From contig JADIMR010000088.1 of the NCBI GenBank assembly GCA_017694565.1, forward strand, positions 1-54,534: a stretch of 54,534 nucleotides of DNA, read 5' to 3'. This stretch comes from Candidatus Enterocola intestinipullorum. Its GTDB lineage: Bacteria > Bacteroidota > Bacteroidia > Bacteroidales > Paludibacteraceae. Below are positions 1 through 54,534 of the stretch, piece by piece. The translations under genes and the position numbers were made by a program. The notes beneath the pieces were generated by a model. That model ran no database searches, had not been told where the DNA came from, and worked only from the letters and a program-made list of their open reading frames with translations. Within the stretch, counting starts at the first letter, position 1, and each line of letters begins with the position of its first letter.

Positions 1-1323
1 GGTTATGATACCTTCGTTCACTTGTATGCGTAAACGTTGGTTGCCTTGTTTCAGGGGAATTTCTATTTCGAAATTGCTCCATTCACCTTCGGCAGAAGGC
101 CATTCGAACTCTCCCTTGCTTTCCCCGTCTATGAAAAACTCCACTTTCGGTGCAATCAGTTTGTGCGCTTTGTATCGGAACTGGAAAGTGTAATTACCTG
201 CTTCTTCCGTATTCAATCCATATTCCACCCACTTGCTTCCGCTTACGGATGTGTAATTGAAATTGTATATGTCCAAACTGTTCCCGTCATTGTCTTCGGG
301 GTCTTCACTCGGGCGGACTTGTATGGCATCCTTGCTCAAATCTTCGCTAAGGTGGGTGGCGCAGTAATGCTCGGCGGGAACCATGCTGCCCGCAGGATAG
401 TAAACGTTTTGATCAAGGGTGGACATATTTACGTAGACTGTGCCCAAATCAGTCAGTTCGTATGTGCTCGACTCCAAAAGGTTGAAGACGGTCGGAGGAT
501 TCCAACTTGCACCGCTGCCTCTCGGCATGAACCAAGAGTAACGGAACACTTCCGGGCAGGCTTCCAAATACCCCGCAGCATTGCACATATAATTCATTTG
601 CGTGGATTCGTTTTTCCCGGTGCCGCAAAATTCGGTAACCCAGATAGGTTTGCCGTATTTCAGGAATTTTTCCACATAGCCCTTCATGTCTGTTCCGTCG
701 GCATTGGAATACCAGTGGATCGACAATCCGGCAATTTTGTCCGTGCCGCCGATGAGGTTGAAAAATTCGTCCAACCATACGACGGGGTCGCCGTAGCCTG
801 ACAGCGTGCCGTAATTCATGGCGGGGGCAATCAGTTGCAATCCCAGTTCTTCGGCAAGAGCCTCGACTTCGGGCCAATGTTGCGCAGCCTCGGCGGGAGT
901 CATGTTCGCTTGGTCGGTCAGGTTGGGTTCGTTGTAGCCGAGAAGGTATTTGCACTCAGGATGTTTAGCCACGTATTGACGGATTTGGTTCAATGAATTA
1001 GGGTTCGCGTTCCAAGCCATCGGGCAGAAATCGATTTCGTATTTTTTAAATTCTACAGCTTTGTCATCGGAATTGCTTGAGCCCCAATTATAGGCCCATG
1101 AAATGCCGGGACCTAAAAGCCTGCAATCTTCTTCCGGTATTTGGAAAGAATAGCAAGCTCCTCTTTTGCTGCTTTTGCTTTGCAGCACGGTTTGCGAAGT
1201 CTCCCAGTTGTCGGTAGTGGGGGCATCGGGACCTTTCTCACAAGAGGCAAACGAAAGCAGTAAGCCGGTAGCTGCCATGATTTTTACGGCAAAGGCGGCC
1301 AATGATTTTTTTTTCTGTTTCAT
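1..1323 (-). CDS. Asl1/GH128-like glycosyl hydrolase lipoprotein with C-terminal CBM-like domain (3' end truncated by window edge)
   Basis: Reverse-strand translation from ATG at 1323: MKQKKKSLAAFAVKIMAATGLLLSFASCEKG... (lipobox) ... KYLLGYNEPNLTDQANMTP ... LSIHWYSNADGTDMKGYVEKFLKYGKPIWVTEFCGTG ... Open to the window edge, so absent from the supplied ORF list. Confidence 0.8.
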   Translation of the reverse strand, partial: MKQKKKSLAAFAVKIMAATGLLLSFASCEKGPDAPTTDNWETSQTVLQSKSSKRGACYSFQIPEEDCRLLGPGISWAYNWGSSNSDDKAVEFKKYEIDFCPMAWNANPNSLNQIRQYVAKHPECKYLLGYNEPNLTDQANMTPAEAAQHWPEVEALAEELGLQLIAPAMNYGTLSGYGDPVVWLDEFFNLIGGTDKIAGLSIHWYSNADGTDMKGYVEKFLKYGKPIWVTEFCGTGKNESTQMNYMCNAAGYLEACPEVFRYSWFMPRGSGASWNPPTVFNLLESSTYELTDLGTVYVNMSTLDQNVYYPAGSMVPAEHYCATHLSEDLSKDAIQVRPSEDPEDNDGNSLDIYNFNYTSVSGSKWVEYGLNTEEAGNYTFQFRYKAHKLIAPKVEFFIDGESKGEFEWPSAEGEWSNFEIEIPLKQGNQRLRIQVNEGIIT

Positions 1324-1521
1324 AGTTATTTTGATGGTTGATAGCCGGGTGTATGTGTGCAATCGTTTGCACATATTTTATGCAAGTGTACGGATTTTTC
1401 CCTTAATGTCGAGTAAGCCGCGTTTGCTCAATGTTTTCAAATTCACTGCATCTAAACTTTCTTGATGCCGGTAGTTGTTTGCCGAAAGGTCTTTTTAAAT
1501 GGAATAACCGCTTTCAGATAC

Positions 1522-1563
1522 AAAAAAAAACAATGCTGTCAAATTATTGGCAGCATTGTTTTT
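1522..1563 (-). terminator. Rho-independent terminator downstream of eno
   Basis: Inverted repeat AAACAATGCTG...CAGCATTGTTT with A/T tract. Confidence 0.7.
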
Positions 1564-1582
1564 GACGATATGTTCAACCGTA

Positions 1583-2896
<1,314 letters not shown>

Positions 2897-2939
2897 TTAT
2901 AAACTTGTCTTCGGTATCATGACCGCACAAAGTTAAAAA

Positions 2940-4121
2940 TTATTCCTTTAATTTCAATACCTGCCTTAATACGACCATGCAATAAATAAACGCGGCGAGG
3001 GAGATGGCCGCGCCGGCGTAGCCGATGTAGTCAATCGACGAGTATGTGCAGACGAAGCCGCCCAACAACGTTCCTGTCCCTATGCCCATGTTGTATATGC
3101 CCGAATAAATCGACATGGCTACGGCTGTGGTTTCCTGCGGCGTGTTTTTTATTATCTGGTCCTGGAAAGCCACGCTGAACATGGTGATATGCAAGCCCAT
3201 CGAAGCGCACATTATCGCTGCCGTAACATGGCTTATCGTTGACGGGTAAAGCAATGCCATCGACAGGGTTATGCCGCCCAAGGACGCGCTGATGAATGCT
3301 GCTTGCCTGTTGTTGTAAAATTTGGAAAACAGCAAACTTGCGAAGATGCCTGCCAAACCGTATATGGAAAGCGTTATTGTAACGGCTGCGGGGTTCATGC
3401 CTGCCGATTGCAACAGGAACGGTTCCATGTAGCTGTAACCTATATAATACGCGACTGTTACTATCAAGGTAATCAAGTACAGGCTCATTATCAGCTTGTC
3501 TTTCAACAGGACAGGCAGTTTGCCGAGCGAGAAAGTCCCCCTCGTGGGCATTTTCGGGAAAATGGATGCCAAAAACAATGCGACAGCAAGCGTTATTCCT
3601 CCCACAATGGCGAATGTCATGCGCCATCCGACGGCCAATCCTATGGCCCTGCCCAAAGGAAGGCCGGCAATCATAGCGATCGACGTGCCTGTCGCTATCA
3701 TGCTTATTGCCAAGGCACGGTATTTTTCCGGTACTGCCCTTGCGGCCATCGGGGTGGCTATCGACCAGAATACCGAATGTGCCGCAGCGACAATCAGACG
3801 GGAAGCCATAAGCATGTAGTAAGTCGGGGCTATGGCGGACAAGGCCTGTCCTGCGGCAAACAGTGCCAAAACGCACAGAAGCAGTTTTTTCATTTCCATG
3901 CGCGAAGCCAATATCATGAGCGGCAGCGAGAATATCGCCACGAACCATGCGTAGACCGAGATTATCAATCCGGCCTTTGCCTCGGAGACGGTGAAATCTT
4001 TTGCAATGTCCGTGAGCAGGCTTACGGGCATGAACTCGGAAGTGTTGAAAACAAAAACGGCGAATGCCAACCCGAGCAGCGACATCCATTGTCTTACCGT
4101 CATTTTTTCCAGTATCTGCAT
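2940..4121 (-). CDS. MFS transporter, DHA1/SotB-like sugar or drug efflux family
   Basis: 393 aa, 12-TM pattern, SEFMPVSLLTDIAKDF... start typical of the SotB/YdhP-like family. Confidence 0.85.
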   Translation of the reverse strand: MQILEKMTVRQWMSLLGLAFAVFVFNTSEFMPVSLLTDIAKDFTVSEAKAGLIISVYAWFVAIFSLPLMILASRMEMKKLLLCVLALFAAGQALSAIAPTYYMLMASRLIVAAAHSVFWSIATPMAARAVPEKYRALAISMIATGTSIAMIAGLPLGRAIGLAVGWRMTFAIVGGITLAVALFLASIFPKMPTRGTFSLGKLPVLLKDKLIMSLYLITLIVTVAYYIGYSYMEPFLLQSAGMNPAAVTITLSIYGLAGIFASLLFSKFYNNRQAAFISASLGGITLSMALLYPSTISHVTAAIMCASMGLHITMFSVAFQDQIIKNTPQETTAVAMSIYSGIYNMGIGTGTLLGGFVCTYSSIDYIGYAGAAISLAAFIYCMVVLRQVLKLKE

Positions 4122-4265
4122 TCTTGTTTGAAAAAAGCGTGCAAATATAGTGTTTAAGACTTGTAAGACGGGTCCTTGCTGCGGTTAAATATTCGTTGCT
4201 TTTGTTTTCTCAACATTTGCGGCAAATTTTGTATAGTTTTGTTATCGGCATAATATATAAAAATG

Positions 4266-4273
4266 TATCTTTG
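4266..4273 (+). promoter_or_regulatory. Bacteroidetes-type -7 box (TATCTTTG)
   Basis: TATCTTTGC upstream of ATG 4305, TTTTG about 24 nt upstream; it argues against the ORF-track start at 4263. Confidence 0.5.
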
Positions 4274-4304
4274 CCACTTGGAAAACAACGAAATCTTAAA
4301 CAGA

Positions 4305-6176
4305 ATGAAAAAACTTACTCTTTCATTGGCTTTGACGTTGTTGTCGGCAATAGTACTGACGGCGACCGCCAAGACCATTTATTTCAACGGGGGGTGGTCG
4401 GCTACTCCGTATGCTTACGTATACTACGAAACGACGTCGGCCACCGAGTATCTCGGCGAATGGCCCGGGACCGTCATGCAGGCCGATGGTCAAAATGCAG
4501 GTTGGTATTCCGTGGCAATCCCCGACGACGTTCCGGACGGCACCCTCGTGATTTTCAACACCAATACAGGATCTGAGCGTTATCCGGCCGACAGTGAACC
4601 GGGTATTGGAATGCCTTGGCTTTCCACAGGGCAGGATGCCGCTTATTACGTGCTTGCCGACAAGCAATGGTACGATGCCATTCCCGCTGAAAAACCGGTG
4701 GTTACGGCTAATCCATCGGGCGGTCGTTTTGCGGGCAGCGTTACGGTTACCCTGTCTTGCAGCATGGATGTGGAAATACATTACACCACCGACGGCAGCG
4801 AACCCTCTGCCAGCTCGCGTGTTTATTCACAACCTCTTACCTTTACCGAAACCACGACATTGAAAACCTTCGTTGAAAACGAAGGTTCGTCCAACGTGCA
4901 AACTTTTAAATATACTTACAGCGAGGGCGGATCTTCCCAGACATATCCTTCGTTCAACAATACATATTACCAGACGAACCCGGATGGCAAAGTCGGCACG
5001 AACCGTACCATAAACATGGTTCATACCAATGGCATATCTTCCTCGGCTTTGTCCGAATGGACCGATGCGGAATTGATAGCACAAGGTATCGCGAACGACA
5101 TCCAGCAGCGTTTCAACGGCGGACACGAGTGGTCGCTGTGCGACGTTTATTCGCTTTATGCCGCTTACGATGCGGATTACCTGTATTTGGGTTGCCAATA
5201 TGTGAATACATCGGGTTTGGACAAGGAGCATTCGACACCGTACAGTTCCATGTTGCCTATATGCGTGGCATTGGATTTGGATCCTGATTTGGATTGTACC
5301 GGAGCTATGGCAGACGGACAAGATGCCGAAGGACCATGGCAAAAAAACAAACAATTCCTGAACTTCGAGAACAGAATGGACTGCATGGTGATGTTCCATA
5401 CCCAGACCGCCCAAGGTACTCCCGGCGTTTTCCTCCCCGATGCGGATGGCAAATTCTCGTATGACGAGCAGTATTGCAAGACTGTGGATGCACGTGCTTA
5501 CCAACAAGGCTTGCTGCCTTCAATTACTGAAATTTGGGGTAAAACATCGAATGACGGCAGTGAAGCTTTTTATGCCGACGCGCAATATGACGGCACTTAT
5601 TCCAACGTGGGCAAGATTGATGACCCCAACGCATTCTTGCAGGACGAGAGCAACTTTGGCGACTTTTTGCCATCATGGGGCAGTGAATACCATACTTTTT
5701 ATGAAGTGAAGATTTCGCTTGCCACCCTCGGCATATCGGAAGATTATATCAAGAACACCGGTATCGGCGTGATGTGGATTTCCACACACGGCGAATCTGC
5801 CACCAGCAGCATACCGTACGATCCTACATGTTTCGACAATGTCATGAACCCGTACAGCGAGGATTCAAGTACGAGCGAGGAAAAGGAGGACGAGGATTAC
5901 TTCACATACGCGATGGCAAGGGTAGGCAAGCTTGCCGGTACACCTTCGGCAATCGATGAAACTGTTGATAACGAAGGTGGCGCGGTCGTTTCGGTTGCCA
6001 ACAAGGTGATTACGGTTTCCGGCAACGAAGGCAACGACGTGGCCGTGTACGACATGGTCGGCAACTGCGTGGCTGCCGCAAACCAGGTTGAAGAATCTGT
6101 CAGCTTCAATGTTCCTTCAAAAGGCACTTACGTGGTAGTTGCAGGCGACAAGGCCGTCAAAGTCATGGTCTTATAA
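4305..6176 (+). CDS. Secreted starch-binding protein: CBM26-like module, chitobiase C-terminal-like domain, CBM9-like region, T9SS-like C-terminal domain
   Basis: Signal peptide MKKLTLSLALTLLSAIVLTATA; KTIYFNGGWSATPYAYVYYETTSATEYLGEWPGTVM; VEIHYTTDGSEPSASSRVYSQPL; tail DVAVYDMVGNCVAAANQ...GTYVVVAGDKAVKVMVL. Confidence 0.75.
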   Translation: MKKLTLSLALTLLSAIVLTATAKTIYFNGGWSATPYAYVYYETTSATEYLGEWPGTVMQADGQNAGWYSVAIPDDVPDGTLVIFNTNTGSERYPADSEPGIGMPWLSTGQDAAYYVLADKQWYDAIPAEKPVVTANPSGGRFAGSVTVTLSCSMDVEIHYTTDGSEPSASSRVYSQPLTFTETTTLKTFVENEGSSNVQTFKYTYSEGGSSQTYPSFNNTYYQTNPDGKVGTNRTINMVHTNGISSSALSEWTDAELIAQGIANDIQQRFNGGHEWSLCDVYSLYAAYDADYLYLGCQYVNTSGLDKEHSTPYSSMLPICVALDLDPDLDCTGAMADGQDAEGPWQKNKQFLNFENRMDCMVMFHTQTAQGTPGVFLPDADGKFSYDEQYCKTVDARAYQQGLLPSITEIWGKTSNDGSEAFYADAQYDGTYSNVGKIDDPNAFLQDESNFGDFLPSWGSEYHTFYEVKISLATLGISEDYIKNTGIGVMWISTHGESATSSIPYDPTCFDNVMNPYSEDSSTSEEKEDEDYFTYAMARVGKLAGTPSAIDETVDNEGGAVVSVANKVITVSGNEGNDVAVYDMVGNCVAAANQVEESVSFNVPSKGTYVVVAGDKAVKVMVL

Positions 6177-6207
6177 CACTTTCATAAAAAATAGTTTTTT
6201 AAGATTC

Positions 6208-6235
6208 GGGCGTGCCGGCGGGTACGCCCTTTTTT
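6208..6235 (+). terminator. Rho-independent terminator
   Basis: GGGCGTGCCGGCGGGTACGCCC followed by T-run. Confidence 0.75.
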
Positions 6236-6485
6236 ATTGCTTTTCAGTGTATGGCTTTGTTTATCAGAATGTTGATAATTGAAATTCTTCGGGATTCCTT
6301 TCATAGGAATACATACTGTCGGGTTGTTGAGAAATATGATAAGGGTTACTATTAATTATATAGTCTAATTTTTAACATTTTATCTTTTGTAAATCAATCG
6401 TTTGCACAAACGATTACGACAGTATTTGCGCAATTTTTGTGCTTGCTGTAATGAATATGTTGAGAAAATAAAACAAACTATTCGC

Positions 6486-6493
6486 TACTTTTG
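6486..6493 (+). promoter_or_regulatory. Bacteroidetes-type -7 box (TACTTTTG)
   Basis: TACTTTTGC about 58 nt upstream of the ATG of the GH13 gene, with TTG upstream at 6460. Confidence 0.45.
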
Positions 6494-6550
6494 CAGTCAG
6501 AAAAACAAACCAAGGCCTTATACAAAATTCCAACTAACATGTAAGAAAAA

Positions 6551-9007
6551 ATGAAGAAGCTTTATTCCATTTTATTTTTGTCGCTTTTGTTGCCGTTGCA
6601 GGCACTTTTCGCGGCTAATTCCTACGGATTGCCCGACAATATACAGCAGGGCAATATACTTCATTGTTTCAACTGGAAATACAACGACATAAAGGCAGAA
6701 CTTCCCAACATTGCCGAAGCCGGTTTCGTGGCCGTACAGACATCGCCCGCTCAAAACGCAGGCGGCGGTGCATGGTACATGCTTTACCAGCCATACGAGT
6801 TTGCCATAGACAGCAATCCCCTCGGCACGAAAGCCGAATTGCAGGCTCTTTGCCAGGAGGCCGACAAATACGGAGTCAAAGTAATCGTGGACGTGGTAGC
6901 CAACCACCTGAACGGATCCATGGACTGGGTTCACGACCAAGAGATTAAAAACGACAACAACTGTTGGCATTCGCATGGCAGTAACATAGATTATTCCAAT
7001 CGTTGGCAAGTTACTCACGGAGACATAGGCATGAGAGATCTTGCAAACGAGAATCCCAAGGTTTATAACAAAGTCAAGGCGTATGTCGATGTGCTAAAAA
7101 GTCTCGGAGTGGACGGTATACGTTGGGATGCAGCCAAGCACATACAATTACCGTCGGAGGGTAGTGATTTTTGGTCAGTTGTAACGTCTGCAGGATTGTA
7201 TAATTATGGTGAGATTTTGGAAGGACCAATTGACAACAAGTCGGATGAAAGCAAAAGATTGATGAAGGAATATACCGATTATATTTCGGTTACGGATAAT
7301 GCGTATGGCAACAATATACGAAATAGTTATATTAACGGAAATACGTATGGTGCTTATGCTGATTGGGGCGACAACGGTGTGTCCCGAGACAAACTTGTGC
7401 TTTGGGCCGAGAGCCACGACACATATTGCAATAACGGGGAGTCGCAGCGGGCGAATCAAGATGTGATAGATCAGGTGTACGCAATAGTAGCATCTCGCGA
7501 AAATGAAGCGGCGCTTTATTTCTCCCGTCCTTTCAAGACCGGTCATCATGAAATACAATCCGGAGAGAAAGGCTCCACGAACTTTACAACTCCCAAGGTC
7601 GCAGAAGTTAACAAGTTTCGTAATGCGATGATTGGTACAAAAGACTATTTTGTTAATGAGAACGGGGTAAATGCCGTTTTGCGAGGTTATGGAGCTGTCG
7701 TAGTGAAACCCAAGGGTAGCGGCAACGTTACTATCTCAAATGCCAATTCTACTGTGGCTCCCGGTACATATAAGGATCAAGTTGGTGGAGGAGAATGGAT
7801 TGTTACTACATCTACAATAACCGGAAATATAGGCAATACCGGTATTGTAGTATTTTATAATGCAGTACATAACGCTTCTGTTACGTTCGACCCTGCCGGT
7901 GGCAATTTCCGTACAGAAACCGTTACCGTTACGGCTACTGCCAATGATGCTAATTCTGCTTGGTATAAGGTGGGCGATGGCAGTCAGGTGGCAATAAACG
8001 GTTCCGCGCAATTCACGATAGGAGCTGACATGGAATATGGCGAGAGTGTTACCGTAAGTTGGGGTGCGACAGGCGAAAGTGGAACATTTACCGGCAGTAC
8101 GGTATATACAAAGGTCGATCCAGATGCTACAGTTATGGTATATTACAATAATCCGAATAACTGGAACGATGTGTATTGTTATATATATGACAATGATGTT
8201 GAAAATTCGGATTGGCCGGGAGAGTTGATGACATACGAGGCGAGTGCGTCTTACAATGGCGAGACCGGCTTGTGGGTATATGAAGTTCCCGATAATCTGC
8301 TTAACGGTCAGGTTATATTCACAAATAATGCCGGCAGCCAATATCCGGACAAGGACGGTTTGCAACTTTCGGGCAATTCGATGGTTTGCATAAACAATTC
8401 GGAATGGTCGGAATTTGAAGAATCCGTTTCTCCCGAACCCGAGGAGCCGGAAGATGTCTACACTCCTTCGTATGAGGAAGGCGAAACAGTAGTGTTCTTT
8501 GAAAATACCAGAGACTGGAGTGGTGTCAAAATTTGGTTGTGGAACGGTGTATATACCGAGATTGGCTCATTTCCCGGAGATGAAATTGAATATATGGGTG
8601 ATGCTGCCAATGGCAACGGAATATATAAATGGACATACAAAGGGGAAAATACGGATTTGCCTGTCGGATTGCTGTTCTCCAATTCTGAAAATCAAAACGA
8701 CAAAACGGGTGATTTCCAATTCCAAAACGGCGGTTATTACACCGCAGACGGTTTTCAACGCTTGATAGAACCGTCAGAGCCGTCAGCTGTTGATGAAGCA
8801 GAAAAAGCACAGGCTGTGATAACAAGCGAGGCCGGCATGATAACGGTATGGAATGCCGAAGGTTCCGACATTACGGTGTATGACCTTTGCGGTGTGCCGG
8901 TAGAACAGGTTTATAATGCAGGATCGCAGCTTGCAATATCCATAGCCTATAAGGGAGTGTATGTAGTAACCGTCGATGACGAAGCTGTCAAGGTGATGGT
9001 AAGGTGA
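6551..9007 (+). CDS. Secreted GH13 alpha-amylase with CBM26-like modules and T9SS-like C-terminal domain
   Basis: LHCFNWKYNDIKAELPNIAEAGFVAVQTSPAQ, VIVDVVANH, GVDGIRWDAAKHI, NYGEILEG, LWAESHDTY (GH13 conserved regions); VMVYYNNPNNWNDVYCYIYDND and a second CBM26-like block; tail ITVYDLCGVPV...GVYVVTVDDEAVKVMVR. Confidence 0.92.
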   Translation: MKKLYSILFLSLLLPLQALFAANSYGLPDNIQQGNILHCFNWKYNDIKAELPNIAEAGFVAVQTSPAQNAGGGAWYMLYQPYEFAIDSNPLGTKAELQALCQEADKYGVKVIVDVVANHLNGSMDWVHDQEIKNDNNCWHSHGSNIDYSNRWQVTHGDIGMRDLANENPKVYNKVKAYVDVLKSLGVDGIRWDAAKHIQLPSEGSDFWSVVTSAGLYNYGEILEGPIDNKSDESKRLMKEYTDYISVTDNAYGNNIRNSYINGNTYGAYADWGDNGVSRDKLVLWAESHDTYCNNGESQRANQDVIDQVYAIVASRENEAALYFSRPFKTGHHEIQSGEKGSTNFTTPKVAEVNKFRNAMIGTKDYFVNENGVNAVLRGYGAVVVKPKGSGNVTISNANSTVAPGTYKDQVGGGEWIVTTSTITGNIGNTGIVVFYNAVHNASVTFDPAGGNFRTETVTVTATANDANSAWYKVGDGSQVAINGSAQFTIGADMEYGESVTVSWGATGESGTFTGSTVYTKVDPDATVMVYYNNPNNWNDVYCYIYDNDVENSDWPGELMTYEASASYNGETGLWVYEVPDNLLNGQVIFTNNAGSQYPDKDGLQLSGNSMVCINNSEWSEFEESVSPEPEEPEDVYTPSYEEGETVVFFENTRDWSGVKIWLWNGVYTEIGSFPGDEIEYMGDAANGNGIYKWTYKGENTDLPVGLLFSNSENQNDKTGDFQFQNGGYYTADGFQRLIEPSEPSAVDEAEKAQAVITSEAGMITVWNAEGSDITVYDLCGVPVEQVYNAGSQLAISIAYKGVYVVTVDDEAVKVMVR

Positions 9008-9082
9008 TACAAGCCTCACGGGTAACGAATAACAGACTCTACATTTTTAGTTTCATAGTTTCATAGCGAGTGATTTTTTGGA

Positions 9083-9116
9083 AGCCGTCTCCCAAGCGAG
9101 GGAGACGGCTTTTTTT
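9083..9116 (+). terminator. Rho-independent terminator
   Basis: AGCCGTCTCCC-aagcga-GGGAGACGGCT + T7. Confidence 0.8.
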
Positions 9117-9150
9117 CCTGCCTACTCCGGGGCAGGAAAAAGCCGCCCGG

Positions 9151-9216
9151 CATTGTCTTGTCCCCCGTGAAAATTGCTAATGCAATTTTCACAGCCCCCA
9201 GAGGGGGCAGCCTTCA
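9151..9216. repeat. Palindromic intergenic repeat, family A copy 1
   Basis: CATTGTCTTGTCCCCC-[GTGAAAATTGC taat GCAATTTTCAC]-AGCCCCCAGAGGGGGCAGCCTTC. Confidence 0.75.
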
Positions 9217-9321
9217 TAGAACGTAGTGCTTGCATTATACCCACTGTAAGTGCGCTGCCGGACTTCGTCCGTCCGCTTAACTTACAGTTAAGCGTTAGCC
9301 TGCAAAGCAGGCTAACGCTTG

Positions 9322-9390
9322 CCATTGTCTTATCCCCCGAAATAAATCATCTTCGAAGATTTATTTCCGCCCCCAGAGGGGGCGACCTTC
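9322..9390. repeat. Palindromic intergenic repeat, family A copy 2
   Basis: CCATTGTCTTATCCCCC-[GAAATAAATcATCTTCGAAGATTTATTTC]-CGCCCCCAGAGGGGGCGACCTTC; same flanks as copy 1, different stem. Confidence 0.75.
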
Positions 9391-9491
9391 CTTGAACCCT
9401 GTGCTGGCACTAAAACCTACTTTCAACATAGTGCAAACACTACGAGGTGCTTACTGTAACTAATCACTGTAACCTGTAACCTGAAAATTCG

Positions 9492-9715
9492 TGCAAACGA
9501 GGGCAGAGGACAAACTTGTTTGGACTATGCCGAGTGTAGCCGAATTTGGGCGAAGCCAAAATTCGTGCAAGCGAGAGCATGAACAAATTCATTTGTTCAT
9601 AGCCGAAAAGCTGAGCAAATGAGAACAGAACCACGCTTGCGTGGGTTATGTCGAGTGCAGCCAGCTTTGGATAAAATCAGCGCAGCCGAATTTGGGCGAA
9701 GCCACACCTGCAACC
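9492..9715. repeat. Cluster of hairpin-bearing repeat units (family B), at least 3 units
   Basis: Consensus about GTGCAARCGAGRGCA-[variable palindrome]-TATGCCGAGTGYAGCC; palindromes CAAACTTGTTTG, TGAACAAATtcATTTGTTCA, AACC-ACGCttGCGT-GGGTT. Confidence 0.65.
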
Positions 9716-9892
9716 TGCCGCGAAGCGGCTTACTATCCACTGAAAAGGTTTGCGGAATTTTAATATTTATTATCAAAAATCCTTTTGCTTATTACTGATA
9801 TGAAACTAACTTTGTCCTCGGCAAAATCAAAGGAGTTGCAATTTTGATTTTGTTAAAAAATTAATTTATCTATCTCACTAAATTATTAAATT

Positions 9893-10927
9893 ATGAAGAA
9901 AAAATTCTTCTTTTTGTCTGCGGCATGTCTTGCCGCAGGAGTCGCTTTTGCGCAAGAAACCGGAACACAAATAGCCGATGGTTATTCAGTGGAATGGGAA
10001 AAACCCTTGTATTTGAGCGAAGACCAAGCTGTTACCATGAAGTTTTCTATCGAACCGGCACTGGACGAGGGCAGCAAAGTTTACCTTTTGTTCGGTACGG
10101 TTGAAGAGGATAGCAATGGAAATGGCGTGTACAGGTATGCGCAATATCTTGCGGAAAAGGAAAGTCCAGAAGTAGCACGGCCCGATGAAGCGGCTTTGAC
10201 CATTGCATCCGGTACAGAGATAAAATCCGCGATGTATACGGCCATGGCACAAAACATAGGTTTGGATTTGTCGTTCACAAATGAATATACGTACAAACTT
10301 AGGATTGAAATCCCGGAAACTTCGGCAGGCGGGAATGGTGAGGCGGAAGTTACTACATATTCTTACGTTGAGTTGTCCAATCCCGAATGGACATACGTTC
10401 CTGTTTTTGCCGTGAATGCGGACATAAAGGCAACTTTGAACAATGATGGCAAAATCGAATTAATTACACAGGGAGAAATCCTTGATCCCGCCTTGAATAA
10501 TTACACTGCCATGATTACCATGTTCGCGAAATGCGTGTTTGAAGTAAAATGCGGGGAAGACAGCGAGTTTACGGAAATTGCCCAAGGCTCGATTGATGCA
10601 GCTACACTTTCCGCATCCGCCACAGTAGACAATCCCGAAGAAGGCGATTGTGTTTTCCGTGCAGTATGGTCGATTCCGGCTTTCAACAACGTGATTTTGG
10701 CGACCACCGGGGAAGTGCCTGTTTCCGGTATCTCGACATCGGTCAAAGATGTAACCGAAACCCCTGACAGGGTTTATTCCCGCAACGGGCGCATATACTC
10801 CTCATTTGGGAACGAAATAACCATATATGACATGCTCGGAGTGGATGTTACCGCACAAAATGGCAGCTTGAAGGGCAATTATGCAGTCGTTGCTGACGGG
10901 ACGAGGGTAATTGTCAATGTACAGTAA
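9893..10927 (+). CDS. Secreted protein with T9SS-like C-terminal domain, function unknown
   Basis: Signal peptide MKKKFFFLSAACLAAGVAFAQ; tail EITIYDMLGVDVTAQNGSLKGNYAVVADGTRVIVNVQ. Confidence 0.7.
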   Translation: MKKKFFFLSAACLAAGVAFAQETGTQIADGYSVEWEKPLYLSEDQAVTMKFSIEPALDEGSKVYLLFGTVEEDSNGNGVYRYAQYLAEKESPEVARPDEAALTIASGTEIKSAMYTAMAQNIGLDLSFTNEYTYKLRIEIPETSAGGNGEAEVTTYSYVELSNPEWTYVPVFAVNADIKATLNNDGKIELITQGEILDPALNNYTAMITMFAKCVFEVKCGEDSEFTEIAQGSIDAATLSASATVDNPEEGDCVFRAVWSIPAFNNVILATTGEVPVSGISTSVKDVTETPDRVYSRNGRIYSSFGNEITIYDMLGVDVTAQNGSLKGNYAVVADGTRVIVNVQ

Positions 10928-10990
10928 AGAAAAAACGGCACGGCGGTGCCGATGTTTCATATAAAGAAAATTTGTAGTTGATTAAGGTTG

Positions 10991-11022
10991 CGCCGCAGGA
11001 TGTACATCCTGCGGCGTTTTTT
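10991..11022 (+). terminator. Strong perfect-palindrome terminator
   Basis: CGCCGCAGGATGTACATCCTGCGGCG + TTTTTT. Confidence 0.75.
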
Positions 11023-11265
11023 ATATGATAATGTCAGTTGATTATGCGTTAATGTTTGTTCATGAAAAGCTGCCTCATCCTGAGATTCAAGTTGGGATAG
11101 TGTAGCGTTATGCTTTTATTTTATGATTATCAACGGTTTGATATAACCATTTGAGAAATAAACTTTTAGCAAGTTATTGGAGAAGTGGTGGTAACGACTA
11201 AGAAACCGTGCGATTTTCAGCGTTTTGCAGTGCTATGCTGTCAAATAACTCTTTTAACTGCAAAG

Positions 11266-11301
11266 ATACAAAATAGGCTTGAGTTCAAGCCTATTTTGTA
11301 T
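11266..11301. repeat. 36-bp near-perfect inverted repeat
   Basis: ATACAAAATAGGCTTGA-gt-TCAAGCCTATTTTGTAT (17-bp arms, 2-nt loop). Confidence 0.8.
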
Positions 11302-11425
11302 GATTTGTATTAAGTAGTGTCTGAGTTATGATGTGAGATGAAAGTTGCGTGGGTATTGATGAAAAAGTTATTTTTGTAAAAAATAAATCGGCATTATTAT
11401 GTCGATGAGTTAAAAAACATATAGT

Positions 11426-11896
11426 GTGGTTATGAAGAAACTTGTTTTTTTATTTTTTCTGTTGCTCTCGATATTACATTCCGAGGCTCAGCAGCAATGG
11501 GGAATAGTTTCAGACACTGGAGATTTTTGTCCTTTGTCCGAAGTCGAATTTCTTATAGCTTCCGATTCGGATGCTTCTTTTGCCATAGGTTATAAAAATG
11601 GGGGGTTGAGTGCTGAGATTCAGAGCATAAGTTTTGAATTCAGAGATATGCCAACAGGTATTATACCAGTTGAAAGAGTGGATGGCAATATCTCCCTATA
11701 TCCGAATCCTGCTATTACTAAATTGTATGTTATCAGCGGAGGAGAAGGTGATATTAATATTTTTGATTTGAAGGGTAATGTGGTTAAAACTGTGAAGATT
11801 GAGGATGGGAGCAATGGAATATATGTGGGCGATTTGGATCCTGGCATGTATTTGTTGAAGACATCTGAATATGCTGTCAAATTTTTGAAAAAATAA
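11426..11896 (+). CDS. Small secreted protein with T9SS type A sorting domain
   Basis: 156 aa; signal peptide, then SLYPNPAITKLYVISGGEGDINIFDLKGNVVKTVKIEDGSNGIYVGDLDPGMYLLKTSEYAVKFLKK. Start could be the Met at 11432. Confidence 0.75.
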   Translation: MVMKKLVFLFFLLLSILHSEAQQQWGIVSDTGDFCPLSEVEFLIASDSDASFAIGYKNGGLSAEIQSISFEFRDMPTGIIPVERVDGNISLYPNPAITKLYVISGGEGDINIFDLKGNVVKTVKIEDGSNGIYVGDLDPGMYLLKTSEYAVKFLKK

Positions 11897-11909
11897 TATT
11901 CCGTGTCAT

Positions 11910-13040
11910 ATGAAAAGAACATTTATATATTTGATTTTAAGCATTTTTGCAGCTTTTCAGTTGCTTTGTGCCCAGTTCTTGATAGAAAAGACAGATGGCA
12001 GTTTTGTAAACTTGTTTGATGAAAAGTTGTATTTTTCCGAGGATTCCCGAAGTGGTAATTGGGCAATCGGTGATGAATATTCGGAAGAAAACGATGTTGA
12101 AAACATAGTTTCTGTCAGGCGGGCATTCCCTTCCGTTCCATTCGATTCAGATTTCTATTATGGACGTTCTTTGTTGGAAACCGAACAAGAGAAAGCAGCA
12201 TACGATTATTTGCTCAATACGTTTCTTACATATACTCCGCCAGCCGGGACTACCGGGATTGTTGAACGCATAGCCGTCGATTTTGCATCGGCAGCCATAG
12301 AAGTAACATACGATTAACTGTTGAAGATTGGCAAATATTTGTCGGCAGATGAGCCTCGTTTGTTAATGGTGCAGTCTTTTGTTCCCAAAGGCGATCCTAC
12401 TGCGCTGGTTAGTCCTCCTACTACCGGAAATGTCGGTATTGTCTATTATGATGCCCGTTTTTATAATGTCAGTTCGGCATATTCAATACAAAGCAACAAT
12501 ATGGCAAAAATCGAAGCTAAAGTATCTACGATTCTTGCCAAGTTGAAAAACGATATGACTGATGCGCAAAAATTCAGGGTTTTGCATGATGAATTTATAA
12601 AGTCTGTTTCTTACGGAGGCATGAGTACCGGAGCATCGGCAACGATAGAAGGTGCTTTTATTCCTAATAATTACGGTTATTGTGCCATAGTTTGCCAAGG
12701 ATATGCCAGAGGTTTGCAGTATTTGTGTCAACGTGCCGGGATTCAGGTGATATATGTTACGGGTACGGCATCATATAGCGAGCCGCCGGTCGACCATGCT
12801 TGGAATATGGTAAAAATAGAAGGTCAATGGTATAATACGGATCCTACAAATGACGATCCTCCTACCGGAGCTTCAATTCCGGTTCGTTATGATGATTTCT
12901 TGCAGTCGGACAATGATTTCTTGCACGACCATACTCCCGGTATCTCTACGCAAGGAACCGCAGTCTCATATCCGGTGTTCCCTCAAACTGTTGCCGAGAG
13001 TTATCCGCTTGCAGATACAGAATACCCGATAGCAGATTGA
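11910..13040 (+). pseudogene. Secreted transglutaminase-like protein interrupted by one in-frame TAA (12315-12317)
   Basis: Upstream ORF 11910-12317 and downstream ORF from 12321 are in the same frame; downstream part has VCQGYARGLQYLC...VDHAWNMVKIEGQWYNTDPTNDD (Cys-His-Asp transglutaminase core). Confidence 0.7.
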
Positions 13041-13057
13041 TTATTTTGTTATACGCA

Positions 13058-13097
13058 ATAAAGAAAGCCCGATCGTGATGACCGGGCTTTCTTTATT
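13058..13097. terminator. Bidirectional terminator between convergent genes
   Basis: AATAAAGAAAGCCCG-atcgtgatgac-CGGGCTTTCTTTATT. Confidence 0.75.
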
Positions 13098-13110
13098 GCC
13101 GATATTGGCT

Positions 13111-16100
13111 TTATTGAACGTTGAAGTCTTCGTTCTTCAAACGCAGATAGCTGCGATAACGCCATTTGGCATTGTTCTCGGCAGCATCGAACAATTCTTC
13201 GGCTTCGGCTGGATACAACTTCATAACTGACGCGAAACGTACCTCTCCTTTGAGGAAGTCCTTGAAGTTCTCCCATTGAGGTTCTTTGCTGTCCAAAGTG
13301 AAGGGGTTCTTGCCTTCTGCTTCAAGGGCGGGGTTGTAACGCCACAAGTGCCAATAACCGCAGGCTACGGCTGCTGCTTCTTCGGCTTGTGCCTTGCCCA
13401 TGCCTTTCTTCAAACCGTGGTTGATACATGGCGCGTATGCGATAATCAATGAAGGCCCGTTATATGCTTCGGCTTCGCGGATGGCTTTCAAGCACTGGGC
13501 TTGGTCTGCTCCCATCGCCACTTGTGCAACGTATACGTAACCGTAAGTGGTCGCAATCATACCGAGGTCTTTCTTGCGTACGCGCTTGCCGGAAGCTGCA
13601 AATTTGGCAATGGCTCCAAGAGGGGTCGCTTTTGAAGATTGTCCGCCGGTGTTCGAGTAAACTTCCGTGTCGAGCACAAGTATGTTCACGTCTTCCCCGG
13701 AAGCTATCACATGATCCAAACCACCGTAACCTATGTCGTATGAAGCGCCGTCGCCTCCGATGATCCATTGGCTGCGTTTAACGAGATAGTGGCTCAATTC
13801 TTTCATTTGGGTGGCTTTGGGGCAGCCTGCCTTTGCTGCTTCGTCGATAAGCGGCAGGAGTTTCTCTGCTGCGGCCTTGCTTGCAGCGGCATTGTCTTTG
13901 CCGTCTATCCATTCTTGGGCAGCTTCCTTGAAGGCGGCCGGGGTTTGCTCCGAAGCTATGCCTTCTTCCAGCAAGCTTTGGAGACGTTGGCGCATTTTCT
14001 TGTTTGCAAGAACCATGCCCATGCCGAATTCGCAGAAGTCCTCGAACAATGAGTTTGCCCACGCAGGACCTTGGCCTTTTTCGTTTGTGGTGTATGGGGT
14101 AGACGGTATGGAACCGGAATAAATTGACGAACAACCGGTGGCGTTCGCGATTATTTCACGGTCGCCGAACAGTTGCGAAACCAATTTCACGTATGGCGTT
14201 TCACCGCAACCGGAGCAAGCACCCGAGAACTCGAACAAGGGAGTAGCGAATTGCGAATTTTTTACGTTCGCGCTTATGTCCACGAGGTTCTGTTTGCTCT
14301 TGACGTTCTTTACAAGGTAATCCCAATTTGCCTGTTCGGGAAGTTGGCTTTCCAAACTTACCATTGACAATGCGGGACCGCCTTTCTTGGGGTTGCCGGG
14401 ACATACGTCCACGCAGTTGCCGCATCCCAAGCAGTCCAAAACGTCTACCTGCATACGGAATTTCATTCCTTTCATGGCAGCGGGAGCCAATACGGGAATC
14501 GTGGTCGCAGTGAAGCCTTCTGCTTCCTTGTCGTCCAAAACGAAAGGACGTATACATGCGTGGGGACATACGAACGCGCACTTGTTGCATTGTATGCAGT
14601 TTTCTGCATTCCATACGGGGACAAACGAGGCTACGCCGCGTTTTTCGTATGCGGCGGTACCTTGCGGCCATGTGCCGTCTTCAATGCCCTTGAATGCCGA
14701 TACAGGGAGCAAATCCCCGTTTTGGGCGTTTATGGGACGTACTATGTTGTTTATGAAATCTGGATCGTCGTTGGCTTTTGCCTCGTCGTCTGGAAGGTTT
14801 GCCCATGCGGGATCCACCGCAAGTTCCTTGTATTCCCCGCCACGGTCGACTGCCGCATAGTTCTTGTTGACTACGTCTTCACCTTTCTTTCCGTATGATT
14901 TGACAATGAATTTCTTCATCTGTTCGATTGCCAAATCCACAGGAATGACACCGGTGATGCGGAAGAATGCCGATTGGAGTATGGTGTTGGTGCGGTTGCC
15001 CAAACCTATTTCCTGGGCGATTTTCGTGGCGTTGATATAATAAACCTTTATGTTCTTCTGCGCGAAATAACGTTTTACGTTGTTCGGCAGGTTGTGGGCC
15101 AATTCTTCACCTTCCCAAATGGTGTTCAAGAGGAAAGTGCCGTTTTGTTGCAATCCCCTTGTAACATCGTACATGCGGAGATATGCCTGCACGTGGCATG
15201 CGACGAAATTCGGAGTGTTCACCAAATAAGTACTGCGGATGGGCTTGTCGCCGAAACGCAGGTGCGAGCAGGTGAAGCCGCCTGATTTTTTCGAGTCGTA
15301 GGAGAAATAGGCCTGGCAGTGCTTGTCGGTGTTTTCCCCGATTATCTTGACGGAGTTCTTGTTCGCGCCTACCGTGCCGTCAGCTCCCAACCCGTAGAAT
15401 TTCGCTTGGAACATGCCTTCGCCGCCGAGGGCTATTTCTTCTTTTGGGGGCAGCGACGTGAATGTTACGTCATCGACTATGCCGAGAGTGAAGTGGTCTT
15501 TGGGTTTGGGCAATGCCAGATTCTCGTAAACCGAGATTATCTGTGCGGGTGTCGTATCGTTGGAGCCGAGGCCGAAACGTCCTCCTACTATTTCGGGGGC
15601 GTTTTCAACACCGTAGAAGCATTCTTTCACATCCAAATACAAAGGCTCTCCGTTCGCTCCCGGTTCTTTGGTGCGGTCGAGGACGGCAATCCTTTTGGCA
15701 GTCTTGGGAACGGCTGCAAGGAAGTGCTTCGCGGAGAAAGGACGGTACAGGTGGACGGCCACCATTCCCACTTTCTCGCCTTGAGCGGTAAGGTGGTCAA
15801 TGGTTTCGCGTATGGCTTCGGTTGCCGATCCCATGGCGATAATTACCCTGTCCGCGTCTTCCGCGCCGTAATAGTTGAACAAACCGTATTTGCGGCCGGT
15901 AATTTCGGAAATCTTGTCCATGTATTCCTCTACTATTTCCGGAACGGCGTCATAGTAGGGGTTGCAGCTTTCGCGGTGTGCGAAGAATGTGTCGGGATTT
16001 TCGGCCATGCCGCGTGCCACTGGATGTTCCGGGCTGAGTGCGCGGTTGCGGAATTCGGACAATGCCTTTTGGTCCACAAGCGGGGCGAGGTCCTCGTTGT

Positions 16101-16665
16101 CCAAACGTTCTATTTTCTGTATTTCATGCGATGTGCGGAATCCGTCGAAGAAGTTGAGGAAAGGCACGCGGGATTTGATGGTTGCAAGGTGTGCCACGCC
16201 TGCCAAATCCATGACTTCCTGTACCGAGCCTTCGCATAGCATCGCGAAGCCCGTCTGGCGGCATGACATCACGTCTTGATGGTCGCCGAAGATACACAAT
16301 GCGTGGCTTGCTATGGTACGTGCCGAAACGTGGAATACGCAGGGTAAAAATTCACCGGCGATTTTGTACATGTTGGGAATCATCAGCAGCAAACCTTGGG
16401 ATGCGGTGTAGGTAGTCGTTAATGCTCCTGCCTGCAACGAACCGTGTACCGCGCCTGCGGCGCCGGCTTCCGACTGCATTTCCTGCACTGATACTGTTTC
16501 TCCGAAAATGTTCTTGCGACCTGCGGCAGCCCACTCGTCCACATACTCGGCCATCGTCGAGGACGGCGTTATGGGATAAATGGCGGCTACTTCCGAAAAC
16601 ATATACGAGATATGCGCGGCAGCCTGGTTTCCGTCACAAGTCAGGAATTTCTTTTCTTTTGCCAT
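13111..16665 (-). CDS. nifJ: Pyruvate:ferredoxin (flavodoxin) oxidoreductase
   Basis: About 1184 aa; YPITPSSTMAEYVDEWAA, two 4Fe-4S motifs CIQCNKCAFVCPHA / CLGCGNCVDVCPG, GCGETPYVKL. Start at MAKEKKFLTCDGN preferred over the ORF-track start. Confidence 0.97.
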   Translation of the reverse strand: MAKEKKFLTCDGNQAAAHISYMFSEVAAIYPITPSSTMAEYVDEWAAAGRKNIFGETVSVQEMQSEAGAAGAVHGSLQAGALTTTYTASQGLLLMIPNMYKIAGEFLPCVFHVSARTIASHALCIFGDHQDVMSCRQTGFAMLCEGSVQEVMDLAGVAHLATIKSRVPFLNFFDGFRTSHEIQKIERLDNEDLAPLVDQKALSEFRNRALSPEHPVARGMAENPDTFFAHRESCNPYYDAVPEIVEEYMDKISEITGRKYGLFNYYGAEDADRVIIAMGSATEAIRETIDHLTAQGEKVGMVAVHLYRPFSAKHFLAAVPKTAKRIAVLDRTKEPGANGEPLYLDVKECFYGVENAPEIVGGRFGLGSNDTTPAQIISVYENLALPKPKDHFTLGIVDDVTFTSLPPKEEIALGGEGMFQAKFYGLGADGTVGANKNSVKIIGENTDKHCQAYFSYDSKKSGGFTCSHLRFGDKPIRSTYLVNTPNFVACHVQAYLRMYDVTRGLQQNGTFLLNTIWEGEELAHNLPNNVKRYFAQKNIKVYYINATKIAQEIGLGNRTNTILQSAFFRITGVIPVDLAIEQMKKFIVKSYGKKGEDVVNKNYAAVDRGGEYKELAVDPAWANLPDDEAKANDDPDFINNIVRPINAQNGDLLPVSAFKGIEDGTWPQGTAAYEKRGVASFVPVWNAENCIQCNKCAFVCPHACIRPFVLDDKEAEGFTATTIPVLAPAAMKGMKFRMQVDVLDCLGCGNCVDVCPGNPKKGGPALSMVSLESQLPEQANWDYLVKNVKSKQNLVDISANVKNSQFATPLFEFSGACSGCGETPYVKLVSQLFGDREIIANATGCSSIYSGSIPSTPYTTNEKGQGPAWANSLFEDFCEFGMGMVLANKKMRQRLQSLLEEGIASEQTPAAFKEAAQEWIDGKDNAAASKAAAEKLLPLIDEAAKAGCPKATQMKELSHYLVKRSQWIIGGDGASYDIGYGGLDHVIASGEDVNILVLDTEVYSNTGGQSSKATPLGAIAKFAASGKRVRKKDLGMIATTYGYVYVAQVAMGADQAQCLKAIREAEAYNGPSLIIAYAPCINHGLKKGMGKAQAEEAAAVACGYWHLWRYNPALEAEGKNPFTLDSKEPQWENFKDFLKGEVRFASVMKLYPAEAEELFDAAENNAKWRYRSYLRLKNEDFNVQ

Positions 16666-16730
16666 TTTGACTGTGTTTAATTTGTTGTTTGCCAACGAAC
16701 AGTGTCCGAGGCGTTTATGATTTTTTTTAT

Positions 16731-16755
16731 AGGTTACAGGTTTCAGGTTTCAGTG
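16731..16755. repeat. 7-bp-period tandem repeat (AGGTTAC/AGGTTTC)
   Basis: AGGTTAC AGGTTTC AGGTTTC AGTG. Confidence 0.6.
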
Positions 16756-16810
16756 TCATACCATTCATCAATCCAAGCTGCGAAGCAGCCTCTGGCATCC
16801 GGCCCCCGAC

Positions 16811-16843
16811 ACCTATTTGCGGTACACAGCTCCGGAAATAGGT
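16811..16843. repeat. Intergenic hairpin upstream of nifJ
   Basis: ACCTATTTGCGG...CCGGAAATAGGT, one mismatch; adjacent palindrome GCTGCGAAGCAGC. Confidence 0.55.
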
Positions 16844-16961
16844 TCGCAAATATAATAAAATATCTAAATCGTATATAATATTTTGGTATAGCATGAAAAA
16901 TATTCGCCTTATTACGGGATTGTCCGTTTTTTTTCGCGTCTATGCGGTAAGCGCGGTTGTT

Positions 16962-17717
16962 TCATTCGATGACAAGCTCCACCGGGCAGTGGTCGGAACC
17001 GTGGATGTCGCTCAGGATCGAAGCGGAAACCAATCTCGGCCGCAGCCTCTCTGAAGTTAAGAAATAATCGATACGCCACCCGGCATTCCTTTCGCGTGCT
17101 TTCATGCGGTAGGACCACCACGAGTAAGCCCCGGCGGTTTCGGGATAAAAGTGCCTGAATGTGTCGATGAATCCGGCTTGCAGGAGTTCCGTGAACTTCT
17201 GCCGTTCCTCGTCGGTAAATCCCGCGTTGTCATGGTTTGTGGCAGGATTCTTCAAATCTATTTCCTTGTGCGCGACATTCATGTCGCCGCATACTATTAC
17301 CGGTTTGCGTTTGTCCAAGCCGCATAGATATTGCCTGAATGCGTCTTCCCATTGCATACGGTAATCTAAACGGCGCAAACCGTCCTGGGAGTTGGGCACG
17401 TAAACCGTTACCATGAAGAAATCCGGCATTTCCAATGTAACAACCCTGCCTTCGTTGTCGTGTCCGGCAATGCCTATGCCGTAAGAAACATCGACAGGCT
17501 CGTGTTTCGTGTATATCGCCGTTCCCGAATATCCTTTTTTTTCAGCGTAATTCCAGTAGGACTTGTAGCCGTCGAACTGCAAATCCAATTGTCCTGCCTG
17601 CATTTTCGTTTCCTGCAAGCAGAAAAAATCGGCATCCGCTTGTTTGAAAAATTCCGCAAAGCCTTTTGTCGCGCAGGCCCTGAGCCCGTTGACATTCCAA
17701 GAAATGAATTTCAGCAT
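16962..17717 (-). CDS. xth: Exodeoxyribonuclease III
   Basis: MLKFISWNVNGLRAC...FFCLQETKMQ...VCGDMNVAHKEIDL...WRIDYFLTSERL...SDHCPVELVIE. Confidence 0.95.
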   Translation of the reverse strand: MLKFISWNVNGLRACATKGFAEFFKQADADFFCLQETKMQAGQLDLQFDGYKSYWNYAEKKGYSGTAIYTKHEPVDVSYGIGIAGHDNEGRVVTLEMPDFFMVTVYVPNSQDGLRRLDYRMQWEDAFRQYLCGLDKRKPVIVCGDMNVAHKEIDLKNPATNHDNAGFTDEERQKFTELLQAGFIDTFRHFYPETAGAYSWWSYRMKARERNAGWRIDYFLTSERLRPRLVSASILSDIHGSDHCPVELVIE

Positions 17718-17814
17718 TTTTTGTACCAATGTTTTATGTCTGCAAAGGTAATTATATTTTCGCATTGCGTGATTGTTTGCCGTTTGTCCGTGCATACGTT
17801 TGCGTCATTTTTCC

Positions 17815-17822
17815 TAACTTTG
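17815..17822 (+). promoter_or_regulatory. Bacteroidetes-type -7 box (TAACTTTG) very close to start codon
   Basis: TAACTTTGC ends 4 nt before ATG 17827. Confidence 0.4.
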
Positions 17823-17826
17823 CGAC

Positions 17827-20073
17827 ATGAGTGAAATTCTCCTGCGATGCCTGTTGTGCGTGTGTCTCGTATCATTTTGGTGCGGGGCCTCCGCGTCGTC
17901 CGGCAAAGAACGTCCCAAAGTGGGACTGGTACTCAGCGGCGGAGGTGCGAAAGGAGTCGCCCATGTCGGGGCTTTGAAAGTGATAGAGGAAGCCGGCATT
18001 CCGGTGGACATAGTGGTGGGGACGAGTATGGGGTCGATAATCGGCGGCCTCTATTCCATCGGGTACACTCCCGCCCAATTGGACAGTATCGTAAGGCACT
18101 TGGACTGGATGAACCTGCTTTCCGACAAGACGAAACGTTCAGATGTAACATTGAGCCAGAAGGAAGATCTGGACAAGTATTTAGTTTCAATTCCCTTCAA
18201 TTTCAAGGATTTCAAGTCCGTTTTTTCCGGGGTCATAAAAGGCGACAATCTGGAAAGCCTGTTTTTCAACCTGACCCGTCCTTATACGGATTCGATAAGT
18301 TTCGACGATTTGCCCATTCCATACGCATGTGTGGCGACGGATGCGGATACCGGCGAGGAGGTAGTGTTCCGCAGCGGCTATTTGTATAAATCCATGCGGG
18401 CGAGCATGGCCATCCCCACGGTGCTTTCCCCGGTTGAATGGAACGGCCGGTGGTTGGTGGACGGCGGGGTGAAGAACAACTATCCCGTGGATGTGGCAAA
18501 AGCCATGGGAGCTGATATAATCATAGGCGTGAACGTGGAGGACATGAACGACACCACGGCCGTAAACAAGCAAGACCCGAATGCGATAAGCCTGCTGTTC
18601 AAGTTGGTGATGATGGGAGGACAAGAAAAATATCTCGAAAATGTGGCGGAAACGGACGTATATATTCCTGTTGACATGAAAGGTTTTTCCCCTGCGAGTT
18701 TCGGGCGCGCGGCATTGGATTCGATAAACAGGCGCGGGTATGAGGCCGCAATGTCGAAGATGCCGGAACTTGCGGCGTTGGGCAAAAAAACAGGCATCGT
18801 CAAAGACAGCGCCGCCTTGCGTGGCAGGGGGTATAAGATAAAAGAAGATTCGAGCCATTACGTCAAGATATACGATGTCGCATTCAAGGGTTTCAATAGC
18901 AGGGAAACCAAATGGTTGAAAAACAATGCGGGCGTGAAGGAAGGACAGTACCGCAACCGTACGGAATTGGACGAAAGCGTCAAACTTCTGCGTAATACCC
19001 ATCCTAAGGCGAAAATAGAAGTGTTTTTCAAAGATACGTTGGACGGATATTCAGTGGAGTATGTAATGAGCGAACGTTTCGACAACCGTTTGAATCTTGG
19101 AATGAACGTGAATACGGAGGAGATTGCCACGATCATAGCCAATGCCGATTTTTCAGTCAATACTCCTTGCCCGTCGATGGGCTCCGTTACAGCGCGGTTC
19201 GGCAAGAGGAACGGCGTATTCGGGGAGTATTTTTTCGACCCGTATTCATACGGCAGGATTTATTTCAAGGTAGGGGCGGAGTACAACACCGTCAGTACAT
19301 ATTTTCAAGGCTCACGTTTTTGCGATGTGGCATATTTCCGCCCGTCTTTCCGTTTCGAGTTTTCCGACCAGACTTGTTCCCATAACGATTTGATGTTCCG
19401 ACTTGGCGCGGATGTCGAATATTACGATTATGTCGATACTTTGTATACGCTGCAAAGGGAGCATTACGACGTGGACAGCGATTTTTTCATCAATTACTTC
19501 GTAGGGTTGAAATACGACACTTACGACAGGGCCTATTTCCCGCGAAAGGGTTCGGTAGTGGACGTGTCCGCCAGTTTGTATACCGATAACGGTTTTTCTT
19601 TCTTGCACGACAGCCCGATATTGGCCGTTTCCGCATATTGGCAATCGGTTTTTTCGTTTAACAGCCGGTTTTCGTTCATCCCGTCGGCGTTCGCCCGCTG
19701 CCTCGTTTTCTCATACGACCGCACTCCTTTTGCATATTCCAACATGTTGGGAGGCTATACTTTCGGCAAATATTTCGCATCGCAGATGCCGTTCGAAAGC
19801 GTGGCCCATTTGGAGATTTTCCAGGATTACGATTTCATGTCGGGAGTCGCTCTCGGATTCCGCGAAAGGTTCTTCAAGAACCATTATGTTTATTTGACTG
19901 GTAATTTCGCAGTGTTGGGGAATGTCTTTGACGCTTCGCCGGTCGAGCGGATGATATACGGCGGCGCGCTACGTTATGCCTACGACAGTTTCATAGGTCC
20001 GTTAAGCGCGTCGTTCGCCTATTCTAACATGTCGAAATTCGGTTTTTACATACATTTGGGTTATGTCTTTTAG
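17827..20073 (+). CDS. Patatin-like phospholipase with POTRA-like and BamA/Omp85-like beta-barrel domains (PlpD-type)
   Basis: LVLSGGGAKGVAHVGAL, GTSMGSIIGG, VDGGVKNNYPVD (Ser-Asp dyad); C-terminal beta-barrel ending in ...FGFYIHLGYVF. Confidence 0.9.
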   Translation: MSEILLRCLLCVCLVSFWCGASASSGKERPKVGLVLSGGGAKGVAHVGALKVIEEAGIPVDIVVGTSMGSIIGGLYSIGYTPAQLDSIVRHLDWMNLLSDKTKRSDVTLSQKEDLDKYLVSIPFNFKDFKSVFSGVIKGDNLESLFFNLTRPYTDSISFDDLPIPYACVATDADTGEEVVFRSGYLYKSMRASMAIPTVLSPVEWNGRWLVDGGVKNNYPVDVAKAMGADIIIGVNVEDMNDTTAVNKQDPNAISLLFKLVMMGGQEKYLENVAETDVYIPVDMKGFSPASFGRAALDSINRRGYEAAMSKMPELAALGKKTGIVKDSAALRGRGYKIKEDSSHYVKIYDVAFKGFNSRETKWLKNNAGVKEGQYRNRTELDESVKLLRNTHPKAKIEVFFKDTLDGYSVEYVMSERFDNRLNLGMNVNTEEIATIIANADFSVNTPCPSMGSVTARFGKRNGVFGEYFFDPYSYGRIYFKVGAEYNTVSTYFQGSRFCDVAYFRPSFRFEFSDQTCSHNDLMFRLGADVEYYDYVDTLYTLQREHYDVDSDFFINYFVGLKYDTYDRAYFPRKGSVVDVSASLYTDNGFSFLHDSPILAVSAYWQSVFSFNSRFSFIPSAFARCLVFSYDRTPFAYSNMLGGYTFGKYFASQMPFESVAHLEIFQDYDFMSGVALGFRERFFKNHYVYLTGNFAVLGNVFDASPVERMIYGGALRYAYDSFIGPLSASFAYSNMSKFGFYIHLGYVF

Positions 20074-20122
20074 CTGCCTTGCGGCACAATGCCGTTCAAT
20101 AGTGTATGGTTGTTATAACAAA

Positions 20123-22993
20123 ATGTCAGATTTGCGGACATCTATCTTGTTGTTGTCCTGCATCGTGTCCATGCCTGTACTCGGGCAGGACGCGCCGGAA
20201 ATACTCGTTAATACCCCGCAGGCAGTGCGTACCGCGACGGGAGAGTGTACGACTTCGCTTGTCGCGGGTACTAATTTTTCATCTTCCACAATAGAAGGGG
20301 CGTATAGTTACGACATATCGGACATATCGTATGTGGAGCCTGTTGGAAATTCCATCAGTTTGTCGGGGGATTTGGCCTACTCGGACGATTTCGGGAATTT
20401 CCACGCCGACCAGAGTCAGGGAAACTATGCCATCGTGAGCAATCCGAACGTGTTGAACGCGGATTACACGCAAATATACGATAATGTGAACAGGTTGGTT
20501 GTCGCGCTCGGCGAGAATCCTTCGGGCAGGGAATACGTGATGTTCACTTACAAGTTGCAGAATTTGAAGCCCGGTACGGATGTCCGTCTTACTTTCAATG
20601 CCGATTTCCTTAACCAAGGGTGCACGCCCGAAGACGGGATTTTGTCCCAGACGGATTTCTTGATAAAGGCCAATTCCGGAACGCAAGGCTCAGGCACGCA
20701 AGGTTTCGGACCCTTATGGTTCGAGCCCAACAGGCAGCCGGACGGTTCATACGAGTTCGTGTTCGAGGATTTGTTGGCGTCCACTTTGAACATCAGTTTC
20801 ATTGCCCGCTATTTCCGCCCTTGCGACGCGGTGGCGTTCTCGAATATCAACATATACGGGTGCATGAGTGCCGGAATAAGGACGAACGACAACAGCAATA
20901 TCGCTTGTGAGGGCGGTTTCGTGAATCTTATGGCAGAAGGTTTCGACGGCCTTGAAGGAGACTTTGTCTGGCAGTACGCGACCGCACCGAGAGGCCCTTG
21001 GGAAACATTGCCTTTTAACGATGATGTCATTATGGCGGAAGTGGTCATGGGCAGCAATTATTTCAAAGTGATACGCGGCAACATGATGGCCGAAATCGAA
21101 ATCATGGGTACGGTTTGTTGTGCGGAGGACAATATGCAGGAAGTGATTTTCCATGAAGATTTCGGGACGACCGCCGTGCGGACGAATAACGAGCGGATCG
21201 ACGCCATAGGTTATTACACATATGCCCCGACAGGCAAAGTAGGGGACAACCATTATTGCATAGTCTCGAACTTGGACCAGGCAGAACCCGGGTCTTGTGC
21301 ATGGCCGGGCGCGGACGGCTCGAAAACCGACCATACCGGAAACGAGAACGGTGCTTTCCTCGTAATTAACGCAGGCGATTTGCAGAACAAATTTTACGAG
21401 CGCAGTATCGGCAGCGAATTTTGCGAGGATACTTATTACAGCATAAGCATGTATGCCGCCAACCTGAATACCGGCAGCTGGGCCCCTCCCGAATTCACTT
21501 TCGCCGTGGTCGAAGCCGAAAGCGGCGACGTTCTGGATTTTTGGCACACGGGTGAAATCCTGGATTATTCCGAGGACGGACTACCGCTTAAATGGCATCG
21601 TTACGGTTTTGCCTTTAAACCCGATACGGATTCGGAGCTGCTGTTGCAGATATTTTCAACAAGCAGGGAAATACAAGGCAATGATTTCGCCATTGACGAC
21701 ATAGTGGTAACAACTTGCAAGCCGGAGGTGCGACTGTACGCCGATTACGAGAATGGCAAGATAGATGCCATAGGGGAGTGCAACCGTCCTGTAAAACTTA
21801 CGGCCGTGCCATCCGGAAACATAACATCCATTATCCCTCAACCATATTATTTATGGCAGATAAGCGAGGACGGTGAAACTTGGATGAATTATGTGGAAGG
21901 AGAGAACCTTACCGAAACCACATGTGCGCCCCGCAAGGGCAGGCCGTGGGTATTCCGCGTAATAGTGTCCAAGTCTGCGGAAATCGCCCACGAAGTGGCA
22001 GACGGGAACGATGTGGATTTCTGCGGTGTATATATCATAACCAACACCGCGACTATCAGGTGCGAGGAGAATGAATGTACGGATATTGAAAAACCGCTGC
22101 TTGGACAGGAAAAATACGTATATTGCAGCGGAGCAGGTATCCCGGAAGCGGAAATCACAGTCCCGGACGATTGCGTCCTTGCATGGTATGAGGATGAGTA
22201 TTTGCTTAATCCGGTTTCTGAGGATCCGGATTTTCTTCCGGAAGTTCCCGGTACTTATTATATTGTCGCGAAACCTGCCGGCACGGAATGTGTTTCGGAG
22301 CCGGTGAGAATCGACATAGCCGAAGTGCCGCTTCCGCCAGTGTCGATATTGCCGGATAATAATGCCACCGTGCTTACATGCGAAGTTCAGGCCATAAACC
22401 TTACCGCTGTAGCTGGAAATGTGGATTTTTATTGGCCGCACAACGGTGCTCTAACGTCCGAAGTCATGGTAGAAGAAGCAGGAACTTATACCGTAGAGGT
22501 ACAGGATTTGGATACCGGATGCGAAAATTCCGCTTCGATTGAAATTACCGACGAACGGGATGATTGCGAACCCGAAGAACCGGAAGAGCCTGACAATCCG
22601 GATGAGCCCGAAGATCCTGATAATCCGGATGAGCCGGAAGGTCCAGTCAATCCGGATGAACCGGAAGATCCGGAAAATCCGGAAGAACCTGCCAATCCGG
22701 GTTTTGACGAGGACAACAATGATAATGTTTCCGATATCCGGGTTCCCATATATTTCACGCCCAATGGCGATGGCATGAACGACTTGTGGGAGATTGGCAA
22801 TATAGGGAGTTATCCGGATGCAGTGATATTGATTTATGACCGTTTTACCCGTCTTTTACGCCGTTACACGGGAAACGACAAGGGGTGGGACGGTACATAT
22901 AACGGGCATCCCATGCCTATGGACGATTACTGGTATATAATCGCGCACCCGCAATTGGGGACAAGATCCGGGCATTTTACGCTGAAACGATAG
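20123..22993 (+). CDS. Large secreted protein with Pro/Glu/Asp-rich linker and gliding-motility-associated (CHU-like) C-terminal sorting domain
   Basis: Tail IYFTPNGDGMNDLWEIGNIGSYPDAVILIYDRFTRLLRRYTGNDKGWDGTYNGHPMPMDDYWYIIAHPQLGTRSGHFTLKR; start at MSDLRTSILLLSCIVSMPVLGQ preferred. Confidence 0.85.
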   Translation: MSDLRTSILLLSCIVSMPVLGQDAPEILVNTPQAVRTATGECTTSLVAGTNFSSSTIEGAYSYDISDISYVEPVGNSISLSGDLAYSDDFGNFHADQSQGNYAIVSNPNVLNADYTQIYDNVNRLVVALGENPSGREYVMFTYKLQNLKPGTDVRLTFNADFLNQGCTPEDGILSQTDFLIKANSGTQGSGTQGFGPLWFEPNRQPDGSYEFVFEDLLASTLNISFIARYFRPCDAVAFSNINIYGCMSAGIRTNDNSNIACEGGFVNLMAEGFDGLEGDFVWQYATAPRGPWETLPFNDDVIMAEVVMGSNYFKVIRGNMMAEIEIMGTVCCAEDNMQEVIFHEDFGTTAVRTNNERIDAIGYYTYAPTGKVGDNHYCIVSNLDQAEPGSCAWPGADGSKTDHTGNENGAFLVINAGDLQNKFYERSIGSEFCEDTYYSISMYAANLNTGSWAPPEFTFAVVEAESGDVLDFWHTGEILDYSEDGLPLKWHRYGFAFKPDTDSELLLQIFSTSREIQGNDFAIDDIVVTTCKPEVRLYADYENGKIDAIGECNRPVKLTAVPSGNITSIIPQPYYLWQISEDGETWMNYVEGENLTETTCAPRKGRPWVFRVIVSKSAEIAHEVADGNDVDFCGVYIITNTATIRCEENECTDIEKPLLGQEKYVYCSGAGIPEAEITVPDDCVLAWYEDEYLLNPVSEDPDFLPEVPGTYYIVAKPAGTECVSEPVRIDIAEVPLPPVSILPDNNATVLTCEVQAINLTAVAGNVDFYWPHNGALTSEVMVEEAGTYTVEVQDLDTGCENSASIEITDERDDCEPEEPEEPDNPDEPEDPDNPDEPEGPVNPDEPEDPENPEEPANPGFDEDNNDNVSDIRVPIYFTPNGDGMNDLWEIGNIGSYPDAVILIYDRFTRLLRRYTGNDKGWDGTYNGHPMPMDDYWYIIAHPQLGTRSGHFTLKR
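22578..22708 (+). repeat. In-frame degenerate repeat encoding (N)PDEPEDP linker
   Basis: EPEEPEEPDNPDEPEDPDNPDEPEGPVNPDEPEDPENPEEPANP. Confidence 0.85.
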
Positions 22994-23015
22994 TGTTACT
23001 TTAATTCAATAATCT

Positions 23016-24569
23016 ATGAAAAGAATCTTTTTATTGCCTGCGGCAGCGATTGTGCTTATTGCTGCTTCATGCACCAAAACAGTGAAAATCAATCATGATT
23101 TGCCGCTGTATGAGGTGAAGATGGACGACAAACGTCAGGTTTTGGACGGTATCGGGTCTTCCATGACAGAATCATCGGCGTATGTGCTTGCATGTCTCGA
23201 TCCAGCCGACCGCAAACAGGTGCTCGCGGACTTGTACGGGGAACAGGGTGCCAACTTCTCCCTTGCACGGACCCATATAGGCGCGTGCGACTTCACTCTC
23301 GATGGTCATTATTCCCTTGTAAGCCAGGAGAACGACACATTATTGCAGACTTTTTCGTTGGATGTGAACAAAGACGGTTTCAGTTCGGTCGAATACCCGG
23401 ACATAGTTGACGAAAACTTCGATTTGTACCAGATGATTATGGAGGTGGATTCAATCAAAAAATCGCAGAGCGATTCCACCTTGCGTTTGATGGCGACCGC
23501 ATGGACCGCACCTTACTGGATGAAAGACAATCAAAAATATTTCGATAAACCGAACAAGTACGGCGGCGCGTTGTTGAAGAAATATTACAACCTTTATTCT
23601 GAATACTTGTTGAAATATTTGCAGGCCTACAAGGAAGCTGGAGTCGATGTCTGGGCCATAAGCCCCGAGAATGAACCGATGGGCAACGACGGAAGTTGGG
23701 AGAGTATGCATTTCACCCCGCAAGAGGAAGCCGAATTGATCGGCCAATATTTGGGACCTATATTGGAGACAAACGGGTTCGGTGATGTCAAGATACTCGG
23801 TTTCGACCAAAACGTGTTCGAAGTAGGTCCTTGGACAGAAGCCATTTACGGCGACAGTTCTGCAAAGAAGTACACCTACGGAATGGCCTTGCATTGGTAT
23901 GGAAGTACGTATACGCCTTTCCCCGAAGTATTGGATTCCATACATGCGCTATATCCCGACAAGGTATTGATCCACACCGAAGGATGTATAGACAACCTCG
24001 GTTGCGACGCATGGCCCGGAGTTTCTGATCCGGCAGGGTTCAAAGAATCCGGATGGTTCAAGAACGACAGTTTCTGGTGGAATGCCAACGCCACGGACTG
24101 GGCTTACAGCACTCCGTTCTGGCCTGAATGGCATCCGAAATACATAACAGTGCATCGTTACGCACGTTTCATAATCGAAGGGTTCAACCATTGGCTCACA
24201 GGCTTTACGGATTGGAACGTCGTTCTTGACAGCCAAGGCGGGCCTACCCACGTCGGTAATTATTGCGGTGCTCCCGTGATGATAGACACAAAGACCAAAG
24301 AAGTATATTATACGCCGGTTTACGACGTGCTATGTCTCCTCAGCCGCGCTTTCCGTCCCGGAGACCGGATTGTTTATGTTGAGCAGTCGGCGGAATTGGC
24401 AGACAAGGTTTTCGTATGCGCTGCCGAGAAGCCGGACGGCAGAATAATGCTGGGAGCTTTGAATACCACGGAAGAACCTGTCGAGTTCAATGTAAAACTC
24501 GGTGGGAAATATTGCACCTTGTCGCTTAACCCGAAAGCCGTGCAGACAGCACTTGTAAGTATAAAATAA
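23016..24569 (+). CDS. GH30 glycosyl hydrolase (glucosylceramidase family), lipoprotein
   Basis: Lipobox AAASC; QVLDGIGSSMTESSAYVL, FSLARTHIGACDFT, WAISPENEPMG, IHTEGCIDN, GFTDWNVVLDSQGGPTHVGNYC. Confidence 0.92.
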   Translation: MKRIFLLPAAAIVLIAASCTKTVKINHDLPLYEVKMDDKRQVLDGIGSSMTESSAYVLACLDPADRKQVLADLYGEQGANFSLARTHIGACDFTLDGHYSLVSQENDTLLQTFSLDVNKDGFSSVEYPDIVDENFDLYQMIMEVDSIKKSQSDSTLRLMATAWTAPYWMKDNQKYFDKPNKYGGALLKKYYNLYSEYLLKYLQAYKEAGVDVWAISPENEPMGNDGSWESMHFTPQEEAELIGQYLGPILETNGFGDVKILGFDQNVFEVGPWTEAIYGDSSAKKYTYGMALHWYGSTYTPFPEVLDSIHALYPDKVLIHTEGCIDNLGCDAWPGVSDPAGFKESGWFKNDSFWWNANATDWAYSTPFWPEWHPKYITVHRYARFIIEGFNHWLTGFTDWNVVLDSQGGPTHVGNYCGAPVMIDTKTKEVYYTPVYDVLCLLSRAFRPGDRIVYVEQSAELADKVFVCAAEKPDGRIMLGALNTTEEPVEFNVKLGGKYCTLSLNPKAVQTALVSIK

Positions 24570-24586
24570 ACATCGTTTTGATAATG

Positions 24587-24617
24587 AAAAAGCGGACTTT
24601 CAAAGTCCGCTTTTTTT
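24587..24617 (+). terminator. Rho-independent terminator
   Basis: AAAAAGCGGACTTT-C-AAAGTCCGCTTTTTTT. Confidence 0.8.
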
Positions 24618-24630
24618 ATGGGTATATGGA

Positions 24631-24676
24631 CCTCTCGCCTTTCACCTATATTTGTAGAATATAGGATGCGGCTCGG
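24631..24676. repeat. Intergenic repeat family C, copy 1
   Basis: CCTCTCGCCTTTCACCTATATTTGTAGAATATAGGATGCGGCTCGG; internal hairpin CCTATATT...AATATAGG and embedded TATATTTG. Confidence 0.75.
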
Positions 24677-24716
24677 AAAAGCATATTCGGTAGGTTTGTT
24701 GTGTTGGTATAAGAGG

Positions 24717-24765
24717 TTCTCGCCTTTCACCTATATTTGCTTCGCCAATATAGGATGCGGCTCGG
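24717..24765. repeat. Intergenic repeat family C, copy 2
   Basis: TTCTCGCCTTTCACCTATATTTGCTTCGCCAATATAGGATGCGGCTCGG. Confidence 0.75.
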
Positions 24766-24804
24766 CAGAGGCAAACTGAAAACTACGTTTTCGTTTGCCT
24801 CTGC
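24765..24804. repeat. Long hairpin between family C copies
   Basis: GCAGAGGCAAAC...GTTTGCCTCTGC, 12-bp perfect arms with inner GAAAAC/GTTTTC. Confidence 0.75.
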
Positions 24805-24842
24805 TCTCGCCTTTCGCTATATTTGTAGAATATAGGATGCGT
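24803..24842. repeat. Intergenic repeat family C, copy 3
   Basis: GCTCTCGCCTTTCGCTATATTTGTAGAATATAGGATGCG. Confidence 0.7.
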
Positions 24843-24935
24843 GTGGTATTCGCTATGTCAGTGTACTATGATTGCGATATGAAAAACAAGCCTTTTGATA
24901 TATAAATCACATAATTAAAGTTTATTTGCTGCATT

Positions 24936-26060
24936 ATGGATAACAACGAAAAAAAAACTATCGAGCTTTTTACTTGCAAAAACGCATTCGATTATGAACA
25001 TACATCCGAATTGTTTTTGGAGTCAGTAAAAGAAATGTTCGAGTTTCACCGTTCACACTCGGTAATATTTAAAGGTATATGCGAGCAATATGGATTTACC
25101 GTAAACGACATAAATAGCGAGGAAGACATACTGAAAATTCCTGCTGTTTTTGTTACGGCCTTTAAAGAACGAAAACTTTTGTCGTTGCCCGAAAGCGAGA
25201 TAGTGCGAACCTTTACCTCGTCCGGAACAACTGGGTCTGTGAGCCAAATAAACTGGGATGCCGTGTCTCAGGAACGGCAAGAAAATATGCGCCGTTGGAT
25301 AGTGGAAAGCTACGGTTTGGCAGCATACGACCAGAAAGTCAATAATCTGATATTTTCGTATGCACCGGACATTTCAGGCAGTAAAGGTGCGGCACATACC
25401 CACGGGGCATATACTTCGTTCGCTCAAGAAAACGAAAGTTTTTACGCCATACACAAGGGTAAGAACGGAGAACCGGAATTCAAGGTTGAGGAGTGTATAG
25501 AAAAGTTGAGGCAGTTTGCGGCTTCGGGGCTTCCATTGCGCATAACGGGCTTTCCTGCTTTCGGATATATGACAATGCTTGAGATGGAAAAACGCGGTAT
25601 ATCGTTTAAATTCCCTGACGACAGTCTGTTGTTTTCTGGTGGAGGTTGGAAAAACTATACAGGAAAAACTATAAGTTTTGAGGAGTATGTGGCATTGGTG
25701 AACAAGGTATTCGGCATAAAACGTGACAGAATACGCGATGTATACGGTATGGTGGAACATGGTGTGCCTTACATAACCTGTGAATGCGGACACTTGCACG
25801 TACCGATATATTCGCGTGTATGCGCGGTGTCTCCCCACACAATGCAGATACTGCCCGATGGCAAGATCGGTTTGTTGAAACTGATAAGCCCTTATATCCG
25901 AAGTACGCCGTCGTTGTCGGTGTTGAGTACCGACTTGGGCGCGGTTATGGGAAATTGCGAATGCGGTCGCCCTGGTAAGTATATCGTACTTAAAGGTAGG
26001 GGAGGCGTTAAAAAATATGCAGGTTGTGGCATCTCCGCAGCACAATTGTTAAGCCGATAA
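24936..26060 (+). CDS. LuxE-like acyl-protein synthetase
   Basis: IPAVFVTAFKERKLLSLPESEIVRTFTSSGTTGSVSQINWD; CECGHLHVPIYSR; CECGRPGKYIVLKGRGG. Confidence 0.88.
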   Translation: MDNNEKKTIELFTCKNAFDYEHTSELFLESVKEMFEFHRSHSVIFKGICEQYGFTVNDINSEEDILKIPAVFVTAFKERKLLSLPESEIVRTFTSSGTTGSVSQINWDAVSQERQENMRRWIVESYGLAAYDQKVNNLIFSYAPDISGSKGAAHTHGAYTSFAQENESFYAIHKGKNGEPEFKVEECIEKLRQFAASGLPLRITGFPAFGYMTMLEMEKRGISFKFPDDSLLFSGGGWKNYTGKTISFEEYVALVNKVFGIKRDRIRDVYGMVEHGVPYITCECGHLHVPIYSRVCAVSPHTMQILPDGKIGLLKLISPYIRSTPSLSVLSTDLGAVMGNCECGRPGKYIVLKGRGGVKKYAGCGISAAQLLSR

Positions 26061-26098
26061 TTATCGATTGTTTTTTAAAGATTAAAATTAAACGCTAT

Positions 26099-28771
26099 AT
26101 GACAGAATGGTATTTTTTCGGTGAGTTGCGCAATTCTGAGAAAATTACGCCGGCCGATATGCAAGAAATAATGGATTATGCCAAGCAACGCAAAAACTAC
26201 CTTAGAAATGTACCATACGCATATATTTTGGATATACTTAATCGTACCGGCGATTTGTTCGCTTGTACAGACGGCGAGTTTTACAAAAATGTGGTGGAAT
26301 CCATGCACAAGCAGCTCGGTTGGTCGCGCGAAATGGTTAAGGAAGGGTTGGCGTTAATATCCGATGTGTTGCAGTACGATAATCTCGAAACACGTTTGCG
26401 TGCTGACTTGGATAATCCAGAATGTTTGGATTTCTTTACCTACAACAAGGCATTTAAAGGTATGGTTAAGGCTGAACCTTACGGTGTGGCATCGCACGTT
26501 TCGGCAGGTAATGTTTTTGTAGGAGCGGTTGATACTTTGGTGCAAGGGCTTATTACCAAAAATGTAAGCGTGCTTAAAATGTCTTCTGCCGACCCCGTTT
26601 TTCCCGTGCTTTTTGCCAAGGCCTTAAAATCGGTGGATTACGATGGTGTTCTGGCCTCGTCTTTTGCCTTGGTTCCTTTCAAGGGCGGAGACAAGGAAGT
26701 CGAAGCCATTGTTAAGCAGCAGAGCGATGTTTTGGTGGTATATGGGGGTAAAGAGACTGTTTCTGCTTATCGCGACGGTATCGGGTTTCACACAAAAATG
26801 ATCGAGTACGGCCCCAAATACTCCTTATCCATTATCAGCGAGAAAATGATCGATGATGATAACATTGACGATATCGCTATTAAAATAGCCCGCGATTTTA
26901 CCATGTGGGAGCAGTCGGCTTGTTCTTCGCCCCATGCGGTGTTCATAGATTCGCCTGTCAAGGCAGAGAAGTTTTCCCAAAGTCTTAAAAAGGCTTTGGA
27001 GTATTGGGCAAAGAAGATTCCCCATAGTACAATATCCACAAACGAGGCCGTGGAAATTTGTCGTACCCGTGAGTTGGCACGAGTGGACGAGGCTCTCGGC
27101 GAAGCGAAACTTATAATCCCGTCTGTCGATAATCAGGATTGGACTATCATCTTGCAAAAGAAATGCGAGTTCAAAGTGTCCCCGCATCATCGCACGGCAT
27201 ACATTATCGTATCGCCCGATCATGATAAAGACACATTGGCTGCAATAGCCGATTACGGGCAGTTCATTCAGTCGGTGGCTTTGTTAATGCCGGCTGAAAA
27301 ACGATTGGCTTACAGCGACAAGTTGGTGTCCATGGGGGCTGATCGCATTACCGGAATAGGTTGGATGGCAAGGCGCAAACATGGTACTCCGCATGATGGT
27401 ACGCGAGGCACTTCGGAATTGCTGCGCTGGGTTTCTACGGGAGAGGACAAGCCTTTTGAAAATGCGTTCGACTATTTGCCGGACGAGCAGCGCGAAAGAA
27501 ACGTGTTGTTGCGCTTGAACGCCTTTTTGCGTTATTGCCGCAAGCATTCCGAATATTACAGCGAGGTATTGCCTGACAAGGATCTAAAATCGCTTGCGGA
27601 ACTTTCCGAATTGCCTGTTTTGGTTCCGGATGTACTAAAAAGCAAAATTCCTCCCAAAGGCGAAGGCATATTGACGGCACCTTTGGGTTACAGTATATCG
27701 TTTGGCAGCGGCGGCACCACTGGCGATCCGAAGTACATTCATCGTACTAACATTGAAAACCATAAAAATGCCGAACTTATAGGCAAGGGGTATGCCTTGT
27801 CCATATTTGATAAGGATGATATTGTAGCCAATTTATTGTTTGCCGGCAATATGTGGGCATCGTTCTTAAGCCATAACGAGGCAATAGAAGCTACGGGGGC
27901 GCACGTCCTGCCGATAGCCGGAAACATAGCCATGACTGACATGATTTCTGCAATTAGGGCGTTCAAGCCTACGGGGGTGGTAACTATCCCGTCGGTGATG
28001 CTTTCGTTGGCGGAATATGTGGAGAACCATCATCTTGATGACATACGAATTCCCAAAGTCGTAACGGGTGGAGAACATCTTTTCCCAGATGCGAAGGCTT
28101 ACATTGCAAAAGTTTTGCATACCGAAAAATTTGCTTCCACTGGTTATTTGAGTAACGATACAGGATGTATAGGTTTTCAGTGTGAATGTTGCAGCGGTCC
28201 AGTGCATCATATACATGAAGACTATTGTATAATGGAGGTTGTTGATCCGGAAACTAATATGCCGGTACCCGACGGCGAAGACGGCAAGATACTTGTTACT
28301 AATTTCAATCGCAGGTTGATGCCCCTGATCCGCTACGATATAGGCGATATGGGCAGAATACTCACTCGAAGATGCTCTTGTGGCCGGCAAGTAAAACTTA
28401 TGGAGTTGTTGGGGCGTTCCGATGATACTGTCATTATAGGCGGCGGAAACATTCAGTTGGATTCAATAGCGCAAGTCATAAGCAAATACGAGCAGCTTTC
28501 TTATCATTTCAGAATGGTTGCGGAGTTGGAAGACTGCAAAGACAAACTCACCATAGAGGTCGAAACCGTCAAACCCATGTCGCAAGAAGAGTACGAAAAT
28601 CTTGCAAGACAAGTATATGATACGTTGCTGGTAGAAAAGCATGAATTTGCGAACTTTATGAAAACCGGCAGCATAATTCCACCGGTAATAAAAGTGGTTG
28701 CACCTGATACTTTGCCACGAAATCCTCGAACAGGCAAGTTGAAACAAGTGATAGACAAAAGACATGTATAA
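26099..28771 (+). CDS. Fusion protein: LuxC-like acyl-CoA reductase + PaaK/F390-synthetase-like AMP-forming domain
   Basis: N-half VASHVSAGNVFVGAVDTLVQGLITKNVSVLKMSSADPVFP and MWEQSACSSPHAVFI (LuxC-type Cys motif); C-half SFGSGGTTGDPKYIHRT, LMELLGRSDDTVIIGGGNIQLDSI, LPRNPRTGKLKQVIDKR (adenylation motifs). Confidence 0.9.
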   Translation: MTEWYFFGELRNSEKITPADMQEIMDYAKQRKNYLRNVPYAYILDILNRTGDLFACTDGEFYKNVVESMHKQLGWSREMVKEGLALISDVLQYDNLETRLRADLDNPECLDFFTYNKAFKGMVKAEPYGVASHVSAGNVFVGAVDTLVQGLITKNVSVLKMSSADPVFPVLFAKALKSVDYDGVLASSFALVPFKGGDKEVEAIVKQQSDVLVVYGGKETVSAYRDGIGFHTKMIEYGPKYSLSIISEKMIDDDNIDDIAIKIARDFTMWEQSACSSPHAVFIDSPVKAEKFSQSLKKALEYWAKKIPHSTISTNEAVEICRTRELARVDEALGEAKLIIPSVDNQDWTIILQKKCEFKVSPHHRTAYIIVSPDHDKDTLAAIADYGQFIQSVALLMPAEKRLAYSDKLVSMGADRITGIGWMARRKHGTPHDGTRGTSELLRWVSTGEDKPFENAFDYLPDEQRERNVLLRLNAFLRYCRKHSEYYSEVLPDKDLKSLAELSELPVLVPDVLKSKIPPKGEGILTAPLGYSISFGSGGTTGDPKYIHRTNIENHKNAELIGKGYALSIFDKDDIVANLLFAGNMWASFLSHNEAIEATGAHVLPIAGNIAMTDMISAIRAFKPTGVVTIPSVMLSLAEYVENHHLDDIRIPKVVTGGEHLFPDAKAYIAKVLHTEKFASTGYLSNDTGCIGFQCECCSGPVHHIHEDYCIMEVVDPETNMPVPDGEDGKILVTNFNRRLMPLIRYDIGDMGRILTRRCSCGRQVKLMELLGRSDDTVIIGGGNIQLDSIAQVISKYEQLSYHFRMVAELEDCKDKLTIEVETVKPMSQEEYENLARQVYDTLLVEKHEFANFMKTGSIIPPVIKVVAPDTLPRNPRTGKLKQVIDKRHV

Positions 28772-30218
28772 GACTGTTTCCAAAATAAGCATAAGTTCGG
28801 AGTTGTTTCAAGTAGAGCCGTTGCAGTATTACGTATGCCGTCTTGCCGAGTATTGCAAAGTGCCGGATAACAAAATGCTTTCGTTGCAGATTCTTGTAGA
28901 GGAGGTGATAACGCATATCATAAAGAAAGCTTGCAACGGCAAAAGCGATGAAACCATAGAGCTTACGGTTTCGTATATGCCGGGTGTGTTCGTCCTTTCT
29001 TTCCACTATTGGGGACTGCCGTTCGGTTATGACATAGACAAGCCGCAAGACGAGGGCGATTTCATAAGTATGCAGCTTATACGCAAGATGGGGTCGTCGT
29101 ACAAGATGAAACAAGACGGCAAGGCAGGGCAAACCATAGAGATTCAGATTGCTTTGAATCTGAGCGTGGAGGAGCGCAAACCTTTGGCCGAGGTGTCGGA
29201 CAAGGCACTCGCAACAGATGAGGTAAGCATACGCAAAATTGAGCCTGACGATATGGAATCGTTGGTACAATGTTTGTATTCGGTTTTCGGTTACAGCTAT
29301 TCTGCCGACGATGTTTATTTCCCTGATGCCATACGTAAAAAATTGGTTGAGGGCAGTTACGACGGCATTGTGGCAGTAAATACCTCCGGTGCGATAGTCG
29401 CTCATGTGGCCATGCTCAAGGATTCTCCGAGTGATATGGTGTGTGAGTGCGGACAGGCATTTGTCCTGCCTACGTATGGCAGGCGCGGCTTGTTTGCCAC
29501 CTTAAAAGAACGCTTGCTTGAAGTTGCCGATCAAAAGGACCTGTATGGTGTTTATAGCAGTGCCATAGCCAGTCACCCGTATACGCAAAAGGCTAATTTG
29601 GCGTTGGGATGCGTGGAAGTTGGATTGGAATTGGCGTATATCTTGGCAGATTTGCAAAGTTTCATCGATCGTGATGGCAAGGAAGAACGCCAGTCTGTTG
29701 TAAGTTTCTTTCATACATTGAGCCGGCAGAACAAGCAGAAAATACTTGTTCCGGCCGAGCATTGCGACATTATACGTAAAACATACGAACTTCTTGCAAT
29801 GGATCGGGATTTTGTTACCGTGTCCGAGCAGGCATTGCCGGATGTTCCATCGGAAATAGAGTCGAGTGTTAAGACGGCATGGAATCAGGTACATATAAAA
29901 ATCAATAATGCCGGTAGTGATTTATTGCGCCATATAGATGGTATAATAAGGCGGTCAATGGCATCGGGTTGCGTGATGTGTTATTTGTCGTTGCCGATGT
30001 GTCGGGAGTTTACTCCTGCTGCCGTGTATGCTCTGCAAAAGATGGGATTCTTTTATTCCGGCATATTGCCATACGGCTTTGACGGCGGAGATATGCTGCG
30101 TATGCAGTGTCTGCTTGGAGTAGATGTTTCGCCTGAATATGTGGTTACTGCAAGCGAGTGGGGCAACGAGTTAAAAAATTATGTTTTCATGCAGAAAAAC
30201 AAATACAATATATGTTGA
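28764..30218 (+). CDS. RsbW-like HATPase domain (degenerate) fused to GNAT acetyltransferase-like domain
   Basis: N-terminus LAEYCKVPDNKMLSLQILVEEVITHIIKKAC...VLSFHYWGLPFGY aligns with the HATPase of 31436-33766; then VSIRKIEPDDMESLVQCLYSVFGY...CGQAFVLPTYGRRGLFATLKERLLEVA (GNAT). Overlaps upstream CDS by 8 nt. Confidence 0.8.
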   Translation: MYKTVSKISISSELFQVEPLQYYVCRLAEYCKVPDNKMLSLQILVEEVITHIIKKACNGKSDETIELTVSYMPGVFVLSFHYWGLPFGYDIDKPQDEGDFISMQLIRKMGSSYKMKQDGKAGQTIEIQIALNLSVEERKPLAEVSDKALATDEVSIRKIEPDDMESLVQCLYSVFGYSYSADDVYFPDAIRKKLVEGSYDGIVAVNTSGAIVAHVAMLKDSPSDMVCECGQAFVLPTYGRRGLFATLKERLLEVADQKDLYGVYSSAIASHPYTQKANLALGCVEVGLELAYILADLQSFIDRDGKEERQSVVSFFHTLSRQNKQKILVPAEHCDIIRKTYELLAMDRDFVTVSEQALPDVPSEIESSVKTAWNQVHIKINNAGSDLLRHIDGIIRRSMASGCVMCYLSLPMCREFTPAAVYALQKMGFFYSGILPYGFDGGDMLRMQCLLGVDVSPEYVVTASEWGNELKNYVFMQKNKYNIC

Positions 30219-31423
30219 AACAGAAAGGAATTTTAAGTAAAAATTATTTGCTGTTATGGTCGGGGCAGCTTGTAAGCCAGATGGGAAACAGATTATATCT
30301 GATGGCCTTGTCGTGGTATTTTGTTTCGGAATTGGGCGATAATACAGCATTGTTTTTGGTATTTATATTTTCGAGTCTGCCATCGTTGCTTTTCGGAGCT
30401 TTCGTGGGCCCGTTCATAGAACGCTGGAATAAAAAACATATAATGATTGGTTGCGACTTTATTTGTGCTGCATTGGTTGGAGTGTTGGCATGGCTGGTTA
30501 GCATAAATGAAGCACACAATTATATCATATACGCAGTATGTTTTTTGCTTAATACGATGAATTTGTTTTTCAGCCCTTCTGTAAATTCAATGATACCGTC
30601 CATACTTGATGAGGATAGCTACCAGCAAGGAATGTCGTATATGAAAATGATTACTTTTTTGGGGCAAATCATGGGAGCGGCGGTAGGAGGATTGCTTGTA
30701 GGATTCTTCGGAGTATATCTTACCATACTTATAAATGCCATATCGTTTTTTATTTCCGGTTTGGCTGAAATATTCATCACCTATAAACCCGAAATAGTCC
30801 AAAAGACGGGATCTTATATAAGCGACTTAAAAAGTGGTTTGAAATATGCGTGGTCAGATAAAACGGTACGGTCCGTGCTTACCGTCTCAATCGCTTGTAA
30901 TTTGTTCATTCCTACATTCATGGTTTTCCTGCCCATAGTCATTAAGACTCATTTGGGATTAGATGCCCGTCATTATGGCTTTGCTGATGCCATGATGCCG
31001 ATGGGAGCGGTTGTCATGGCAGTGTTTTTATCTAAAGTCAAATTCAATTTGCAGCCATTGCAAGTGCTTGCCACAGGTATAGGTGGCTTAGCTGCAGCAT
31101 TTATGCTAACAGTATTTTTACCATATTATCCGGTGATAATGTTCAGTGTTTTTTGTTACGGCTGTTTTACCAATTTCATAAACATACAGGTCATAACTTA
31201 TTTCCTGCATAGGGTTGATAAAGATTTTCGGGGTAGATTCTTTTCCATTCTGGAGTCGTTCTCGTTTGCGTCCATATCAATATCTTATGTTTTGTCAACC
31301 ATATTGTCGTCCCAGTTCGACACCAAGATTGCAATATTGATTAATGCCGTTTGTCTTATAATAATAACGTTGACAGCCCTGATGTTGCAACGTTCAGTTG
31401 ACAAGGTTAATGTAAAAGCTTAG
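30212..31423 (+). CDS. MFS transporter, MFS_3/EntS-like exporter
   Basis: YLLLWSGQLVSQMGNRLYLMALSWYFVSELGD...; start overlaps upstream stop (ATGTTGA). Confidence 0.88.
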   Translation: MLKQKGILSKNYLLLWSGQLVSQMGNRLYLMALSWYFVSELGDNTALFLVFIFSSLPSLLFGAFVGPFIERWNKKHIMIGCDFICAALVGVLAWLVSINEAHNYIIYAVCFLLNTMNLFFSPSVNSMIPSILDEDSYQQGMSYMKMITFLGQIMGAAVGGLLVGFFGVYLTILINAISFFISGLAEIFITYKPEIVQKTGSYISDLKSGLKYAWSDKTVRSVLTVSIACNLFIPTFMVFLPIVIKTHLGLDARHYGFADAMMPMGAVVMAVFLSKVKFNLQPLQVLATGIGGLAAAFMLTVFLPYYPVIMFSVFCYGCFTNFINIQVITYFLHRVDKDFRGRFFSILESFSFASISISYVLSTILSSQFDTKIAILINAVCLIIITLTALMLQRSVDKVNVKA

Positions 31424-31435
31424 TAATAGCTGTAT

Positions 31436-33766
31436 ATGTTTCGTTCGTTTTCCACAAGATTAAGTGTTTACATATTGATAATATCCGGCATGGTTTTTTG
31501 CTTTGCCACGGCTATGTTTTACAGTTACTCGAGCGAACGGGAAGAAAAACAAGCCATACGCTATACCATGTCGCTCATTAATAATATGTCGTTGAGTTTG
31601 GGCGAAACTTTGGAACAGATAGAAAACGAGTTGAATTATACGGGACAGTTTATAACTGATTCGGGTACGAATCCCAATTTGCCGGCAACGGTGGAGCGTA
31701 TAATTAAAAACATACCATCAATCATGGGTAGTGGCATAGCCTTTGAACCATATTGTTCTCCTTCGGGAGATGAGTATTGTATGTATTATACAAATTTGGA
31801 CAGTACGGGTAATGCACATACCAAGATGTTGGGAGGAAAGGATTATGACTACTTTGAAATGCCGTGGTACAAAGAAACCATAAAATCCGGGAAACCAGGC
31901 TGGTCCAAACCTTATTTCGACAAGGGCGGAGGGAATCGTCTTATGATTACTTATTCTGTTCCGCTTAGAGACAAAAACGACCGCATATATGCAGTTATAA
32001 CGGCGGATTTGTTTTTGAACGAGTTTTCCTCGCAGTTGGACAGTCTAAAGCCGTATAATGATAGCTATACTTTTTTGTTAAGCAAAAACGGAACATTCCT
32101 TGCCCATCGCGATAAGAAACTTGTTATGGCAAGTACCATATTTTCAATATCCGAGAAAGCAGGTAATACTTCTTTTGCAGAGTTGGGCAGAAAAATGCTC
32201 AATGGAGAGAGTGGCACTTACGTAATTACCAATTTTGACGGGGATCACGCTCTCGCTTTTTTTACTCCAGTGCCCATTTTGGGCTGGTCTATATGTAATA
32301 TCTGCCCGTATGATACTATCTTGGGACACGTGCGTTATACAGCCTTGCTTGCCCTTATAGTGCTTATGTGCTGTTTGTTGGTGCTGTCCGTTGGTATAAG
32401 AATCATGGTGAAAAAACAGACTCGTCCTCTCGAAATGTTTGCGGATGCGGCACGCAAAGTGGCTAATGGAAATTTCAATGAGGCTTTGCCCGAAATATCC
32501 ACAAAGGATGAAATGCTTACCCTTCGCGATTCATTTGCATACATGCAAAAGTCTTTGGCGAAATACATCGAGGATCTAAAAATAACTACCGCCGAGAACG
32601 AGCGTATAAAAAACGAGTTGGATATTTCGCGCAATATACAAATGGATATGTTGCCATTTGATCTGCCCGAGTTTTCTGTTGGACAGGATGTGGAGCTGGC
32701 TGCCGAATTGGTGCCGGCAAAACAGGTAGGAGGCGATTTGTACAGTTACAGTTTGCGCGATAATAAATTGTTTTTTGCCATTGGCGATGTATCCGGTAAA
32801 AGCATACCTGCCGCATTGGTTATGGCTGTTACCCAAAGCCGTTTCAGCAGTGTTTGCAATTATACAGATTCCCCTGCTGAAATAATGAACTTTATAAACA
32901 AGCAAACTTCGGACAAAAACACAAGATGTATGTTTGTTACCATGTTTGCCGGCGTATTGGATTTGTCGAACGGTAAACTTCGTTATTGCAATGCAGGTCA
33001 TGAATTGCCGTTATTGGTAACTGCCGACGGACGTTCGGCTTTCGTGGACATAAGAAAAAATCTTCCGTTGGGAGTTTGCGGCGATTTCCGGTATCGTGAA
33101 AGCTCGTTGGTTTTGGAGAAAAATTCCAAAATTGTTTTGTATACCGATGGCGTTAGCGAGGCAGAGGACAAAAAGCATTGTTTGTTTTCGCGAGACCGTT
33201 TGCAGGAACTTGCCGGTCGCTTGTCGGACAAAAATGCCAAAGAAAGTGCAAACATAATATTGCAGGCAGTTAAAAATTATGCCGATGGAGCAGATCAGAG
33301 TGATGACATAGCTGTTATGGTGCTTACATACAAGGGCGATAGGGGCGAGCTTATTTATAAGGACGAATTAGTCATGAAGAACTCTGCCGATGAATTGAAG
33401 AAACTGTACGGTTTTATCGGAAAAGTTGCAGAAAAGTGTAAGTTTGATCCGAAATTGAGCAACAATGTTTTGCTTGCCGTGGAAGAAGCAGTGATAAATA
33501 TAATTTCGTATGCTTACGATAAAAACACCGTAGGATATATAGATATTAGTGTACAGTGCACAAGTAGTGTGTTGCAGTTCCACATAAAAGACTCGGGAAA
33601 GCCTTTCAATCCTTGCGCTTCCAAAGCTGTGGATACTACGCTTACGGTGAAGGAAAGGCCAATAGGAGGCTTAGGCATATTCCTAATGGAAAAACTTATG
33701 GACGAGGTAAGTTACCAACGTACAAAAGACGGTTACAACTGCCTTTGCTTAAAGAAATTAATATAA
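31436..33766 (+). CDS. Membrane sensor (Cache-like) - HAMP - SpoIIE/PP2C phosphatase - C-terminal HATPase
   Basis: Two TM regions; LVPAKQVGGDLYSY, FAIGDVSGKSIPAALVMA, KIVLYTDGVSEAED, DQSDDIAVMVL (SpoIIE); LLAVEEAVINIISYAYD / HIKDSGKPFNP / PIGGLGIFLMEKLMD (HATPase). Confidence 0.92.
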   Translation: MFRSFSTRLSVYILIISGMVFCFATAMFYSYSSEREEKQAIRYTMSLINNMSLSLGETLEQIENELNYTGQFITDSGTNPNLPATVERIIKNIPSIMGSGIAFEPYCSPSGDEYCMYYTNLDSTGNAHTKMLGGKDYDYFEMPWYKETIKSGKPGWSKPYFDKGGGNRLMITYSVPLRDKNDRIYAVITADLFLNEFSSQLDSLKPYNDSYTFLLSKNGTFLAHRDKKLVMASTIFSISEKAGNTSFAELGRKMLNGESGTYVITNFDGDHALAFFTPVPILGWSICNICPYDTILGHVRYTALLALIVLMCCLLVLSVGIRIMVKKQTRPLEMFADAARKVANGNFNEALPEISTKDEMLTLRDSFAYMQKSLAKYIEDLKITTAENERIKNELDISRNIQMDMLPFDLPEFSVGQDVELAAELVPAKQVGGDLYSYSLRDNKLFFAIGDVSGKSIPAALVMAVTQSRFSSVCNYTDSPAEIMNFINKQTSDKNTRCMFVTMFAGVLDLSNGKLRYCNAGHELPLLVTADGRSAFVDIRKNLPLGVCGDFRYRESSLVLEKNSKIVLYTDGVSEAEDKKHCLFSRDRLQELAGRLSDKNAKESANIILQAVKNYADGADQSDDIAVMVLTYKGDRGELIYKDELVMKNSADELKKLYGFIGKVAEKCKFDPKLSNNVLLAVEEAVINIISYAYDKNTVGYIDISVQCTSSVLQFHIKDSGKPFNPCASKAVDTTLTVKERPIGGLGIFLMEKLMDEVSYQRTKDGYNCLCLKKLI

Positions 33767-33778
33767 AGATTAAACTAT

Positions 33779-34078
33779 ATGGAATTTGTTATAACGGAAG
33801 GAGAAGGTAAATCGAGAATGCGTATTTCCGGACGTTTGGATACCCTCAATTCCGAGAAATTCGAGAAAAGAATCCAAGAACTCTTGCCCCTGACTAAGGA
33901 TTTGGAAATAGATTGCGCGAATCTGGAATATATTAGCAGTTCCGGTTTGCGTTGTTTCTTGTTTCTGTTGAAGTCGGCACAAGAAAGCAAGCATACTGTT
34001 ACCCTTGTAAATATGACAGCTCCGATCAAGGAAGTTTTCGACATCACGGGTTTCAGTTCCATGTTCAATATTATTTAA
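33779..34078 (+). CDS. STAS-domain anti-anti-sigma-factor-like protein (SpoIIAA/RsbV-like)
   Basis: MRISGRLDTLNSEKFEKRIQELL...DLEIDCANLEYISSSGLRCFLFLLKSAQ...VFDITGFSSMFNI. Confidence 0.93.
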   Translation: MEFVITEGEGKSRMRISGRLDTLNSEKFEKRIQELLPLTKDLEIDCANLEYISSSGLRCFLFLLKSAQESKHTVTLVNMTAPIKEVFDITGFSSMFNII

Positions 34079-34112
34079 TGGCCGGTAAAAATACGGGTAA
34101 TGCTAAAACAAG

Positions 34113-34215
34113 TTTGGCATTGCATTCGGCTTTCACTATATTTGTAAAGGATATGTTGCACTCGGCAACAATCCACAAGCAAACTTGGTGGCTCCTGCTT
34201 TCGTTTGCATTATAA
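34113..34215. repeat. Intergenic repeat related to family C, distal flank of the Lux-like operon
   Basis: TTCGGCTTTCACTATATTTGTAAAGGATATGTTGCACTCGGCA...GCAAACTTGG...TTTCGTTTGCATTATAAG; shares CTTTCACTATATTTGTA, CTCGGCA and GCAAAC/GTTTGC arms with 24631-24842. Confidence 0.6.
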
Positions 34216-34246
34216 GTTGGTAAAATTTTCACTAAAAACATAAGTT

Positions 34247-34999
34247 ATGTCTGAAAGGATTTTGGTAGTAGACGATGAGGAAGATTTATGCGAGATCATT
34301 CAATATGGTCTTGAAAAGGCAGGTTTCATAGTGGATGTCGCTTACTCCGCCGAGGAGGTCATGAAAATGAATTTGAATTTGTACAGTCTCTTCCTTTTGG
34401 ATGTGATGATGGGCGAGATTTCAGGATTCAAACTCGGGGCGTACTTGAAGAAGAACGAGAGTACCAAAAACATTCCCATTATTTTCATTACCGCGAAAGA
34501 TACGGAAAACGACAAGTTGATGGGCTTTTCCATAGGTGCTGACGATTATGTGTCGAAACCGTTTTCCATTAACGAAGTCGTGGCAAGGGTCAAGGCGGTG
34601 CTTAAACGGACCACGCCTGTTTTGAAGCAGACCTTGTTGAACAAGGCAATGGGCATACTTGAAGAAAAGCCTGCGGAAGAAGCAGGGCAGTACAAAAGGG
34701 TATCATACGAAGATTTATGCCTGAACCTGCATAACAAGACCGCGTTCATTGGCGACAAGGAGATACAGCTTACCAAAAAGGAATTCGAACTGTTGGCTCT
34801 TTTTTTAAGCAAACCCGATACTATATTTTCGCGTGAGCAGTTGTTGGCTGATGTTTGGAAAGGGGAATCATACGTTTTGGACAGGACCATAGATGTCAAT
34901 ATAACACGCTTGCGGAAAAAGATAGTACCATACGACAGGCATATTGTAACCCGTCAAGGTTACGGATATTACTTTTCAACATCCTCGCATTTATCATAA
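34247..34999 (+). CDS. OmpR-family response regulator (no adjacent kinase)
   Basis: ILVVDDEEDLCEII...LFLLDVMMGEISGF...GADDYVSKPFS; winged helix LTKKEFELLALFLSKPDTIFSREQLL...DRTIDVNITRLRKKI. Confidence 0.95.
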   Translation: MSERILVVDDEEDLCEIIQYGLEKAGFIVDVAYSAEEVMKMNLNLYSLFLLDVMMGEISGFKLGAYLKKNESTKNIPIIFITAKDTENDKLMGFSIGADDYVSKPFSINEVVARVKAVLKRTTPVLKQTLLNKAMGILEEKPAEEAGQYKRVSYEDLCLNLHNKTAFIGDKEIQLTKKEFELLALFLSKPDTIFSREQLLADVWKGESYVLDRTIDVNITRLRKKIVPYDRHIVTRQGYGYYFSTSSHLS

Positions 35000-35020
35000 T
35001 CGATTTGCGGATGTTAATAA

Positions 35021-35054
35021 AAAAAGCGTTTGAAAAGATTTTCAAACGCTTTTT
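35021..35054. terminator. Bidirectional terminator
   Basis: AAAAAGCGTTTGAAAA-ga-TTTTCAAACGCTTTTT. Confidence 0.85.
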
Positions 35055-35067
35055 GTTTTTTTGCCAA

Positions 35068-36243
35068 TCAATACTCAAATACCCCGTTTACGCTTTTTAT
35101 GGTGAGGCGTGTTTTGTCCGAGGCCTCCACGCGACCTACAATCCGGGCAGGAATGCCGAAACTTTCCGATATTTCAATGACTTTTCCGGCGTGTTTTTCA
35201 TCCAAATAGATTTCCATACGGTGTCCCATATTGAAAACCTTATACATTTCGGACCAGTCGGTGCCGCTTTGCTCTTGTATAAGTTTGAACAACGGGGCTT
35301 CGGGGAACAGGTTGTCTTTTATGACGTGCAGATTCTCCACAAAGTGCAGGATCTTGGTTTGTGCTCCGCCTGAACAATGCACCATGCCGTGGATTTCAGG
35401 ACGCAGGTTGTCGAGTACTTTCTTTATTACGGGGGCGTAGGTGCGGGTGGGGGATAGAACCAGTTTGCCCGCGTCCAAGGGAGACCCGTCCACTTTTGAA
35501 GTCAGCTCCATCGCTCCGGAATATACCAAATCGTCAGGAACGGCAGGATCGAAACTTTCCGGGTACTTTTTTGCCAAATATTTTGCGAAAACGTCATGGC
35601 GTGCCGATGTGAGACCGTTGCTTCCCATGCCGCCATTATATGCCTGCTCGTATGTGGCCTGTCCGTATGAAGCAAGGCCTACGATTACATCGCCCGCCTT
35701 GATATTGGCATTGTCGATTACGTCCGAACGTTTCATCCGGCATGTTACAGTGCTGTCCACGACAATCGTGCGGACCAAATCGCCGAGGTCGGCGGTTTCC
35801 CCGCCGGTGGAATAAATGCCGACTCCCATTGAACGCAAATCTTGCAATAATTCTTCCGTACCATTTATTATGGCGGCAATGACATCGCCGGGAACCATGT
35901 TTTTGTTCCGTCCTATGGTGGAAGACAGCAATATGTTGTCGGTAGCTCCAACGCAAAGCAGGTCGTCGATATTCATTATAAGCGAATCTTGCGCTATGCC
36001 TTTCCAAACCGACATGTCGCCCGTCTCTTTCCAATAAATGTATGCCAAGGACGATTTCGTACCAGCTCCGTCAGCATGCATTATGTTGCAGTAATCAGGA
36101 TCCCCGCACAGTATGTCCGGCAGAATCTTGCAAAAGGCTTTCGGGAAAATACCTTTGTCTATGTTTTTAATAGCGTTATGTACATCCTCCTTCGCAGCTG
36201 AAACGCCGCGCATCATGTACCGTTGTTTGCTGTCTGTTGCCAT
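35068..36243 (-). CDS. purM: Phosphoribosylformylglycinamidine cyclo-ligase (AIR synthase)
   Basis: 391 aa; ADGAGTKSSLAYIYWKET, MNIDDLLCVGAT, GETADLGDLVRTIVVDSTV. Confidence 0.92.
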   Translation of the reverse strand: MATDSKQRYMMRGVSAAKEDVHNAIKNIDKGIFPKAFCKILPDILCGDPDYCNIMHADGAGTKSSLAYIYWKETGDMSVWKGIAQDSLIMNIDDLLCVGATDNILLSSTIGRNKNMVPGDVIAAIINGTEELLQDLRSMGVGIYSTGGETADLGDLVRTIVVDSTVTCRMKRSDVIDNANIKAGDVIVGLASYGQATYEQAYNGGMGSNGLTSARHDVFAKYLAKKYPESFDPAVPDDLVYSGAMELTSKVDGSPLDAGKLVLSPTRTYAPVIKKVLDNLRPEIHGMVHCSGGAQTKILHFVENLHVIKDNLFPEAPLFKLIQEQSGTDWSEMYKVFNMGHRMEIYLDEKHAGKVIEISESFGIPARIVGRVEASDKTRLTIKSVNGVFEY

Positions 36244-36244
36244 G

Positions 36245-37147
36245 TCAATTCAGTTTGTAGCGGTAGGTGATTGTCCCGCTTTGTATAATGTCTTCGTCTA
36301 TCCCGTTGAATTTGGCTTTCATCGCCGCCTGTTCGGCGTTGCGTCGCATTGTCGCGTCTCCTATGGTGGTCCCTGCCGCACCGGCCTTGGCACTTATGAC
36401 GTTGCCTTTGCCGTCAACTTCTATGCTTACGACTATGACACCTTCCTCGTTTTTGTTATATGCCGGTTCTGGCAAGCGTCCCGAGATCGTCCTTCCGTTC
36501 AATCCCCAGCTGTGTCCGCTACCTGTCCCTCCGCCCGTGTAATTGTTGCTTTCAGCGGTTCCTTCCAGCTTGCCTTGGTTGCCTCCGAACGCACTGATGC
36601 CCTGGCTTTGCGCTTTGCTGCCGCTGCTGCCTTTGCCGGTAGATGAAAACGCGCTTTTTCCTGCCGCCATGGCTTTTTTCCTTTGAGTTTCCTCGCGTTT
36701 GCGCTGCTCGGCCAATTTGCGTTGCCGTTCCTCTTCCTCACGGCGAAGCCTCTCTTCTTCAGCCCGTCGTTCAGCTTCGAGGCGTTCTTGTTCTTCCGCT
36801 TTTTTGCGGGCTTCTTCTTCCTCTTGCTTTATCTTTAAGGATTCTTCTATGTCTTGTGTCTGCAATTCGGCTTGCGATGGAGATGGCTCCGGTGCAGGCA
36901 ATGGAGCGGGTTCGTCCACCAAATACTCTTCAATGGCACTTTGCGGTGCAGGTTCGAAAAGTCCGCTGCCCGTATCGTCAGTTCCGTAATTCACGCTCAA
37001 TCCTTCTTCCTCCTGCGGCAGCAGGGCCTTGATTCCGAACAAAAGCATGGAAAGCAACAGCAACAGATGGAAGATTACTGTTCCGACGGTTCCGGCAATA
37101 CGGCTTTCGTATTTTCTTATTATGTTTTTTTCGTCCGGCTTTTTCAT
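36245..37147 (-). CDS. TonB/TolA-like energy transducer
   Basis: Single N-terminal TM, long charged E/R/A-rich coiled linker, C-terminal TonB-like domain GVIVVSIEVDGKGNVISAKAGAAGTTIGDATMRRNAEQAAMKAKFNG. Confidence 0.85.
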   Translation of the reverse strand: MKKPDEKNIIRKYESRIAGTVGTVIFHLLLLLSMLLFGIKALLPQEEEGLSVNYGTDDTGSGLFEPAPQSAIEEYLVDEPAPLPAPEPSPSQAELQTQDIEESLKIKQEEEEARKKAEEQERLEAERRAEEERLRREEEERQRKLAEQRKREETQRKKAMAAGKSAFSSTGKGSSGSKAQSQGISAFGGNQGKLEGTAESNNYTGGGTGSGHSWGLNGRTISGRLPEPAYNKNEEGVIVVSIEVDGKGNVISAKAGAAGTTIGDATMRRNAEQAAMKAKFNGIDEDIIQSGTITYRYKLN

Positions 37148-37563
37148 TGTTGCCTGAGCGGTCTTGTGGCTATTACCAATTTGAATTTGTTTTTGTTGGC
37201 AATGTCCAACACCTTCACTATTTCGCGGTAAGGCACGCTTTCGTCCGCGTACAGGGCGATGTACATTTCGGGCGTTGCGGCAACCACCGATTGCAGGAAC
37301 GGTTCGATTTCAGAAAAATCCACTTGTCTTTCCTGTTCCTTGCCTTCCGCAACGTAAAAATTCAATGCCGCATCTATGTATACTCTCGTTATGGGCGTGG
37401 CTGCCGTTTGCGAGGAGCTTTGCGGCAACAACAGCTTGATGGCCGACGGAGTTACTACTGTCGATGTTATCATGAAGAATATCAACAGAAGGAATATCAA
37501 GTCGGTCATTGAGGACATGCTGAACGACGGATTCGCCTTATGTCTTTGTTTTATCATCTGCAA
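37144..37563 (-). CDS. exbD: ExbD/TolR biopolymer transport protein
   Basis: SFSMSSMTDLIFLLLIFFMITSTVVTPSAIKLLLPQ; 4-nt overlap with downstream TonB-like gene. Confidence 0.92.
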   Translation of the reverse strand: MQMIKQRHKANPSFSMSSMTDLIFLLLIFFMITSTVVTPSAIKLLLPQSSSQTAATPITRVYIDAALNFYVAEGKEQERQVDFSEIEPFLQSVVAATPEMYIALYADESVPYREIVKVLDIANKNKFKLVIATRPLRQQ

Positions 37564-37581
37564 ATACTAAAACATGAAACT

Positions 37582-38286
37582 TTAATGAATAGGCTCGTTG
37601 AGCAAGTCCATGAATTCCATGGTGCGCAATTCCATCTTTTGTACGACGGAATCCAGACGGGAAACCAAGAAATTATATGCGAAGTATGCCAAAATTCCCA
37701 CAATCAGCCCTGCCACCGTTGTTATCATTGCCGTATAGATACCGTCCGACAAGACGGTGATGTCCACGTTGTTGCCCGCGTTCGCCATGTCGTAAAAAGC
37801 TTCTACCATGCCTATGACGGTGCCGAGGAACCCCAACATCGGAGCGCCGCCGGCGATTGTGGCCAAAGTGGTAAATCCTCTTTCCAATTTGTTGGTTTCC
37901 AAATTCCCGACGTTTTCAATCGCCACAAGCACGTCGTTCATCGGTTTGCCCAAACGGGAAATGCCTTTTTCAATCATGCGTGCGGCGGGCGTGTTCGTTT
38001 TTTCGCAGAGCGAGGCTGCCGCGTCTATTTTGCCTTCTGTTATGTAGTCCTTGATGCGGTCCATGAAGTTCTTGTCTTCTTTTGACGCTTTGTGTATGGC
38101 GACGCATCGTTCAATGAAAATGTAGACTGCGATTATGGATAATATCAGCAGCGGAATCATAATGAGCGGGCCGCCCTTTTTTGCCATTTCGAAATAATTC
38201 ATTTCCACGACTTCGGGCGCGGCCGTTTGCAGGCTGTCGGCAATCATCGTGTTAGCTGCTTGCAGCATTACGCTTGTGATTTCCAT
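37582..38286 (-). CDS. exbB: MotA/TolQ/ExbB proton channel family protein
   Basis: PLLILSIIAVYIFIERCVAIHKAS...TLATIAGGAPMLGFLGTVIGMVEAFYDMANAG. Confidence 0.93.
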   Translation of the reverse strand: MEITSVMLQAANTMIADSLQTAAPEVVEMNYFEMAKKGGPLIMIPLLILSIIAVYIFIERCVAIHKASKEDKNFMDRIKDYITEGKIDAAASLCEKTNTPAARMIEKGISRLGKPMNDVLVAIENVGNLETNKLERGFTTLATIAGGAPMLGFLGTVIGMVEAFYDMANAGNNVDITVLSDGIYTAMITTVAGLIVGILAYFAYNFLVSRLDSVVQKMELRTMEFMDLLNEPIH

Positions 38287-38304
38287 GTTTTTACGGAATT
38301 TGGT

Positions 38305-39021
38305 TTATGATTTCGTTAGTTCTTTGTATCGCCTGATAGTTTCCTTTATTCCCAAGTACAGGGCATCGGAGATGAGGGCATGCCCTATCGAAACTTCGAG
38401 AATCCCGGGAACTTTGTCAAGGAAATTCTTCAAATTCATGAGGTTGAGGTCGTGTCCGGCATTTACGCCTATTCCGAGGGAAGCGGCGTGCCTGGCAGCG
38501 GCAGCGAAATCATCGGCTGCGTCGCTATCGCCTTTTGCGAATGCGGAGGCGTATGGTTCGGTGTACAGTTCGATGCGGTCGGTTCCCGTCTTGGCCGCCA
38601 TGCTTATGTTTTCCAAACAGCAGTCCGTGAAAATAGACACGCGGATGCCTGATTTATGGAAAGTCCCGACCAGATCCGACAGGAAATCGAAATTCGGGGC
38701 GACCTGCCATCCTGCATTGGATGTAAGGGCCTCGGGAGGATCGGGTACGAGTGTTACTTGTGTGGGACGGACTTCGCAGACAAGGTCTATGAACGACTGT
38801 TGCGGATAGCCCTCTATGTTGAATTCGGTGGTAACGGCTTTTTTCAATTCACGAACGTCATTATAGCGTATGTGCCTTCCGTCGGGGCGCGGGTGTACGG
38901 TTATGCCTTCCGCGCCGAAAGCCTCGCAGTCGCGGGCGAATTGTACGACATCGGGAACATTGCCGCCCCGTGCGTTGCGTATGGTCGCAACCTTGTTTAT
39001 ATTTACACTAAGTTTAGTCAT
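38305..39021 (-). CDS. pdxJ: Pyridoxine 5'-phosphate synthase
   Basis: [51 protein letters not shown]...[13 protein letters not shown]. Confidence 0.97.
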
Positions 39022-39113
39022 TGAAAATCGTTGAAAATAATTTACTTTGCATTATACTTGCGAATAGCATTACAAAGTTAGATTTTTTCTCCGATAGAAA
39101 GCACAAACCATAT

Positions 39114-39992
39114 ATGAAAGTTGCAATTTTCGGCAGTGTGGCCAAAAACGGATTCATACCGACTGCGGAACGCCTGTTAAGATGTCTGGGCGAGTACGGT
39201 TGCGGGATATTGCTTTACCACGAGGTCCGCGATACCCTTGAAGCAAGGGATGCCGACATGCCTGCTGATTATGCCGTGATAGGTGAAAATGAAGATTTTT
39301 CCGCCGACTTGGTATTCAGTATCGGCGGGGACGGTACTTTCTTGAAAACGGCGATGCGTATAAAGGACAAGGGGATTCCTATTATGGGTATCAAGTTAGG
39401 GAATCTCGGTTTTTTAGTGGACATGCAGACTTCCGACATAGAAAATGCCGTCCATGACATAATGAGGAACGGGTTTTCCGTGGAAAAACGCTCTTTGTTG
39501 CAGTTGAAAACCGACGGTCTGGAATATGCGGCCGGGGAACCCTATGCCCTCAATGAAGTCGCAGTGCTCAAACGTGATTCATCGTCAATGTTGAAAATAG
39601 ACGCCACGTTGAACGGGGAGTTTTTTTGCTGCTACCGCGCAGACGGTTTGTTGGTTTCCACGCCTACCGGTTCGACAGCATACGCTTTGAGCGTCGGGGG
39701 ACCGATTTTAATGCCGCAAAACCACAGTTTGGTGATTTCACCCGTGGCATCGCACAGTCTCAATCTCCGTCCGGTTGTCATTCCCGATAACTGGTGCGTG
39801 GATTTGAAAGTGTCGAGCCGCAGCGGGAATTTCATGGTTTCGCTTGACGGCCGTTCGCAGGTTTTGGACAACAAAACCGGGTTGCATATACAAAAAGCCC
39901 CGTTTTGCACATATATAGCCAAACGCAGGGGACATACTTATTTCCAGACTCTCAGGGAAAAGTTTCTTTGGGGGGCGGATGTGCGTCTTTGA
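39114..39992 (+). CDS. nadK: NAD kinase
   Basis: LVFSIGGDGTFLKTA, GIKLGNLGFLVD, STPTGSTAYALSVGGPILMP; start at MKVAIFGSVAK. Confidence 0.96.
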   Translation: MKVAIFGSVAKNGFIPTAERLLRCLGEYGCGILLYHEVRDTLEARDADMPADYAVIGENEDFSADLVFSIGGDGTFLKTAMRIKDKGIPIMGIKLGNLGFLVDMQTSDIENAVHDIMRNGFSVEKRSLLQLKTDGLEYAAGEPYALNEVAVLKRDSSSMLKIDATLNGEFFCCYRADGLLVSTPTGSTAYALSVGGPILMPQNHSLVISPVASHSLNLRPVVIPDNWCVDLKVSSRSGNFMVSLDGRSQVLDNKTGLHIQKAPFCTYIAKRRGHTYFQTLREKFLWGADVRL

Positions 39993-40011
39993 CAATCGCT
40001 GAGTGATAGAG

Positions 40012-40578
40012 ATGGGAAAGGGGGATTCATATACGATCTTGGGCATAGACCCGGGTACGAACCTTATGGGGTACGGGCTTTTGAGTGTGAAAGGAAACAG
40101 TGCCAAGCTGCTTGCGATGGGAGTCCTCGATTTACGGAAAATGGATGACCATTATACCAAATTGAACAAGATTTTTTTGCGTGTCCTGTCGTTAATCGAC
40201 GAGTTCGATCCACAGGTATTGTCGATAGAATCGCCGTTTTTCGGAAAAAACGTACAGTCGATGCTCAAATTGGGGCGGGCGCAAGGCGTGGCGATGTCTG
40301 CCGCGTTGTACAGGGAAGTGCCGGTTCACGAATATACCCCGCTTAAAATCAAAATGGCCATCTCGGGTAACGGCAGGGCTTCGAAAGAGCAGATAGCGGC
40401 TTTGCTGCAAAGGTATTTATGTATACCGCAGGAACAAATGTTGCCGTACTTGGATGCGACCGATGCCCTTGCCGCCGCATATTGCCATTTTTTGCAAATA
40501 GGCAATCCGGTAGTCGCCCCGGAATACAAATCGTGGAAAGATTTCATGACAAAACATCCCGGGCGGGTCAGTGGTTAG
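40012..40578 (+). CDS. ruvC: Crossover junction endodeoxyribonuclease RuvC
   Basis: [16 protein letters not shown]...[27 protein letters not shown]...[14 protein letters not shown]. Start could be 40003. Confidence 0.95.
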
Positions 40579-40622
40579 TGATTAGTGATTAGTGGTTAGT
40601 GGTTAGTGGTTAGTGGTTAGTA
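40571..40622. repeat. 7-bp tandem repeat (GTGGTTA/GTGATTA)x7 overlapping the ruvC stop codon
   Basis: GTGGTTA GTGATTA GTGATTA GTGGTTA GTGGTTA GTGGTTA GTGGTTA GTA; ruvC ends GTC AGT GGT TAG inside the first unit. Confidence 0.95.
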
Positions 40623-40634
40623 ACATATACGATT

Positions 40635-41285
40635 ATGAAAAATACGTTCAATTTGTTTTTTGCAATCATAGTTGCGATATTGATGTCTTCGTGCAGTAGC
40701 ACGCAGTTGATTTCATCGTGGGTTTCGCCCTCGTTGCAGGACTCCGTTCCTGTTAAAAAAGTCCTCGTGTTTTCATTGCTTGGCCGTCAGGACAATCAGG
40801 TTCAAGACCAATTCGAGGATGCAGTTGTCGCGCAGCTGAATGCTGCCGGGGTGCAGGCCGCATCCGCTTTCGATCTTTTCGGCCCCGATGCCTTGAAAGG
40901 CAAGCAGTCGGGCGAAATCGCCGAAAAAATACAAAAGTCAGGTTATACGGATATTCTGCTCATGACATTGTTGGACAAGAGCAAGCAAACCACATACGTG
41001 CCCGGAGCCGCATATCCGGTTGCCGTGCCGGCCTATTATCCGTGGTTCCCGCCATTTTACGGTTGTTACAGTTATTATTACGGCGTAGTTACTACTCCGG
41101 GTTACTTTTCCACGGATACCAATTTCATAGTAGAAAGCCGTTTGTACAATGTCGGAAATGAAAAAGACGCGATATATGTGGTACAGACTGAAACCACCAA
41201 TCCCGACGGCTTGTACGACATGGCATCGGGTGTGGCCAAAACCATAACCGAAGACATGGCGGTGAAAGGTCTGATAAGCAAATAG
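40635..41285 (+). CDS. Conserved lipoprotein of unknown function
   Basis: Signal peptide/lipobox MKNTFNLFFAIIVAILMSSCSSTQL; Tyr/Pro-rich central segment. Confidence 0.75.
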   Translation: MKNTFNLFFAIIVAILMSSCSSTQLISSWVSPSLQDSVPVKKVLVFSLLGRQDNQVQDQFEDAVVAQLNAAGVQAASAFDLFGPDALKGKQSGEIAEKIQKSGYTDILLMTLLDKSKQTTYVPGAAYPVAVPAYYPWFPPFYGCYSYYYGVVTTPGYFSTDTNFIVESRLYNVGNEKDAIYVVQTETTNPDGLYDMASGVAKTITEDMAVKGLISK

Positions 41286-41294
41286 AGTAGGGCA

Positions 41295-42341
41295 ATGGTC
41301 GCAATCATAGTCCCGGGCAATACTTGGTTATTCCCTTATTTGGGGATTTTCAAGACGGCTTTGGAGCGGACCGGTATGGATTACGAGGTCGTCTGCTGGA
41401 ACAGGGAAGGGTTGGAAGAAAACGTTGCTGTTTCGTATTCCAAGCCTCTGCCATTGAATTGTTCCATGCCAGCAAAAATAACAGGCTATGCGGCGTATGC
41501 GCGCTATTTGGAAAAAACGGTTTCGAGCAGGAAGTACGACAAGTTGATATTCCTCACGCCTCTCGTGGCCTTGTTCATGCGTAATTTCCTACGCAAGCAT
41601 TATTACAAAAGGTTTTGGTTGGATTACCGTGACATGAGCTGGGAATTGAAGATAAAACCGTGGTTCGATTCCTTGGCAGGCATGGCGGCGGGAATTTCAG
41701 TGTCTTCGCCCGCGTACCGCGATTTGATGCCGCAATCTTCCGTCTTGTGCCACAATTTGGATTTGGACCGTCTCGAACGCGCCCTTGGTGAAAACTCGCC
41801 GATGAAACAGGCCTCGGACAAGATTGTCGTTTCCAATATAGGTTATATCCGCCACTTTGGACAGCAGAAAGAAATAATAGACGCGCTTGCGAACGACAAT
41901 GACATTGAAATCCGTTTTTGCGGCGACGGAAGTTCCGTAGAGGATTTGCGGGCGTATGTGCAAGATAACGGAATATCGAATGTGTCGTTCAGCGGACGCT
42001 ACGTCAAGGACGAAGAAGCCCGCCTTTTTGAAGAAGCGGATTTTGCTAACATATATCTTCCCGAAACAAAAGCCTTGCTTGCCGCAATGTCCAACCGTTT
42101 TTATCAATGCGTTTTATATGGTTGCTTAATGATTGTCAACGAAAGCAGCATACAGGCCGGATATGTGCGGGATTACGGCTTGGGCTTGTGCATAAAGGAC
42201 TGCGAAGGGCTTGCCTACAAATTAAAAGCCTTCGACCGCTATAATCCCGAAATATTGAATTCACGCCGCTGTTTGCTTAAAAAACTATCAGAGGAACAAC
42301 AATATTTTGTTTCCGAACTTACCGGCTTTGCAAAGCACTGA
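41295..42341 (+). CDS. Glycosyltransferase (GT4-like)
   Basis: SNIGYIRHFGQQKEIIDALANDNDIEIRFCGDGSSVEDL...NGISNVSFSGRYVKDEEARLFEEADF. Confidence 0.7.
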   Translation: MVAIIVPGNTWLFPYLGIFKTALERTGMDYEVVCWNREGLEENVAVSYSKPLPLNCSMPAKITGYAAYARYLEKTVSSRKYDKLIFLTPLVALFMRNFLRKHYYKRFWLDYRDMSWELKIKPWFDSLAGMAAGISVSSPAYRDLMPQSSVLCHNLDLDRLERALGENSPMKQASDKIVVSNIGYIRHFGQQKEIIDALANDNDIEIRFCGDGSSVEDLRAYVQDNGISNVSFSGRYVKDEEARLFEEADFANIYLPETKALLAAMSNRFYQCVLYGCLMIVNESSIQAGYVRDYGLGLCIKDCEGLAYKLKAFDRYNPEILNSRRCLLKKLSEEQQYFVSELTGFAKH

Positions 42342-42363
42342 CAAGATACTCCCCGGATATTCT

Positions 42364-43497
42364 TTATCTTCCCCCGCAAATAACTGCTGTGAAACGCGGA
42401 AAAACTTTTCGGCACAAGATGTAAGCAGACAACGGGATCGCAGTTCCCAAAATCCAAATTACGGCAAAGCAGACCAATACTTCGATGTCGCTGTTCAAAG
42501 GCCAAATCCTTAGTAATATCTTCATAAGTAGCGATAATACCATCGAGTGCGATGCGAAAATGAAGAATACGCTCGAAGGCAAAATCCTGCACGGCGTGTA
42601 TTCAGGATTGCCTTGAATTTTGTGCCCGGCGTACAATGCTGCCACGCCGAATGCGGACATGCAGGCCAATGTCGAATAAATGTTGTTTGCCAAATTCTCG
42701 AATTTGCTGTCAAACGACAAAAATCCCGCAATGCAACATATTATGACCAAGGGACATGACAATTTCAAATATTTTTTAGAAACGCTTGCGATATTGATTC
42801 CGTGTATTGACAAATAGGCACCGGTTCCGAAAAACGCGACGCTGTTGGCGTATGAGTCTTTCAAGTGCAATTCTTCATTAAACCAGAACAAGCACATAGA
42901 TATTGCCAAGGCGCAGATTCCAGTTTTCCTGTTTTTCAATACGAAATAGAAAAGCGGGGAAAATATGGACATGACCATTATTTCCTTTATGAAGTATAAC
43001 GGACCGTCTATAGGACCGGAAACATTGACCGGGTTTATCCTTGACATGTCCCAAAATGCCCAAAGCCATTTCATACCGCTCATGTCGGTGTGTTTGTTGC
43101 TGTTTATCAAGTCCGGCACGATAAGTTGCGCTGTTAATAAGATTATAAGGTATGACAAATTCCAGATAATATAAGGGATTAACAAGGAATGTATCCTGCG
43201 ACTGATTTTTTTGATATAAACCGTTTTGTCAAAATCCCCGGTTTTGTAAAAGAACAGGTATCCGGACATTGTATAAAACACGGGAGTGCTGACCCATGCC
43301 AAAAAACCGATGATATAATACATGATGCCGTTTGCAATACCTGCATCGCAATTATTTGCAGCAAGGTTTTCCATATATGCGGGTTGGACGGCGAAATTCG
43401 TGTGTATCAAAACGATAATCGTAATCATCGGGAATCTCAGCAAATCCAAGCTGTATGACAATGTTTTGTCGGTAGAATTTGTTCTAACGGGTTGCAT
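42364..43497 (-). CDS. Acyltransferase family 3 integral membrane protein
   Basis: YSLDLLRFPMITIIVLIHTNFA...PVFYTMSGYLFFYKT, multi-TM. Confidence 0.85.
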   Translation of the reverse strand: MQPVRTNSTDKTLSYSLDLLRFPMITIIVLIHTNFAVQPAYMENLAANNCDAGIANGIMYYIIGFLAWVSTPVFYTMSGYLFFYKTGDFDKTVYIKKISRRIHSLLIPYIIWNLSYLIILLTAQLIVPDLINSNKHTDMSGMKWLWAFWDMSRINPVNVSGPIDGPLYFIKEIMVMSIFSPLFYFVLKNRKTGICALAISMCLFWFNEELHLKDSYANSVAFFGTGAYLSIHGINIASVSKKYLKLSCPLVIICCIAGFLSFDSKFENLANNIYSTLACMSAFGVAALYAGHKIQGNPEYTPCRILPSSVFFIFASHSMVLSLLMKILLRIWPLNSDIEVLVCFAVIWILGTAIPLSAYILCRKVFPRFTAVICGGR

Positions 43498-43536
43498 GTG
43501 GGCGGCTACGGATGATTTCTTTCTCCTTAAAATTAA

Positions 43537-43566
43537 AAAGCGGCCGGAATGTTTTCCAACCGCTTG
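43537..43566 (-). terminator. Putative terminator downstream of the Bax inhibitor-1-like gene
   Basis: AAGCGGcCGGAATGTTTTCCAACCGCTT, imperfect hairpin. Confidence 0.45.
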
Positions 43567-43600
43567 TCAGATATGTCGCTGATGATTGGCATTGGCAATG

Positions 43601-44302
43601 TCAGTCGTCGCTTCTGCCGAAGAACCTCAACAAATAGAGGAACAAGTTCACGAAGTCCAAGTAGAGCGAAAAGGCCGCCATCACTGCTAATTTGCTTGTG
43701 GTTTCGTTTTCGTCCAAATATGCCAACTGGCGCATCTTTTGGGCATCGTATGCCGTAAGCCCCGTAAACAATACTACTCCTACCAAGGAACAAATCCAGT
43801 CTATGCGGCTGCTTTGCAGGAAAAGATTCACCAATGTCGCGATTATCAAGCCAATCAGGGCCATTGTAAGTATGCGTCCCCAGCTCGTGAGGTCTTTTTT
43901 AGTGAAGTGGCCGTACAACGCCATCGCTCCGAACATTGCCGAACAGATGAAGAACGTGCTTGCTATCGACGACATGGTGTAGACTAAGAATATCGAAGAC
44001 AAGGAAATTCCCAGCGTGAAAGCGTATGCCAGAAACAAAATCCTTGCCGTTGTAAACGACATCTTGTCCAATCTCGCTATCAGTATGAACGCTATGGCCA
44101 GTTGGGAGATGATTAATATCCACATGATGCTGCTTGAAGAAAACAGCAATTGCATGAATGCCGCGCTTGTCCCGCAAATATAGGATGTCAGTCCAGTTAT
44201 GGCCAAAGCCGTGAACATCCATCCGTATGCTTTGGAAACTATCGAAGCCTGTCTTGTCTTGACTTCCGCGCTTAAAAATCCGTTTTGTTGATCGATTTGC
44301 AT
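43601..44302 (-). CDS. Bax inhibitor-1/YccA family membrane protein
   Basis: VSKAYGWMFTALAITGLTSYI...FTGLTAYDAQKMRQLAY...LYLDFVNLFLYLLRFFGRSDD. Confidence 0.93.
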   Translation of the reverse strand: MQIDQQNGFLSAEVKTRQASIVSKAYGWMFTALAITGLTSYICGTSAAFMQLLFSSSSIMWILIISQLAIAFILIARLDKMSFTTARILFLAYAFTLGISLSSIFLVYTMSSIASTFFICSAMFGAMALYGHFTKKDLTSWGRILTMALIGLIIATLVNLFLQSSRIDWICSLVGVVLFTGLTAYDAQKMRQLAYLDENETTSKLAVMAAFSLYLDFVNLFLYLLRFFGRSDD

Positions 44303-44425
44303 TTTGTTTTAATTTTTAGATATTCAGTGAGTTCGCTTACAAAAGTAATCACTATTCATGCCAAAAACAGCGGCATGCCATCGTATTATGATTTTTTAAC
44401 TCGGATATGTTGGGTATACGGTATT

Positions 44426-45367
44426 TTATTCCAAATCCATCAGGAAAAATTCGTACGCAAGGGAATCCTTGGCTTTTTTCATATCCTTGATCCTTTCTTT
44501 TACATATTTGTTTTCGCTGATTGCATAGTCCGGGAATAATTCCTGCATTGCCCTTGCGCGATGTTTGTCGTATGCGGCGGGAAATTTCACTTTGTTGATG
44601 CACAGGCATTTCAATATGTTGATAGGAATACCGGCGGTATTTATGGAAACCGTATCGTTTCCTGAAACCACGGTTTCGGGAAGAATGAAAAGTCCGAGTC
44701 TTGTTTGGAATTCGTCCAAATCGGGTAAAGGGTATTCCGTCGTTACGAAATTACGGCCTTCGATGCGGCGTTTTTCCCGGAAATCGCCGGTCATCTTTTC
44801 AGTTGCGACGAAGTCAAAGTTGTCTTTTGCCTTGTTGTTTATGAAACCGTAGCTGAATATCAATTCGTCAATGGGTTTCAAAGCCTCGACTTCAAAGGTC
44901 AAAGCCATTTTCCGGTAGGTGGAAGCATACAGGAAATATGTGGGCTTTTCATTTGCGGCTATGGGTGTTATACGTATATAATCGCTTATATGCGTGGCTG
45001 ATATGGAGTCCCTCCATGCTTCTATGACGGAATCTGTCTTTTGGAGAGCTTTCGCATTTTCCTCGTTCCACTCCGCTGTCATTTTTTCCCTTTGCTTGTT
45101 CCAAAAAGCGGAATCCTCGGTAAAGTGTATGTATTCCAAGGCATTGCGATAAGTAAGCCCGCTGAAACGGGCAATTTCCGCGCTTTGCATGAACGAAGAG
45201 CGGAAGCGGGCGAAGTCGTATAAATCCGCGAACAGGCTGTCGCTTTGTACGGCTTTTTTTACTTCCTCGGCCGTCAGTTCGTCAGTTACTGGCTTGTCCG
45301 GAATGTTGCTGCATGAAGCAAGTGCTATGGCGGCCGCAGCCGCGATAATCAAAGATGTTTTCTTCAT
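44426..45367 (-). CDS. Lipoprotein of unknown function
   Basis: MKKTSLIIAAAAAIALASCSNIPDKPV lipobox. Confidence 0.75.
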   Translation of the reverse strand: MKKTSLIIAAAAAIALASCSNIPDKPVTDELTAEEVKKAVQSDSLFADLYDFARFRSSFMQSAEIARFSGLTYRNALEYIHFTEDSAFWNKQREKMTAEWNEENAKALQKTDSVIEAWRDSISATHISDYIRITPIAANEKPTYFLYASTYRKMALTFEVEALKPIDELIFSYGFINNKAKDNFDFVATEKMTGDFREKRRIEGRNFVTTEYPLPDLDEFQTRLGLFILPETVVSGNDTVSINTAGIPINILKCLCINKVKFPAAYDKHRARAMQELFPDYAISENKYVKERIKDMKKAKDSLAYEFFLMDLE

Positions 45368-45430
45368 TTTGTCCAATTAAAAATTATAAATGATGATGTT
45401 GGCAAATGTAGGCATTTTTCAATTTTTTCC

Positions 45431-45438
45431 TACTTTTG
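45431..45438 (+). promoter_or_regulatory. Bacteroidetes-type -7 box (TACTTTTG)
   Basis: TACTTTTGCC upstream of ATG 45460. Confidence 0.45.
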
Positions 45439-45459
45439 CCATCGTATTTTATCATTCCG

Positions 45460-46641
45460 ATGGGCGTAAAAAAACTTAAAGTCGGATATTTCTGCGACAC
45501 GTTTTATCCTATGACCGACGGTGTCGTGAAGGTGTTGGACAATTATGCGGCAAACCTTTGCAAAAGATGCGATGTTGTCGTTTTTGTCCCCGAAGGGCGC
45601 GGCGACTTCGATGACTCCTCCTTGCCTTATAAAGTCGTAAGGTGCAAGCGTCTGAGGGTATTGGGCTTGGATTATGACCTGCCTTTGCCGGAATTGGACC
45701 GGCACTTCATGAAGACGCTTAAAGAATGCAAGTTGGACATAGTCCATGTGCATTCCCCCTTTACATTAGGCAATGCGGGATTGCGTTATGCCCGAAAGCA
45801 CCGCATACCCTGTGTCGCTACCATGCACAGTCAATTCAAACTCGATTTCGAACGTAGTTTGAAAACCCCGCTGATGAAACCGGCATTGGCTTTCATGATG
45901 TGGCGGTTGCGCAATTTTTTTGATTCCGCAACCGAGTGCTGGGCGGTAAACAAGGAAGTCGCACGTATTTTTCATGAGGATTACGGTGTCGGGAAACTGC
46001 CCGAAGTCGTCCGTAACGGAACGGATATGGCAGTTTTTGCCGATAAGGAATATGTGGATTCCTTGAAAAGCGGATACGGAATTTCATCCGATGAAAAGGT
46101 GTTGCTTTTTGTCGGCAGGATAAATGTTTTGAAGAATGTGGATTTTCTTGTCCGCAGCCTTGCCGTTTTGGACAAAGAGGGATTCCGTTTCAAGGCGTTG
46201 TTAGTAGGCGAAGGCCAGGACTTCAATGCTATAAAAAGGCTTGTTTCCAAATCCGGGCTGAAAGACAAGGTTTTAATGCCGGGCAAGATTACCGACCGCA
46301 AGGCTTTGGCAGCGCACTATGCCCTGGCGGACCTGTTCGTATTCCCGTCTTTGTACGATTCCAGCTCGTTGGTACAAATAGAGGCCGCGAGCCAGCACAC
46401 CCCGTCCTTGTTTTTGAAAGGCGCTGCTACGTCCGCGACTGTCACCCCCGGAATCGACGGTTATATCTCTGACAGAGATATAACATCTTATGCGCATAAG
46501 ATCGAAGAAATTTTTGCAGACGAGGCCTGTTACCGTAAAGTTTGCATGAATGCCTTCGACAACCTGTATGTTACGTGGCCGCAAGTCGTGGACGAGGTCT
46601 ATGAACGTTACTTGTCGCTTTCCGGCAAGTCTGACGTGTAA
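45460..46641 (+). CDS. GT4 family glycosyltransferase
   Basis: KVGYFCDTFYPMTDGVVKVLDNYAANL...IVHVHSPFTLGNAGLRYAR...LLFVGRINVLKNVDFLVRSLAVL...FVFPSLYDSSSLVQIEAAS. Confidence 0.9.
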   Translation: MGVKKLKVGYFCDTFYPMTDGVVKVLDNYAANLCKRCDVVVFVPEGRGDFDDSSLPYKVVRCKRLRVLGLDYDLPLPELDRHFMKTLKECKLDIVHVHSPFTLGNAGLRYARKHRIPCVATMHSQFKLDFERSLKTPLMKPALAFMMWRLRNFFDSATECWAVNKEVARIFHEDYGVGKLPEVVRNGTDMAVFADKEYVDSLKSGYGISSDEKVLLFVGRINVLKNVDFLVRSLAVLDKEGFRFKALLVGEGQDFNAIKRLVSKSGLKDKVLMPGKITDRKALAAHYALADLFVFPSLYDSSSLVQIEAASQHTPSLFLKGAATSATVTPGIDGYISDRDITSYAHKIEEIFADEACYRKVCMNAFDNLYVTWPQVVDEVYERYLSLSGKSDV

Positions 46642-46702
46642 TCAAATAGTGCGGGGACAGCGGCGACCGGCAGTCTTTTTGCACTATACGCGGCCGCATG
46701 TT

Positions 46703-47935
46703 TTATTTTTTCAGATAATACAGGGTATTACAATTGGCAGGGCGGAAAATCTTCCGGGCGACTCTTAGCACGTCGTCGGGAGTGGCCTTGCAGTATTTTC
46801 CTACCATGCCGTCCACGTAATCAGGACGGCCTATCAATTCGTACAATGCCAAATCCGCTGCCGTTTGTTCCAGGTCGAAGCGGGATGTGAGGGCGTTCAT
46901 TTCATATTTGTTCTTGCACTTTTCCAACTCGCTTTCCGGAACGGTTTCTTCGCATAATTTGCGTGTTTGTGCGTCAATAGCCGCCGCACCTTCGTCAGGC
47001 AACACGTTATCGCATAGCCGTCCGGCAATTACGAGCAGTCCGGGATCGAAGTGGAATCCCACGTATGCGTCGATTGTGGAAAAAAGTTTCTGCTCGTAAA
47101 CCAACGCCTGCCTTAGCCTTGCGGATTTGCCGTTGGCCAGAATGTCCGACAAGAGATCGCAGATGAAGAAATCGTCGTCGGTGCAATTGCAGATATGGTA
47201 GGCCTTGTATACGGAGTTTTGCGGTACGTCGGCAAAACGTGTAGCTTCACGGGCGGAGGTCTGGATTGGTTCGGGAGCTATGTCGTCGCTTGCGAATGAA
47301 CGTTTTCCGGGTATGTTGCCGAACCATTTCTCAGACAATTGCAGTACATTATCCCATTCCACATTGCCGGTTACGGACAATACGGCATTGGCTGGATGAT
47401 AATATTTTTTGAAAAAAGCTTTCGCGTCGGGCAGGGTAAGATTGTTTACTTGTCCGAGGGTAAGTCCTATCGTGTCATGTGAATACGGGTGTATGGTGTA
47501 ACACAAGGACTTCAACATTTGTTGGACTTCACCGTAAGGCTCGTTCAACCCTTGTTTGAATTCTTCAAGTACGACTTGTTTCTGTATATTGAAGCTTTTC
47601 GCGCCAAGGTTAGGATTAAGCATCCTGTCGGATTCCAACCAGAATCCGGTTTCCACGTTTTCTTTGGGAAGCGTGAGGTAATAATTGGTAATGTCGCAGG
47701 TGGTATAGGCATTGCTCGTGCCTCCGATTTTTTCCAACGGAGCATCGAAATCAGGGATGTTCTTCGATCCGCAAAACATGAGATGTTCAAGCAAATGCGC
47801 AAGCCCTGTTTTGTTGCCGGTCTCGTTACGGGATCCCGCACCGTAGAGCATGTTCAACGTTACGTTGCCGGTACGTTGGTTGAAATGGTGGACTATTCGC
47901 AGCCCGTTTCTTAACTTGTGCCTGTTTACAAGCAT
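46703..47935 (-). CDS. M16 family zinc metallopeptidase
   Basis: GLAHLLEHLMFCGSKNIPDFD (HxxEH), downstream conserved E region. Confidence 0.94.
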   Translation of the reverse strand: MLVNRHKLRNGLRIVHHFNQRTGNVTLNMLYGAGSRNETGNKTGLAHLLEHLMFCGSKNIPDFDAPLEKIGGTSNAYTTCDITNYYLTLPKENVETGFWLESDRMLNPNLGAKSFNIQKQVVLEEFKQGLNEPYGEVQQMLKSLCYTIHPYSHDTIGLTLGQVNNLTLPDAKAFFKKYYHPANAVLSVTGNVEWDNVLQLSEKWFGNIPGKRSFASDDIAPEPIQTSAREATRFADVPQNSVYKAYHICNCTDDDFFICDLLSDILANGKSARLRQALVYEQKLFSTIDAYVGFHFDPGLLVIAGRLCDNVLPDEGAAAIDAQTRKLCEETVPESELEKCKNKYEMNALTSRFDLEQTAADLALYELIGRPDYVDGMVGKYCKATPDDVLRVARKIFRPANCNTLYYLKK

Positions 47936-47941
47936 GTCTTA

Positions 47942-48529
47942 TCAAAGAAAAGCGTTGAGTTCGCGGTATAAGCGATGTACGGGCAACCCCATCACGTTAT
48001 AGAAAGAGCCTACTAATTTTTCTATGCCGATGAAACCTATCCATTCCTGGACACCATAGGCACCAGCCTTGTCCAATGGCTTGTATGTTTGCAAGTAGTG
48101 GTTTATCTCTTCTTCGGACAGTTCGGTAAAAGTAACTTCGGACATTGAATGGAAGCTGCGCCGTTTGCTTTTGGTTGTCAGGCAAATTCCGGTTATGACC
48201 TTGTGCGTATGTCCCGACAGCAATTGCAACATTTTGCGGGCTTCGTCCAAATCCGCAGGTTTGCCCAAAACGAAGTCGTCGGCGATGACTACCGTATCGG
48301 CTGTTATTACCAAATCATTGTCCTTCATTTCCGGCAAGTACGCATCGGCTTTTTTGTCGGCGATGTACAAGGGAATTTGGGCACCCTCCAAATTAGGAGG
48401 GTAGCTTTCGTCAATATCCACCGGTTTGCAAGTGAAATCGAATTCCAAGCCTTGAAGCAACTCCCTGCGCCGTGGAGATGCCGAAGCCAGGATCACATTG
48501 TAGTTTTTGAGTTTCTCAGTAAGCAACAT
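47942..48529 (-). CDS. maf: Maf family nucleotide pyrophosphatase
   Basis: VILASASPRRRELLQGLEFDF...VITADTVVIADDFVLGKPADLDEA...DKAGAYGVQEW. Confidence 0.95.
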   Translation of the reverse strand: MLLTEKLKNYNVILASASPRRRELLQGLEFDFTCKPVDIDESYPPNLEGAQIPLYIADKKADAYLPEMKDNDLVITADTVVIADDFVLGKPADLDEARKMLQLLSGHTHKVITGICLTTKSKRRSFHSMSEVTFTELSEEEINHYLQTYKPLDKAGAYGVQEWIGFIGIEKLVGSFYNVMGLPVHRLYRELNAFL

Positions 48530-49490
48530 AAGACGGACTGTTTAATAATATCAGATAATATACGAACAAGCAATAGCAACAGCCTATTGCCATTATGTAT
48601 TTCAACAAACTGCTGATGTTGTGGAATTCCTTTTTGCAGCCGGCCTTGCCGAGCATGTAAAAGAATATCAGGAACGGCAGCACGATGCCGGTGAGGTAGT
48701 ACTTGCCGCTGACAGGATCGTTTTCAAATGGAGACAGGAAGAATGCGAAGTATCCTATTACGGCCAGGCTGGCAGCTGCCATGACAGCAACGAATATCTT
48801 GGATTTGGCGATTCCCCAGACCACCGGCATTGTACGGCATTCGTTTTCGCGGTCTCCTTCAACGTCTTCCATGTCCTTTACTATTTCGCGGACGAATGTC
48901 AGCAAAAGCGAACACAACCCTATCGCGCAGCTCCATGAATATATCTCAGGCAGGATGCCGGTTTGGTATATCAGGAAGTCGTAATGTTTTATCATCGCGG
49001 CGGCTACCGCGTAACCGGGAATGAAAATCGCGGCAAAGGCACAGATGGCGATTATGAGGTTGCCAATCAGGAATTGGCGTTTGTAGCTTGACGAATAAAA
49101 CCATAGCAGCCCCGCAACGACCAAATACAGGAAAGCAAGGGTGAAGTCCCCGACGATTACGGCAAGCGCGATGCCGGCAGCGATTCCGATGGCGAAAAGG
49201 CATTGGAAATAAACAGCGGCTTGCTTGCGCGACATGCCGTGTCCGACAATTACTTTTGACGGGCGGTTGATTTCATCGATTTTTGTGTCGAAATAATCGT
49301 TTACCACGTAACCGCCGGCAGCTATGAAAATGGCGGAGATTTCCAATAACACGAAAATCGGGACAGAGCAGGGAATGCGTATGCCGTATTGTCCCAATAA
49401 CGGGGTCAATACCCCGAAATAGAAAAAGGCGGTCAATATTCCTATGAACAGGAGATTGGCAGGCCTGATTATTTTGAAATAATTTTTCAT
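48516..49490 (-). CDS. UbiA-family prenyltransferase (geranylgeranylglycerol-phosphate geranylgeranyltransferase-like)
   Basis: GYVVNDYFDTKIDEINRPSKVIVGHGMSRKQA...REIVKDMEDVEGDRENECRTMPVVWG. Confidence 0.9.
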   Translation of the reverse strand: MKNYFKIIRPANLLFIGILTAFFYFGVLTPLLGQYGIRIPCSVPIFVLLEISAIFIAAGGYVVNDYFDTKIDEINRPSKVIVGHGMSRKQAAVYFQCLFAIGIAAGIALAVIVGDFTLAFLYLVVAGLLWFYSSSYKRQFLIGNLIIAICAFAAIFIPGYAVAAAMIKHYDFLIYQTGILPEIYSWSCAIGLCSLLLTFVREIVKDMEDVEGDRENECRTMPVVWGIAKSKIFVAVMAAASLAVIGYFAFFLSPFENDPVSGKYYLTGIVLPFLIFFYMLGKAGCKKEFHNISSLLKYIMAIGCCYCLFVYYLILLNSPSYVAY

Positions 49491-49511
49491 GTCAGTGTAT
49501 GATGATATGGA

Positions 49512-50036
49512 TTACCAACCGAAAGCGTGTTCATCCAAGAGCCATTTGCCTTGCGCTTTCATCACTTGCTCGATTATGTCGCGGGCGCAACCCTTGCCGC
49601 CGTCGGCGAAAGACACATAGTCGGCCATGTCGCGGACTTCCACTGCCGCATCGGCAGGACAGCATGATATTCCGGCTTGTTCAAGTACGGGAATATCCGG
49701 AATGTCGTCTCCCATGTACATTATTTCGCTGTCATCCAATCCATGCAAGGCCTTGAATTTGTCGTAATCCTTTATTTTGTCGGCCGAAGCCATGTAAATG
49801 TCCTTGACGCCCAGCTTGGCATACCTGATTTTTACCGATTCGGTAAGCGCGCCCGTTATGATAGCTATGTGATAGCCGCATTTCAATGCGTATTGCAAGG
49901 CGTATCCGTCTTTGATGTTTGCGGTGCGCTGCGGTTCCCCGGCGGGCGACATGGGTATGAAATTCGCGGACAGGACACCGTCCACGTCAAAAACCAAGGC
50001 CTTGATTTGTTTTAGTTGTTCCTTGAAATTTTTCAT
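49512..50036 (-). CDS. kdsC: HAD-family KDO-8-phosphate phosphatase
   Basis: [13 protein letters not shown]...[21 protein letters not shown]...[25 protein letters not shown]. Confidence 0.92.
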
Positions 50037-50790
50037 TTTGCAAGTCTTGTATGGATTTGCTTACCAGCGTGTAAATTTCCTTTCCGTATCCGTCCAAACA
50101 CTGGATGTGCGAAGACAGGATTTTGGCATCGTGCCTGACGGCCGGTCCGGTTTGGGCTGCCTGCGGGCGTACCGAATGCACTTTTGCGGCTGTTTCATCG
50201 ATTAGGGGCAGTAATTCCGAAAAGTCCAACCCTTCTTCCGTCAGTATTTTGTCCGCCAGAGCATACATGTGATTTACAAAATTGCTGGCGAATACTGCCG
50301 CGATGTGCAGTTTCTTCCTTTGTACGGAATTGCAAGGGTAAACACGGCTGCCCAATTTCCGGGCGAAACCGGACAATTCTGCCAGGCATTCTTCATTGCA
50401 GGCTTCCACGTAAAATGGCAGGGTGGAAAAATCAACGCGCCGTTGCTTTGAAAAAGACTGCAAAGGGTACAATACCCCGTATTTCCCGGCGAATGGTTTT
50501 AATATCTCCATATCCACGCTGCCGGCCGTGTGCACAAGAATACCGTTGCCGAAATCCATGCCTCCCACCGCGTCGGTGATGGCATCATCCTTTACGCTGC
50601 ATATATAAAGGTCGGCCGGGGGAATGCGATGCTTGTCGTTGGTGTACGGTACCCCGTATTTTTCTCCTAATTGCCTGCAAGATTCTTCGTGCAGGGAATA
50701 TACTGTCAATATCCTGTATCCGGACTCCGCAATTGCAGGTACGAGATTCCATGCCACGCGGCCCGCTCCTATTATTACAACCGATTGCAT
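49987..50790 (-). CDS. DUF2520-type Rossmann-fold protein
   Basis: [24 protein letters not shown]...; [30 protein letters not shown]; overlaps kdsC 5' end by 50 nt. Confidence 0.85.
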
Positions 50791-50821
50791 TTTACAGATT
50801 CCAGCAACTGATCACTAACCG

Positions 50822-51358
50822 TTAAAACCTTCCCCAATGTATCTTTTCCCGTTGCAGGCGGTTGGGGTCGAAAGGCCGTTTTTCTTCCACTTTATGCCCG
50901 ATGCTTATGATGCATTCCACTTCGTAATTGTCAGGAATTCCCAACAGCTCTTTTACATATCCGCAGGCTGTCTTGCCCTCTTTGCGCGAAGCCCTTTGGC
51001 GTATTTGCGACCAGCAAGATCCCAAACCGAGGCTTTCGGCCGTAAGTTGCATGTATATGGCTGCAATGGAGCAATCTTCCACCCACACGTCGGTTTTGGA
51101 CGTGTCGGCACAAACTACTATGCTCATCGGGGCTTCTGCCACGAAGGCAGAGCCGAAAGGTTTGCATTCCGACAATGCTTTGGCTTGTTCTTTATCGGTA
51201 ATTACTATGAATTCCCAGGCGTTGGCCCTTTTTCCCGCCGGAGCCATCAGGGCGGCGTCGAGAATTTTTTTGGCTTCTTCGTCTGAAACGGCCTTGTCCG
51301 CAAATTTACGGTGGCTGCGGCGGCCTTCTATTACTTCTTGAAATGTTTTTCCTTCCAT
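50822..51358 (-). CDS. Nitroreductase family protein
   Basis: VIEGRRSHRKFADKAVSDEEAKKILDAALMAPAGKRANAWEFIVI...ESLGLGSCWSQIR. Confidence 0.93.
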   Translation of the reverse strand: MEGKTFQEVIEGRRSHRKFADKAVSDEEAKKILDAALMAPAGKRANAWEFIVITDKEQAKALSECKPFGSAFVAEAPMSIVVCADTSKTDVWVEDCSIAAIYMQLTAESLGLGSCWSQIRQRASRKEGKTACGYVKELLGIPDNYEVECIISIGHKVEEKRPFDPNRLQREKIHWGRF

Positions 51359-51391
51359 GTTATGATTTATATTGCTTGTTTGTCTTATGGT

Positions 51392-52075
51392 TTACCACGT
51401 CGCGCTATAAGGTTTTACCTCCTTGTTCTTTAACACATCGAAAAGATATGCCACGCTGACCGTTATTCCCGTGTTGTTTGAAGCCGAGAAATAGTCCTGC
51501 TTGCGCGAATTGAAAATATTGCCCAATCCGAAATCGTATCTGGCTTCCAGTTGGAAAAAACCTGCTTTTTGCGTTCTAAATTCGATACCCAAGCCTCCGA
51601 ATATTGAGTAGTCGAAGCGGTTTTCTATCGGTTTGGTCTGTTGGATGCCTGCGTTTTGTGAAAACGGCGCGGTAGCCGATTCATGTACCATGTATCGTAT
51701 CTTCGGACCCAAATTGACAAAAAAGCGGACATTCTTGTTCCCGAAATATATGTGTGAAATCAGGGGTAGCTCCAAATAATCAAGCGTGCGGTTGAATCTT
51801 TCTCCTGTTTCTACCGAAGTTTCGCTCCATCCGCGACGTGAAAAATTCAGCTCCGCTTGTAGTCCGAAATGTTTTTGAATGATATATCTTACGGTAAGCC
51901 CGCCCGTGTAGTTGAATGTGAAACTTTGTTCGACTGACGGGTCGAAGCCTACTTGCGAAAGCAGTACAACGCCTTGGTTCGTGCCTATTGCCAATTCCGG
52001 CTTTATGAAGGCATATTGCGCCGCTGCAAGTGCCGGGAACAGCAAAAGTATGATGTGTATAAACGCTTTGCGCAT
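51392..52075 (-). CDS. PorT-family outer-membrane beta-barrel protein
   Basis: Signal peptide; alternating beta-barrel strands, GLQAELNFSRRGW, FGGLGIEFRTQKAGFFQLEARYDFGLGNIF. Confidence 0.75.
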   Translation of the reverse strand: MRKAFIHIILLLFPALAAAQYAFIKPELAIGTNQGVVLLSQVGFDPSVEQSFTFNYTGGLTVRYIIQKHFGLQAELNFSRRGWSETSVETGERFNRTLDYLELPLISHIYFGNKNVRFFVNLGPKIRYMVHESATAPFSQNAGIQQTKPIENRFDYSIFGGLGIEFRTQKAGFFQLEARYDFGLGNIFNSRKQDYFSASNNTGITVSVAYLFDVLKNKEVKPYSATW

Positions 52076-53841
52076 CAGTTTGATTGTATTATGCCATCCA
52101 TTCCGAAAAGGTCATGGAACACCCCTTTGTTAATGTATCCGCCATTGCCTTGGCGCTCGAAATCAAAACTCAATTGGGTTTTGGTTTCAGCTTCCAAACC
52201 TTGTTCCATGCCTTTGCCGTTTTGCTGCCATTGTTCCGAGAAATACATCATGATGTCGTATCCGATCAAAGCGAAGCTCGGTCTTGTCTGTTTTACCGGT
52301 TTGCCGAATTTCTTATTGTATATTGCAAAGAAGTTTACGGTCTCTTCATTTATCGGGTCCGGTTTGTAACTGTTGAAAGTTTGTACCGGCTTGACGTATA
52401 ATTCTTTAAGTTGGTAGCCGTCCCATTCAGGAAATGCGAAAACCGTTACGCCCTTGTTGTTTATCCGCGTAAGATGTTCGCTGAGTTCCATCAGTTTCGG
52501 GCGGTTGCTTGTCGGGATTATCAATACTATTTCCTTTTGAGGCTGCCGGGCGTAAATTCCTGCGGATGACGTGCCGGCAGTGTCGATGACGGCCGCTAAG
52601 GAATCCACGCAATCAGGCAATCCTGTTTCCGGGATGTATGTTACCGGTATGCCACGGGATTGAAGCTTCGGGATGAGCAAATCGGTGAAATCGCGTTTGT
52701 TATACGTTATTCCTATCGTGTCGGGCTTTACTATCATGACGGTTTTGCCGGACCATTGGCCGGCGTAATAATCGGAAACCTTGTCGAACAATTGTTTTTG
52801 CGGACACAATATTTGGAATATGTATTTGTTGTCGTTTATTTCCTTGACATTGTTGGTGAAAGGAACTACTAACCTGATACCATGCGTCTTGGCATAATCG
52901 GCCACATAATAAATTTGACTTGAATATGCGGGACCTATTATGATGTCGGATTTTTTCAGGTCTGGATTTGCAAGGACCGTACTCAGCTCCATTGCGGTTT
53001 TCCCTATGTCATAGGCATCGATGGTAATGTCCATTCCGTTGTTCACGAGGGAATCTGCCGCAATCAGGCATCCTCTGTAAAAGTCCACGAAATGGTTCAT
53101 GTTATTGTCGCGGTTCAACGAGTCCAGGGAAAACGGCATCATTATTGCCACGCGCAAACTGTTCAGCCCGTGTTTGCCAATCTCGTCTGCTGCTTCCGTG
53201 AAAACTCCGGCAATATCGGTTTCATCGACTAAAAAGGGAGATTGAGGGTCGGGGACGCCGGTGGTGTCCGGGACTGTCGCTTCCGTTTGCCGTGCAAATT
53301 CCACGGCAGCCTTTTCCTGTTCGTTTTGCAGGCGGCGGCTTTCCAATGCGGTTTCCGTCCTGTCGCGATTTATTTTGCGGGGAACACGCAATACCATCCC
53401 TGCTTCCAGCTTCACGGCTTGGGGATTGAGTGCAAGAATGTCGTCCACGCTCACATCATAACGGTTGGAGATGCCGTAAAGCGTCTCTTTCGCTTTCACG
53501 CGATGCGTCTTGCCCGAATCTTCAATTTCGTAGTCCGGCAATTGGCTGTATCCATCTTCGGCTTCCTGAAACGTAAGCGATTTGTTGTCGTTGTTTACCG
53601 GAATTTTCAAGACTTGTCCCAATTTTATGCCCTCGGCTGTTTCGGGATTGTACCGGACTATTTCTTCACGGCTTATTTTGAAGCGTTTGCCAATGGAATA
53701 AAATCCTTCGCTTTTGTGTACTTTGTACAGATAATACTCCTTGCCGTTTTCGGTCGTTTTAGGATAACTTTCGGCCAAAGCCGGCGTGCCGGATGCGAGC
53801 AGCAGGCAAACGGATGCGATTGCAAATATGAGTTTCTTCAT
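52075..53841 (-). CDS. LysM-domain protein with periplasmic ligand-binding (ABC substrate-binding-like) domain
   Basis: Two LysM-like repeats (YKVHKSEGFYSIGKRFKISREEIVRYNP; HRVKAKETLYGISNRYDVSVDDILALNP), then LRVAIMMPFSLDSLNRD...; stop/start overlap with the downstream gene (TGATG). Confidence 0.88.
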   Translation of the reverse strand: MKKLIFAIASVCLLLASGTPALAESYPKTTENGKEYYLYKVHKSEGFYSIGKRFKISREEIVRYNPETAEGIKLGQVLKIPVNNDNKSLTFQEAEDGYSQLPDYEIEDSGKTHRVKAKETLYGISNRYDVSVDDILALNPQAVKLEAGMVLRVPRKINRDRTETALESRRLQNEQEKAAVEFARQTEATVPDTTGVPDPQSPFLVDETDIAGVFTEAADEIGKHGLNSLRVAIMMPFSLDSLNRDNNMNHFVDFYRGCLIAADSLVNNGMDITIDAYDIGKTAMELSTVLANPDLKKSDIIIGPAYSSQIYYVADYAKTHGIRLVVPFTNNVKEINDNKYIFQILCPQKQLFDKVSDYYAGQWSGKTVMIVKPDTIGITYNKRDFTDLLIPKLQSRGIPVTYIPETGLPDCVDSLAAVIDTAGTSSAGIYARQPQKEIVLIIPTSNRPKLMELSEHLTRINNKGVTVFAFPEWDGYQLKELYVKPVQTFNSYKPDPINEETVNFFAIYNKKFGKPVKQTRPSFALIGYDIMMYFSEQWQQNGKGMEQGLEAETKTQLSFDFERQGNGGYINKGVFHDLFGMDGIIQSN

Positions 53842-54027
53842 TTTATGTGTGGTTCATGCATAAAACACCAACTACAAAGATAGTGTTTTTTGGTGATTAG
53901 TGGATAGTTGCGCCACGTATTGTCAGCAATATGCTGATAGTGGCTTTTTGATTGGGCACGTCTGTGGTATCGATTGTAAAGATGTTGCGGAAATCACATC
54001 GTAGTGGGCGTAAAATGTCCATGCCGG

Positions 54028-54088
54028 GTCTCCTGCTGGGGGTGCTGAAAAACTATCGAAGATGATTTTACGGGGGGAGACAATGGCA
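54028..54088. repeat. Palindromic intergenic repeat, family A copy 3 (opposite orientation, diverged)
   Basis: GTCTCCTGCTGGGGGTGCTGAAAAACTATCGAAGATGATTTTACGGGGGGAGACAATGGCA resembles the reverse complement of 9322-9390. Confidence 0.6.
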
Positions 54089-54141
54089 TGTGTACGGGCA
54101 TGGTCATAACGGCGTGGCGGAAATGTCCATGCCGGATAATA

Positions 54142-54169
54142 AAAACAGCCGCCAAACGGCGGCTGTTTT
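54142..54169 (-). terminator. Terminator of rpoD
   Basis: AAAACAGCCGCC-aaac-GGCGGCTGTTTT. Confidence 0.8.
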
Positions 54170-54170
54170 C

Positions 54171-54534
54171 TTATCCCAAATAGCTTTTCAGCAGTTTGCT
54201 TTTGGCATTGGTGCGCAGGCGGCGGATGGCTTTTTCCTTGATTTGGCGTACCCTTTCGCGGGTAAGCCCGAATTTGTTGCCAATCTCTTCCAATGTCATT
54301 TCCTGGCAGCCGATGCCGAAGAAGCAGACGATGATTTTCTTTTCCCTTTCGTTGAGGGTATTCAGTGCGCGGTCGATTTCCTTTGACAGCGATTCGTTCA
54401 TCAATGAACGGTCGGCCACTGGGGAGTCGTCGTTTACCAATACGTCGAGCAGGCTGTTGTCCTCTCCTTCCACAAAGGGAGCGTCAACGGATATGTGCCT
54501 GCCGGAAACTTTAAGCGTGTCCGCAATCTTGTCT
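54171..54534 (-). CDS. rpoD: Primary RNA polymerase sigma-70 factor, C-terminal part (truncated by window edge)
   Basis: [48 protein letters not shown] (region 4.2); frame open to the window end. Confidence 0.93.

Follow-up and report, generated by a model that had tools for sequence, protein, structure and literature searches.

The best reading of the locus described here is that a partner switch sensed through a Cache domain gates the GNAT acyltransferase of a pathway making and exporting an acid-derived small molecule, a reading to which we give slightly better than even chances. The six co-directional genes lie at 24936-34078 on the + strand of the window, i.e. the whole 54,534-nucleotide stretch of DNA that was analysed. 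These genes and an upstream element are as follows:

24587-24615, no strand assigned: perfect 14-bp hairpin followed by a T tract, 3' of a GH30 gene (inverted repeat)
24936-26060, + strand: LuxE-like acyl-protein synthetase, 374 aa (Pfam, alignment with lux reporter LuxE, PDB 7xc6 chain E)
26099-28771, + strand: LuxC-PaaK fusion, ATG start (Pfam, NCBIfam, alignment with lux reporter LuxC, PDB 7xc6 and 4r1l)
28764-30218, + strand: RsbW-like HATPase with tandem GNAT (homologues, structure-profile match, predicted model)
30212-31423, + strand: predicted MFS exporter, ATG start, MefA/EntS-like H+ antiporter group (Pfam, NCBIfam)
31436-33766, + strand: membrane sensor, dCache-HAMP-SpoIIE (PP2C)-HATPase (Pfam, motifs)
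33779-34078, + strand: STAS protein, 99 aa (Pfam, alignments)

The ORF list and the DNA reproduce the arrangement given in a previous sequence-only reading, with overlaps of 8 nt at 28764-28771 (LuxC-PaaK/HATPase-GNAT) and 7 nt at 30212-30218 (HATPase-GNAT/MFS) and gaps of 38 nt (LuxE/LuxC-PaaK), 12 nt (MFS/sensor) and 12 nt (sensor/STAS). The hairpin and T tract likely act as a terminator parting the predicted operon from the upstream GH30 gene. A scan of the flanks found only housekeeping or unrelated genes. A PhoB-type response regulator gene lies downstream. As that reading had stated, the locus contains neither LuxA or LuxB nor a sigma or anti-sigma gene. The scanned flanks, too, are free of LuxA, LuxB and anti-sigma genes, and LuxD is missing from locus and flanks alike; bioluminescence is rejected for a locus without LuxA, LuxB and LuxD. 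A phage or defence origin is rejected on zero PHROGs and PADLOC matches. The synteny of the window around PurM is not common to genus mates and therefore no empty site could be read.

The acid-reduction chemistry proposed earlier is supported by the conservation of catalytic residues. LuxE (Pfam match 2.2e-41) conserves the SSGTTG P-loop and the C-terminal acyl-accepting Cys364 (26025-26027). The second protein combines a LuxC match (2.4e-78) with AMP-binding and AMP-binding_C_2 matches, and divides into a reductase half (residues ~1-450) with the catalytic Cys275 (26921-26923) and a PaaK-type adenylate-forming ligase half (residues ~465-890). Both cysteines are invariant and align with those of the lux reporter LuxC and LuxE, and each protein also matches the LuxC-LuxE complex structure (PDB 7xc6), LuxC-PaaK matching 4r1l in addition. 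Both fall far below the NCBIfam equivalog cut-offs (LuxE 100.4 vs 550 bits; LuxC 130.9 vs 750 bits). Two PaaK homologues encoded elsewhere in the metagenome-assembled genome (L002, L003) were considered as the missing free-standing PaaK and rejected, as neither is orthologous to the PaaKs of the cluster.

The third protein scores under the Pfam thresholds for both of its parts (HATPase_c_2 0.0028, Acetyltransf_1 0.012). Its assignment as a HATPase-GNAT fusion is nevertheless upheld by its homologues, of which 20 of 24 family members match HATPase_c_2, by profile comparison, which matches it to RsbW/SpoIIAB structures, and by a predicted structure with a pLDDT of 82 from 24 alignment rows, which supersedes a poor model from 8 rows (pLDDT 67). 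The RsbW-like domain covers residues 1-130 and is followed by a tandem GNAT at residues ~152-484, with R157, Y185, P187, G262, H271 and Q275 invariant. The fusion claimed previously stands, with two corrections. The GNAT is a tandem, and the HATPase is degenerate: in this clade the N-box (His51), the G1 box (Tyr82) and the glycine-rich lid, which is shortened, have all degenerated, whereas the sensor-fused HATPase retains the N-box Asn, the G1 Asp and the glycine-rich lid. With its ATP site destroyed, the GNAT-fused HATPase is unlikely to be a second active kinase, an option that we reject for this clade, and probably serves to dock the STAS protein. As motif A of the GNAT is atypical (GRRGLF), its catalysis is uncertain.

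The partner switch had been described as self-contained, and we find phosphatase, kinase and STAS protein complete. The sensor matches dCache_1, HAMP, SpoIIE (7.4e-47) and HATPase_c_2 (3.8e-25); it carries the metal-binding Asp motifs of PP2C phosphatases (GGDLYSY, GDVSGK, YTDGVSEA, QSDDI) and kinase motifs of the canonical RsbW type (EExxxNI, DSG, GGLGI). The STAS protein (Pfam match 1e-14) has a putative phospho-acceptor, Ser54 (33938-33940), which alignments place in YISSSGLR. Taken together, alignments and motifs show intact predicted catalytic residues in LuxE, LuxC, phosphatase, kinase and STAS protein. The source genome (G000), which is of Rikenellaceae type and 84% complete, encodes a single STAS protein and a single canonical RsbW-type kinase, both in the predicted operon, as are both HATPase_c_2-type candidate partners of the STAS protein. 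Pfam detects no GGDEF domain in the predicted operon, and the SiaA equivalog NF038263 stays below its cut-off (83.6 vs 700 bits).

The same genes are found together, differently ordered, in Rikenellaceae and other Bacteroidales families, indicating that the predicted operon is more than a chance assembly; in relatives the set stays clustered, which answers the co-localisation check that the earlier reading had set. One order (L004/L005) runs SpoIIE-HATPase, STAS, LuxE, LuxC-PaaK, HATPase-GNAT, MFS, PaaK, PaaK-like; another (L012-L015) has SpoIIE opposite to RsbW, HATPase-GNAT, LuxC-PaaK, LuxE, PaaK, MATE, PaaK-like, where L014 and L015/L011 are partial loci. In layout C, in which MATE replaces MFS, the only STAS gene is unlinked to the cluster. 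Five further Bacteroidales genomes (L047, L124, L130, L132, L135) have the HATPase-GNAT gene beside LuxE/LuxC-PaaK, and in ten neighbourhoods it adjoins STAS/SpoIIE genes. The predicted operon is rare in the Bacteroidales surveyed: a separate order-wide search found LuxE in 11 of 271 genomes, and in four of these (G000, G760, G1217, G1282) the LuxE cluster also contains HATPase-GNAT; full-length HATPase-GNAT occurs in only 22 of 393 genomes. A phylum-wide search for LuxC-PaaK with a single-sequence query and a strict cut-off matched only the window itself. Within the genus, a STAS gene is present in 5/5 LuxE-positive and 2/11 LuxE-negative genomes.

The modules are also found apart. LuxE, LuxC-PaaK and GNAT occur without any switch in Streptomyces, on a Salmonella plasmid and in one other Bacteroidota genome (L051, L053, L063), coverage outside Bacteroidota consisting of plasmid records and one pattern scan, and some switch operons (L116-L129 except L124) have HATPase-GNAT but no LuxE/LuxC. 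The locus is thus a recurrent merger of two modules, a biosynthetic set and a switch, whose coupling is not obligatory. For the set on the Salmonella plasmid, a search of 5,426 E. coli genomes found no relatives at the DNA level.

In the favoured reading, carboxylic acids would be adenylated by LuxE and by the PaaK part of the fusion protein, LuxC would reduce the resulting thioester to an aldehyde and the tandem GNAT would acylate an amine belonging to that pathway; the product (an aldehyde or N-acyl compound being candidates) would leave through the MFS protein. By sensing a ligand in the periplasm, the dCache domain would set the balance between the SpoIIE phosphatase and the fused RsbW-type kinase, and thereby the phosphorylation state of Ser54 in the STAS protein. 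Unphosphorylated STAS protein may then dock on the HATPase-like receptor domain of the GNAT protein and so activate or shut down the acyltransferase, or the complex that it would form with LuxE/LuxC-PaaK. We infer the docking of STAS and GNAT proteins, the direction of control, the order of chemical steps, export and product. From the earlier proposal of a sensor-gated pathway, the acid-reduction chemistry, the switch set and the co-localisation are supported, with the correction that the biosynthetic set can do without the switch. The exporter proposed with it is retained as a gene, though exchanged between MFS and MATE, in Rikenellaceae layouts; that it carries the product is what we infer.

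The switch could instead control gene expression through an unseen anti-sigma or transcription factor, with the GNAT-fused HATPase only competing for or sequestering the STAS protein. Sigma factors are the endpoint of classical RsbUVW/SpoIIE switches, and the PhoB-type regulator gene lies downstream. However, the HATPase is fused to an enzyme rather than to a sigma-binding protein, the scanned flanks lack an anti-sigma gene and both HATPase_c_2-type partners in the genome belong to the operon, although a further partner may be missing from an 84% complete assembly; we consider this explanation unlikely. It is highly improbable that biosynthetic cluster and signalling cassette are independent and merely share an operon: each does occur alone (SpoIIE-STAS in G040/G115, the biosynthetic set in the three switch-free loci named above), but their adjacency persists through complete reshuffling of gene order, and the GNAT of the cluster itself carries a signalling domain as a fusion.

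Two further explanations concern the product. Other Bacteroidales LuxE-LuxC pairs (L046, L048, L049) stand in surface-polysaccharide-like clusters beside ACP-like, SDR-like, transketolase-like and sugar-related genes, named from sequence starts only, as would suit modification of a cell-surface glycan or lipid with another role for the MFS protein. Their LuxE forms a separate clade, though, and their LuxC lacks the PaaK fusion; glycosyltransferase, ACP and SDR are absent from the present operon and its Rikenellaceae relatives, and MFS or MATE exporters adjoin most related clusters, making a surface product rather improbable. Slightly more doubtful is a role in detoxification or resistance, in which the acid that is sensed would induce the genes, and an aromatic or fatty acid taken up by the cell would be expelled after reduction and acetylation. 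The MFS protein (Pfam MFS_1/MFS_3) matches NCBIfam models of MefA/MefB/EntS-type efflux, GNAT and efflux pump are a common resistance pairing and the related Salmonella set resides on conjugative plasmids near recombinase and toxin-antitoxin genes. Against this, two to four adenylating enzymes with reductase and GNAT exceed the machinery of known detoxification units, and toxicity tends to rise when an acid is turned into its aldehyde.

Known partner switches end on sigma factors or diguanylate cyclases. Here, gene fusion and conserved clustering tie such a switch to the biosynthetic acyltransferase of an acid-reducing pathway, whose enzyme core is also found in Streptomyces and on a Salmonella plasmid. 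Should the favoured reading hold, partner switches would gain an output of a new class, and small-molecule clusters a new family, one whose ligand sensor can be put to the test. More tentatively, and at rather less than even chances, the STAS signal may directly gate the acyltransferase through the fused pseudo-HATPase receptor, placing an exported acid-derived signal or antibiotic under post-translational control, with HATPase-GNAT proteins as a general, undescribed partner-switch output class in Bacteroidales. The open-access literature, with subscription journals and preprints outside the scope of the search, yielded no publication combining LuxE/LuxC-PaaK, HATPase-GNAT and a switch, in agreement with the earlier reading, which knew of no described system with this exact architecture.

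The lux fatty-acid reductase (LuxC-LuxE-LuxD) has the same LuxE and LuxC domains with the same acyl-accepting and catalytic cysteines, and the type of reaction, from acid via acyl-AMP and thioester to aldehyde, is likely the same; in contrast, the present locus lacks LuxD and LuxA/LuxB, and its LuxC is fused to a PaaK ligase. The clavulanic acid tandem GNAT (PDB 2wpx/2wpw) likewise consists of paired GNAT folds and belongs to a biosynthetic pathway, a likeness seen by low-identity fold comparison only, whereas here an RsbW-like domain precedes the GNAT. RsbU-RsbW-RsbV and SpoIIE-SpoIIAB-SpoIIAA have in common with our locus a PP2C phosphatase, a GHKL kinase and a STAS protein with a conserved serine, but here the sigma target is missing and phosphatase and kinase reside in one Cache-sensor protein. 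For the GriC/GriD system of Streptomyces griseus we know of no partner switch. This pair from grixazone biosynthesis is named as a carboxylic acid reductase in a passage of PMC10179220 (citing Suzuki 2007); compared by domain type only, both systems pair an AMP-forming enzyme with a reductase to convert acid to aldehyde, there in a natural-product cluster and here as a predicted reaction. Partner switches that target enzymes are established for SiaC-SiaD, HsbA-HsbD and BgrV-BgrR (PMC8457831). SiaABCD, HsbA-HsbD and BgrSTUWV-BgrR also comprise phosphatase, kinase and a STAS or STAS-like protein whose phosphorylation state controls an enzyme instead of a sigma factor (PMC8457831). While their output is a diguanylate cyclase (PMC8457831), here a biosynthetic operon provides the candidate output, a tandem GNAT to which a degenerate HATPase is fused.

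The six genes that a sequence-only reading had assigned to one operon are real and lie where it had placed them. Their junctions, measured on the window sequence, are overlaps of 8 and 7 nt and gaps of 38, 12 and 12 nt, in line with the 8 and 7 nt and 12-40 nt reported before.

24936-26060, + strand, LuxE-like protein
26099-28771, + strand, LuxC-PaaK fusion
28764-30218, + strand, HATPase-GNAT
30212-31423, + strand, MFS
31436-33766, + strand, dCache-HAMP-SpoIIE-HATPase
33779-34078, + strand, STAS protein
34247-34999, PhoB-type response regulator, 3' of the operon

The upstream GH30 gene ends ahead of a hairpin (24587-24615) that is perfectly paired and has a T tract. The neighbours are ordinary genes (enolase, PFOR, patatin, a CHU_C protein, ExbB, PdxJ), and no LuxA/B/D, sigma or anti-sigma gene is found among the scanned flanking genes, which agrees with the earlier claim that the locus holds neither LuxA/LuxB nor a sigma or anti-sigma target. 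Upstream of the operon, a palindromic intergenic repeat of the CTATATTTGTAGAATATAGGATGCG type is present in three copies of ~25 nt, spaced 89 and 82 nt; the observation covers 24645-24841 and, on the minus strand, 44175-44184. This repeat contains TAnnTTTG, the -7 promoter motif of Bacteroidota. The window has 3 occurrences of CCTATATTTG against 0.12 expected.

In the sensor protein a periplasmic dCache domain is followed by HAMP, then by a PP2C phosphatase domain that keeps its acidic motifs, and finally by a canonical kinase of the RsbW type; alignments of the STAS protein place the conserved phospho-acceptor position at Ser54. The MAG containing the window (1.8 Mb, 84% complete), whose closest named relatives are Rikenellaceae MAGs, encodes a single STAS protein and a single canonical RsbW-type HATPase. 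Both lie within the operon, and the MAG's only other HATPase_c_2 match is the GNAT-fused protein of the operon. Thus, as far as this MAG can tell, the partner-switching cassette is self-contained, as had been proposed.

The window HATPase-GNAT scores under the Pfam thresholds, but a search with its family profile recovers structures of RsbW and SpoIIAB. The better structure model (24 homologues, pLDDT 82) has an alpha/beta domain at the N terminus plus two GNAT-like ones and matches GNATs in Foldseek; for an earlier, weaker model the Foldseek hits were SpoIIAB/RsbW (target TM 0.71-0.83) and a tandem GNAT. The fusion is thus upheld, but not its role as a second kinase: in the Rikenellaceae members, including the window protein, the N-box Asn (window His51), the G1 Asp (window Tyr82) and the glycine-rich lid are lost, so that the HATPase domain of the window protein should not phosphorylate the STAS protein. 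All three are retained in the kinase of the same operon, and the N-box in several other Bacteroidales homologues. The HATPase-like domain is instead a candidate docking site for STAS. In the GNAT part R157, Y185, P187, G262, H271 and Q275 are invariant, yet motif A is atypical in the window protein, making GNAT activity likely but not certain.

LuxE, LuxC and the PaaK-type ligase have strong Pfam and NCBIfam scores, far under the cut-offs for true lux proteins. LuxC Cys275, LuxE Cys364 and the LuxE SSGTxG loop are invariant in alignments with a luxCDE reporter (L104). The known structure of the LuxC-LuxE complex, 7xc6, is a match for each of the two proteins, and PaaK structures are further matches for the fusion. 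The best-supported prediction for the enzyme half is therefore that an acid is activated and reduced to an aldehyde, the acyl-reduction chemistry suggested earlier.

Related clusters occur in other Bacteroidales:

Layout B (L004/L005): SpoIIE-HATPase, STAS, LuxE, LuxC-PaaK, HATPase-GNAT, MFS, PaaK, second PaaK-like protein
Layout C (L012-L015, partly interrupted by contig ends): SpoIIE on the opposite strand, separate RsbW, HATPase-GNAT, LuxC-PaaK, LuxE, PaaK, MATE, PaaK-like protein; STAS unlinked
L047: MFS, HATPase-GNAT with the C-terminal GNAT split off, LuxE, LuxC-PaaK; SpoIIE gene nearby
L130, L124, L132, L135 (other families): LuxE, LuxC-PaaK, PaaK, HATPase-GNAT, with or without STAS/SpoIIE

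The enzymes are best conserved (LuxE 74-77%, LuxC-PaaK 64-70%), the regulators less so (HATPase-GNAT 39-46%, STAS 41%, SpoIIE about 36% in layout B). Within the genus STAS is present in all five LuxE-positive genomes versus 2 of 11 others, these two having a stand-alone SpoIIE-HATPase and STAS pair. Full-length HATPase-GNAT is found in 22 of 393 genomes. As four of the five additional clusters came to light through HATPase-GNAT itself, the LuxE search is the sole independent test of co-localisation: LuxE is present in 11 of 271 genomes of the order, four of them with HATPase-GNAT in the same cluster. The PaaK-like proteins of L012 (10096-11496; no Pfam match), L004 (16585-17937) and L130 (5642-6991) have 449-466 aa and are 43-56% identical to one another.

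Co-localisation thus extends beyond the window, but each module also occurs alone. Switch-free LuxE, LuxC-PaaK and GNAT, with MFS and/or PaaK, are found on a Streptomyces NBC_00158 plasmid (L053), a Salmonella IncF plasmid (L051) and in another Bacteroidota genome (L063), and a related set lacking an annotated GNAT on Salmonella IncF plasmid L059. On these two conjugative S. enterica plasmids the LuxE, LuxC-PaaK, PaaK cluster (with GNAT in L051) lies near recombinase and toxin-antitoxin genes; no DNA relative of it was found in the E. coli genome collection. Conversely, L121 and L129 combine an NMT1-like binding protein, Cache-SpoIIE, RsbW, HATPase-GNAT and STAS without LuxE/LuxC, as does L128 but without STAS. 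HATPase-GNAT (L116-L134) forms an uncharacterised family that is widespread in Bacteroidales, its genes often standing alone or as part of such an operon. In the LuxE tree HATPase-GNAT clusters fall into each of two groups; the merger therefore arose more than once or was lost repeatedly, some of these branches being moderately supported.

Other arrangements were also seen. A plasmid of the gammaproteobacterium Ca. Thiodictyon syntrophicum (L055, 11932-16982) has the same parts unfused: a HATPase-less GNAT homologue is encoded next to genes for a HATPase, SpoIIE, a substrate-binding protein and STAS. In L120 (G824:C54, 6422-8659) a gene adjoining those for HATPase-GNAT, RsbW and SpoIIE links a STAS domain to a region of the TCAD9 type (ternary complex associated domain 9) that has an APH/kinase-like match, and in another Bacteroidales genome (L117, 3656-5077) an aldehyde dehydrogenase-family gene lies between STAS/SpoIIE and HATPase-GNAT genes.

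The most likely mechanism is that a ligand sensed by the dCache domain would shift the phosphatase/kinase balance and with it the state of STAS Ser54; STAS would then dock on the tandem GNAT, at its HATPase-like domain, and change pathway flux, and the product would be exported. The parts, residues and conserved linkage are observed; we infer the docking, the direction of control, the reaction order, the product and its export.

The separate components are of known kinds. We found no description in the open-access literature of a degenerate RsbW-like domain fused to a tandem GNAT, or of its setting within a LuxE/LuxC-PaaK cluster, and there is a fair chance that HATPase-GNAT represents a new class of partner-switch output. 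By domain type, the paired AMP-ligase and reductase have a precedent in GriC/GriD, which make an aldehyde within a natural-product pathway (PMC10179220). Partner switches aimed at enzymes, as may be the case here by analogy, are established for SiaC-SiaD, HsbA-HsbD and BgrV-BgrR (PMC8457831).
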